A DNA stretch of 50,781 nt from Gammaproteobacteria bacterium. GTDB lineage: Bacteria; Pseudomonadota; Gammaproteobacteria; Burkholderiales; Nitrosomonadaceae. The notes below the pieces were generated by a model, which saw only the letters and a program-made list of their open reading frames with translations, did not search any database and was not told the DNA's origin. Below, in pieces: positions 1-50,781 of this stretch. How positions within the stretch are numbered: position 1 is the first letter of the stretch; each line of letters starts with the position of its first letter. The translations under genes and the position numbers were made by a program. The DNA lies in assembly GCA_030431985.1 (NCBI GenBank), contig JAUIIB010000017.1:1-50781 (forward strand), given 5' to 3'.

Positions 1-100
1 CCGGCAGATGCAAAACCTCTTCTTCATCTGTGTTCGCGTGTGCAGCATAAGTAATCAAAAAACAAAATACTAATGCAAATATCCTGATGCCTTTAATCAT
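1..100 (-). CDS. Exported protein, N-terminal fragment (cut by window edge)
   Basis: An open frame begins with ATG at 98-100 on the minus strand and runs off the left edge (33 codons visible). An AGGA ribosome-binding site lies about nine bases upstream. The start reads as a typical signal peptide: a short basic stretch (MIKGIR), a hydrophobic core and a signal-peptidase I site after AAHA near residue 22, followed by an acidic mature start (NTDEEE). It is therefore most likely a periplasmic or outer-membrane protein. Nothing in the visible part identifies the family, so no function is assigned. Confidence 0.6.
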   Translation of the reverse strand, partial: MIKGIRIFALVFCFLITYAAHANTDEEEVLHLP

Positions 101-241
101 ACCAATCGATCCTATCCATCCTTACTAGAGTGAAATTCTTGAATATTAATAGAAGTGAATAAACACAAAACAACCCTGAGGCAATAAAAACATGCCATCA
201 ATAAGAAACATTACGAAAATGTGAAACTTCACGAAACAAAT

Positions 242-263
242 GCAAAAGCATGATTGCTTTTGC
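242..263. repeat. Perfect 9-bp inverted repeat with 4-base loop
   Basis: The arms GCAAAAGCA and TGCTTTTGC flank the tetraloop TGAT. Read on the minus strand, the hairpin is followed by T-rich but interrupted sequence, so it could be a weak terminator for transcription coming from the glgB side. It lies in the gene-poor stretch between the left-edge gene and glgB. Confidence 0.4.
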
Positions 264-414
264 CGTCTTGAAGGAATTACCAAATTCGAGCAGTTGACTT
301 GTTAATTGCTTTCTCTAGACTCTATCGCAATTCACAGTATTAAATTCGCAAGCGTCCCCATTTATCTAACTAGCAACGTTGCATATTTACTTAATATGTT
401 TAGAAATCCTCATC

Positions 415-723
415 TCAATTATACTTAAAAACAGAAATCATATATTTTTCAAATACATCCACATGAACAACAACCCGCTGCATAACCGTAATCAGTACGC
501 TTAGGCTATTGAAAATTTTATAACGACTGTGGAGGTTGGTCATAAAACGAAAAGCAGGAATCACACTTCACTCTAACAACACTTTCTGACGCTGAATATC
601 ATCGAGTTTCGACACTTCATTAAGCTTAATTAATGTAGATCTTTGCAATTAACCTGAATAAATACTTTGTATACGCTGTAGTTTATCACTCATCTTATGA
701 CACAATTCTTTACCGGCCGCCAT
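415..723 (-). pseudogene. Possible decayed ORF downstream of glgB
   Basis: The 101-753 gap holds no intact gene, but one minus-strand frame reads from ATG at 721-723 to TGA at 415-417 with only two internal stops, TAA at 649-651 and TGA at 568-570. The first two segments have a protein-like composition (for example MSDKLQRIQSIYSG and KLNEVSKLDDIQRQ). The third segment, 418-567, is open but less convincing. I do not recognise the family. It could be a short gene ruined by two nonsense mutations, or a chance open stretch in A+T-rich DNA. No ribosome-binding site precedes the ATG. The rest of the gap shows only the hairpin at 242-263. Confidence 0.2.
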
Positions 724-753
724 CTTAGCATAAACACATTATAAATTAAATAC

Positions 754-3006
754 TTAAATTTCTTTTTGCAGAGTAAAAATCACGCCAGCCAACGGCGGAA
801 GCATAATTTTGAGTGAATAAGGCAGCCCCATCCACGTTTCATGACTCGTATTAATCTGTCCAGCATTACCAATATTACCGCCACCGTAATACATGGAATC
901 ACTGTTAAAGATTTCATAATAAGCACCTTCCATCGGAACACCAATACGATAATTCTCACGAGGCACAGGTGTAAAATTAAGGATAACTATAATAAATTGC
1001 CCATCTATTGTCTGCCGCAAATAACTAATAATAGATTGATCAGCATCATGGCAATCAATCCACGAAAAACCATTAGCCGAAAAATCAAGTTGATGTAATG
1101 CCGGAATATTTTTGTATAAATGATTTAGATCGCGTACCGCAGCCTGTACTCCTACGTTGAATCTGTTTTCCAGCGATTCCCAACTCAATTCCCAATTAAC
1201 ATTCCATTCACCCTGTTGCGCCAGCTCATTACCCATAAAATTTAGCTTCTTACCCGGACAAGTCATTTGATAGGTAATTAATAAACGCAGGTTGGCAAAC
1301 TTTTGCCAAGTATCTCCTGGCATTTTATCAATCAATGAACCTTTGCCGTGCACGACTTCATCATGCGAAAAAGGCAATACAAAATTTTCTGTATACGCGT
1401 AAATCTGACTAAAAGTAAGTTGATCGTGATGGTAACGCCTATAGACAGGATCTTGCGTCATATACAATAAAGTATCATGCATCCAGCCCATGTTCCATTT
1501 CATGGAAAACCCCAGGCCACCTGTATAAACCGGGCGCGATACGGCAGGCCACGCGGTAGACTCTTCCGCGATCGTCAACGCCCCCGGAAACTCTTCATGA
1601 GCCATAATGTTAAGCTCACGAATAAAGTCAATTGCCTCCAGATTCTCCCGACCGCCATGCCGGTTAGGTATCCACTCACCCTCCTCCCGGGAATAATCAA
1701 GATACAGCATAGATGCCACTGCATCGACACGTAGTCCGTCGAGATGAAATTCAGATAACCAGTAATGCGCACTCGACAGCAAAAACGATTTCACCTCATT
1801 ACGGCCATAGTTGAATATATAGGTCCCCCAATCCTGATGAAAACCGAGACGCGGGTCTTCATGCTCATAAAGTGCAGTGCCATCAAAACGTGCCAAAGCA
1901 AATGCGTCCTGGGGAAAATGACCAGGCACCCAGTCAAGAATCACCCCAATGTCAGCTTGATGACACGCATCAACCAAAACCTTAAAGTCCTCGGGCGAAC
2001 CATAGCGGCTTGATACAGCAAAATATCCGGTAGTTTGATATCCCCAGGATTCGTCGAGTGGGTGCTCTGAAACCGGCATAAGTTCAATGTGGGTATATCC
2101 CATTTCCTGTACATAAGATGGCAAATGCTGAGCTAACTCACGATAAGTATAAAATCTGCCATCAGGATGTCGCTTCCATGAACCGGCATGGATTTCCAGA
2201 ATATTCAATGGCGCGTGCAACCAATCCCAATCTGCGCGTTTTTCCATCCACGTTATATCATGCCAATGATATTCACTGTTTATTGTAGGCGTCAGTGCAG
2301 CCGTATTAGGACGTAATTCGTAGCGGGTTGCATAAGGGTCTGTTTTTACACAGACCTCACCGGCATAACGATTACGTATTTCAAACTTATAAAATATATC
2401 CGAAGGTAATTCTGGAATAAATAACTCCCAAACACCACTGGAATGATGTACGGCCATTGGATTAACACGCCCGTCCCATCGATTAAAATCACCCACAACA
2501 CTGACACGTTCCGCATTTGGCGCCCACACAGAAAAACGCACCCCAACAACACCCGCATTGGTAACACGCTGCGCTCCCAACATGCGATAACCTTGCCACA
2601 GTTTCCCTGCATTAAACAAATACAAATCATGATCTGTTATCTGCAAAGGAAACGAATAGGTGTCATAGGCTTCATACACATGAACAACTTCTGATTCAGG
2701 ATGGGCCACTTCAAGTCTTAGCTGAACAGGCGCAGATAGCTGCACTAAACCGCACCATTCAAATATCCCTTCTTCATGTATTCGCTGCATAGATTCAAAG
2801 CCTTGAGACGTTTTCAGCCAAATTGCCTTGGCATTTGGCTGAAATACGCGCGCGCAATAACCTTCTAGGGTTTTGTGTATACCAAGATAAGCAAACGGAT
2901 CATGCAGTTGCCCTGCCAGCAGCATCTTCAAAAGCGGATTTAGCGCAGTTCTCGTTAATGATTGTTTTAAATTTTGTGTTGACATGCGAAAATTATAACG
3001 TGTCAT
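754..3006 (-). CDS. glgB: 1,4-alpha-glucan branching enzyme GlgB
   Basis: This GH13 enzyme makes the alpha-1,6 branches of glycogen in the cytoplasm. The protein has 750 residues, close to the 730-odd of the family. An N-terminal beta-rich module (about 35-130) precedes a CBM48 domain (about 140-235, with VWAPNAERVSVVGDFNRWDG) and the catalytic barrel. Expected active-site residues are present: D428 in DGLRVDAVASMLYLDY, E481 in TIAEESTAW and D549 in FSHDEVVHGKGS. The start is uncertain: ATG at 3006 and ATG at 2985 (MSTQNLKQ) are in frame and neither has a clear Shine-Dalgarno sequence; the second gives a more usual N-terminus. The gene diverges from glgC across a 128-base intergenic region, so the two probably share a control region. 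Confidence 0.95.
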   Translation of the reverse strand: MTRYNFRMSTQNLKQSLTRTALNPLLKMLLAGQLHDPFAYLGIHKTLEGYCARVFQPNAKAIWLKTSQGFESMQRIHEEGIFEWCGLVQLSAPVQLRLEVAHPESEVVHVYEAYDTYSFPLQITDHDLYLFNAGKLWQGYRMLGAQRVTNAGVVGVRFSVWAPNAERVSVVGDFNRWDGRVNPMAVHHSSGVWELFIPELPSDIFYKFEIRNRYAGEVCVKTDPYATRYELRPNTAALTPTINSEYHWHDITWMEKRADWDWLHAPLNILEIHAGSWKRHPDGRFYTYRELAQHLPSYVQEMGYTHIELMPVSEHPLDESWGYQTTGYFAVSSRYGSPEDFKVLVDACHQADIGVILDWVPGHFPQDAFALARFDGTALYEHEDPRLGFHQDWGTYIFNYGRNEVKSFLLSSAHYWLSEFHLDGLRVDAVASMLYLDYSREEGEWIPNRHGGRENLEAIDFIRELNIMAHEEFPGALTIAEESTAWPAVSRPVYTGGLGFSMKWNMGWMHDTLLYMTQDPVYRRYHHDQLTFSQIYAYTENFVLPFSHDEVVHGKGSLIDKMPGDTWQKFANLRLLITYQMTCPGKKLNFMGNELAQQGEWNVNWELSWESLENRFNVGVQAAVRDLNHLYKNIPALHQLDFSANGFSWIDCHDADQSIISYLRQTIDGQFIIVILNFTPVPRENYRIGVPMEGAYYEIFNSDSMYYGGGNIGNAGQINTSHETWMGLPYSLKIMLPPLAGVIFTLQKEI

Positions 3007-3134
3007 TAGTTTGCATAATCGAATATTTCATAGTACGTTGATTCTGGGTCAAGCCGAATCCATTAATTAAAAATAATTCTATCAATTATTCACTTGAAAC
3101 AAGTTTAAACTATTACTTGACATAAACAACTTCG

Positions 3135-4496
3135 ATGTCGGCCATCATGGAACCGATCATCGAGAAAAATTTAGGAGGATACTCGGCCTTAACCGGAGAG
3201 TATTTTATATCATCGATGAAACAAAAATATAACGCCATCAATACACAAAACTCAATAACTCGAAAATCAATCGCACTGATTTTAGCAGGAGGTCGCGGCA
3301 CACGACTTAAACAATTAACTGATTGGCGGGCGAAGCCGGCCGTACCTTTTGGCGGTAAATTTCGTATCGTCGATTTTCCACTATCTAATTGTGTAAATTC
3401 GGGCGTTCGAAGGATCAGCGTCATCACCCAATATAAAGCGCAAAGTTTGATTCAACATATCCAACGAGGCTGGAGCTTTCTGGACGGCCGATTTAATGAA
3501 TATGTCGAGTTATTACCGGCACAGCAACAAATCAAGGAAAGCTGGTATCAGGGAACGGCCGATGCCGTATTTCAAAACATAGACTTTCTACGCCGCCACA
3601 GTGCAGACTACGTTTTAATTCTGGGCGGCGACCATGTTTATAAAATGAATTATGAAACACTGCTGGCAGAGCACGCTAACAATAATGCCGAGCTCACTGT
3701 TGCTTGCGTCGAGGTGCCTCGAAGTGAGGCCAGCGCTTTCGGCATCATGGCCGTTGACGATGAGTGGCGCGTTACCGATTTCATAGAAAAACCAGAGGAT
3801 CCACCGAGCATGCCCGGCCATCCTGAGAAATCACTCGTAAGCATGGGCATCTATGTTTTCAACACCGAATTTTTGTTTGATCAATTAATCCGAGACCATC
3901 AGGACGAAAACTCAGCGCATGACTTTGGCAGAAATTTAATTCCTTATTTGGTACCGGGCCATCGTGTCTATGCGCACCGCTTTCTGGATAGCTGTGTCAA
4001 CAAAGTTAGAGGAATACCTTACTGGCGCGATGTCGGTACAGTTGAAGCTTACTGGGAAGCCAATCTTGATTTGACGAGAATTAAACCGGACTTGAATCTA
4101 TATGACCAGAATTGGCCAATCTGGACCCATCAGGAACAATTACCGCCTGCAAAATTTGTTTTCAACAATGAGGAGCGACACGGTCGCGCCTCTGACTCTC
4201 TGGTATCGGGTGGCTGCATCATCAGCGGAGGTACCGTCAATCGCTCGTTACTGTTTTCCGGCGTGAAGGTCAACAGCTTTAGCCATGTTGAAGACGCTGT
4301 CATTCTGCCCAACGTCAATATCGGTCGAAAAGCACGTCTGAGAAAAGTTGTCGTTGAAAAAAACTGTATCATTCCGGAAGGTCTCGAGGTCGGCTTCGAT
4401 TCAGAAGCAGACAGTCAACAGTTTCATGTCACCGATAACGGTATCACATTAATTACACCCGAAATGCTCGGACAAAAAATACATTATTCAGATTAA
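3135..4496 (+). CDS. glgC: Glucose-1-phosphate adenylyltransferase GlgC
   Basis: The enzyme makes ADP-glucose and pyrophosphate from glucose-1-phosphate and ATP, the committed step of bacterial glycogen synthesis. The nucleotidyltransferase signature LILAGGRGTRLKQLT is followed by the family motifs KPAVPFGG, VDFPLSNCVNSG, QGTADAV and LGGDHVYKMNY; the C-terminus is the left-handed beta-helix regulatory domain. The ATG at 3135 gives 453 residues, about 27 more than usual. The in-frame ATG at 3216 (MKQKYNAIN) gives a normal 426-residue protein, so the true start may be there. Neither start has a good Shine-Dalgarno sequence. The next gene begins 10 bases after the stop, which suggests co-transcription with the GH57 gene. 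Confidence 0.95.
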   Translation: MSAIMEPIIEKNLGGYSALTGEYFISSMKQKYNAINTQNSITRKSIALILAGGRGTRLKQLTDWRAKPAVPFGGKFRIVDFPLSNCVNSGVRRISVITQYKAQSLIQHIQRGWSFLDGRFNEYVELLPAQQQIKESWYQGTADAVFQNIDFLRRHSADYVLILGGDHVYKMNYETLLAEHANNNAELTVACVEVPRSEASAFGIMAVDDEWRVTDFIEKPEDPPSMPGHPEKSLVSMGIYVFNTEFLFDQLIRDHQDENSAHDFGRNLIPYLVPGHRVYAHRFLDSCVNKVRGIPYWRDVGTVEAYWEANLDLTRIKPDLNLYDQNWPIWTHQEQLPPAKFVFNNEERHGRASDSLVSGGCIISGGTVNRSLLFSGVKVNSFSHVEDAVILPNVNIGRKARLRKVVVEKNCIIPEGLEVGFDSEADSQQFHVTDNGITLITPEMLGQKIHYSD

Positions 4497-4506
4497 TACC
4501 CATCCC

Positions 4507-6189
4507 ATGAAGCACATCAACCTTGTCTTACTGTGGCACATGCATCAGCCTGACTACCGCCATTACGATACCCGGGAATTTGAAATGCCTTGGGTTTATT
4601 TGCATGCCATCAAGGATTATGCCGATATGGCATTTCACTTGGAAAACCACCCTAAAATCAAAGCAGTCGTTAACTTTGTTCCAATATTATTGGATCAAAT
4701 TGAGGATTATGCCTCTCAATTCGCATCAGGGCAGATTCGAGATCCACTGTTACGACTGCTGATTACACCGAATCTTGGCGACATTTCCGACAGTGACCGC
4801 GAATTCATTTTGACGAGTTGTTTTAAAGGCAATCCAGACACTATGCTCAAGCCCTACCCAGCATATGAGCGGTTGTTTGAGTTAAAAGAAACGGGCGAGC
4901 TAATACACTTTTCCGAACGCTACTTTTCAGATTTGTTGGTATGGTACCATTTGGCCTGGACCGGAGAAAGTGTTCGGCGCAACAATGAGATTATTATCCA
5001 ACTCATGGAAAAATCTACCGACTATGACTATACAGATAGAACTCAGCTTTTTAGCTTAATTGGTCAGTTGGTTCGAGATCTTATACCACGTTATCGTAAG
5101 CTTGCAGAAACCGGCCAGGTTGAATTATCAACTACCCCGCATTATCATCCTTTGGCGCCTTTGCTAATTGATTTCACATCCACACACGACAGCATGCCTG
5201 ATGCCGAACTGCCCGTCAGCAAGGATTATCCAGGGGGGCATGAACGCACAGCCTTTCATCTGTCATCTGCCATAGACAGCCACCAACGGCGTTTCGGTAG
5301 CCAGCCCACTGGAATCTGGCCTGCCGAGGGTGCAATATCACTGCCTTTAATTCAAATGATGGGCAAATCAGGATGCCAATGGTGTGCCAGTGGCGAAGGA
5401 GTACTGGCCAACAGTTTGCGTAAATCGTATCCAGATGCTGATCTACCTGACCGGAACCATTATCTATATCACCCCTACCGTGTTCATGACAGCGAAAACA
5501 TTACCTGTTTTTTTCGCGACGACCTATTATCCGACTTGATTGGTTTCGAATACGCTAAATGGCATGGGCGGGACGCTGCCGAGCACCTCATACAATCGCT
5601 TGAACAGATAGGACATGATACTCAACACGACGAAAATCCTATTGTGAGTATTATTCTGGACGGCGAAAACGCATGGGAGCATTACCCTTATAACGGATTT
5701 TATTTTTTTGATGATTTATATTCCTTATTGGAACAGCAAACTGCTATTGACACGACAACTTACAGTGATTATCTCACTTTAACGAATCAGGCAGAAGACG
5801 TTATAACGTTACCCGCTTTATCGGCGGGAAGCTGGGTATATGGCACGTTTTCCACCTGGATAGGCGATCCGGACAAAAACCATGCATGGGATTTATTGTG
5901 CGCAGCAAAAGTATGTTATGACGAGAATATTCATAACGCGCATTTATCAGAATCTGAGAAAGAGGCAGCCAGCACACAGCTCGCTTCTTGCGAAAGCTCT
6001 GACTGGTTTTGGTGGTTCGGAGATTATAATCAAGCTGATGCTGTAATCCAGTTTGATCAGCTATACCGGGATAATCTGGCAAATCTATACCGCTTGCTGA
6101 AACTGGCCGTACCCAAAACCGTTATGGAACCAATAAGCAAAGGCAACGCAGACGTTAGAGAAAGTGGCACGATGAGACGATCATCATAA
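4507..6189 (+). CDS. Glycoside hydrolase family 57 protein (alpha-amylase-like)
   Basis: A 560-residue GH57 protein. The family start LLWHMHQPDYR (residues 8-18) is the first beta-strand of the (beta/alpha)7 barrel. The probable catalytic nucleophile is E274 in GIWPAEGAIS and the acid/base is D385 in IILDGENAWEHYP. GH57 enzymes act on alpha-glucans as amylases, amylopullulanases, branching enzymes or glucanotransferases. There is no signal peptide, so it should act on intracellular glycogen or maltodextrin. It sits in the glgC operon. The exact reaction cannot be read from the sequence. The C-terminal 20 or so residues are polar and low in conservation signals. Confidence 0.88.
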   Translation: MKHINLVLLWHMHQPDYRHYDTREFEMPWVYLHAIKDYADMAFHLENHPKIKAVVNFVPILLDQIEDYASQFASGQIRDPLLRLLITPNLGDISDSDREFILTSCFKGNPDTMLKPYPAYERLFELKETGELIHFSERYFSDLLVWYHLAWTGESVRRNNEIIIQLMEKSTDYDYTDRTQLFSLIGQLVRDLIPRYRKLAETGQVELSTTPHYHPLAPLLIDFTSTHDSMPDAELPVSKDYPGGHERTAFHLSSAIDSHQRRFGSQPTGIWPAEGAISLPLIQMMGKSGCQWCASGEGVLANSLRKSYPDADLPDRNHYLYHPYRVHDSENITCFFRDDLLSDLIGFEYAKWHGRDAAEHLIQSLEQIGHDTQHDENPIVSIILDGENAWEHYPYNGFYFFDDLYSLLEQQTAIDTTTYSDYLTLTNQAEDVITLPALSAGSWVYGTFSTWIGDPDKNHAWDLLCAAKVCYDENIHNAHLSESEKEAASTQLASCESSDWFWWFGDYNQADAVIQFDQLYRDNLANLYRLLKLAVPKTVMEPISKGNADVRESGTMRRSS

Positions 6190-6276
6190 TAAATAACGGA
6201 TATTCAATCTAGGTCAATTCACAGTCAACCGCGTTTTAAGCACCAGGTTATATCAATAAATACGGAAATCACATCT

Positions 6277-8298
6277 ATGCAGCAACCGGTATCATTACTC
6301 TTAGGCGTTCATGCACACCAGCCCATCGGCAATTTTCCTGAAGTACTGGAAGATGCGCATTTTCGTTGCTACAAGCCCTTTATAGAAACGTTACACCGTT
6401 ATCCGGATTTTCATTTTGCGATTCATTTCTCCGGCTGGCTCCTTGACTATCTGTTTGAACACTATCCTCAAGACATGGCCTTGCTTAAAGACATGGTTGC
6501 CCGAGGACAGGCTGAATTGTTTGGTGCAGGTGATACCGAGCCTGTATTGGCAGTCATTCCGAATAGGGACCGCATAGGGCAAGTAGAAACGCTATCTAGA
6601 AAGCTCGCCGAAAAGCTGGGGCAAAGGCCTCAAGGTGCATGGCTGACCGAACGCGTATGGGATTCAACCGTAGTACCTTCACTCGTTGATTGTGGCATTC
6701 GTTATGTTATTGTTGATGATTACCATTTTCTCTGTGCGGGGAATACTGCCAAACAACTCAACGGCTTTTATACGACCGAAGAAGATACCCGCAAGCTCGA
6801 TATTTTCCCGATTTCAGAATCATTACGTTATAAACTACCTTTTACGCCCGCGCCCGATGCAATCGCCTATCTCGAGTCTTTGGCAGACGAACAATCAAGC
6901 GACAATAATCATCCTCGGGTTGCTGCGGTTTATTTTGACGATATTGAAAAATTTGGTATTTGGCCGGAAACCTATCAATGGGTGTATGAAAAAGGCTGGC
7001 TCGAACAGTTTATACAAGGTGTTCTTGCTTCACCAAAAATTTCGCCATGTCATTACAGCGACTACCATGCTAATGAAAAAACGAGCGGCCTCGTTTATTT
7101 ACCGACAACATCCTACATTGAAATGAATACTTGGACGTTACCTGCTGAGTCTGCTGAGGCATATGATGACCTGGTCAAACAATCAAAAACAGCAGGCTGG
7201 TATGAACAAAATAAGGCTTATCTGCGCGGCGGCATCTGGAAGAATTTTCTGTCACGCTATCCCGAATCGAACTGGATGCACAAACGCATGCTCGGCTTGT
7301 CAGCGCGACTTGCCTCATTACCGGATAACCAGCGCACATTGACCATGCAAGAAAAATTGTATGCCGCCCAGGCCAATGACGCTTACTGGCATGGTTTGTT
7401 TGGCGGCTTATACCTGCCTCATTTACGCCGAGCAATTTATAATAACCTGATCGCTCTGGAAGCCATGCTTGACGCTTGCGATCAACGTAAAAGCATACAA
7501 GTTCAGGATATTGATCTCGACGGTATTGAGGAAATCTGTTTACAAAATAACGCACTTCAAATCATTTTAAAAAATGATAACTTTGCCAGTATTGTTGAAT
7601 TTGACGCCTATTCACTGAGCCACAATTTTGGGGATACGCTACAACGCCAAACTGAACATTACTTTCACAAAATCCAGTTAGACGGACAAAATGCAGCAGA
7701 CTCGAGTCATTTAGACACTGGCATTACATCGGCTCACGATCGCATTTTAAACAAACATGTTGTCCATGCCTCTGATCTGAAACCGGATACGCACCCCAGG
7801 CATTTGTTTGTGGATTGGCTTGACGATCAGCTAGTCGATTATCAATATATCGATTCAAATTCAAGTACCGTACAGTTTCAAAGTAAAACTTCTTCATTAT
7901 CAATTCTTAAAGCGTTTACACTGTCGGACAGCCGGTTGAACGTGCACTATCAGTTTTCAGATAATTCGCACAATGCATTTCGTATTGAGATTAATCTTGC
8001 GATGCCCAGCTGTGACGGTATGGGCGGACGTTTCGTCACTCACGATAATAATCTGGGCAACTTTGGCCAATTACACTCACTCACTCAAATAACCGAAATC
8101 CAACTGATTGATGACACCTTGGGGGGATGTATCGTATTAAGCACATCATCTCCTGTTCAATTTTCTGCAATACCACATTTTACGGTTTCCCAATCGGAAA
8201 ATGGATTTGAGAAAATAATGCAAGCTGTAACAATTCAACTGGATTGGATCATTCAATCTAAGGCATTAACCGTCTCGCTTGATGTAAGCCCGCAATAA
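6277..8298 (+). CDS. GH57 4-alpha-glucanotransferase/alpha-amylase-like protein
   Basis: This second GH57 protein (673 residues) belongs to a different subgroup from its neighbour, like the archaeal 4-alpha-glucanotransferase. The start VSLLLGVHAHQPIGNF is the typical first strand. The nucleophile matches E125 in GAWLTERVWDS, and the acid/base is one of D221/D222 in VYFDDIEKFGIWPETY. The barrel (to about 290) is followed by a helical region and a C-terminal beta-sandwich (about 420-670) as in enzymes with DUF1925/DUF1926. It lacks a signal peptide. It follows the first GH57 gene after 87 bases and precedes pgi by 12 bases. Disproportionation of maltodextrins released from glycogen is the likely role; hydrolysis is an alternative. 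Confidence 0.88.
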   Translation: MQQPVSLLLGVHAHQPIGNFPEVLEDAHFRCYKPFIETLHRYPDFHFAIHFSGWLLDYLFEHYPQDMALLKDMVARGQAELFGAGDTEPVLAVIPNRDRIGQVETLSRKLAEKLGQRPQGAWLTERVWDSTVVPSLVDCGIRYVIVDDYHFLCAGNTAKQLNGFYTTEEDTRKLDIFPISESLRYKLPFTPAPDAIAYLESLADEQSSDNNHPRVAAVYFDDIEKFGIWPETYQWVYEKGWLEQFIQGVLASPKISPCHYSDYHANEKTSGLVYLPTTSYIEMNTWTLPAESAEAYDDLVKQSKTAGWYEQNKAYLRGGIWKNFLSRYPESNWMHKRMLGLSARLASLPDNQRTLTMQEKLYAAQANDAYWHGLFGGLYLPHLRRAIYNNLIALEAMLDACDQRKSIQVQDIDLDGIEEICLQNNALQIILKNDNFASIVEFDAYSLSHNFGDTLQRQTEHYFHKIQLDGQNAADSSHLDTGITSAHDRILNKHVVHASDLKPDTHPRHLFVDWLDDQLVDYQYIDSNSSTVQFQSKTSSLSILKAFTLSDSRLNVHYQFSDNSHNAFRIEINLAMPSCDGMGGRFVTHDNNLGNFGQLHSLTQITEIQLIDDTLGGCIVLSTSSPVQFSAIPHFTVSQSENGFEKIMQAVTIQLDWIIQSKALTVSLDVSPQ

Positions 8299-8310
8299 CG
8301 CTATACCATT

Positions 8311-9945
8311 ATGTCTGCTCTAACCGAATCACCAGCTTGGCTCGCAGTAGAAAAACACCAATCGACACTTGCACAAAGCACATTATCCGACCTGTTTAAA
8401 CAAGATAATCATCGATTTGACAGATTTTCTCTGCAATTTGAAGATATGTTGGTTGATTTCTCTAAACAGCATATTACAAATCAAACCATCGATTTATTGC
8501 TTGCACTGGCTCGCCATCAAAATCTGGAACAATGGATCGGGCACATGTTTAATGGTGAAAAAATCAACAGTACCGAGGACCGTGCTGCGCTACACACAGC
8601 CCTCCGCAGTAAAAAAACGGTCGTATTGGATGGCGAAAATATCTCACACAAAATCGGCATCGTATTCGAAAGAATGGCACGGTTTTCCACTGCGGTACAT
8701 AACGGTGAATTACGTGGCTATTCTGGCAAACCGTTTTCAGATGTCGTTAATATCGGAATTGGCGGATCCGATTTGGGCCCCCTGATGGTAACAGAAGCCC
8801 TGAAGCCGTATGGCTCAAACAAAATACAACTTCATTTTGTTTCAAATGTCGATGGTGTGCAGCTTTATGAAACCCTGCAGCACCTCAACCCAGCCACTAC
8901 ACTATTTATCATCGCTTCAAAAACGTTCACAACACAGGAAACCATGACCAATGCATACTCAGCACGCGAATGGTTTGTAACACACGGCGGCAACAAAGCC
9001 ACCGTCTCCCGACATTTTATCGCCGTCTCAACCAATCAAGACGCTGTTAGGCAATTCGGCATCGAAACCGATAACACATTTGAATTTTGGGATTGGGTTG
9101 GCGGCCGCTATTCATTATGGTCATCAATCGGATTATCTATCGTGTTAAAGATTGGTATGGATAATTTCCAAGCACTACTCGCCGGTGCAGAAGCCATGGA
9201 CCAGCACTTTGAAACAACACCGCTGCAGCACAATATACCGGTCATACTCGGATTACTGGCGATCTGGCAAATTAATTTCAACGGTATCCGCTCACACGCA
9301 ATATTGCCTTATGACCAGTACCTGCACCGTTTTCCGGCTTATTTGCAACAATTGGAAATGGAGAGCAATGGCAAACGCATCACACGTCATGGTGAAATCG
9401 TTGATTACGATACCGGTACCATAATTTGGGGTGAACCCGGCACCAATGGTCAACACGCTTTCTATCAATTGTTACATCAAGGTACGCAAACTATTTCAGC
9501 TGATTTTCTAGCGCCTTGTCAAAGTCAGCACCCGATGGGTAATCACCACCAACTATTATTGGCAAATTTTTTTGCACAAACCGAAGCACTGATGCAAGGT
9601 AAAAATAACCAAAAAGCGCATGCCGAACTCGTATCCCAGGGTTTCTCTGAAGAAGAAATAAAAAAACTGCTGCCGCATAAAACTTTCCCCGGAAACCGCC
9701 CAACCACATCCATTTTATTTAAAAAACTTGATCCCAGAACACTGGGCACACTGATTGCCATGTATGAACATAAAGTTTACGTACAAAGTATCATTTGGGA
9801 TATAAATCCATTTGATCAATGGGGCGTCGAACTGGGGAAGCAACTCACAAATAAAATTCTTCCCGAACTGGAACAAGAAAAGGCAATCACTTCTCACGAT
9901 GCTTCCACTAACGGATTAATTTATTTTTTCAGGAATAATCAATAG
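8311..9945 (+). CDS. pgi: Glucose-6-phosphate isomerase
   Basis: Pgi interconverts glucose-6-phosphate and fructose-6-phosphate and links glycogen metabolism with glycolysis and gluconeogenesis. The 544-residue length is normal. Family signatures are present: [13 protein letters not shown] in the N-terminal sugar-isomerase domain, [17 protein letters not shown], the motif around [16 protein letters not shown], and the C-terminal [19 protein letters not shown]. As the last gene of the glgC-GH57-GH57-pgi set it gives the cluster a way to feed hexose phosphate in and out of glycogen. No obvious intrinsic terminator follows. Confidence 0.97.
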
Positions 9946-10266
9946 GTAATAGCCTTAGCATGAAAAAAGTCGGGGGAGTTATGAATTTGCCGTGCGCTGT
10001 CAACAGAGTTACATCTAGGAAAAAAACGTGCCAACTTATATTCCTATGAAAGATTCATTTGTATTTCTTATATCGGTAATAAAACCTCACAAAACGTTTA
10101 TAGTTTCCAATAGATTATTGTGTTAATGCATCACGGCGCTACTACATAGCTTTTACAGCTCAAAATAGACTTGCGCCGTTCACAAGTATCATGTGAGAAT
10201 TTTTACATTAAAGATGAAATATTTGTCTTAACATTATTCGATAGTGATGATTTACAGGGGTCTGCT
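9946..10266. other. 321-base gap without a supported gene
   Basis: Both strands hold only short open frames (the longest is about 20-30 codons) without convincing ribosome-binding sites. The stretch is A+T-rich and presumably contains the end of the glgC operon transcript and the promoter of the LpxK-like gene. I could not identify a specific promoter or terminator. Confidence 0.5.
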
Positions 10267-11442
10267 ATGAAACTGTCTGATCTTTATTGGCACCGTATAA
10301 CACCATTGCATATCTTGCTGTGGCCACTAAGTCTATTATTCATCGTATTCATGCGCATTCGCAAGTTGTGTTACTGGTTGGATTTTTTTTCATCAGTCAG
10401 GCTGCCGGTCCCCGTAATCGTTATTGACAGCATCACTATCGAAGATGGCGGTAAAACGCCGTTAGCAATCTGGCTGGTTGAAAAGTTAATTGCATGTGGC
10501 TTTTGTCCCGGAGTCATTGCAGAAGGCAATTTAGATAATCCAAGCAAACCTGAAGCTGTTACGTTATTAAGCGATCCTACCACTGCAGGTGGAAAAGCAT
10601 TATTGATGGCAAATCGTTTCGAAAAAAACTGTCCCGTCTGGATCGGGGGTAATCCGGCTAATGTAGCTCGTGCACTACTTAAAGAGCACCCAGACTGCAA
10701 TGTCATCATCTGCACTTATGGATTACGCTATCCACGGTTGGAACGTGATTTCGAAATTGCCGTAGCTGATTTTAATGAACCCAGCTACGGCAACGGATTA
10801 CTACTACCAGCCGGGCCATTACGTGTTTCCCTCAAACGACTCAACAGTGTAGATGCCGTTGTTGTTAACTGCTCACGAAAGCTACGTTTTGATACCAGCA
10901 ACTGGGCACCAACTTATCATATGAAACTAATAGGCGATACAGTTTACAATAAGAGCAATCCAGCTGCCTGCCAGTTAACATCCAGCCTAAAAGATAAACA
11001 ACTTCACGCCGTCGCCACATACGACAATGCGCAATGGTTTACCGATTTCTTGCAACAGCTTGGATTACAAGGGAAGCTGCAGACTGTCGCAGAAGATCAT
11101 CGCTTCATCGAACAGGATTTTTCAGCTGTCCAAGCCGATACGATCCTCATGCTAGAAGAAAATGCTCTACAATGTTATGACATCAGTAACAATAAAATCT
11201 GGGCATTATCAATTGAGGCCTGGGTTAATGGTGAAATGCAGGCGCAGGTAATCAAAAAGTTAAGAGAACGATTTGCCGATTCAGAAGTGTTGAACGAAAT
11301 GATCTGTCCGCACTGCAAATCCCAATTACATCATCTGGAAAATGAAAATATTTTGATTTGCAAACAAGATCAACTGGCATTTCCGATTAAAAATGGCATC
11401 CCCAATCTACAATTGCAAAGTCGTAATAAACTAGCTGCTTAA
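10267..11442 (+). CDS. LpxK-like protein lacking catalytic residues, fused to a Trm112/YcaR zinc ribbon
   Basis: The first 330 or so residues follow the fold of tetraacyldisaccharide 4'-kinase (LpxK, lipid A synthesis): a membrane-proximal N-terminus, then PVIVIDSITIEDGGKTP, then RDFEIAVADF and GNGLLLPAGPLR. Key sites differ from the family. The P-loop motif GGxGKTP reads EDGGKTP (59-65), the SRGYG motif reads AEGNL (85-89), and the DDGLQH motif reads CTYGLR (149-154), so both catalytic aspartates are gone. H278 in EDHRF may match the conserved C-terminal histidine. Residues 345-382 form a Trm112/YcaR-type ribbon (CPHC at 347-350, C365, FPIKNGIPNL), normally a separate small gene. The start ATG at 10267 has AGGGG at a good distance; the frame is open farther upstream. 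It may be a pseudo-kinase or a diverged LpxK. Confidence 0.75.
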   Translation: MKLSDLYWHRITPLHILLWPLSLLFIVFMRIRKLCYWLDFFSSVRLPVPVIVIDSITIEDGGKTPLAIWLVEKLIACGFCPGVIAEGNLDNPSKPEAVTLLSDPTTAGGKALLMANRFEKNCPVWIGGNPANVARALLKEHPDCNVIICTYGLRYPRLERDFEIAVADFNEPSYGNGLLLPAGPLRVSLKRLNSVDAVVVNCSRKLRFDTSNWAPTYHMKLIGDTVYNKSNPAACQLTSSLKDKQLHAVATYDNAQWFTDFLQQLGLQGKLQTVAEDHRFIEQDFSAVQADTILMLEENALQCYDISNNKIWALSIEAWVNGEMQAQVIKKLRERFADSEVLNEMICPHCKSQLHHLENENILICKQDQLAFPIKNGIPNLQLQSRNKLAA

Positions 11443-11465
11443 TGCAATAATACTGGGCACCGGGT

Positions 11466-13007
11466 TTAATTCGGCTTTTTCCGTGAAACAGTCCATCCGG
11501 CACAAAACAACACACCGGCTACTCCCAACGCCAGGTAATTACCTACGCTGATGTAAGGCGTTGTGCCCGTATACCCCTGTGCATGCCCATGCAGTCCAAT
11601 TGTTGTAAAAATTTCTACCTGATCTATAACGTTACCCTGTTCATCAATGATTGCGGTTAAACCCGTATTGGTCGCACGCAACATATAACGTCCCGTTTCT
11701 ACCGCGCGCATCTGGGAAATTTGAAGATGTTGATGCGGCCCTATGGAACGCCCAAACCACGCATCATTGCTGACATTAACCAACAGGGTTGCCTTTGGCA
11801 GTTGCTGAATAATCTCTTCACCAAATACGTCCTCATAGCAGATATTGACCGCTACCTGCTGCCCGGCCAGCTGCAACGGTTGCTGGTCCGTTGCACCACG
11901 CGAAAAATCCGATAGCGGAATATGCAATGTCTTAATAATCCACCCAAATATAAATTTTAACGGAATAAATTCACCAAACGGCACCAAATGGTGCTTGCGG
12001 TACACCTGCTCGGGCGATGAGCCGAAACTGAACATGCTGTTGTAATAGGTATCTACGCCATTCGTAGCATGCTCAGCCAAACCGATAAGCACATCACCAT
12101 TATTGTTCTTAGCATGCTCTGCTAAGTAATCCAGATATTTAGATGGCACAACATTCCTGAACAATGGAATTGAAATTTCAGGCATGACAATCAATCGGCT
12201 TTTGCTTTCCAATACCAATTGCGCATAGGTATGCATGGTCTTCTCAACATAATCTTCGCGCCACTTCAGGTTTTGTTCGATATTGCCTTGCAATAGACTC
12301 ACAGTTATCGGTTCATCAACAGGGCTAGTCCAGTTAATTGATTGCAGCCCGAATCCGGTCAGCCAGACGCTACCCAATAGAATACCAAAACGCCATCCGG
12401 GTTTTCCCTTTTCAAACCAGAAACTGAGCAGTCCGGCACTTAAGGCCAGAATCAGCGATACACCATACACACCAACCACCGGCGCAAATCCAGCCAATGG
12501 GCTGTCAGGTACTTGTGAATAACCCACCGTCAACCATGGAAAACCAGTAAACAAAACACCACGCACCCATTCGGCCGACATCCAAATCGATGCGGCCACC
12601 ATTATCCATGCAGAAGGAAGGGTTAGTTGCATGCGCACAAGTATCCAACCGCCAATTGCTGGGTAAAGTGATAGATACGCACATAGCAGTAACAACGCCA
12701 AAGTGGCCAGTGCAGGTGGCATAGCACCAAAGTCGTGCAGACTGACATACAACCAGGTTACTCCTGCACCGAACAAACCCATGCCAAATGAAAATCCCAG
12801 CCTAAAAGCCCGTGCCGGCGCTTCAATGCGGCGCAAGAATATGAACAACACAGCAAGGGTAACCAACGGCAACGGAAACAAATAAAATGGCGCAAACCCA
12901 GGCACTGTAAATACACCTAGCAACAACGCGACAATGAGTTCGATATAAGGATTCTTCAATGGATGACAATTAGTTGATTCCAGCCAACTGAGTATATCAT
13001 TGCCCAA
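11466..13007 (-). CDS. lnt: Apolipoprotein N-acyltransferase Lnt
   Basis: Lnt adds the third acyl chain to the N-terminal cysteine of lipoproteins in the inner membrane. The protein (513 residues) has six or so hydrophobic segments (about 20-225) and a periplasmic nitrilase domain. The catalytic triad is visible: E277 in VMPEIS, K338 in YRKHHLVPFGEF and C390 in NICYEDVFG. The frame opens with TTG at 13007 and has no ATG before the membrane region; a second TTG 15 codons later is possible, and neither has a clear ribosome-binding site. The gene converges on the LpxK-like gene with 23 bases between the stops. corC, its common neighbour, is not seen here. Confidence 0.93.
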   Translation of the reverse strand: MGNDILSWLESTNCHPLKNPYIELIVALLLGVFTVPGFAPFYLFPLPLVTLAVLFIFLRRIEAPARAFRLGFSFGMGLFGAGVTWLYVSLHDFGAMPPALATLALLLLCAYLSLYPAIGGWILVRMQLTLPSAWIMVAASIWMSAEWVRGVLFTGFPWLTVGYSQVPDSPLAGFAPVVGVYGVSLILALSAGLLSFWFEKGKPGWRFGILLGSVWLTGFGLQSINWTSPVDEPITVSLLQGNIEQNLKWREDYVEKTMHTYAQLVLESKSRLIVMPEISIPLFRNVVPSKYLDYLAEHAKNNNGDVLIGLAEHATNGVDTYYNSMFSFGSSPEQVYRKHHLVPFGEFIPLKFIFGWIIKTLHIPLSDFSRGATDQQPLQLAGQQVAVNICYEDVFGEEIIQQLPKATLLVNVSNDAWFGRSIGPHQHLQISQMRAVETGRYMLRATNTGLTAIIDEQGNVIDQVEIFTTIGLHGHAQGYTGTTPYISVGNYLALGVAGVLFCAGWTVSRKKPN

Positions 13008-13183
13008 ACAACAAATAACAATGAATACTTTTCCACATGGAATGTATTGTCATTTATCATCCAACAAACACATCGTCTTATAGCCAAGATAAAATTCATA
13101 GTTTACTGCTTAAACAAGACTTGTAAGGCGTATAATAACCCTCCAAAAACAACTCAATAAAGTGACAACACGGCCTAACACAC

Positions 13184-14695
13184 ATGACTCAGGAAAATCC
13201 GTCTGACCAACCTATACATGACGAAAATCAAATTATTGCCGAAAGACGCACCAAACTTACAGCGTTACGAAAAGAAGGCAATGCATTTCCCAATACATTT
13301 CGACGCGAACATTTAGCAGCAACTTTGCATAATCGTTATGGCGAGCAATCCAAGGAAACGCTTGAAGAATCTGCGACTACCGTTAAAGTTGCAGGCCGCA
13401 TGGTTCTCAAACGTGTAATGGGTAAAGCCAGTTTCGCCACTATTCAGGATATGAATGGGCGCATTCAGCTGTATATTTCAAATAACCATACCGGTGAGGC
13501 TGCGCATGCCGCATTCAAGCATTACGATCTCGGCGACATACTGGGTGCTGAAGGCACATTATTCAAAACCAAAACAGGTGAATTGTCTATTCGTGTCACC
13601 GATCTACAATTGCTGACCAAGTCACTACGCCCTTTACCAGAAAAATTCCATGGCCTGACCGATCAGGAGCAGAAATACCGGCAACGTTATCTTGATCTGA
13701 TTACCAATGAGGCAACTCGCCAGACGTTTACACTGCGCTCCAAAATCATTCAGGCTATTCGCGAATTTTTCGTTGAACGAGACTATCTCGAAGTGGAAAC
13801 GCCGATGATGCACCCAATACCAGGTGGTGCATCGGCACGGCCGTTCGTCACGCATCATAATGCGCTAGATATGGCATTGTTTTTACGCATTGCACCCGAG
13901 CTTTATCTAAAGCGTCTTGTCGTCGGTGGAATGGAAAAGGTTTTTGAGATTAACCGCAATTTTAGAAATGAAGGTATCTCGACACGACACAACCCGGAAT
14001 TTACTATGCTGGAATTCTATGAAGCATATCAGGATTTTACCTACCTGATGAACTTCACTGAAGAGTTGCTGCGTTCCGTAACACAAACGGTACTCGGAAC
14101 TACTATTTTGAACTATCAACAGCGGGAAATCGACTTCAGCAAACCTTTTCAACGCATGACCATCACACAGGCAATCATGACTTTTCACCCCGAATACAGT
14201 GAAATTCAGCTGTCAGATCGTAATTTTCTGATCGACCGCCTTACTCAACTGGGTATTCATCTTAATCCTGATGACGGCATCGGTGGTTTACAATTATCAC
14301 TGTTCGATGAAACAACGGAACATTTACTGTTCGAACCAACGTTTATCGTTGATTACCCGGCGGAAGTCTCACCGTTAGCCCGTCGCAACAACGAAAACCC
14401 AGAAATTACCGATCGCTTTGAACTGTACATTGCCGGACGCGAGATTGCCAACGGATTTTCAGAGCTCAATGACCCCGAAGATCAGGCAGAACGCTTTATG
14501 GCGCAATCAAAAGCTAAGGATGCAGGCGATCATGAAGCCATGCATTATGATGCGGATTATATTCGGGCCTTGGAATACGGCTTGCCCCCAACAGCCGGAG
14601 AAGGTATTGGCATAGACCGCCTGGTCATGCTATTTACCGACAGCCCGAGTATTCGCGATGTGATTTTGTTTCCACAGCTTCGCCAAGGAGATTAA
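13184..14695 (+). CDS. lysS: Lysyl-tRNA synthetase, class II
   Basis: LysS charges tRNA-Lys. The 503-residue protein has an N-terminal OB-fold anticodon-binding domain (about 60-160) and the class II catalytic core. Motif 2 is seen in [21 protein letters not shown] and motif 3 in [20 protein letters not shown]. Length and domain order are normal. The start ATG at 13184 gives the usual polar N-terminal extension. It diverges from lnt; the 176 bases between them should hold both promoters. It converges on xerD. Confidence 0.97.
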
Positions 14696-14756
14696 TCACT
14701 ATCGCCTGATAATCAATTGAAACACGAAGAATATTACAACAAACTTTTAGCGCGCT

Positions 14757-15671
14757 TTATCCTCTAGGATGATGTTTGGTGTGTAATTGCTTTAAACGCT
14801 CTCTTGCAATGTGCGTGTAGATTTGTGTTGTCGATATATCAGCATGTCCAAGCAGTAGCTGTACGACACGCAAATCGGCGCCATGATTGAGCAAATGCGT
14901 AGCAAATGCATGGCGCAACGTATGCGGCGAAAGATGCTTTTTAATGTTAACAGTCTGGGCATGCCGCTTTATTAAATACCAAAATGCCTGACGTGTCATT
15001 GCACCACCGCGTGATGTTACAAATACTATGTCGGTCACTATCCCCTGGAGCAGCAAGGGTCTTGATTGTCGAGTATAACGATTTAACCAATCGAGCGATT
15101 CTTCACCAAGCGGCGTCAAACGTTCTTTTCTGCCTTTTCCCATAACACGTACCACGCCCATATCCTGACTCACCTGAGAATATTTCAGATTAATCAGTTC
15201 CGAAACACGTAAACCGCTGGCGTATAGTACCTCAAGCATTGCCCTGTCACGCAAACCCAATGGACTGCTCAAATTCGGTGCATTCAAAAGCTGTTCAACC
15301 TCAGCTTCTGTCAAGCTTTCCGGTAGATTTCGTAACAATTTAGGCGTTTCAATATTCAAGCTTGGGTCAGACTCAATTTTGCCCTGACGTAGCAGATAAC
15401 GATAGAATCGTTTCAGGCTGGATAGCTCACGGCTTGTTGTGCTGGCCTTGATCTTTGCAGAAACCCTATCAGCCAAAAAATCTAGTAGATCTGAATGCGT
15501 AGCATCAATCAGCAACCCCTGCTTGTGAGACCGTTCTTGACAAAGCCAGTTCTCAAAAAGCTGTAGATCATTACGATAGCTTTGCAGCGTATTACGGGAT
15601 AAGCCATCCTCGAGCCATAATACATCGAAAAATTCATCGAGTATTACGGCATTTTTCTCAGACACTCTCAT
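14757..15671 (-). CDS. xerD: Tyrosine recombinase XerD
   Basis: XerD, with XerC, resolves chromosome dimers at dif during division. The 304-residue protein has the SAM-like core-binding domain (about 8-95, with WLEDGLSRNTLQSYRNDL) and the catalytic domain. The catalytic residues are R155 in ASGLRVSEL, K179 or K182 in GKGRKER, H250 and R253 in HTLRHAFATHLL, H276 in LLGHADIS and Y285 in YTHI. The N-terminal wording fits XerD better than XerC. The start overlaps the ogt gene by 14 bases, which points to translational coupling. No att site or phage gene is nearby, so this is the housekeeping enzyme. Confidence 0.93.
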   Translation of the reverse strand: MRVSEKNAVILDEFFDVLWLEDGLSRNTLQSYRNDLQLFENWLCQERSHKQGLLIDATHSDLLDFLADRVSAKIKASTTSRELSSLKRFYRYLLRQGKIESDPSLNIETPKLLRNLPESLTEAEVEQLLNAPNLSSPLGLRDRAMLEVLYASGLRVSELINLKYSQVSQDMGVVRVMGKGRKERLTPLGEESLDWLNRYTRQSRPLLLQGIVTDIVFVTSRGGAMTRQAFWYLIKRHAQTVNIKKHLSPHTLRHAFATHLLNHGADLRVVQLLLGHADISTTQIYTHIARERLKQLHTKHHPRG

Positions 15672-16161
15672 GCTGTAACAACCATTGTTTAATTTTCAAC
15701 GGTTCTCCTTGTTTAGCATTCATAAAACCTCCTAGTCCACCATTTTTTGCAATGACCCGGTGACACGGTATAACAATCGGAATTTTATTTGCACCACAGG
15801 CCTGCCCTACGGCTCTCGGTGCAGAATAAATTTTTGATGCTATATCTGCATAACTACAGGTTTGACCGCTCTGAACATCCTGTATTAAAGCCCATACACG
15901 TTTCTGATGTACAGTGCCGCTAATATGTAAAGAAAGATCAAATCGATAACGAGGATTAGACAAATAGGCACATAATTGCTCACTGACTTCTTTAGCCAGA
16001 GGCGTTTTAGGTAACATAAGCGGTGTATTTAGCGGCAAATAATCTATCTCTGTCAGCCAGTCTTCTTCCGTACGTATACCTAATACAGCAAATGGTGTTC
16101 TAATCTTCGCCTGATAGGAATCATCTTTCTTGGCATATTGGCAGTCAAGAGATTTGTTCAC
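15658..16161 (-). CDS. ogt: Methylated-DNA--protein-cysteine S-methyltransferase
   Basis: This suicide repair enzyme moves the methyl group from O6-methylguanine to its own cysteine. The signature IPCHRVIAKNGGLGGF carries the acceptor C133; the helix-turn-helix with RAVGQACGANK (116-126) provides the DNA-binding arginine finger. The length of 167 residues suits the Ogt/AGT type without an Ada domain. The start is GTG at 16161, with GAGG close upstream, and is the least certain part. The gene is the first of an ogt-xerD pair that overlaps by 14 bases. Confidence 0.92.
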   Translation of the reverse strand: MNKSLDCQYAKKDDSYQAKIRTPFAVLGIRTEEDWLTEIDYLPLNTPLMLPKTPLAKEVSEQLCAYLSNPRYRFDLSLHISGTVHQKRVWALIQDVQSGQTCSYADIASKIYSAPRAVGQACGANKIPIVIPCHRVIAKNGGLGGFMNAKQGEPLKIKQWLLQHESV

Positions 16162-16520
16162 ATCCTCACTCTAATACTCTGGAATAAAAAAATGTATGGT
16201 ACACAAATAAAGTAGACATTTGTACTGTACTAAAGTTGCATAGAAATTCATCAATACGACGCAAGTTATATGAAAATGTACAACTATAATTAAATAATGT
16301 TAGATGAGAATGTTAATCCACTTAGTATTAACAGAAATATGACAATCAAATTCTATATTAAAGATTTCTGTCACAATCGCATCGAGCGGTGCTACTGAAC
16401 AGAAACACCGCTTCACGAGTAGATTTTAGAGATACAACAAACTTTACACCTGCAATTCAATTACATAGGACAAGTCATCAATATAATACTAAGAGAGATA
16501 TACCACTTGATTTACGCGAA
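16162..16520. other. 359-base gap; hairpins only
   Basis: No gene is supported on either strand. Two inverted repeats are visible: arms AGCGGTG and CACCGCT at 16385-16412 (7 bp, 14-base loop), and ACAGAAAT with ATTTCTGT about 30 bases apart around 16330-16372. Either might act on the 3' end of the htpG transcript, which enters this gap on the minus strand, but neither is followed by a T-run. The left part must hold the ogt promoter. Confidence 0.5.
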
Positions 16521-18443
16521 TCAGTGACCGCTCAATGTATTAGATAATAGTAAATCGTTGAGCCGTTTTACAAATGCAGCCGGATCTTCTGGTTGACCAC
16601 CTTCAGCTAATAAAGCCTGATCAAATAAAATCTGACTCCAGTCATCAAAATGACCATCTTCCGTTTTAAGCCGTTTGACCATGGGATGATGGGGATTAAT
16701 TTCCAGAATTGGTTTAGTATGATTCACTTTTTGTCCAGCCTGTTTAAGCAGGCGCTCCAGATTGCCGCCCATATCATACGTATCGGCAACCAGACAAGCC
16801 GGCGATTCCGTTAAGCGCAGCGTTACACGGATATCCTTTACTTTGCTCTCCAGCGTTTTTTTCATACGCTCGACCATATCCTGATATTCATCAGCTTCTT
16901 TCTGTTGCTCTTCTTTTTCAGCTTCATCCTCGAGATTACCGAGGTCAAGCCCCCCTTTAGCAACAGACTGTAGTTGCTTGCCGTCAAATTCATTCAAGTG
17001 ACTAACAAGCCACTCATCCACTCTGTCAGCAAGCAAGAGCACTTCAATACCTTTTTTACGAAACACCTCCAGATGGGGACTACTTTTTGCAGCCTTTAAA
17101 TTTTCAGCTGTTACAAAATAAATTTTGTCTTGGCCTTCTTTCATGCGACCAATATACTCGTCAAGTGAAACGGTAGGTTCATCGGTTTCGCTGTGCGTTG
17201 TTATAAAGCGCAGCAATTTTGCAATTCGATCGCGGTTGGTAAAATCTTCACCAACACCTTCTTTTAAGACTTGACCAAATTCTTGATAGAAAGTCTTAAA
17301 CTTTTCCTTGTCTTCCTCCGACTCGCCTTTTGCAAGATCTTCAATCATCCCTAAAACTTTTTTAACTGATCCTGCTCTGATCGCTTCAATATCTTTTGAT
17401 TCCTGCAATATTTCACGCGAAACATTTAACGGTAGGCTATTCGAATCAATAACACCGCGCACGAACCGCAAGTAGTTCGGCATCAATTTGTCTGCATCGT
17501 CCATAATGAAAACCCGCTGAACATAAAGTTTTATGCCATGACGATGCTCACGATCAAATAAGTCAAAAGGTGCCCGAGAAGGTATATAAAGTAACTGAGT
17601 ATACTCTTGACGCCCTTCTACACGGGCATGCACATAAGTTAACGGAGATTCAAAATCATGCGCCACATGCTTATAAAACTCATGATACTGTTCCGTCGTT
17701 ATTTCATTTTTTGGGCGTGCCCACAATGCATTGGCTTGATTAATCGTTTCATCTTCGTCAGAAATTTTGTTCTTCTTTTCTTCATCCGACCATTCTTCTT
17801 TCTTCATAAGAATCGGCAAAGTAATATGGTCGGAATATTTCTGGATAATATTGCGCAATCGCATGCCATTGAGCAAATCATCTTCATCTTCACGTAAATG
17901 CAAAATAATTTCCGTACCGCGCGATGCCTTCTCGATTGTCTCCAGCGTGTAATCGCCCTCTCCGCTAGACTCCCAGCTCACGCCGTGTTCAGCAGTTAAG
18001 CCCGCTCTACGGGTATTGATTGTGACTTTATCCGCAACGATAAATGCAGAGTAAAAACCGACTCCAAACTGACCAATCAAATGCGCATCTTTCACCTGAT
18101 CACCCGTCAGTGAGTCAAAAAATTCTCTTGTACCTGATTTTGCGATTGTACCGATATGATCAATAACTTCCTGGCGTGACATTCCAATACCATTATCGGT
18201 AATAGTTATCGTACGCGACTCCGCGTCATAGCTAACTCGAATATTCAAATCAGAATCGGATTCATACAAAGCCGCATCAGTCAAACCCTCAAAACGCAGT
18301 TTATCCGCCGCATCTGATGCATTGGAAATTAATTCACGCAAAAAGATTTCCTTATTGCTATACAAGGAATGGATCATCAACTTGAGCAGCTGCTTAGCCT
18401 CGGCCTGGAAGCTTAAGTGTTCTTTTGTTGTTTCAGTTTGCAC
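16521..18443 (-). CDS. htpG: Molecular chaperone HtpG (Hsp90)
   Basis: HtpG is the bacterial Hsp90, a dimeric ATP-dependent chaperone in the cytoplasm. The protein has the normal 640 residues. The GHKL ATPase domain shows [22 protein letters not shown] and [17 protein letters not shown]; the middle domain has [18 protein letters not shown] and the C-terminal dimerisation domain follows. The start is GTG at 18443, supported by AAGGA eight bases upstream. A heat-shock promoter at 18478-18505 and a long palindrome at 18520-18567 lie directly upstream, so the gene is probably controlled by sigma-32 and has its own transcript separate from the nuo operon. Confidence 0.97.
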
Positions 18444-18477
18444 AATTAATTCCTTAAAAAAATCTAGTGGATTATAA

Positions 18478-18505
18478 CTATAGGGATTATTTTATGAATT
18501 TCAAG
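18478..18505 (-). promoter_or_regulatory. Sigma-32 (heat-shock) promoter of htpG
   Basis: On the minus strand the -35 box is a perfect CTTGAAA (18499-18505), followed after 13 bases by CCCTATAG (18478-18485), which fits the sigma-32 -10 consensus CCCCATNT at most positions. It lies about 35 bases before the htpG start codon. A TATAAT just downstream could serve basal sigma-70 transcription. Confidence 0.7.
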
Positions 18506-18519
18506 TAGTGTTGAGACGT

Positions 18520-18567
18520 AAATTTCAATTTGTATAGATTTTAAATAATCTATACAAATTGAAATTT
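18520..18567. repeat. Perfect 21-bp inverted repeat, 6-base loop
   Basis: Two perfectly complementary 21-base arms (18520-18540 and 18547-18567) flank TTAAAT. The arms are almost entirely A/T with only three G/C pairs each. It lies between the end of nuoN (131 bases away) and the htpG promoter (15 bases away). There is no T-run after it on either strand beyond the arm itself. It does not resemble the CIRCE element. Roles as terminator, transcript barrier, operator or cruciform are all open. Confidence 0.85.
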
Positions 18568-18697
18568 CGCCTATGATATTTTTATTTAGCTTGAAAAGCT
18601 GTATTAAGCTGCAATGGATAACAGAAAGTAGGTGCCTATTGTGTATCACCTATGTGCGAATTGACACGACTAAAATGAGTGTATTTTACTTATACAG

Positions 18698-20143
18698 TTA
18701 CATGGTATTCTGGATAGCATATAAGCTAAGCCCCATTAACGACTGGGGAAAAACTCCAAGGGCCAGTACTGCCAAGCTATTTGCACTGACCAGAACTTTC
18801 ACATCAGGTTTAACCGTAAGCGGTTCTTTTGTTTCAGGCGCATCAAAATACATAAACTTAACGATTCGCAAATAATAGAATGCGCCAATCAATGAGAAAA
18901 CAACTGCGACAACTGCCAGCCATACATATCCAGCATTTACAACCGCCTGCAATACGGCAAATTTGGCATAAAAGCCTACCATTGGCGGTATACCGGCGAG
19001 TGAGAACATCAGTAACATTGTCATCAATGCATACCATGGATTTCTTTTCGCAAGTCCCTTAAAATCACTGATGTTTTCAGCTTCGAATCCGCTGCGTGAC
19101 AAGATCATGATCATAGCAAAAATACCCAATGTCATGAGCACATAGGTAATCACATAAAACAAGGAAGAACTATATCCATTCCAGTCAGCGCTGATAAAAC
19201 CAAGTATCAGAAAACCCATATGCGATATTGTCGAATATGCAAGCATACGCTTGATGTTAGTTTGTGCAATTGCAACTACATTACCAATAGCCATCGACAT
19301 TACTGCAAGTATCACCAGCATACCTTGCCAATCTGCAGACATTTCGCCCAGCCCCTCAATCAGCAAGCGCATTACAAAAGCAAATGCCGCTAATTTCGGT
19401 GCAGATCCAATAAACAATGTAATTGCTGTTGGCGCACCCTCATAGACATCTGGCGCCCACATATGAAATGGCGCCGCACTCAGTTTGAAACTGATACCAG
19501 CAACAATGAAGACAAGCCCAATAACGAGTACTTCATGGTTACTCACACCACTTTGTATTACTTCTGATACTTGTGCGATATGTAATGAGCCGGTTGCACC
19601 ATAAACCATAGACATCCCATATAACAGAAAACCTGAAGCTAATGCACCCAGAACAAAAAATTTCATAGCGGCTTCAGTTGCCACAATCGAATTTCGTTGC
19701 AGTGCAACTAACGCATATAATGACAGGGAAAGAAGCTCGAGACCGATATAGAGCGTCAGAAAATGGCTGGCCGAGATCATCACCATCATACCCAGCGTCG
19801 CAAATAGAACAAGACAAAAAAGTTCGCCCGTCAATATCCCCCGTTCTTTGAGATAAGTGTAAGAATAAATCAAAACTGCAGACACTGTAACGTACACCAT
19901 TATTTTTAAGATATCGGCCATCGCGTCGTCAACAAATAGACCCGAAAACTGGTGTGTTGCTTCCGCAGAAAATGTTACAAAGGTTATTACAGCACATCCT
20001 AACAAGGCTGTCTGCGTCAATACATAAGTGATATAGCGCCTTTTTTCACCCGCCGCAAGATCTGTCAGCATTACCACACACACCATTATCAGCATAAAAA
20101 TTTCAGAATAAACTGGCGTAAAATCAGCTGGTAAAAAATTCAT
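18698..20143 (-). CDS. nuoN: NADH-quinone oxidoreductase subunit N
   Basis: NuoN is one of the three antiporter-like proton-pumping subunits of the complex I membrane arm. The 481-residue protein is hydrophobic throughout with about 14 membrane helices. The ProtonAntipo_M core is recognisable: a conserved glutamate in [17 protein letters not shown], a lysine in [20 protein letters not shown] and the [17 protein letters not shown] helix. It is the last gene of the nuo operon, 46 bases after nuoM. Confidence 0.96.
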
Positions 20144-20189
20144 TAATTGTCTATCCTCTTCTCGAGAAATTTATTATTCTGGAATAAAG

Positions 20190-21674
20190 TTACAGTTTGC
20201 TGTTACTCACATGCTCAAGTAAATTATCTACGGATACGTGCATGACATCGGTAAGTGGAAACGGGTAAATACCCAACCACAACACAGCCAGCGCCAAGAC
20301 CGCAAGTAAAATAAATTCACGATTTGATATGTCTTGCAAACCTTCAACAGCAGGACTCGCAACAGCACCGAAAATAACACGTTTATACATCCATAGCGTA
20401 TACGCAGCGCCAAAAATCAACGTCGTTGCCGCCAGAAACGCATACCAGAAATTAACCTGAACTGATCCCATAATGACCATAAATTCTCCAACAAAACCAC
20501 TGGTACCCGGCAATCCCGCATTGGCCATTGCAAACAACATAAAAAATGCTGCGAAAAAAGGCATTTTGTTGACTACCCCCCCATAATCAGCAATTTGACG
20601 AGAATGCAGTCTGTCGTATAAGACGCCGACACACAGGAACATGGCCCCAGAAATAAATCCGTGCGAGATCATTTGGACCATAGCGCCTTCGACACCGTAT
20701 GCATTAAACAAGAAAAAGCCTAATGTTACAAAACCCATGTGTGCTACTGAAGAATAGGCAATTAGCTTTTTCATATCGGCCTGCATCAGTGCTACAAGTC
20801 CAATATAGACTACCGCTATTAATGACAATACGATCATCATTTCCGCAAGATAATGACTTGCATCGGGCACTATCGGCAGTGAAAATCTTAAAAAGCCATA
20901 CCCCCCAAGCTTCAACATTATTGCTGCCAATACAACTGAACCGCCAGTTGGAGCTTCCACATGTGCATCGGGCAACCATGTATGAACAGGCCACATTGGA
21001 ACTTTCACCGCGAATGCTAGTAAAAATGCGATAAAGATCAGGATTTGCGCAGTAAATGGGATAGACAGTTGATGATAATCCGCAATTGAGAAACTGCCAC
21101 CTGATGACCGATATAGATAAATAAATGCGATTAACATCAGCAGCGATCCAAGTAACGTGTACAGGAAAAATTTTATCGCTGCATACACTCTATTTGGACC
21201 ACCCCAGATACCAATAATTAAAAACATTGGTATCAAAGAAGCTTCCCAGAATACATAAAAAAGCACCGCATCCAATGATGCAAAAACACCATTGACAATA
21301 CCTGACATCATTAAAAACGCGCCCAGATACTGCGACACACGTTGCTGTATAACCTGCCACCCCGCTATTACAACTAGCGGTGTCGTAAAGCAATTTAATA
21401 AAATAAGCGGCATCGATATACCGTCGACACCTAAATGATAATTGACATTAAATCGTTCAAACCAAACACGATTCTCTGTAAACTGCATCACGCTTGTCGT
21501 TGGATCAAATTCTGTATACAGCGGTATCGCCACCAAAAAACCTAAAATCGATCCGATTAACGCAATCCAACGCGCCGGCTGGGCATTGTGATCACCCCCG
21601 GTAGAAAAAACAGCGATGCCAAAAAGAATGGGCAGCCAAATAATCAGACTTAAAAGTGGGAAACCAACCGACAT
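20190..21674 (-). CDS. nuoM: NADH-quinone oxidoreductase subunit M
   Basis: NuoM is the second antiporter-like subunit of the complex I membrane arm (494 residues, about 14 helices). The key charged residues are visible: E in VFWEASLIPMFLIIG, K in AFAVKVPMWPVHTWLPDAH with the family motif following as VEAPTGGSVVLA, and K in DMKKLIAYSSVAHMGFV. Position between nuoL and nuoN matches the standard operon. Confidence 0.97.
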   Translation of the reverse strand: MSVGFPLLSLIIWLPILFGIAVFSTGGDHNAQPARWIALIGSILGFLVAIPLYTEFDPTTSVMQFTENRVWFERFNVNYHLGVDGISMPLILLNCFTTPLVVIAGWQVIQQRVSQYLGAFLMMSGIVNGVFASLDAVLFYVFWEASLIPMFLIIGIWGGPNRVYAAIKFFLYTLLGSLLMLIAFIYLYRSSGGSFSIADYHQLSIPFTAQILIFIAFLLAFAVKVPMWPVHTWLPDAHVEAPTGGSVVLAAIMLKLGGYGFLRFSLPIVPDASHYLAEMMIVLSLIAVVYIGLVALMQADMKKLIAYSSVAHMGFVTLGFFLFNAYGVEGAMVQMISHGFISGAMFLCVGVLYDRLHSRQIADYGGVVNKMPFFAAFFMLFAMANAGLPGTSGFVGEFMVIMGSVQVNFWYAFLAATTLIFGAAYTLWMYKRVIFGAVASPAVEGLQDISNREFILLAVLALAVLWLGIYPFPLTDVMHVSVDNLLEHVSNSKL

Positions 21675-21748
21675 GTTTATTCCGTTATATTTATTAGTGT
21701 TTATACGTTACGAGTATCTGAATATTCTCAATATTAAAAAACCAAGTT

Positions 21749-23689
21749 TTAATGTAACCAGAAGGTTAGAATCGCAAAAATACCGACTATCATCGTAAAT
21801 GCATAATGATAGATATAACCGGTCTGGAACCGCCTTACCAGCGTAGCAGTCCACGCAACCAGTTTAGCGGATCCATTGACTATTGAACCATCTATCAATT
21901 TCATATCCCCGAACTTCCAAAATACTGACCCGAGCGCACGCGCCCCTCCAGCGAAAAGCCAGGAATATAGTTCATCAATATAATATTTTTTATCCAATAC
22001 GGTATAAACCGGACCAAATGCTGATTTAATCTTACCTGGCCAATTGGTCTTAATCGTATACAAAAACCATGCAGTGAAGATGCCAGCAACTGACAGCCAA
22101 AAAGGAACGGTTGTCAAAGCATGAGCCATCATCCCCCCGATTCCCGTAAACTCAGCACCAAGTTTTTCTATTGCCGCGTGTTCCGGCAATACATAAATTA
22201 CGTTATTAAAATAATCGCCAAATACAATCGGACCAATAAACCAACCCGCGCCTACTGCCGGTATTGCCAAAACAATCAATGGCAATGTCACAACCCATGG
22301 CGATTCGTGTAAATGGGACTTAGTGTGTTCATCCATGCGTGCCTCTCCATGAAAAGTCATGAAAAACAGCCTGAATGTGTAGAGTGCCGTGACAAAAACT
22401 GTAGCCACAACACAATAATAAGCAAATTCGGCGTACGGTATAGTCGCAAAACCAACGGCTTCAATAATGGTATCTTTGGAAAAGAAACCTGAAAATCCCG
22501 GCACACCCGCGCTTGCCAAAGATGCAATAAACATCGTCCAATACGTAATGGGCATATATTTTTTCAGCCCGCCCATTTTTTCCATATTTTGTTCATGATG
22601 CATCGCGATAATCACTGAGCCAGCACCTAAGAAAAGTACTGCCTTAAAAAATGCGTGCGTCATGAGATGAAAAATCGCGGCGGAATACGCAGAAGCACCT
22701 AGCGCAACGGTCATATAGCCCAGCTGTGACAATGTAGAATAAGCAACAACACGTTTAATGTCAGTTTGCACGATGGCCACAAGCGCCATAAACAACGTTG
22801 TTATTCCACCTGTCAGAAGAATCACTGAAAGAGCAACGTCTGAAAGCTCGAATAATGGCGACATACGTGCCACCATAAATATACCCGCTGTAACCATTGT
22901 CGCAGCATGAATCAATGCGGAAATTGGCGTTGGCCCCTCCATTGAATCCGGCAACCAGACATGTAAAGGAAACTGCGCCGATTTACCCATCGCTCCGATA
23001 AACAACAATATACAAATGACGGTTATTACAAGCCATGATGACCCGGGAATAATTTCTATTGTTTGCTTAGCAATTTCGGGGGCTTGTTCAAAAACATCTG
23101 CATAATCGAGCGTTCCACAATACGACAACACCAATGCGATACCGAGCAAAAATCCAAAATCTCCAACTCTGTTAACCAAGAAAGCTTTTAAATTTGCATA
23201 AATAGCCGTTGGTCGCGTATACCAAAATCCAATGAGTAAATAAGATACTAGTCCGACAGCTTCCCAGCCAAAAAAGAGCTGCAGGAAATTATTCGACATG
23301 ACTAACATCATCATCGAAAAAGTAAACAAAGAAATATAACTGAAGAAACGCTGGTATCCTGGGTCTCCATGCATATAGCCTATCGTATAAACATGCACCA
23401 TAAGCGAGACTAAGCTAACAACAACCATCATGGTCGCAGTCAGTTGATCGATCAGAAAACCAATTTCAAAATGCGTATCGCCAGTGACTAGCCAAGTGTA
23501 TACAGTACCGTTAAATACATTTCCACCAAGCACGTCGACAAAAATGATCAAGGATGCGATAAAGGAAATAAATACCAAAGAAATGGTGGCACGGTGGCTC
23601 CATACGGTTCCAATTTGACGTCCAAACAACCCGGCTATAATGGCACCTAAAAGTGGCGCTATTGGCACCAGTAAATAAAGTGTTTGCAT
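21749..23689 (-). CDS. nuoL: NADH-quinone oxidoreductase subunit L
   Basis: NuoL is the distal proton-pumping subunit of complex I. The 646-residue protein has about 16 membrane helices and the long lateral amphipathic helix region at the C-terminus. Motifs include FFGWEAVGLVSYLLIGFWY, KSAQFPLHVWLPDSMEGPTP and DIKRVVAYSTLSQLGYM. It precedes nuoM by 74 bases. Confidence 0.97.
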   Translation of the reverse strand: MQTLYLLVPIAPLLGAIIAGLFGRQIGTVWSHRATISLVFISFIASLIIFVDVLGGNVFNGTVYTWLVTGDTHFEIGFLIDQLTATMMVVVSLVSLMVHVYTIGYMHGDPGYQRFFSYISLFTFSMMMLVMSNNFLQLFFGWEAVGLVSYLLIGFWYTRPTAIYANLKAFLVNRVGDFGFLLGIALVLSYCGTLDYADVFEQAPEIAKQTIEIIPGSSWLVITVICILLFIGAMGKSAQFPLHVWLPDSMEGPTPISALIHAATMVTAGIFMVARMSPLFELSDVALSVILLTGGITTLFMALVAIVQTDIKRVVAYSTLSQLGYMTVALGASAYSAAIFHLMTHAFFKAVLFLGAGSVIIAMHHEQNMEKMGGLKKYMPITYWTMFIASLASAGVPGFSGFFSKDTIIEAVGFATIPYAEFAYYCVVATVFVTALYTFRLFFMTFHGEARMDEHTKSHLHESPWVVTLPLIVLAIPAVGAGWFIGPIVFGDYFNNVIYVLPEHAAIEKLGAEFTGIGGMMAHALTTVPFWLSVAGIFTAWFLYTIKTNWPGKIKSAFGPVYTVLDKKYYIDELYSWLFAGGARALGSVFWKFGDMKLIDGSIVNGSAKLVAWTATLVRRFQTGYIYHYAFTMIVGIFAILTFWLH

Positions 23690-23745
23690 TTCAATCTACT
23701 TCTAATTGTCAGTTATTTTTTATTCAAATCGATATCGAATTTATT

Positions 23746-24051
23746 CTAGCCTTTCAATTTATCTAGATCGTCGACATTGATGGTTTGCAGATTTCTGAAC
23801 AGTACAACCAAAATTGCCAAACCAATTGCTGCCTCGGCTGCTGCAACAGTCAATATGAAAAACACAAATACTTGTCCCGAAATATCCTGCAAGTAATGTG
23901 AAAATGCCACAAAATTCATATTAACGGCCAACAGCATAAGTTCGATTGACATCAGTATGATAATGACATTTTTTCTGTTAAGAAAAATGCCTACAATACC
24001 AATCGCAAATAAAATCGCACCAAGTACCAGATAATGAGATAACGATACCAA
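23746..24051 (-). CDS. nuoK: NADH-quinone oxidoreductase subunit K
   Basis: NuoK (101 residues, three membrane helices) belongs to the proximal membrane arm of complex I. The two membrane glutamates essential for pumping are present, one in [18 protein letters not shown] and one in [15 protein letters not shown]. It lies between nuoJ (53 bases) and nuoL (56 bases). Confidence 0.96.
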
Positions 24052-24104
24052 GCTAACATCCTCTTTTTTAATTCATGAATTGCCGCAAAGATTACTTTGC
24101 TTTT

Positions 24105-24710
24105 TCAACCTTTTTTCTCTGCAGGCATGGTAACAATCCGCAGACGATCTTCTTTTTTTACGCTGACTTGTTTTGCAACATCAAGTGACTTTTTATCTTC
24201 GCGATGTCGCAACGTTAACGCAATTGCAGCAATCATTGCTACAAGTAATAACACTGCGGCAAGCTCGAAAGCATAAACATATTCCGTATATAACAGGCGT
24301 CCCAACTCCTTGGTATTGCTATACTCAACCGTCTTCGGTTCGGGTGCGGGCATAGCATCCAGACTGAAATATTGTCCAAACATTACTATGGCTATTTCTA
24401 CAACCATAACCAAAGCTACGATACCTCCGATGGGAAACCATTTCCAGAATCCTTCACGCAACTTGTCTAAATTAATATCCAGCATCATTACAACAAATAA
24501 AAACAACACCATCACGGCACCCACATAAACAAGAACAAGTGTAATAGCTAAGAATTCAGCCTCTAATAACAGCCATAACCCTGCACTTGTCACAAATGAC
24601 AAAACAAGCAGCAGCGCCGAATACACCGGATTTCGAACAGTGATCACACCCAGAGCGGATACAATAAGTACAGATGAAAAAAAGTAAAAAATGATGTCCT
24701 GAAAATTCAT
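24105..24710 (-). CDS. nuoJ: NADH-quinone oxidoreductase subunit J
   Basis: NuoJ (201 residues) is a five-helix subunit of the membrane arm next to the quinone chamber. The helices and the motif EAEFLAITLVLVYVGAVMVLF, which includes the conserved membrane pi-bulge region, identify it. The polar C-terminal tail (about residues 170-201) is rich in lysine and probably cytoplasmic. Confidence 0.95.
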   Translation of the reverse strand: MNFQDIIFYFFSSVLIVSALGVITVRNPVYSALLLVLSFVTSAGLWLLLEAEFLAITLVLVYVGAVMVLFLFVVMMLDINLDKLREGFWKWFPIGGIVALVMVVEIAIVMFGQYFSLDAMPAPEPKTVEYSNTKELGRLLYTEYVYAFELAAVLLLVAMIAAIALTLRHREDKKSLDVAKQVSVKKEDRLRIVTMPAEKKG

Positions 24711-24735
24711 TTGTATTTACCTAATGTCCAATGTA

Positions 24736-25224
24736 TCAACGATAATTCGCATCTTCCGCTCTATCCTTGGCGATCTGTTCTTCGTAACGATCACCAATTG
24801 CGAGCAGCATTTCCTTGGTATAAATCAAGTCTCCTCTTTTTTCACCATGGTATTCAAGAATGCGCGTTTCAACAATTGAATCGACCGGACAAGATTCTTC
24901 ACAAAAACCACAAAAAATACACTTGCTAAGATCGATGTCATAACGTGTTGTCCGGCGTGTACCGTCTTCACGTTGCTCTGAATCAATAGTGATAGCCATC
25001 GCCGGACATACTGCTTCACACAATTTGCACGCAATGCACCGTTCCTCACCATTTGGATAACGCCTCAACGCGTGCAACCCTCGAAACCGCGGCGATTGCG
25101 GAGTTTTCTCCTCGGGATAATGTACGGTCATTTTAGGCTTAAACAAATACCGTCCCGTAACCATCATGCCTTTCCATAATTCCAATAACAGAAAGGTACT
25201 AAAAAACTTTTTAATCCGATTCAT
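24736..25224 (-). CDS. nuoI: NADH-quinone oxidoreductase subunit I
   Basis: NuoI carries clusters N6a and N6b on the electron path to N2. Two complete 4Fe-4S motifs are seen: C63, C66, C69, C73 in [11 protein letters not shown] and C102, C105, C108, C112 in [11 protein letters not shown]. The length of 162 residues is normal. It lies 15 bases after nuoH. Confidence 0.97.
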
Positions 25225-25239
25225 AATACAGTTCCTTTT

Positions 25240-26346
25240 TTAGAACCAAAGATTAAGCGGAACATCATTTTGTATCGATTCCGGCAACTGCATGATCACA
25301 CCCAGTACAACAATCCAAACAATAGTAATCGGGATAAAAACCTTCCACCCTAATCTCATGATCTGATCGTAGCGATATCTTGGGAATGTCGCACGAAACC
25401 AAAGAAAAAAGAATAACAAAAATGCTATTTTTAACAATAACCAGATAAATCCTGGAATCATATTCAAAGGAGCGATATCCAATGGCGGCAGCCACCCCCC
25501 TAAGAACATAATTGCTGTCAATGTCGCGACCAGTATCATATTAGCGTATTCAGCAAGAAAGAATACGGTAAACGCCATACCGGAATAATCAACGTGAAAC
25601 CCTGCAACAATTTCAGATTCGCCTTCCGCCACATCAAATGGTGCACGATTCGTCTCTGCTACACCCGATATGAAATACACCAGGAACATTGGAAACAAGG
25701 GGATCCAAAACCAATGCAAAAAACTTATCCAGTTATCACCTTGTTGACCTCTAACAATATCACCCAGATTCAGACTTTGTGACATCATCAATACGCAGAC
25801 CAAGGCAAAACCCATAGCCAATTCATACGATACAACCTGCGCGGCCGAACGCATCGCCCCCAGAAACGCATATTTTGAATTCGATGCCCAACCTGCAATA
25901 ATGACGCCATAAATACCCATTGAAGTCATCGCCAGGATATACAGCAAACCAGCATTTATATCAGCCAGTACCATCTCGGCAGAAAAAGGTACGACAGCCC
26001 AGGCAGCCAGTGCGGGCATAATAGTCAATATTGGTGCCAGTATGAACAGAAATTTATTAGCGCCCGCCGGAACAACAATTTCCTTCATCAGCGCTTTTAC
26101 TGCATCCGCTATCGGTTGCCCCCAACCACGCAGCCACGGAATACCGAAAAAAGTAACTCGATTGGGCCCTACCCGTATTTGCATGTAAGCAATAATCTTA
26201 CGCTCAGCAAATGTAAGATAGGCCACGCCAAGCAGCAGTGGAACAATAATTGCAAAAATAAATGTCAGATTCGTCGAAAGCGAAAACAGCATATAACCCA
26301 ATTCCGCTCCAAAAACCTGTTCAAATAGCTGTTGTATAGATTCCAT
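25240..26346 (-). CDS. nuoH: NADH-quinone oxidoreductase subunit H
   Basis: NuoH lines the quinone tunnel between the hydrophilic and membrane arms. The 368-residue protein has about eight membrane helices and the family signatures [19 protein letters not shown] and [19 protein letters not shown], with the charged loop that contacts NuoB and NuoD. It is 23 bases after nuoG. Confidence 0.97.
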
Positions 26347-26369
26347 CTATAAATTCCAAATTCTTTGCA

Positions 26370-28772
26370 TTACAGTTTTTCTATTACTATTTCTCCAAAC
26401 ATTGCACCTAATGCAGTTGTTTTGGGGTGGGCGCACGGTACGCGTACACAACCCGCCGGTAATTTATCATCACAAGCGGCCTCTAACTGTATTGACTCAT
26501 TATTCTGTTGGATTCGAATTTGATCGCCTGAACTGATATTCATTGTATTCATTAATCCAGCTGGCATCCAGGCATACACCTGGTTTGCATCTCGGGTTTG
26601 CTGCAATGACTCAGCACGCCGAACAATTGGGTCAGCTTGATAAATAGGCACTTCGCCGATCCGCTGAACAGAATTGCTTTGATACGTGTCCAAATTAAAC
26701 ACTGACATTCCCACGTCATTATTTAAGTATTTGCCTAGACTCTGTTTCTCAGGAAATATCGCATTGCGAACCTGCTCCGATGTTTCATAGTCGAAATCAT
26801 CCAAACTCAATAAATTTGCAATGACACGCAATACCTTCCATGCCGGCCTTGCTTCTCCCAGTGGCGCAACGACCCCATTAAAGCTTTGCGCACGTCCCTC
26901 AGTATTGACAAATGTTCCTGATGTTTCCGTAAAAGGTGCGATAGGCAGCAATACGTCTGCATATTCATACGCATTACCTTGAAATGCAGTCAGCGATACC
27001 ACAAAATCCGCTGCTTTTATAGCCTCCAATGATTGTTGAGTATCATAACAATCAAATTCTGGTTCCATATTCATGAGTATGTAACCATGACATTTTTGAT
27101 CCCCAGCTTCACCCAGCATTTGCGCCGCATTCAAACCGGCCGTTGCATTTGAAAGCAGGCCAACCGACGACAAGGCCGTTAAATCTGGTATGGCACCTGC
27201 AATATATGCACCCACACTGTTCGCCGCCTCACCCAAGATTCCAAAAGAAGCATCTGTCGCCTTAGCGATAGCATTCGACAACATATGGATTTTCGTGTAA
27301 TCAGGATGATGTTGTGCTAAATTGCCGAGATAAACTGCTGCGGGTGATTGATCAATCAGACTGCGAGCAATCGCCTCGGATTGCGCTGAATCTTCATCCT
27401 CAATCGATGCCAGCAACGTTTTCATTTCTTCCGGCTGCTCCTCCCCCTTCAATGCAACCACGGCCTTTAATATACCGGTCAACGCCTTGGTAATTGCATC
27501 GGGAGCAACGATGATCTTGTTACTAACCTTAGTCAGAAGATCGTCATCAACAGGATTTACAATACTTAATTGTGTGCCTTTTTTTACAGATTGCCTGATT
27601 CGCTGAGCAATTAATGGATGATCTTTACGTAGCGTACTGCCCACAACCAATATAGATTTTTGTGCTGATATTTCCTCTATACTCGTACCGAGCCATGGAA
27701 CGCCTTTCATCTGCTTATCCGCACTAAAATCAGATTGTCGTGTACGGTGATCAACATTACCACTTCCCAATCCGCGAACTAATTTCTGTAACAGGTATAG
27801 CTCTTCCGTTGTACTGTGGGGCGATCCTAACGCGCCCAGACTTTGCGCACCGTATTTTTCTTTTATTTCTATAAGCCTATTCGCAGTAAACTCTAAAGCT
27901 TCCTGCCAGTTGCTTTCCTGCCACTCACCGTCACGTTTAATCATCGGTTGCTTTAAGCGGTCTTCCGAATTCAATCCTTCGTAAGAAAAACGATCCTTAT
28001 CAGCAATCCAACACTCGTTAATCGCTTCATTGTCCCTTGGTAAAACACGCATTACACGATTATGCTTGACTTGAACAATCAAATTGGAACCCAACCCACA
28101 ATGCGGACTGATTGATTTTCTGCGTGACAGCTCCCATGTCCGTGCAGTGTACCGAAATGGCTTACTTACCAAAGCACCTACTGGACAAAGATCAATAACA
28201 TTGCCAGACAATTCTGAGTCAACCGTTTTTCCGACAAAAGCCAAAATTTCAGAATGTTCACCACGTCCGGCCATGCCCAACTCCATAATACCTGCAATTT
28301 CCTGACCAAAACGTACACAGCGGGTACAGTGAATGCAACGCGTCATGTCGGTAGAAATTAAAGGACCGAGATTTTTATTGGTTACAGACCGTTTAGCTTC
28401 TTGATAACGGGAACCGCTTGAACCATAACCAACGGCCAAATCTTGTAGCTGACACTCGCCACCCTGATCACAAATCGGGCAATCCAATGGATGATTAATC
28501 AGCAAAAATTCCATAACACCTTTTTGTGCGGTTACAGCCTGCTTTGAATGCGTATAGACCTTCATACCATCCATAACAGGTGTAGCACATGCTGGCAGTG
28601 GTTTTGGTGCTTTTTCAACTTCCACCAAGCACATACGGCAATTAGCCGCTATCGATAGTTTTTTGTGATAGCAAAAGTGCGGAATATAAACTCCGATCTC
28701 TTTGGCACCATCCATAATGGTGCTACCTTTAGGAACGGATACTTGTTTACCATCGATTTCAATATTGACCAT
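26370..28772 (-). CDS. nuoG: NADH-quinone oxidoreductase subunit G
   Basis: NuoG (800 residues) carries the N1b, N4 and N5 clusters. A 2Fe-2S ferredoxin domain comes first (CYHKKLSIAANCRMC and later C in LPACATP), then the His-ligated N5 motif HPLDCPICDQGGEC and the 4Fe-4S motif CIHCTRC, then a molybdopterin-oxidoreductase-like domain. At the place of the optional N7 cluster the motif reads SPHCGLGSN, so most N7 cysteines are absent, as in many proteobacteria. The gap to nuoF is 106 bases, the longest within the operon, with nothing recognisable in it. Confidence 0.96.
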   Translation of the reverse strand: MVNIEIDGKQVSVPKGSTIMDGAKEIGVYIPHFCYHKKLSIAANCRMCLVEVEKAPKPLPACATPVMDGMKVYTHSKQAVTAQKGVMEFLLINHPLDCPICDQGGECQLQDLAVGYGSSGSRYQEAKRSVTNKNLGPLISTDMTRCIHCTRCVRFGQEIAGIMELGMAGRGEHSEILAFVGKTVDSELSGNVIDLCPVGALVSKPFRYTARTWELSRRKSISPHCGLGSNLIVQVKHNRVMRVLPRDNEAINECWIADKDRFSYEGLNSEDRLKQPMIKRDGEWQESNWQEALEFTANRLIEIKEKYGAQSLGALGSPHSTTEELYLLQKLVRGLGSGNVDHRTRQSDFSADKQMKGVPWLGTSIEEISAQKSILVVGSTLRKDHPLIAQRIRQSVKKGTQLSIVNPVDDDLLTKVSNKIIVAPDAITKALTGILKAVVALKGEEQPEEMKTLLASIEDEDSAQSEAIARSLIDQSPAAVYLGNLAQHHPDYTKIHMLSNAIAKATDASFGILGEAANSVGAYIAGAIPDLTALSSVGLLSNATAGLNAAQMLGEAGDQKCHGYILMNMEPEFDCYDTQQSLEAIKAADFVVSLTAFQGNAYEYADVLLPIAPFTETSGTFVNTEGRAQSFNGVVAPLGEARPAWKVLRVIANLLSLDDFDYETSEQVRNAIFPEKQSLGKYLNNDVGMSVFNLDTYQSNSVQRIGEVPIYQADPIVRRAESLQQTRDANQVYAWMPAGLMNTMNISSGDQIRIQQNNESIQLEAACDDKLPAGCVRVPCAHPKTTALGAMFGEIVIEKL

Positions 28773-28878
28773 CGGCTAAATTTCTTATTTTTAAAAGTGT
28801 TGTATAAAGCGTTAAGGGTAATCTAACCTCAAACCCACCAACTCATGTCATTCATGTGATGTTAGCCCGAAAACCCAC

Positions 28879-30156
28879 CTATACCATACATTTTTTGTGT
28901 TCAATGTGATATACAAACTCATCTCTAAAATGCTGAATCATGGCACGAACCGGCATGGCCGCAGCATCACCTAACGCACAAATGGTTCGGCCTTGAATGT
29001 TATCTGCTATATCATCAAGCAAATCAAGGTCCTCTTGACGTCCCTTTCCGTGCTCGATACGATTGATAATCCGATAAAGCCAGCCCGTTCCTTCCCGGCA
29101 CGGTGTACATTGGCCGCAGGATTCTTCAAAATAAAAATAGGATAGCCGCTCCAGCGCCCTTACCATGCAGGTCGTGTCGTCCATAATAATCACTGCACCG
29201 GATCCCAGCATAGAACCGGCCTTTGCTATGGAATCGTAATCCATATCCGTTTCCATCATAATATCACCAGGTAATACCGGCATTGACGACCCACCCGGAA
29301 TACAACCTTTTAACTTGCGACCGTCGCGCATTCCACCTGCTAGTTCAAGTAATTCGGCAAATGGAGTACCCAGTGGAATCTCATAATTTCCCGGTTTATT
29401 GACATGACCTGAAACTGAGAATATCTTCGTACCCCCATTGTTTGGCTTACCGAGTTCCAGATATTTTTCTCCCCCGTTACGAATAATCCACGGCACTGAT
29501 GCAAAGGTTTCAGTATTATTAATTGTTGTCGGCTTTCCATATAAGCCGTAGTTTGCTGGAAACGGCGGTTTAAAACGTGGCTGCCCTTTCTTTCCTTCAA
29601 TCGACTCGAGCAGCGCAGTTTCCTCACCACAAATATAAGCGCCATAGCCATGATGGTTATATAACTGGAAACTAAACATCGCACCAAGGATATTTTCACC
29701 GAGATAACCCGCCGCACGCGCCTCTTCTACAGCCTCCTCCATGCGTTCGTAGGTATCCCAGATTTCTCCATGAATGTAGTTATATCCAGCCTTAGCGCCC
29801 ATCGCATATGCGGCGATAATCATCCCCTCGATTAAAAGATGCGGGTTATATCGCATAATATCCCGATCTTTAAAGGTACCGGGCTCCCCTTCATCGGAAT
29901 TGCAGACAATGTATTTATCACCCTGATAGTCTTTGGGCATAAAGCTCCACTTTAAGCCCGTGGGAAAACCAGCCCCACCGCGCCCGCGCAACGCTGATTT
30001 CTTTACTTCCTCAACAACATACTCAGGCGCCATCTTTTGGTTCAGGATTTTTTTTAGAGCTGCATAACCTTCACGTTTTTCGTAACTTTCTAAACGCCAG
30101 TTATTCGGATCTGTATTGTCTACGCCATTAAGCAGCGTCAACGGATATTGCTTCAT
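28879..30156 (-). CDS. nuoF: NADH-quinone oxidoreductase subunit F
   Basis: NuoF binds NADH and FMN and carries cluster N3. The FMN/NADH site [10 protein letters not shown] is at 58-67 and [19 protein letters not shown] follows near 180. The 4Fe-4S ligands are C347, C350, C353 (CGQCTPC) and C393 (CALGD). The length of 425 residues is normal. The start ATG overlaps the nuoE stop (ATGA), so the two are translationally coupled. Confidence 0.97.
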
Positions 30157-30629
30157 TTGTTCAGTTCCTCCAACATTTCATCTATCTTCTCGTTGGACAT
30201 AAAACTGCACATGCGCTTGTTATTGACCAGCATAACCGGTGAATCGCCACAGGCTCCCATACACTCACCTTCCTTCAGAGTGAATTTTCCATCTTCCGTA
30301 GTTTGGTTAAAGCCGATTCCCAGCTTTTGCTTTAAATAGTCAGCCGCATCTTTACCGCCGGATAATGCGCACGGTAAATTGGTGCAAACCGTTATCTTGT
30401 ATTGACCCAAAGGCTCAAGATTGTACATATTATAGAATGTTGCAACTTCGTACACCGCAATAGCCGGCATACCTAAATAATCTGCAACAAAATCCATTGT
30501 CTCATTCGCCAACCAACCTTTCTCATCCTGTGCAATGGCTAAAGCAGACATCACTGCAGACTGTTTTTGATCTACAGGATATTTTGCTATTTCATGATCT
30601 ATTTTTTTTAGGGATTCAGCACTTAACAT
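30153..30629 (-). CDS. nuoE: NADH-quinone oxidoreductase subunit E
   Basis: NuoE holds the off-path 2Fe-2S cluster N1a in a thioredoxin-like domain. The ligands are C82, C87, C123 and C127 (CTNLPC and CMGAC). The helical N-terminal part shows the family motif KGWLANE. The length of 158 residues is normal. It starts five bases after the nuoD stop and overlaps nuoF by four bases. Confidence 0.96.
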
Positions 30630-30634
30630 TTCAT

Positions 30635-31888
30635 CTATCTATCAATTTCACCAAATACGATATCTTGAGTCCCGATAATGGCCACGACATCAGCAATCAT
30701 ATGCCCGCGGGACATTTCATCAAGTGCGGCCAAATGCGCAAAACCAGGCGCCCTGATTTTTAAACGATACGGTTTATTTGCCCCATCAGATACCAAATAT
30801 ATGCCAAACTCGCCTTTTGGATGCTCAACTCCAACGTAGGCCTCACCCGGTGGAACATGAAAGCCCTCTGAGAACAATTTAAAATGATGAATTAATTCTT
30901 CCATATTTTGCTTCATATCGACACGCGGGGGCGGTGCAACCTTATGATTCTCTGTAATTACCGGCCCTGGATTTTTTCTCAACCAATCCACGCATTGCTT
31001 GATAATACGATTAGATTGGCGGAATTCTTCCATGCGAACTAAATAACGGTCGTAGCAATCACCGTTTACTCCCACCGGAATATCAAAATCAAGTTTATCG
31101 TAGACTTCATAGGGTTGTTTTTTTCTCAAGTCCCATTCCACACCAGAACCGCGCAGCATGGGTCCCGTAAATCCTAATGCTTTTGCACGTTCAGGTGAGA
31201 CAACACCTACATCAACCAGCCGTTGCTTCCAAATACGATTATCCGTCAGCAAAGTCTCGTACTCATCTACATAAGTCGGAAAGCGCTCAGTAAAGTCTTC
31301 AATAAAATCCAGCAGGGAACCCTCTCTGTTTTGATTTCTCAACTGGATTTGTTTTTCACTGTGAACTTTTGAGTCTTGGTACTTCGGCATGTTATCCGGC
31401 AGATCCCGATAAACACCACCCGGACGATAGTATGCCGCATGCATTCGGGCACCTGAAACCGCTTCATAGCAATCCATGAGGTCTTCCCGTTCACGAAATG
31501 CATAAAGAAACATTGTCATCGCCCCAACATCCAGCGCATGCGCCCCAATCCAAAGCAAATGGTTTAATATCCGCGTAATTTCGTCAAACATCACACGTAT
31601 ATACTGCGCTCTTATCGGCACATCAATTTGCAACAGCTTTTCGATTGCCATCACATAGGCATGCTCATTCACCATCATGGATACATAATCCAAACGATCC
31701 ATATAAGGCACGGACTGTATGAATGTTTTGTTCTCTGCAAGCTTTTCCGTCGCACGGTGTAACAACCCGATGTGCGGATCTGCACGGCGAACGACTTCTC
31801 CGTCTAACTCAAGTACAAGCCGCAATACCCCGTGCGCAGCAGGATGCTGCGGACCAAAATTCATGGTGTAGTTTCTTATTTCTGCCAT
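30635..31888 (-). CDS. nuoD: NADH-quinone oxidoreductase subunit D
   Basis: NuoD (49-kDa subunit, 417 residues) forms the quinone-reducing pocket with NuoB and derives from the [NiFe]-hydrogenase large subunit. Family motifs are [16 protein letters not shown] with the quinone-binding histidine, [30 protein letters not shown] and the C-terminal DIVFGEIDR. It is a stand-alone nuoD, not a nuoCD fusion. Confidence 0.97.
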
Positions 31889-31930
31889 AGCCTACTTCTA
31901 AAAACTCAATCTTTTTAACAGAATCTTACA

Positions 31931-32557
31931 TTAATCCAAATGACTATCGCCATAGTTGGGCTCACGAATCACATGGGGGGTTATTTCACGCGGTTCTATA
32001 GTGACAGGCTGGTAAATGACGCGCTTCTGCTCCTCATCATAGCGCATTTCAACATAACCCGATATCGGAAAATCCTTACGGAACGGATTACCCACAAAAC
32101 CATAGTCGGTTAGCAGTCTTCTAAGGTCCGTATGACCGGTAAAAACAATACCATACAAATCAAATGCTTCACGTTCAAACCAGTTTGCACCTGCCCAAAC
32201 ATCCATTACGGAGTCAACCACCGGATACATATTATCTTCTGCGTATACCTTTACGCGCAATCGATGATTAAGGCTGACAGACAGCAAATGATAAACCACT
32301 GCATAACGTTTACCATCAAAATCATCCGGCACCTGCTTTTCATCTCGGCCATAGGCCAAATAATCAATACCACAGAGATCAATGAGCGTATCGAACTCTA
32401 AACCTTTATAATCACGCAAAATTTTGCTGATCGACTTGATATCCTTAGCGAGCACAACAATTGTAAGCTCATCAAACTGGCAGTCATGACTAACCAGCCG
32501 CCCACCCAAAACCTTTTCAATAAGTTGGGCCAGATTTTCTAATTGATTTGTATCCAT
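31931..32557 (-). CDS. nuoC: NADH-quinone oxidoreductase subunit C
   Basis: NuoC (30-kDa subunit) is a structural part of the connecting module. The signature [22 protein letters not shown], split here by the usual loop, and the C-terminal [14 protein letters not shown] identify it. The ATG at 32557 (MDTNQLENL, 208 residues) sits four bases after the nuoB stop and is preferred to a TTG six codons upstream that would overlap nuoB. Confidence 0.95.
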
Positions 32558-32561
32558 ACCT

Positions 32562-33041
32562 TTACTGCCGTGCAATCGTATTGGTACGATTTATTTTGTT
32601 CTGTAACTGAATAATGCCATAAAGAAGCGCTTCTGCAGTAGGGGGACAACCTGGAACATAAATATCTACCGGCACGATACGATCACAACCCCGCACAACA
32701 GAGTACGAATAATGATAATAACCACCGCCGTTTGCACACGAGCCCATCGAAATCACCCAACGAGGCTCAGCCATCTGATCGTAAACTTTTCTCAGTGCAG
32801 GTGCCATTTTATTACATAAAGTACCCGCAACAATCATTACATCCGACTGCCTCGGACTTGGACGAAACACAATACCAAAACGATCAAGATCGTAGCGCGA
32901 TGCGCCGGTTTGCATCATTTCTACAGCACAGCAAGCCAGGCCGAACGTCATCGGCCACATTGAACCTGTCCGTCCCCAGTTGATCACAGAATCCAGGTTC
33001 GTCGTAATAAAACCTTTATCTAAGGCACCTTCAATACTCAT
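32562..33041 (-). CDS. nuoB: NADH-quinone oxidoreductase subunit B
   Basis: NuoB holds the terminal cluster N2, which passes electrons to quinone. The ligands are the tandem C37-C38 in [11 protein letters not shown]102 in MGSCANGGG and C132 in VPGCPP. The length of 159 residues is normal. It starts four bases after the nuoA stop. Confidence 0.97.
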
Positions 33042-33045
33042 AATT

Positions 33046-33402
33046 CTAATCCCACTCTAATGCGCCACGCACCCATTCGTAGATAAAACCCACGACTAAA
33101 ATGCCAAGAAACACCATCATAGCAACAAAGCCGAATAAACCGATCTCCTCAAGCACGATCGCCCATGGAAATAAGAATGCAATTTCCAGGTCAAACAAAA
33201 TGAATAAAATCGCAACGAGATAATAACGCACATCAAACTTCATGCGCGCATCCTCAAAGGCCTCAAAACCGCATTCATACGCCGACAGTTTTTCTTTATC
33301 GGGACGATTTGGCGCCATTAGCCACCCACCAACCATACAACCGGCGCCAACCAGAAAGCCGATAATCAAAAACAATAAAATCGGAAAATAATTTTCTAGC
33401 AT
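33046..33402 (-). CDS. nuoA: NADH-quinone oxidoreductase subunit A
   Basis: NuoA (118 residues, three membrane helices) is the first gene of the nuo operon. The family motif [20 protein letters not shown] with its conserved cysteine lies in the loop between helices 1 and 2, and the membrane acidic residues [13 protein letters not shown] follow. The gene lies 86 bases downstream of tRNA-Leu, so the operon is probably transcribed through or from just beyond the tRNA. Confidence 0.96.
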
Positions 33403-33488
33403 AGTTCTATTCTACTCGACAAGTAAGCAATCGGAAGAAAATTTGACAGCAAATAGATGGGATTCAAGGCTAACAACTACAGACTGAT

Positions 33489-33573
33489 TGGTGCCGACGG
33501 CGAGACTCGAACTCGCATAGCTTTCGCCACCGCCCCCTCAAGACGGCGTGTCTACCAATTCCACCACGTCGGC
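33489..33573 (-). tRNA. tRNA-Leu (GAG)
   Basis: The minus strand folds as a class II tRNA of 85 bases with encoded CCA: acceptor GCCGACG paired with CGTCGGC, D-arm with GGTGGAATTGGTAGACAC, anticodon arm CCGTC-TTGAGGG-GGCGG giving anticodon GAG, a long variable arm and the T-arm GTTCGAGTC. The sequence closely follows E. coli leuU. It lies between secG and nuoA, on the same strand as both. Confidence 0.95.
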
Positions 33574-33620
33574 GATGACGTCTTTGATGCTAATGAATAC
33601 AAAAACCTATCAGTATTCTG

Positions 33621-34034
33621 TTAATCTGGTATCTGACCTGCTTTCGACGACGCACCATTTACTTCAGGAATGTCCGGTATAACCACTTCATCTTGCTTGG
33701 GTTTGTTATCCTTTTGTTCTGTTGGTGCAGCTTGTTGTTGTTCTTTTTGCTGTTCTACTTTTTCAATCTTGCCTACGGAGCCCATTACCCCCAAATCTTC
33801 AGCCTGATTTATCGTAAGATAAGTCAAACTCATACTTGTTATAAAAAAAAATGTGGCCACTACACCTGTTGTTCTACTAAGAAATGTAGCCGACCCGCTT
33901 GCACCAAACAAACTACCCGCAGACCCACTGCCAAAAGCAGCACCCATGTCCGCCCCCTTACCTTGTTGCAACAATACTAAAACAATCAAAGTAACTGCCA
34001 ATATAACATGAATAGACCAAACAACGGTTTCCAA
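33621..34034 (-). CDS. secG: Protein translocase subunit SecG
   Basis: SecG assists SecYEG export across the inner membrane. Two membrane helices (about 3-22 and 55-75) flank the conserved loop VLLQQGKGADMGAAFGSG. The tail from about residue 85 is a polar glutamine- and lysine-rich extension, common in betaproteobacteria. The frame starts with TTG at 34034, supported by GGAG seven bases upstream. It follows tpiA by 18 bases. Confidence 0.94.
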   Translation of the reverse strand: METVVWSIHVILAVTLIVLVLLQQGKGADMGAAFGSGSAGSLFGASGSATFLSRTTGVVATFFFITSMSLTYLTINQAEDLGVMGSVGKIEKVEQQKEQQQAAPTEQKDNKPKQDEVVIPDIPEVNGASSKAGQIPD

Positions 34035-34052
34035 AATCTAACTCCAATAATT

Positions 34053-34808
34053 TTAATTGGCTGCCTGACAAATCGCAATGAAATCCTCTGCAACCAGCGA
34101 TGCCCCACCGATCAATCCGCCATCGATATCAGGCATGACAAATAATTCAGCCGCATTATTTGCCTTCACACTACCACCATATAGAATTGTCAAATCAGAT
34201 GCGATTTCAGCATTTTGCTGCGCGATAGTCAACCGTATAAAATGATGTATATCCTGAGCCTGCTGAGGTGTTGCTGTTTTACCTGTGCCAATTGCCCACA
34301 CCGGCTCATATGCAATAACAGCATCAGCAAGAGAATCAACGCCAGCTAGTGATATTACCGCCTTGAGCTGCTCATCGATAATTTGCTTGGTTGTTCCCGA
34401 ATCACGCTGTTCAAGCGTCTCCCCTACACACAAAATGGGAATCAATCCCGCATGCTGTGCTGCAAGATATTTTTCAGCAACCATTTTATTACTCTCGCCA
34501 TAAAGCATCCTTCTTTCCGAATGCCCGACAATTACAAACTCACATCCAAAATCATTCAACATAGATACCGATACCTCTCCGGTATAAGCACCTTTTTCAT
34601 ATTGACTGACATTCTGCGCACCCCATTTGATCGCTGATCCCCTCAACTTGGATTGCGTGAGTGTCAAGTAAGGATAAGGAACACAAACGGCATAACTGGC
34701 TTTGTTTTCCGGCTCGGAAAGACCAGCAATTAGAGCACCGAGCAGCGCCTCATTTTCTTTAAGGTTACCGTGCATTTTCCAATTACCAGCCACCAGTTTT
34801 TTTCGCAT
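34053..34808 (-). CDS. tpiA: Triosephosphate isomerase
   Basis: TpiA interconverts dihydroxyacetone phosphate and glyceraldehyde-3-phosphate. From the ATG at 34808 the protein has 251 residues with all catalytic residues: K11 in AGNWKMHG, H96 in IVGHSERR and E168 in AYEPVWAIGTG, followed by the phosphate loop YGGSV and GGLIGGASL. This start has AAGGA at a good distance and gives the normal N-terminus; an in-frame ATG eight codons upstream is less likely. Confidence 0.97.
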   Translation of the reverse strand: MRKKLVAGNWKMHGNLKENEALLGALIAGLSEPENKASYAVCVPYPYLTLTQSKLRGSAIKWGAQNVSQYEKGAYTGEVSVSMLNDFGCEFVIVGHSERRMLYGESNKMVAEKYLAAQHAGLIPILCVGETLEQRDSGTTKQIIDEQLKAVISLAGVDSLADAVIAYEPVWAIGTGKTATPQQAQDIHHFIRLTIAQQNAEIASDLTILYGGSVKANNAAELFVMPDIDGGLIGGASLVAEDFIAICQAAN

Positions 34809-34993
34809 TATTGTTATTCCTTGCTTTCTCAAAATGGGCGATGCTACCCCTGATTGACTAGCGAGTCAATGTTATAAATTTCCACCACCCATTAGCAAAC
34901 AGAAAACTGTACCAATAAACGTCGAATTTAATTAGTGTAGCCAATTACCGTTAATACATTTAATACAATAAATCTAAATCTGGAAACAATAAA

Positions 34994-35743
34994 ATGCAAG
35001 CATCTGAAAAAATGCCAGAAATGGAAGGGGAATCAGAATCTCATTGTGAAACACAAAAGTCTATCCCCAAAAAACAAGCAACCGCCCAACCCGCAGCATT
35101 TACTTTTAACGACATGGGATTGAGAGTTGGCGACAAGCTGCAAATCAAATTGCTTTCAGTTGCCACAAATGACCCAGCAATAACCGCAGAATACTGCATC
35201 GCAAGCTTGATCGGCTACTATGGCAAACAATCGCTGATTATATCCAGCCCCAGCGCTTGTCAATCATCTGCATGCCAACTTGTCGTAGGAGACAAATTAG
35301 AATTATATTTCTTTTCTGGAAAAACATTCTTCAGATTCATATCTTATGTCGAGAAAATCAACGCCGTACCATTCAAATATTTACACTTATCCTTCCCAAC
35401 CCATATCGCGGGACAAACCATAAGAAACGCAAAACGTATTAATGTCCACATAGCCGCAACGATCAATGCCAACAACCCAGAGTCCGTGATTGTTTCAGAC
35501 ATCAGCGAAACTGGCGCTAGAATTAAAGCCAACAAAAAAATTGGAAGCCCGAAAGATACCATCGAGTTAACGATTGAATCGGAAAAAGCCTTGAGAATCA
35601 AAGCCACTATCCGGACATTTAACCGTAAAAATACTAAAGATTATCCCTTTAGCTTCGGTATTGAGTTTACCGAACTGCAACAAGATCAAACTCAAGCACT
35701 ACAGGATTTGATTCATCAGCAAGCTATAAAAGAATTCAATTAG
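34994..35743 (+). CDS. YcgR-type PilZ domain protein (c-di-GMP receptor)
   Basis: A 249-residue cytoplasmic protein. After a polar, low-complexity N-terminus (1-38), residues 40-135 look like the YcgR_2/flagellar-brake N-terminal domain and 140-245 form a PilZ domain. The c-di-GMP motif is intact: R144 and R148 (RNAKR) and D169-x-S171-x2-G174 (DISETG). Proteins of this architecture bind cyclic di-GMP and tune motility or exopolysaccharide output; the target here is unknown. It stands alone, diverging from tpiA and converging on uppP. Confidence 0.85.
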   Translation: MQASEKMPEMEGESESHCETQKSIPKKQATAQPAAFTFNDMGLRVGDKLQIKLLSVATNDPAITAEYCIASLIGYYGKQSLIISSPSACQSSACQLVVGDKLELYFFSGKTFFRFISYVEKINAVPFKYLHLSFPTHIAGQTIRNAKRINVHIAATINANNPESVIVSDISETGARIKANKKIGSPKDTIELTIESEKALRIKATIRTFNRKNTKDYPFSFGIEFTELQQDQTQALQDLIHQQAIKEFN

Positions 35744-35853
35744 TTATCTCTGGTCTGCAAATCCGATAAGCGTCTTTGCGCTGCTTATCTGCACGTAAGG
35801 TATGCAGCACAAAGATTGGAATAATAATTTGTCCGGTCTCAGCACAGCATATT

Positions 35854-36681
35854 TCAGCCCAGTGTTGACCACTCCACAACTCCCGTGTATGCCGTTAATA
35901 ATATTACGCAACCGAACACTATCCGGTACCATGCGAACACCGTAAAGTCGTGATTGCTGATAAAGCGAATTAGACCACGTACGGCAATAAGAGCGCTGAA
36001 GAATGCTGTGATGAAACCAACAACAAACAGACCGATGTCGTCGGCTTCAAGAAACTCTCTGCTTTTATAAACGTCGTAGAAAGTCGCAGCGAACATGACC
36101 GGAATCGCCAGAAAAAAAGAAAACTCCGTGGCTGCCTTGCGTGACAGACCAAAAAACAATCCGCCGATGATGGTTGCGCCAGAACGGGAAGTCCCCGGTA
36201 TTAACGCCAAACACTGCGCACAGCCAATTTTCAAAGCGTGCTTCCAATCCATGTCGTCAACATGTTCGACCTCAATTTGATGATCGCGCCGTTCCGCCCA
36301 TAAAATCAAAAAACCGCCCACAACCAAGGCCATTGCAACCGGAATGGGATGAAATAGATAATATTTAATGGTTTTAATAAACAGGAGGCCGAGAACAGCA
36401 GCCGGTAAAAACGCAACGAATAGATTGATGATAAAGCGGTTTGCTGTCTTGTCGGAACCGATGCCTTTGACGACATCCAGAATTTTGCCGCGGTATTCCC
36501 AGCACACTGCAAGAATGGCGCCAAGTTGAATTGCAATCATAAACACCTTGCCACGCTCGTCGTTAAAATCCAGCAGATCACTGGCCAAAATCAAATGCCC
36601 GGTTGAAGAAACGGGCAGAAATTCAGTCAACCCTTCGACAATCCCCAGGATTAATGCCTTGAACAGTAATACAAGATCCAT
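35854..36681 (-). CDS. uppP: Undecaprenyl-diphosphatase UppP (BacA)
   Basis: UppP recycles the lipid carrier for peptidoglycan and O-antigen by removing one phosphate from undecaprenyl diphosphate at the periplasmic side of the inner membrane. The 275-residue protein has seven or eight hydrophobic segments and both active-site motifs: [17 protein letters not shown] (residues 17-31) and [10 protein letters not shown]. The residues E17, E20 and H29 of the first motif are kept. Convergent with the PilZ gene; 223 bases separate it from thiC, room for its own promoter. Confidence 0.95.
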
Positions 36682-36904
36682 ACGCGTTTCATTCCGGTTA
36701 GTTTAATATCGACAATAAACAGGCTGCCAAGGCAATTTTGAAACAGCTGGGCACATTACAAGCACGCAGAAATTTTGCTGAAGACAAATCTTGAATAACA
36801 AAAGTATTCCAAATGTCGGAACAGTGTCATAAGCCACTCAAAAAGCGTAATCCCATAACACAACAAATTTTCCCTAGCGATTGCTGCTTTACTTCAACCG
36901 CTTG

Positions 36905-38800
<1,896 letters not shown>

Positions 38801-38846
38801 TTAAGATGCTCCTTAATCATGCCATAAAGAGCGGGAGGACAAGCTC

Positions 38847-38935
38847 CAGCTTCCCTACGGCGGCATTATCCGCGTCAGGTAATAAGGGACTTTCTCACCA
38901 AAATTCCGAAGATTCAGGAAATGGACCCCTAGCTG
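38847..38935 (-). promoter_or_regulatory. TPP riboswitch (THI element) upstream of thiC
   Basis: On the minus strand the P1 stem CAGCT/AGCTG encloses the conserved parts of the aptamer: AGGGGT at the 5' side, the P3 arm, GTGAGAAAGTCCC, ACCTGA, GGATAATGCCG and CGTAGGGA at the 3' side. It ends 46 bases before the thiC start. The downstream leader contains TCCTCC, which could pair with the thiC Shine-Dalgarno sequence, so translational control is likely. Confidence 0.93.
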
Positions 38936-38999
38936 ATGCTGTGAAGCTAATGGAAATATGAAATAATTGCAAGTATATTATTTTTTAAAACGTTAACCT

Positions 39000-39677
39000 A
39001 TGAACATTGAATTTAAACCTGAACAAACCCTTGAATATTCACGCTACAACATGGTTGTCCAGCAAATTCGTACTTGGTACGTTCTGGACGACGAAGTACT
39101 CGATCTACTCTACAAAGTACGCCGCGAGGCTTTCGTTCCAACAGCCTACCGCCACGCGGCTTTTGTGGATATGGAAATTCCACTGGGACATGAGCAAGTC
39201 ATGCTCGCTCCAAAAATGGAAGCACGCATTTTGCAAGAACTTCGTATCAAAAAAACTGACAAAATTCTTGAGATTGGTACCGGCAGCGGCTATATGACGG
39301 CTTTACTGGCACAACTGGGAGCCCATGTTTTCAGCGTCGAAATTTTTCCCGAATTCAAAAACAAGGCCGAAATCAACCTAAAGGCGAATGATATTACTAA
39401 CGTAACCTTGGATTTAGGCGATGCAGCTCAAGGTTGGACAGAGCATGAACCCTACGATGTGATCGTTATCACCGCTTCCACACCAGTGTTGCCCGACAGT
39501 TTCAAAAACAGCCTAAACCCAGGTGGACGTTTATTTGCTATTGTCGGTGAAGATCCTGTGATGGACGCTGAATTAGTAACCTGCGAGGCACCCGGTGAAT
39601 TTAGCGTCAGGAAATTATTTGAAACCAGTACGCCTGCATTGGTGAATGCTGTACAAACCAGTAGGTTTACCTTTTGA
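39000..39677 (+). CDS. pcm: Protein-L-isoaspartate O-methyltransferase family protein
   Basis: The protein (225 residues) belongs to the PCMT family, SAM-dependent enzymes that start repair of isoaspartyl residues in damaged proteins. The family start NMVVQQIRTWYVLDDEVLDLL and the SAM motif I ILEIGTGSGYMTALLAQLG (about 92-110) are clear, with the post-motif DLGDAAQGW. Betaproteobacteria often carry this shorter pcm-like gene directly upstream of a tolC gene, as here, so its substrate may not be isoaspartyl protein. It diverges from thiC. Confidence 0.87.
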   Translation: MNIEFKPEQTLEYSRYNMVVQQIRTWYVLDDEVLDLLYKVRREAFVPTAYRHAAFVDMEIPLGHEQVMLAPKMEARILQELRIKKTDKILEIGTGSGYMTALLAQLGAHVFSVEIFPEFKNKAEINLKANDITNVTLDLGDAAQGWTEHEPYDVIVITASTPVLPDSFKNSLNPGGRLFAIVGEDPVMDAELVTCEAPGEFSVRKLFETSTPALVNAVQTSRFTF

Positions 39678-39763
39678 TTGTCAAATTAAGACTCAGGTAT
39701 GCTTGATTACCTGAAATACATGATTCACATATTGGAATTTTTACAGACTGATTTTTGGCACCG

Positions 39764-41092
39764 ATGGCAAGTATTTTTCGCAGCGTACTTCTCACGCTGA
39801 TTTTTTTAATTGGCACGGTAATCAGCGCTGCACTGCACGCGGCAAATCTGATAGAAATTTATCAGGAAGCAGTGGAGCAAGATGCACAATATCAATCTGC
39901 ACGAGCAGCATATGAAGCTGCTCGTGAAAAAATACCACAAGCTAGAGCCGGGCTACTACCAGATATCAACTTATCGGCCAGACGCGACACATTGAATGTA
40001 GATAGCAATCTGGGTCCGTCAAGAACAATAGATCAAAGAGGCGTTGTGATCTCTGCGACGCAACCACTAATTCGCTTTGAAAATTTCGTCATTTACTCTC
40101 AATCCAAAACAGAAGTATCTATAGCAGAATCAGAATTTGTTATTGCGGCACAAAATTTAATTTTACGCGTTGCGCAAAGCTATTTCGATGTACTTAATGC
40201 ACAGGTCGATGTCGAAGTGGTCGATGCACAAAAAACGGCAATTCTTAAACAACTCGAACAGGCACAACGTAATTTTGAAGTGGGTGTAGCCACTATTGTC
40301 GACACTAATGAAGCACAAGCACGCTTTGATTTAACACTGTCACAGGAAATTGCGTTGCGTAATGCTTTGGAAATCGCTAAGCGCAACCTGCAGAGCATTA
40401 TTAATCGTATTCCTGGTCAGCTTGCTCATGCTCATGATTTTTCACCCGACCCTCCGGCATTACGTTATAACGATATGGAACAATGGATTGTAGCTGCCGA
40501 AGAAAAAAACTTTTCTTTAAAAATCCAGAAAGCCGCGTTTGAACTGGCCGAAAAAGAAGTAAAAAGAATGTACTCCCAACACTTCCCAACTGTAGATTTA
40601 GTAGCACAATACAGTGACCAGAAAGGCGTCGGCGCTCAATTCACCGGCATCGGCCGCGATCTGACGACAGCATCAATTGGATTACAATTAAATTTCCCCA
40701 TATTTCAGGGCGGTAGAACACATTCTCGTGTACGTGAGGCAATAGCAAACCGTGAAAAAACACGTCACGATTTGGAAAATACGCTTCGTGACACCCGATT
40801 ACATATACGGCAGGAATTTTTGAACGTCACAAATGGCATTGCTCAAGTTAAAGCACTCAAGCAGGCTGTTATTTCCAGCCAGACTCAACTCAATTCAACA
40901 ATGCTTGGACAGGAAGTTGGCGTCAGAACTGAGGTCGACGTGCTGAATGCACAACAGCAGCTCTATTCCGCACGGCGCGATCTTTCCAAGGCCTATCACG
41001 ACTATCTGATGTCCAGGTTGCGTTTAAGTGCAGAAGCCGGGGAACTCGACGAAGACGTCCTACAGCAAATCAATCACATGCTGCAAGGATGA
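39764..41092 (+). CDS. tolC: TolC-family outer-membrane channel protein
   Basis: An outer-membrane efflux protein that forms the exit duct for type I secretion or tripartite efflux. A signal peptide (about residues 1-25, ending ALHA) leads into the periplasmic coiled-coil and beta-barrel repeats. The two internal halves typical of TolC are visible, each with a motif of the type GLLPDINLSA (first) and FPTVDLVAQY (second), and GVRTEVDVLNAQQQLY near the end. I prefer the ATG at 39764; the frame also allows TTG three codons upstream. No inner-membrane or adaptor partner is adjacent, so the partner is encoded elsewhere. Confidence 0.92.
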   Translation: MASIFRSVLLTLIFLIGTVISAALHAANLIEIYQEAVEQDAQYQSARAAYEAAREKIPQARAGLLPDINLSARRDTLNVDSNLGPSRTIDQRGVVISATQPLIRFENFVIYSQSKTEVSIAESEFVIAAQNLILRVAQSYFDVLNAQVDVEVVDAQKTAILKQLEQAQRNFEVGVATIVDTNEAQARFDLTLSQEIALRNALEIAKRNLQSIINRIPGQLAHAHDFSPDPPALRYNDMEQWIVAAEEKNFSLKIQKAAFELAEKEVKRMYSQHFPTVDLVAQYSDQKGVGAQFTGIGRDLTTASIGLQLNFPIFQGGRTHSRVREAIANREKTRHDLENTLRDTRLHIRQEFLNVTNGIAQVKALKQAVISSQTQLNSTMLGQEVGVRTEVDVLNAQQQLYSARRDLSKAYHDYLMSRLRLSAEAGELDEDVLQQINHMLQG

Positions 41093-41192
41093 AACGGCCT
41101 CACTTATTCCATTTGCTAGGCTCTACAGAAATTTTTTCACAGACTCCATGAGACTTACAACTGGACTCTTCTAAAATGATAGAATAATCTTA

Positions 41193-41485
41193 AAGCTGGC
41201 CAGGCAGTCGCTGCCCACCGTTTCAACGTGGGGAGAGGAAAGTCCGGACTCCACAGAGCAGAATGTCGGCTAACAGCCGAACGCCGTGAGGCGAGGAATA
41301 GGGCCACAGAGACGAGCGTATTCAGTTACGGTGAAACGCGGTAACCTCCATTCGGAGCAAAACCAAATAGGCAGGCAATGATGCTGCTCGCGAAGCCTGC
41401 GGGTAGGTTGCTTGAGTGTACGGGCAATCGTACACCTAGATGAATGACTGTCCACGACAGAATCCGGCTTACCGGCCAGCTTTTT
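41193..41485 (+). ncRNA. rnpB: RNase P RNA (class A)
   Basis: The catalytic RNA of RNase P, which matures tRNA 5' ends. P1 forms from AAGCTGGCC at the start and GGCCAGCTT at the end. The universally conserved cores are present: GAGGAAAGTCCGGACTCC near the 5' side and ACAGAATCCGGCTTA near the 3' side, with GTGAGGCGAGGAATAGGGCC and GGTAACCTCC between. The final T-run after P1 serves as its terminator. A TAGAATAAT about ten bases upstream is a probable -10 box. Confidence 0.97.
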
Positions 41486-41609
41486 CCTTAAATTTAACTA
41501 TTGGCTTTGATGTTCGTAAATTTACCATTGGCAAGTATTTCATTTACAGTCATTTATGTGATTTGCACGCATATCAATCATATTGATTAAAGCGATAAGG
41601 ATGAAAACC

Positions 41610-42325
41610 GTGATTACACTTTATCAATTCAAGCGTACCGGGGCATCCCGAACTTAAGTCCTTTTTGCTGCAAGGTAGAAACCTACTTACGCATGGCAAA
41701 CATCGATTATGAAACAACATCCGCATTACTCCTCAAAGCACCTAAAGGAAAACTGCCCTACATTAATGATAGTGGGAAAACCATAGCGGATTCGCATTTC
41801 ATTCTAGATTATCTCAAATCTACATATATCAATTTGGACTGTCATCTAGAACAGTCACAATATGCCATCTCTCTGGCAATGCAACATTTACTCGAAGAGC
41901 ACTTATTTTGGTGCATTTTATATTCTCGCTGGGCATATACCGATGAAAACTGGAAAATTAACCGTGAAGCAATTTTTGGTGTATTGCCGCCCCTCATTCG
42001 TGATCTTGTCGCCCAGTATTCGCGCCGAAAAATTAGACATAAAATCATTAATCAAGGCATCGGCGCACTCCAAACCGAGGCAATTTTTGCTTTAGGTAAT
42101 CAAAATATCGATGCATTGTCAGATTTTCTCGGCAGCAAACCCTATTTCTTCGGCGACCAACCTACTACATTGGATGCATGTGCTTACGGCATACTCATTA
42201 ATATTATCGGCTGCCCGATTGAATCGCCACTCAAAACACATGGTTTGACAAAAAATAATCTGAGGGAGTTTGTTAAACGAATTAGCAGCACTTTTTACCG
42301 CGATTTTCAAACTAAATATCAATAG
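41610..42325 (+). pseudogene. Glutathione S-transferase family gene with a single-base frameshift
   Basis: The main frame (ATG at 41693 onward) gives 210 residues of a GST-like protein: the end of a thioredoxin-like domain (LPYINDSGKTIADSHFILDYL) and an alpha-helical C-terminal domain (PYFFGDQPTTLDACAYGILINII). The missing start lies just upstream in two frames: VITLYQFKRT from GTG at 41610 (AAGGA at a proper distance) or ATG at 41601, then GIPNLSPFCCKVETYLRM from 41642. The normal family text reads xITLYQF...W-G-x-PNxSPFC, so one base, probably a T before GGGGC near 41640, is lost. It is either a recent mutation or a sequencing error. Its stop overlaps the end of the convergent peptidase gene. 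Confidence 0.8.
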
Positions 42326-43308
42326 GCTGCTAAGGATTCACCACCTGAAAAAACACCAACATACGCAACACCGTCATCACCGATAACACCACGAAACATA
42401 CCGCTGGTATTAAAACACATTGAATATTCTCCTGCAGCATTAAGTACAATTAGTCCACCTTCACCTCCAATCGCTTTGATTTCAGCCAATGTGTTCTCTG
42501 CTGCTTCAGTCATTGTTTTTTTCTGCAAACGCACCTGCGTAGCCGTATAAAATCCGGCTGCAGTACGTATGAACATCTCCCCTGTGCCGGTTGCAGAGAC
42601 TGCAACCGATTGATTATCCGCATAAGTCCCAGCACCGATAATTGGTGTGTCGCCAACGCGGCCATAGCGTTTATTGGTCAATCCGCCTGTCGATGTACCG
42701 GCGGCAAGATTGCCACTGCAGTCCACTGCTACAGCACCGACTGTTCCATACTTCTCATCATTATCTAATGGGGCATCCGAATCAAACTCATGATCAAGTA
42801 CAATACGCTCTCTGGCAATGGCTTTTTGCAATTGATCCCAGCGCCGTTGAGTATAAAAATAAGTGGGATCGACTAACTTCAGATTCTGCGCTTTTGCAAA
42901 AGCTTCAGCTCCCTGACCGATTAAAAGGATGTGTGGACTATTTATCATTACTGCATGTGCGGCGCGAATCGGATTACAAATTGTAGTTACCGCGGCAACC
43001 GCACCTGCCATGCGTTCCGCCCCATCCATAATCGACGCATCAAGTTCATTACAACCTTCATGACTGAATACCGCACCCCGACCCGCATTAAACTCAGGCG
43101 AATCCTCCATGATTTCAATCGCAGCGACAACAGCATCAACACTGCTGCCACCGGCAGAAAGTACAGTATGGCCGACATGCAACGATTGCGCCAAAACCTC
43201 CATAAATGCCTTTTCCCGCTCTGGCTTCAATCTGTCACGCTGCACAGCACCGGCTCCGCCATGTATCAGCAGTCTTATGGAAGAATTTTTGTTTGTACCG
43301 ATTTTCAT
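42319..43308 (-). CDS. iaaA: Isoaspartyl peptidase/L-asparaginase (Ntn hydrolase)
   Basis: This plant-type asparaginase removes isoaspartyl dipeptides and hydrolyses asparagine after cutting itself into two subunits. The new N-terminal nucleophile is T189 in KYGTVGAVAVD. The family start LLIHGGAGAV, the motif GRGAVFSHEGCNELDASIMDG and the substrate-binding RVGDTPIIGAGTYAD are all present. The length of 329 residues is normal. No signal peptide is seen. A repair role beside the pcm gene of the same window is possible, although the two are not in one operon. Confidence 0.94.
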   Translation of the reverse strand: MKIGTNKNSSIRLLIHGGAGAVQRDRLKPEREKAFMEVLAQSLHVGHTVLSAGGSSVDAVVAAIEIMEDSPEFNAGRGAVFSHEGCNELDASIMDGAERMAGAVAAVTTICNPIRAAHAVMINSPHILLIGQGAEAFAKAQNLKLVDPTYFYTQRRWDQLQKAIARERIVLDHEFDSDAPLDNDEKYGTVGAVAVDCSGNLAAGTSTGGLTNKRYGRVGDTPIIGAGTYADNQSVAVSATGTGEMFIRTAAGFYTATQVRLQKKTMTEAAENTLAEIKAIGGEGGLIVLNAAGEYSMCFNTSGMFRGVIGDDGVAYVGVFSGGESLAAY

Positions 43309-43320
43309 TTGTATTTCTAT

Positions 43321-46300
43321 TTAAGCTTTAGCGGCCTGCTCATCAGTACTTAGATCAGAATAAATTGATTTTGGAGCCATAGCAATCTGCTCAGATAAAT
43401 TCTTGATATGAATCTCCCGTTGCGGGAAGGCAATTTCGATCTTGGCCTCACGAAAACGCCGATCAATTTCCAAGAGCAACTCATGTCGCGTTTTCAAAAA
43501 CAAATCGGGATCGGGAATATAGATTCTTAACTCAAAATGTAATGAACTATCCCCAAATGTAATAAAGTGTGCACTGGGTTCTGGATCTTTAAGTACATCC
43601 GGATTATTTCTGGCAATTGACATCAAAATATCATAAGCTAGTTTTGTGTCCGATCCGTAGGCAATTCCAACAGAAATAACAATACGTAAAATTGAATCGG
43701 ACAGCGACCAATTAATAACCTGACCGGTAACAAATTCCTTATTAGGAATAATCAATTCCTTCCTGTCCCAGTCAGTAATAGTTGTCGCGCGCATCTGGAT
43801 GCGTGATACTTTACCACTAATAGTCCCAAGCGTGACGACGTCTCCGACACGTACCGGACGTTCAAATAAAATAACTATACCCGAAACAAAATTAGCAAAA
43901 ATCTCTTGTAATCCAAAACCCAGGCCGACGGTGACAGCCGCAGCAAGCCATTGCACTTTCGACCAACCGATGCCTAGTGCGCTAAAAGTCATAGCAAAAC
44001 CAATAATGATAATGACATAGCGAACAATAGAAGTAATGGCGTAGCGCCCGCTGGGCGTAAAAGGCAAGCGTTGTAAGATGACGATTTCGAGCAACCCTGG
44101 AATATTATTGCTGATGAAAAAAGTCATAATAAAAATCACAACCGCCAGCAACAGACTTGCAAGTGTTATGGGTATAAAGCTAGTCGTCTCATTACTACCA
44201 CCTTCCGTACCGGCTACTTCGGTATTCCATAACACCACTTCATCCAATAAATTAAATGCTGGGAAAACCTGCGCCCATATCAATGCGAAACCAATCACAA
44301 TCGTGAACCAATATGCAGTGTTGAGCAATTTCATAGTTTGCGCACTAATAGCCTCAACATCCAGTTCAGCTTCTTCGATAACGCTTTGATTTCCAGCTTC
44401 GGGTGCTTTGGATTTATCGTCATCTTGCGCCGCAAATTTTTTTCTCCATTGCTCTAGCGCTAATTTGCGCTGTTCGATATTCAACCAGCGTATCAATAGC
44501 GCCCATCCAACAATCATTGCAAAAACAAGCAGTAAAGAATGAATAATCAGTAGTGATAGCTTACCGGCTGTATACATATAACCAGCCGCAGATGTTACGG
44601 CGAGTACAAATGGGGTTATTAACAAAAAAGGAAACCATACACCCGCTAAACGACTCGCCCAGCCTTCAGAATTTTTCTCTAGATAAGACCTTAATAGTCC
44701 TTTTGCCGGATGCAGTAAACGATAAATCAGTACCGTGGTCGCTGAAACAAATACAAAAAAGACGAGCCTTCCCATCGATTCATGATGGGCCTCAATCGAA
44801 GTTTCGTCAGTCATAACATAGATAAAAATCACCGGTAAAATCACAATTAAATACCAAGTCAGTTGCTTTCTAACTAACTCCATATTTTCTCGTTTCCATC
44901 GGAAATGTAATTCACCCAGCCCGTTTTCACGACACAAATTAAGCAATAACAATCCCGAAAACAGTAAATATGTCATCATTGCGAGCCCGTTACTCACTGC
45001 AAAAACAAATTCAGAATCAGACTCGATCTGCTGAATTCGCCAAGTAATAAGATAGATAAATAACGGCCATGCTAGTGACAATAAAATAGTAATTACAACC
45101 GCCCAAAGCGTATCAACAAAACTGGCTTTGCTGAGTTTAGTAACATAACGACCCAAAACTGACAGTTTTTGTTTTAGTAAGCGTTGAATCAATAACAAAA
45201 CTAGAAAAGAAAGAAAAAGCGGCGTAATGACTACAAAATTATCTTTGATATCAGCACCTAAAAGAAATGTTACTTCTATCCATGATGAAGGATTGAATAA
45301 CCAGGCCGTCGCCGCCCCTAAGCCCCGAACATCCTTAAACTGTATCATTGGCGCACTCTGAACCCAGAGTATATGAGTATCTATAAACGCTTTGTATTCT
45401 TTGATTAAAGCAATGAATTCAAGCTCTTTTTCATATACAACATAAAGCTTGGTATCAAAATAATCGTCATAGACACTAATTAATCCATTTAAATAGTCTT
45501 CTTTTTGTTGCTCGAGCGCTTGATAAACTGCGGCATGAAGTTCGCTACGTGCGGGCTCCTGTAATTCAATTTTTGCATCGGAGATCATGCGGGATACCGC
45601 ACTATTAACATCGACCATTTCTAGCAAACGATCTTCGATTTCAATACGTCGTTGCTGTACATTGTGGATTTCCAGAGCAAGCGCATCAATTTTTCTTTCG
45701 TAATTCTCAATATCAGGTAGCAACTTAAGATCATTGCGTAACTTTAAACCGATTACATTGGTCAAGCCGGTTTGAATAATTTTTTCCTGAATACGATCAT
45801 AATTACGCTGTACTATGACGGACAGATTATCTTGTTGTTTCAATCTCTTACTTAAATGCACGCTTTTTGCGGTGATACTTGTCAATTCAGCGGCCAACTG
45901 CTTATTTTCTTCCATAATGGTACGAACCAGAGGATGCGCTGAATTAGCAGCCTCACTTGCAGTCGCCGCTACTTGTTTAGTACGTTCTGCTACAGCTGAT
46001 CGACGTTGATTAATGATTTCTTCATAGTTATTAAAATTTCGCTCGGCAACCAGCACATCACGCTCAGCTGCGTATCGTTGCATCCTTAACAGCTCCCGCT
46101 GCTGATTATAGCTGCGATCTTCCAATTCCAATTCCTGGATTAGTAGTGAAAGATAATCGATTTCCACATCCCGTAAAGATTTTTTTGTAACGACAGGTCT
46201 GTCCTTCGAATTAGTAGCAGTTGCAGTGCTTCGTTGTAACTCCTCAAGTCGGGTTCGGATAGATTTAATTTCTTCTTCAATCTTGGGAGAGCGCTCATTT

Positions 46301-46848
46301 CGTCTGTTAATTTCTTGTTGTACTTCGTTACGTACATTCTTGGCATCTGTCAGCATTTTTATTGCCGCTTCAAATTGCAATTCAAGCTGTTCCAATGTTA
46401 GTTTCGAATCTATTATTCCAGATTTTAATTCCTCTTCTTGCAACGGTGATTCCAGTTTTTTTTGGAGAAATTTAAGTTGCTGCGATACTTTCTGAGAAGA
46501 TTCTACAAAGTGGATCGCGCGGCTGGCGGATTCAACACTTTTATGCAAAAAATCATCGATTTGGCTCAATGACAGTAACTCGGATTGTTGCTGGGAATTT
46601 AATGATTCTATTTTCTTCAGTGTGGTGATGCGCTCACCAATTTCACTCAATAATACACTGAATTTGTTGCGCTTTTCCTTGAGTGATCTTTCAATATCCG
46701 CATACGAATGGTTATTACTGTCTGCAAAAACAGAACCATAACTGCAAGCAAAAAAAATACCAAGCGCAAGAATCAAGACATTAAATAAACGATACTTCAA
46801 CTTCAGAAACCCGGCGTTATAAAATAAATGGATGGCATCTGTTTCCAA
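43321..46848 (-). CDS. MscK/KefA-type large mechanosensitive ion channel
   Basis: The 1175-residue protein has the MscK layout: a signal peptide (about 20-42), a long periplasmic coiled-coil region rich in Q, E, R and L (about 45-490), a series of membrane helices (about 520-970) and a C-terminal MscS core from about 975 (GLGFGLQEIFANFVSG, then FERPVRVGDVVTLG, then IIPNKEFVTGQVINWSL). Such channels open under membrane tension and release solutes in osmotic downshock. The open frame starts at TTG (46848) with no Shine-Dalgarno sequence; a second TTG at LKYRLF is possible, so the N-terminus is uncertain. It follows the sensor kinase by 69 bases on the same strand. Confidence 0.9.
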   Translation of the reverse strand: METDAIHLFYNAGFLKLKYRLFNVLILALGIFFACSYGSVFADSNNHSYADIERSLKEKRNKFSVLLSEIGERITTLKKIESLNSQQQSELLSLSQIDDFLHKSVESASRAIHFVESSQKVSQQLKFLQKKLESPLQEEELKSGIIDSKLTLEQLELQFEAAIKMLTDAKNVRNEVQQEINRRNERSPKIEEEIKSIRTRLEELQRSTATATNSKDRPVVTKKSLRDVEIDYLSLLIQELELEDRSYNQQRELLRMQRYAAERDVLVAERNFNNYEEIINQRRSAVAERTKQVAATASEAANSAHPLVRTIMEENKQLAAELTSITAKSVHLSKRLKQQDNLSVIVQRNYDRIQEKIIQTGLTNVIGLKLRNDLKLLPDIENYERKIDALALEIHNVQQRRIEIEDRLLEMVDVNSAVSRMISDAKIELQEPARSELHAAVYQALEQQKEDYLNGLISVYDDYFDTKLYVVYEKELEFIALIKEYKAFIDTHILWVQSAPMIQFKDVRGLGAATAWLFNPSSWIEVTFLLGADIKDNFVVITPLFLSFLVLLLIQRLLKQKLSVLGRYVTKLSKASFVDTLWAVVITILLSLAWPLFIYLITWRIQQIESDSEFVFAVSNGLAMMTYLLFSGLLLLNLCRENGLGELHFRWKRENMELVRKQLTWYLIVILPVIFIYVMTDETSIEAHHESMGRLVFFVFVSATTVLIYRLLHPAKGLLRSYLEKNSEGWASRLAGVWFPFLLITPFVLAVTSAAGYMYTAGKLSLLIIHSLLLVFAMIVGWALLIRWLNIEQRKLALEQWRKKFAAQDDDKSKAPEAGNQSVIEEAELDVEAISAQTMKLLNTAYWFTIVIGFALIWAQVFPAFNLLDEVVLWNTEVAGTEGGSNETTSFIPITLASLLLAVVIFIMTFFISNNIPGLLEIVILQRLPFTPSGRYAITSIVRYVIIIIGFAMTFSALGIGWSKVQWLAAAVTVGLGFGLQEIFANFVSGIVILFERPVRVGDVVTLGTISGKVSRIQMRATTITDWDRKELIIPNKEFVTGQVINWSLSDSILRIVISVGIAYGSDTKLAYDILMSIARNNPDVLKDPEPSAHFITFGDSSLHFELRIYIPDPDLFLKTRHELLLEIDRRFREAKIEIAFPQREIHIKNLSEQIAMAPKSIYSDLSTDEQAAKA

Positions 46849-46917
46849 AATTAGACTTACAGAAAAATAGATCGCATTACAATGGAAACACGTTAGATAA
46901 ACTGCTTTAATATAAAC

Positions 46918-48252
46918 CTATTTGGCATCGAGGTAAATCGTGATACACGCGCCTTTGGGTGAGTTTTTATCAATCGATAAATCGCCGCCGTAAACTTGTA
47001 TAATGTCGCGCACAATGGCAAGTCCAATGCCATGCCCCGGAATAGATTGATCAGCTCTCACACCACGTTCCAATATCCGAGTGATTTCATTTTGAGGAAC
47101 GCCTGGGCCATCATCCTTTACCTGTATAACAATATGTTTCAGATGCCGCTCAGCAGACAAAACGATTTGTTGGCGGCACCATTTGAATGCATTGTCGACA
47201 AGATTACCCAACAGCTCCATTAAATCACCTTCATCAATACGCAGGCTGATCGAGTGATCAATGCCAATCGTAATTTCGGGATTTTTATCGTGATAAGCCT
47301 TACTGACAGTTTTTACAATTCGATCAGCAATTGGATATACCAAGACCGGACGCATGCCTGGAGAACTACCAGCCGTTGCAGCACGACGCAGCTGATATTG
47401 AATAATATTATCCATACGTTCAATCTGCTCACGCACAGTGTCATCATCTGAATCATGCGGCAAGGTAACAGCACCATGAAGTATAGCTAGCGGTGTTTTT
47501 AAGCTATGCGCTAAATCGGCAAGTGCATTACGATAACGTTTTTGTTGTTTCCGTTCGTGATTAATAAGTGAATTGATACTGTCGGTTAATAGTTTTAACT
47601 CACTCGGATAATGACCAATAACATTTTCCTGTGTACCAGACTCAATTGCAGACAATTCATTCGATACACGACGCATGGGTTGCAAACCCCAACGTAACAC
47701 CAGCATTTGCGTAATTAACAGTAGCAAGGCCATAACACCCAGCCACCCCCAAAGATCTTCACGATAACGATCAATCTGTGCATCAAATAACGTTGTATCA
47801 GTGATGACATTAAAAGTCAGAGGATAACTGCCCGACTTGGTTGTCCATGCAACACCATAGCGATATATGAAATACGATGCATCATCAATCATGATTTGAC
47901 CGAAATGCTTAACACCTTTATCTAACAGTTGAAACTTTGGAAGCCGCTTATTTAATGCCGATGAGGAGCGCCAAGCTATTCGTTTTTTATGATCGGCAAT
48001 GAATGCATATGTATTAGAGTCAGGCCTACTGAGTTCCGTATCGAGCAGATTGGTCGGCATGATCAGCCTGCCATTTGGATCAACCTCGGCATCTCCCATT
48101 AACAAGAGCAACCTGGCCAGCATTTTATCTTGCACCCCTATTCTGGCACTGTCATAAAACGCCCGATCTAAAGCCAGTGCAATACCCACAGTAAAAATCA
48201 GCAGAACACCCGTCGCACTCAGTAAGATACGCGTATTGAGCGACATCATCAC
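46918..48252 (-). CDS. Sensor histidine kinase, PhoQ/QseC-like
   Basis: An inner-membrane sensor of 444 residues. Two membrane helices (about 10-30 and 168-188) enclose a periplasmic domain of about 135 residues. A HAMP segment (about 188-240) leads to the dimerisation helix with phosphorylated H249 (ADLAHSLKTPLA) and the ATPase domain with N, G1 and G2 boxes (GNLVDNAFKW, DDGPGVP, GHGIGLAIV). The layout and the PhoQ-like wording suggest sensing of metal cations or envelope stress, but the ligand is not known. ATGATGATG at the start overlaps the regulator stop (four-base overlap). Confidence 0.92.
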   Translation of the reverse strand: MMMSLNTRILLSATGVLLIFTVGIALALDRAFYDSARIGVQDKMLARLLLLMGDAEVDPNGRLIMPTNLLDTELSRPDSNTYAFIADHKKRIAWRSSSALNKRLPKFQLLDKGVKHFGQIMIDDASYFIYRYGVAWTTKSGSYPLTFNVITDTTLFDAQIDRYREDLWGWLGVMALLLLITQMLVLRWGLQPMRRVSNELSAIESGTQENVIGHYPSELKLLTDSINSLINHERKQQKRYRNALADLAHSLKTPLAILHGAVTLPHDSDDDTVREQIERMDNIIQYQLRRAATAGSSPGMRPVLVYPIADRIVKTVSKAYHDKNPEITIGIDHSISLRIDEGDLMELLGNLVDNAFKWCRQQIVLSAERHLKHIVIQVKDDGPGVPQNEITRILERGVRADQSIPGHGIGLAIVRDIIQVYGGDLSIDKNSPKGACITIYLDAK

Positions 48253-48932
48253 GGTTTATCGCATGCAATGGTAAAACGGTATCCGCGGCCTCGCAGTGTT
48301 TCAATGGGGTTTAAACTTCCGGTGGGGTCCAATTTTCGCCGTAAACGACCGACCATTACTTCAAGCACATTACTGTCACGATCTTCATCATGCGGATAAA
48401 GATAATCCGTTAAAACCTGTTTGGATAATACTTCACCCCGGTGCCTGATCAGGTGCTCGAGCAGGCGATACTCAAACGATGTCAAATCTACTTTGTTTTC
48501 ATCGATTGTAACCAGTTGTGCTGAAACATCGATTACGATAGGACCGCATTTTAGCAAAGTACTGGGTATACCTGTTGCACGACGTAGCAAGGCCTTAAGC
48601 CTTGCCAGCAATTCTTCCATCTGAAACGGTTTTGTCAGATAATCGTCCGCACCAATTTCAAGCCCTAACACTTTGTCTTGCCAACTATCGCGTGCAGTTA
48701 AGATTAAAACTGGTAGAACACTACCCTGCGCCCGCAATGTCTTAATTACTTCCAGTCCTGATATACCGGGCAAACCCAAATCGATGATTGCAGCATCCAG
48801 CGGATATTCATTCGCAATATACAAACCTTCAGTGCCGTCACTGCACATGTCGACCATATAACCTGCAGACTCGAGTTTCTGACAAATCTGTATTCGTAAT
48901 TTTGTTTCGTCTTCAATAACTAAAATACGCAT
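48249..48932 (-). CDS. OmpR/PhoP-family response regulator
   Basis: A 227-residue DNA-binding regulator. The receiver domain has E7 and D8, the phosphorylation site D51 (AAIIDLGLPG) and K101 (YLTKPF). The C-terminal winged helix shows LTSFEYRLLEHLIRHRGEVLSKQVL and the family ending VMVGRLRRKLDPTG...TLRGRGYRF. It lies two bases after the PepSY gene and overlaps the kinase gene by four bases, so the three form one operon. Confidence 0.95.
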   Translation of the reverse strand: MRILVIEDETKLRIQICQKLESAGYMVDMCSDGTEGLYIANEYPLDAAIIDLGLPGISGLEVIKTLRAQGSVLPVLILTARDSWQDKVLGLEIGADDYLTKPFQMEELLARLKALLRRATGIPSTLLKCGPIVIDVSAQLVTIDENKVDLTSFEYRLLEHLIRHRGEVLSKQVLTDYLYPHDEDRDSNVLEVMVGRLRRKLDPTGSLNPIETLRGRGYRFTIACDKP

Positions 48933-48934
48933 GG

Positions 48935-49225
48935 CTATTGCCCAGATTTGATTGTCCCGTCTGTCGCACTCACCTGCACAATATGAATAGAGCCTTGATC
49001 GCTGAGTATTTTGATACGATAAACATCACCGCTGCGCTTAACATCCAAGAGACGCCCCTTAATTTGTCGCTGTGCTATAGCTATCGCATTTTGCTGCGAA
49101 ATCTCTGTTTGATTGTTACTTGTTCTTACTAGATTAGTTACCAGCTGATAGCTCCCGGAAAAAGCTGGAGTGGGAAAAAAAGTGATTAACAGTGCAATCA
49201 AAAAGATTTTTTGCAGTGCATTCAT
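48935..49225 (-). CDS. PepSY-domain exported protein
   Basis: A 96-residue protein with a signal peptide (about 1-23, ending PAFS) and one PepSY domain (about 42-96): the helix SQQNAIAIAQRQIKGRLLDVKR followed by paired beta strands with VYRIKILSDQGS and IVQVSATDGTIKSG. PepSY proteins are small periplasmic domains that often accompany two-component systems or metal handling. Here it is the first gene of the PepSY-regulator-kinase operon and may modulate the kinase's periplasmic domain; that role is an inference. Confidence 0.88.
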   Translation of the reverse strand: MNALQKIFLIALLITFFPTPAFSGSYQLVTNLVRTSNNQTEISQQNAIAIAQRQIKGRLLDVKRSGDVYRIKILSDQGSIHIVQVSATDGTIKSGQ

Positions 49226-49293
49226 GGGTAAGCGGCTCTATTGTCAAACGATACCGGATTTTATCGTATCGCTGGTGTATTGAATCAAACTAT

Positions 49294-49327
49294 ACCTGCA
49301 AAAAAGGCCCACAGCCTTTTCACAGGT
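49294..49327 (-). terminator. Intrinsic terminator after the His-rich gene
   Basis: On the minus strand the stem AAAAGGC/GCCTTTT with a five-base loop ends in a T-run, inside a wider ACCTG/CAGGT repeat. It begins nine bases after the stop of the histidine-rich gene and separates it from the PepSY operon. Confidence 0.75.
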
Positions 49328-49335
49328 ATTTTGTA

Positions 49336-49740
49336 TCAATAGCGTAACATAAAGCTTGTATTTCCGGTATGAACACCTAATGACATGTGATTGGGATAAC
49401 CATATCCCGCAACGGGTGGATAATTGATATAGCTTGGTCCATATCCGTATACAGGTCGGGGACTATAATACGGCTGACTGTAGTACCGGCGTGGTGGATA
49501 ATAGGCCCGATTATAGCCGCCATAATACGGATTGTGGCGGTTATAATAATGCCGTTTATAGTGATGGCGATGATGGTGGCGATGTGAATGTCTGTGACCA
49601 TGGCCGTAATGATGTTTGTGATGTCCGTGACCAAACCGATGATGCCCCCTGCCCGCCTCAACCGCAACTGGCATTGCCAAGACCACTCCAAGCAATATCA
49701 TTAGCAGTATATTCACCGGCGATAATATTCTAGTTTTCAT
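49336..49740 (-). CDS. Exported histidine- and tyrosine-rich protein
   Basis: A 134-residue protein with a signal peptide (about 1-29, ending VEA). Residues 33-69 contain 18 histidines, set in repeats such as GHGHHKHHYGHGH; the rest (70-118) is rich in Y, P and R with repeats of the type PYYSPRPVYGYG. In all there are 20 His and 20 Tyr. No enzyme domain is present. The most likely use is binding of metal ions (copper or nickel) in the periplasm or at the envelope, which would suit the nearby amoC gene of a copper enzyme; this is an inference. A GGGGG-containing ribosome-binding region precedes the ATG. The region has its own terminator. Confidence 0.8.
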   Translation of the reverse strand: MKTRILSPVNILLMILLGVVLAMPVAVEAGRGHHRFGHGHHKHHYGHGHRHSHRHHHRHHYKRHYYNRHNPYYGGYNRAYYPPRRYYSQPYYSPRPVYGYGPSYINYPPVAGYGYPNHMSLGVHTGNTSFMLRY

Positions 49741-49844
49741 TGGGAACCCCCATTAAATTGTTAACGATTCAGGTCGAAGCCTGACAATTTAACTATACGT
49801 ATAACAACATGAATGTAAACTGAATATCTTACTGTGTAAAAGAT

Positions 49845-49873
49845 AAAAACCTTCGAAATAAGCGAAGGTTTTT
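49845..49873. terminator. Bidirectional intrinsic terminator
   Basis: A perfect 11-base stem AAAAACCTTCG/CGAAGGTTTTT with the loop AAATAAG. Both strands end in T5, so it can stop transcription in both directions. It lies 43 bases after the stop of the amoC-linked gene (minus strand) and before the His-rich gene. Confidence 0.85.
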
Positions 49874-49915
49874 AAGATGATGTGTAGATTGAAAAACCTG
49901 ATTAAAGCGAGTTAT

Positions 49916-50458
49916 TCAATGCTGAAGCTCGCGACGTTTTAAAAACTTGTCAGTAGCCAGCACGATTAGCAAAAACGCCAAGATATAGGGTGTCATTGTA
50001 AAAAACATATCCTTATAGTTTGTCATTTGTATATGCAGTGGGTATTCATAATGCAGTGAAGGAACACCGACGCCTGTAACAAATAGCGTGTAGTCACCCT
50101 TATCGAGACTGAACGCACCTTTGATAATCCCATCTGAATGATCGGTAGAATATATAGATGCTATAGTATCGCCCAATGAATCACCGTTCCCACGAACAAT
50201 TTTGACGTCGATCGGCATTTTGCGCAAAGCGCTGTCGACCAGATCCAAAACCCAGAAAGTTTCGCCTTCTTGTGGAATTTCAGTACAGTACTCAGCCTTT
50301 GGATCGTGTTGTGGCTGATAAGTGCTTAAATGCACCATACTACCAGCCATCGTGCGCACACAGACATCTGATTCCAGAGAAACATTGCCGTGCGCGAACA
50401 CACAACCACTGTACAACAATACAAATACCGTACTAAAAGTCCATATTTTTTTAATCAT
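49916..50458 (-). CDS. amoC-linked membrane-anchored periplasmic protein
   Basis: A 180-residue protein of unknown function. A signal peptide (1-22, ending CVFA) is followed directly by HGNVSLE, so the mature protein would start with histidine, as in copper-binding AmoB/PmoB and His-brace proteins. The periplasmic part (23-150) has two cysteines (C33, C58) and further H43, H51, H107, H136 and H142. A single membrane helix (about 153-169) leads to the positive tail KFLKRRELQH, giving a periplasmic domain with a C-terminal anchor. GGAG lies seven bases before the ATG at 50458; the open frame extends upstream but lacks support. It lies 101 bases after amoC. The layout recalls AmoD/PmoD, but I cannot claim homology. 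Confidence 0.75.
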   Translation of the reverse strand: MIKKIWTFSTVFVLLYSGCVFAHGNVSLESDVCVRTMAGSMVHLSTYQPQHDPKAEYCTEIPQEGETFWVLDLVDSALRKMPIDVKIVRGNGDSLGDTIASIYSTDHSDGIIKGAFSLDKGDYTLFVTGVGVPSLHYEYPLHIQMTNYKDMFFTMTPYILAFLLIVLATDKFLKRRELQH

Positions 50459-50515
50459 ATAAACTCCATTCAGTTGCTGGTCAATCCTCCCTAAACAGCC
50501 ACAATCGATTTTAAT

Positions 50516-50546
50516 TCCCATGGTTTACATCCAGCAAACCATGGGA
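50516..50546. repeat. Strong 11-bp inverted repeat between amoC and the next gene
   Basis: Arms TCCCATGGTTT and AAACCATGGGA around a nine-base loop form a perfect hairpin 14 bases after the amoC stop (minus strand). It is followed by ATTAAAA, not a T-run, so it is less likely an intrinsic terminator than a 3'-end-protecting or processing hairpin. Confidence 0.8.
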
Positions 50547-50559
50547 GCAAAAAGACAAT

Positions 50560-50781
<222 letters not shown>

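Follow-up and report, generated by a model that had tools for sequence, protein, structure and literature searches.

AmoE encoded directly behind a lone amoC gene: a predicted periplasmic cupredoxin with a conserved, predicted N-terminal histidine

The gene at positions 49916..50458 of the window (the whole 50,781-nucleotide stretch analyzed here, contig C40 of a 2.73-Mb assembly in 62 contigs) encodes AmoE, a member of the known PmoD/AmoD family, as judged from its sequence and a structural model. With a probability of roughly 0.6, we favor the reading that AmoE is a predicted periplasmic cupredoxin held at the inner membrane, with copper likely ligated by C33, M41 and H43 where the two subunits of a homodimer meet, and that it would deliver this copper to ammonia monooxygenase (AMO). 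A signal peptide is predicted to route the protein to the periplasm and a C-terminal helix to anchor it in the inner membrane, the three ligands would bind copper across the dimer by analogy with the PmoDs of Methylocystis, and AmoE would carry copper to, or load it onto, the enzyme. The lone amoC-amoE unit, which in many genomes lies beside a two-component system, would probably provide an extra, ordinary AmoC together with a copper helper, and AmoE may also serve operon-encoded AMO. Both the AmoE family and an amoE behind a singleton amoC in Nitrosomonas sp. PY1 are known, the latter from the available part of that report. Active AMO had never been purified as of 2018, and PmoD, AmoD and AmoE are candidates for a missing component of the enzyme (PMC6189053); no paper on a cryo-EM structure of bacterial AMO was found by title.

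Identification of the gene product

The open reading frame proposed in a preliminary description of this DNA, which named no strand, is real, lies on the minus strand and specifies 180 residues, with H23, C33 and C58 where that description had placed them and a C-terminal helix predicted at residues 148-179. The features discussed below are as follows.

49916..50458, minus strand: amoE-type gene of the PmoD/AmoD family, 180 amino acids plus stop
50393..50458, minus strand: predicted signal peptide, residues 1-22, with cleavage before H23 (from the alignment)
50390..50392, minus strand: H23, predicted mature N-terminal histidine (from the alignment)
50330..50362, minus strand: C33-x7-M41-x-H43, which fits the PmoD CuA ligand motif Cx7MxH
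50285..50287, minus strand: C58, second invariant cysteine, equivalent to C65 of Methylocystis PmoD, which does not ligate CuA in that protein
49922..50017, minus strand: predicted C-terminal membrane helix, residues 148-179 (AlphaFold2 model)
50516..50546, minus strand: hairpin TCCCATGGTTT-GCTGGATGT-AAACCATGGGA in the amoC/amoE spacer, with a 10-bp consensus stem and compensatory changes
50560..50781, minus strand: 3' end of amoC, 73 amino acids, truncated by the contig end, with no amoA after it (PF04896, E 2.2e-30)

The amoE frame starts 101 nt downstream of the amoC stop, and its N-terminal region reads ...LLYSGCVFA/HGNVSLESDVCVRTMAGSMVHLSTYQPQ (the slash marks the predicted cleavage). The two cysteines attributed to the protein at the outset are those of the periplasmic part, C33 and C58; overall there is a third, C19, inside the predicted signal peptide, where 1/49 lone-type rows (the window's own) has a cysteine. 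Processing as a lipoprotein before C19, which would leave H23 away from the N-terminus, is very improbable: although YSG precedes C19 in the window, the Tyr at -3 presumably misfits the Prosite lipobox pattern, and the near-complete absence of this cysteine from the lone-type rows leaves such cleavage unsupported.

PmoD, AmoD and AmoE proteins are defined by a signal peptide, two conserved cysteines and a C-terminal transmembrane helix (PMC6189053); here the cysteines are kept in 119/119 aligned relatives, the helix is predicted and the signal peptide is deduced from the alignment. The motif Cx7MxHxnC of the AmoE/CuA-forming class is present as C33, M41, H43 and C58. The sole PDB sequence match at E<=10 is 6cpd (E 6.9e-8), the cupredoxin fold of which is recovered in a comparison of predicted folds, while a stronger profile match to 6cpd is circular because profile A2 contains a stretch of 6cpd itself. 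Helicobacter CrdA (9ll4) gives no sequence match at E<=10, and its Z score is of the size that common folds give. No Pfam family, including the CopC and monooxygenase subunit B models, matched the protein at E<=1, and no NCBIfam model scored above its own cut-off; the weak resemblance to a molybdate-binding protein in NCBIfam (E 0.027, 13.6 bits versus a cut-off of 264) is attributed to chance. Despite the absent Pfam and NCBIfam assignments, a new protein family is ruled out by sequence and predicted fold, and what had been treated as an uncharacterized protein is AmoE, carrying a motif with a published role in copper ligation.

The protein resembles operon AmoE (orf4 of the beta-proteobacterial amoCABED cluster) in family, in the Cx7MxHxnC motif (M in 36/40), in H23, in approximate size and in its C-terminal segment. 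Operon AmoE, however, is encoded after amoB and before amoD, whereas the present gene directly follows amoC; because of this position and the His/Tyr-rich reading frame that comes next, it is assigned to a lone type of AmoE rather than to the operon type. The two types differ further in that the lone type lies 85-146 nt after amoC (37/39 spacers) and the operon type after amoCAB, in H107 (49/49 lone-type rows, 20/40 other AmoE rows), in the lack of an AmoD-like match at lone-type loci, and in the separate clade formed by the lone type (see below). AmoD (orf5) has the family, H23, C33, H43 and C58 in common with AmoE (30/30) but differs at two positions, residue 41 being R, T, S or F and residue 42 M (29) or I (1), so that its motif is usually Cx8MHxnC. 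The PmoD of Methylocystis sp. ATCC 49242 (6cpd) shares the predicted cupredoxin fold, the two cysteines, Cx7MxH and the C-terminal membrane helix. In the PY1 genome, the amoE after the singleton amoC was, in the part of the report available, counted without characterization; its product, W03_22790 (P0017), is 70% identical to the AmoE of the window.

A conserved histidine at the predicted mature N-terminus

H23, C33, H43 and C58 are identical in 119/119 aligned Nitrosomonas relatives, which for H23 amounts to 49/49 rows of the lone type, 40/40 of other AmoEs and 30/30 of AmoD; the other AmoEs represent 40 fetched loci out of 71 listed hits (200-290 bits), and the alignment omits duplicate-id loci (L002, L006, L017, L029, L034, L007, L008, L009) as well as 10 partial or distant rows. 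The conservation of H23, C33 and C58, which the preliminary description had named as a point to check, is complete in this set. Position -1 to H23 holds Ala or Gly in 119/119 and position -3 one of A, V, L, T and I, a pattern, small at -1 and small or aliphatic at -3, that does not favor an alternative cleavage site, and the alignment points to a mature N-terminus at H23. The AlphaFold2 model is weak over the N-terminal 30 residues (block means 52, 49 and 66).

Among database proteins found with AOB queries, and with motif and N-terminus intact, His occupies the position ten residues before the motif cysteine (C-10) in 77/77 and 47/47, whereas the PmoDs of the Methylocystis/Methylosinus type have His there in 0/115 and Gly in all; these counts also required the second Cys, and omit 3/80, 0/47 and 4/119 proteins lacking motif or N-terminus. 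Distant gammaproteobacterial members have HG or HR at about the same place in 15 loci (L117-L127, L130, L132, L134, L137), and neither was found there in L131, L133, L135 and L138. In sequence terms, the N-terminal His is therefore widespread in the family and missing from the solved subfamily, and its status as a universal PmoD trait is ruled out by the Methylocystis-type proteins. Full-length Methylocystis PmoD (P0129), which reads ...SRAEGGAGPEAMSMGNMC / ...SRAEGGAGPEAMSMGNMCMVM, has no His at C-10; the PmoD constructs of Fisher et al. carry a vector-derived Ser-Met at the N-terminus, and the idea that the published constructs had trimmed off a conserved N-terminal His is thus wrong. No mention of a conserved N-terminal His in AmoE or AmoD was found in the literature covered, which includes the available parts of PMC6189053 and PMC7584546.

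An invariant N-terminal His invites the alternative that the amine and imidazole of H23, together with another His (e.g. H43 or H107), form a second copper site (type 2, His-brace- or CopC-like), and that this would be the working site in ammonia oxidizers instead of CuA. We consider this unlikely. H23 would not be needed for CuA because Methylocystis PmoD forms that centre, with published C/M/H ligands, although it has no such His; the same absence from the type used for the structure, set beside the invariance of H23 in the aligned and database proteins, is what makes a second site attractive, as does PmoB, where Cu-B employs the protein's own N-terminal His amine (PMC7584546, in the part available). 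H107, although present throughout the lone type, is found in 20/40 other AmoE and 0/30 AmoD rows and so is not a family-wide partner of H23, which itself lies ten residues ahead of C33 in a weakly predicted segment. A CopC-like site with H107 and D109 (the latter in 41/49 lone-type rows) as partners of H23 was considered and counts, in view of the H107 figures, as a possibility only.

A more speculative arrangement, to which we would assign a low probability, is that in ammonia oxidizers and in most members examined outside the Methylocystis type a free His1 (amine plus imidazole) might combine with Cys11, Met19 and His21 (mature numbering), or with another His. The outcome would be either a centre that mixes CuA and His-brace features or a type 2 copper available for transfer, which AmoE would pass to AmoB or AmoC. 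It is likewise something of a long shot that a copper site with His1 exists and would be invisible to the published PmoD work, in which the solved protein belongs to a subfamily lacking the His and the constructs start with vector residues. If it is true that the proteins of ammonia oxidizers hold an extra N-terminal copper ligand, the Methylocystis structure would be an incomplete model for them.

Association of amoE with lone amoC genes

A scan of the genome contigs returned one locus. Most of the protein's close relatives that carry a name belong to Nitrosomonas. Lone-type AmoE, defined by a score of at least 290 bits with profile A1 (built from 34 rows, the window's and those of 33 out of 80 relatives), a threshold chosen in this analysis, comprises 48 hits in 45 of 85 genomes of the genus. 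The amoC of the window stands alone, as first supposed: amoE, not amoA, comes next, and an AmoA match within 8 kb upstream, on the same strand and contig, was found for 0/48 lone-type hits. The other listed hits, by comparison, have AmoA 1453-1598 nt upstream in 46/71 and amoC 2468-2643 nt upstream in 39.

With amoC presence counted on the loci themselves, 38/48 lone-type hits follow an amoC that is whole or cut by a contig end or N run (the partial amoC of L038, which stops at an N run, was scored as gap-cut). This corresponds to 38/45 informative hits, since L018, L047 and L053 lie too close to a contig end. Three further hits follow an internal amoC fragment (L048, 31 residues; L037, 36; L026, 49), and in four (L021, L035, L036, L062) no amoC was found in at least 1.3 kb. 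The suggestion that homologues track lone amoC genes therefore applies to most, but not all, of the informative loci. Of 369 genomes sampled across the class, 13 carry a family member, and an AmoC was found in 11/13 of these; PF04896 detected no AmoC in G168 and G291, which carry the PmoD-like genes L122 and L125. Homologues without amo genes would have counted against the original proposal; an AmoC match was lacking in 2/13 of these genomes. Given the three fragments, the four absences and these two genomes, the family is not strictly bound to an adjacent amoC. According to the part of Fisher et al. available, 98.5% of 860 PmoDs are from species having a pMMO/AMO homologue. All four genera sampled in the family have members (120/125 genomes).

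The retention of amoE at the seven loci with amoC reduced or gone, among the 45 informative ones, argues against a role restricted to the lone AmoC and suggests that AmoE serves AMO in general, including the operon-encoded enzyme. The intact amoE genes behind the fragments in L048, L026 and L037 have the appearance of units in which the lone amoC has decayed.

In a tree of 108 rows (with 10/30 AmoD rows used and SH-aLRT as the only support measure), the 49 lone-type rows together with L067, L071 and L082 form one clade of 52 rows (SH-aLRT 99); without these three, the branch support of the lone-type rows is only 30. L067 and L071 likewise follow a lone amoC, that of L071 being interrupted by stops; L082 does not. 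The rows nearest to the window are L033, L042 and L041. Within the other AmoEs, a subclade (SH-aLRT 95) of L066, L068, L069, L070, L072, L074 and L075 consists of amoE genes with no amoC or amoA found upstream. L060 and L061 are near-identical amoC-amoE copies, perhaps mobile, on the small contig C2 of G036 and in G019, and are flanked by reading frames that by eye resemble antitoxin, toxin and recombinase genes.

The lone AmoC is of the ordinary kind in relatives

The AmoC encoded beside amoE had been thought an alternative form, a view not upheld in the four relatives compared, where it is 99.6 (G017), 97.7 (G026), 100 (G036) and 99.6% (G081) identical to operon AmoC; G036 has a further AmoC copy next to an amoE, on its small contig C2, with 92.4% identity. 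At the sequence level, the lone AmoC of relatives is therefore ordinary. In the genome of the window, AmoA and the operon amoC were not found in the assembly; the 73 C-terminal AmoC residues differ by one from another amoC end (contig C62).

These comparisons bear on the idea that AmoE is a dedicated chaperone of a divergent, stress-type AmoC (AmoC3), which would suit its place directly behind a lone amoC and the proposal that the singleton AmoC of N. europaea acts in stress recovery (PMC4940428, in the part available). The idea is highly unlikely, being unsupported by the near-identity in relatives. Over 67 residues, ordinary AmoCs share 94-98.5% identity with the AmoC end in the window, and the divergent lone AmoC of G005 shares 82%. 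G005 has two lone amoC genes, with products 74.6 and 90.0% identical to operon AmoC, and no amoE lies behind either. Some divergence is conceivable in the N-terminal amoC parts of the window's genome (C28 and C45), which over stretches of 27 and 55 residues show 74-87% identity with the AmoCs compared; a dedicated partnership also sits poorly with the amoE genes retained beside fragments of amoC or in its absence.

Copper handling as the likeliest role

Copper handling for AMO is the likeliest role of AmoE because of its place after amoC, its conserved copper ligands and the phenotype known for pmoD deletion in Methylosinus, with electron supply the main rival. The preliminary description had proposed a copper chaperone or accessory subunit for an alternative AmoC; an AMO accessory protein of copper-binding type, with a conserved and predicted N-terminal His, remains of that proposal; the alternative partner is not supported. 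The discoverers left three roles open, namely electron supply, copper loading and structural support (Fisher et al.).

In the first of these, AmoE would be an electron carrier, its predicted dimeric CuA-type centre giving AMO electrons rather than copper, which we regard as possible but doubtful. CuA sites elsewhere are electron-transfer centres, formation of CuA has been shown for no PmoD class other than the one with Cx7MxHxnC, and such a motif fits electron transfer as well as copper loading. No redox partner or effect on activity was found in the literature covered, however, and AmoD, the tandem paralogue, is not expected to form CuA because it has no Met at position 41 (30/30), yet it is kept beside operon amoE. 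The copC, copD and pCuAC genes that also occur in operons of the extended family (PMC6189053) fit copper handling.

Neighboring genes and the spacer hairpin

In lone-type loci, genes for a histidine kinase with a PAS domain and for a response regulator of the LuxR type (by Pfam) precede amoC on its strand. The regulator was found in 14/22 loci that have an almost complete lone amoC next to lone-type amoE (counting L067 and L071, and with at least 500 bases before amoC); in 13 of them it lies some 225-405 nt ahead of the amoC match, and in L065 2.4 kb ahead with two reading frames between; among the 8/22 without it, L020 and L039 show fewer than 600 bases. It was found in 0/8 second lone-amoC loci (L145, L146, L148, L150, L152, L153, L156, L157) within the 2-3 kb before amoC, and before neither lone amoC of G005. 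A lone amoC-amoE unit behind such a pair is a candidate control point for the supply of AMO. In the genome of the window, the pair lies at the right end of contig C28 (L012 5057-7667) and is followed by the first codons of an amoC, so that one amoC is probably split between C28 and C40, a join that is inferred rather than assembled.

The spacer between amoC and amoE contains a hairpin with a 10-bp consensus stem across 36 distinct spacers (of 39, with L026 and L027 omitted as fragment or overlong and one duplicate merged). Each pair is a standard one in 29-36/36 spacers, and all ten pairs change on both sides. The RNAalifold energy is -16.3; 100 alignments with shuffled columns, a control that ignores relatedness, average -0.02 (sd 0.16, minimum -1.6). 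Inverted repeats of at least 8 bp, unrelated in sequence and counted with no shuffle control, also follow 12/15 other amoC copies (operon and second lone), a survey in which the amoC end of one G005 copy was not located. The hairpin of the window has no U-run after it, and positions 50400-50781 matched nothing in Rfam at E<=1; that it terminates or protects the amoC mRNA is a guess.

Downstream of amoE, on the same strand, are a small His/Tyr-rich reading frame (49336-49740), then a weak PepSY match, a response regulator and a histidine kinase. The His/Tyr-rich protein has a signal-like start and no Pfam match, and other His/Gly-rich frames were noted by eye near amoE in the lone-type loci L063 and L049. 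The remaining three genes, at 46918-49225 on the minus strand, encode the small, weakly PepSY-like protein, which was not found in the other loci examined, a Trans_reg_C response regulator and the histidine kinase.

A distant PmoD-like family (YPKGFRG-x-CT-x-E...), with Cys and no Met/His motif, is represented in L022, L026, L036, L048, L064, L141 (contig C32 of the window's own genome) and L142, and in several genomes lies near the lone amoC-amoE locus. The window's genome also encodes distant PmoD-like proteins at L014 6253-7386 and L015 9071-9856, one with a lipoprotein-like start after a CopC-like reading frame (by eye) and one that starts AHEGHH and has a His-rich insert.
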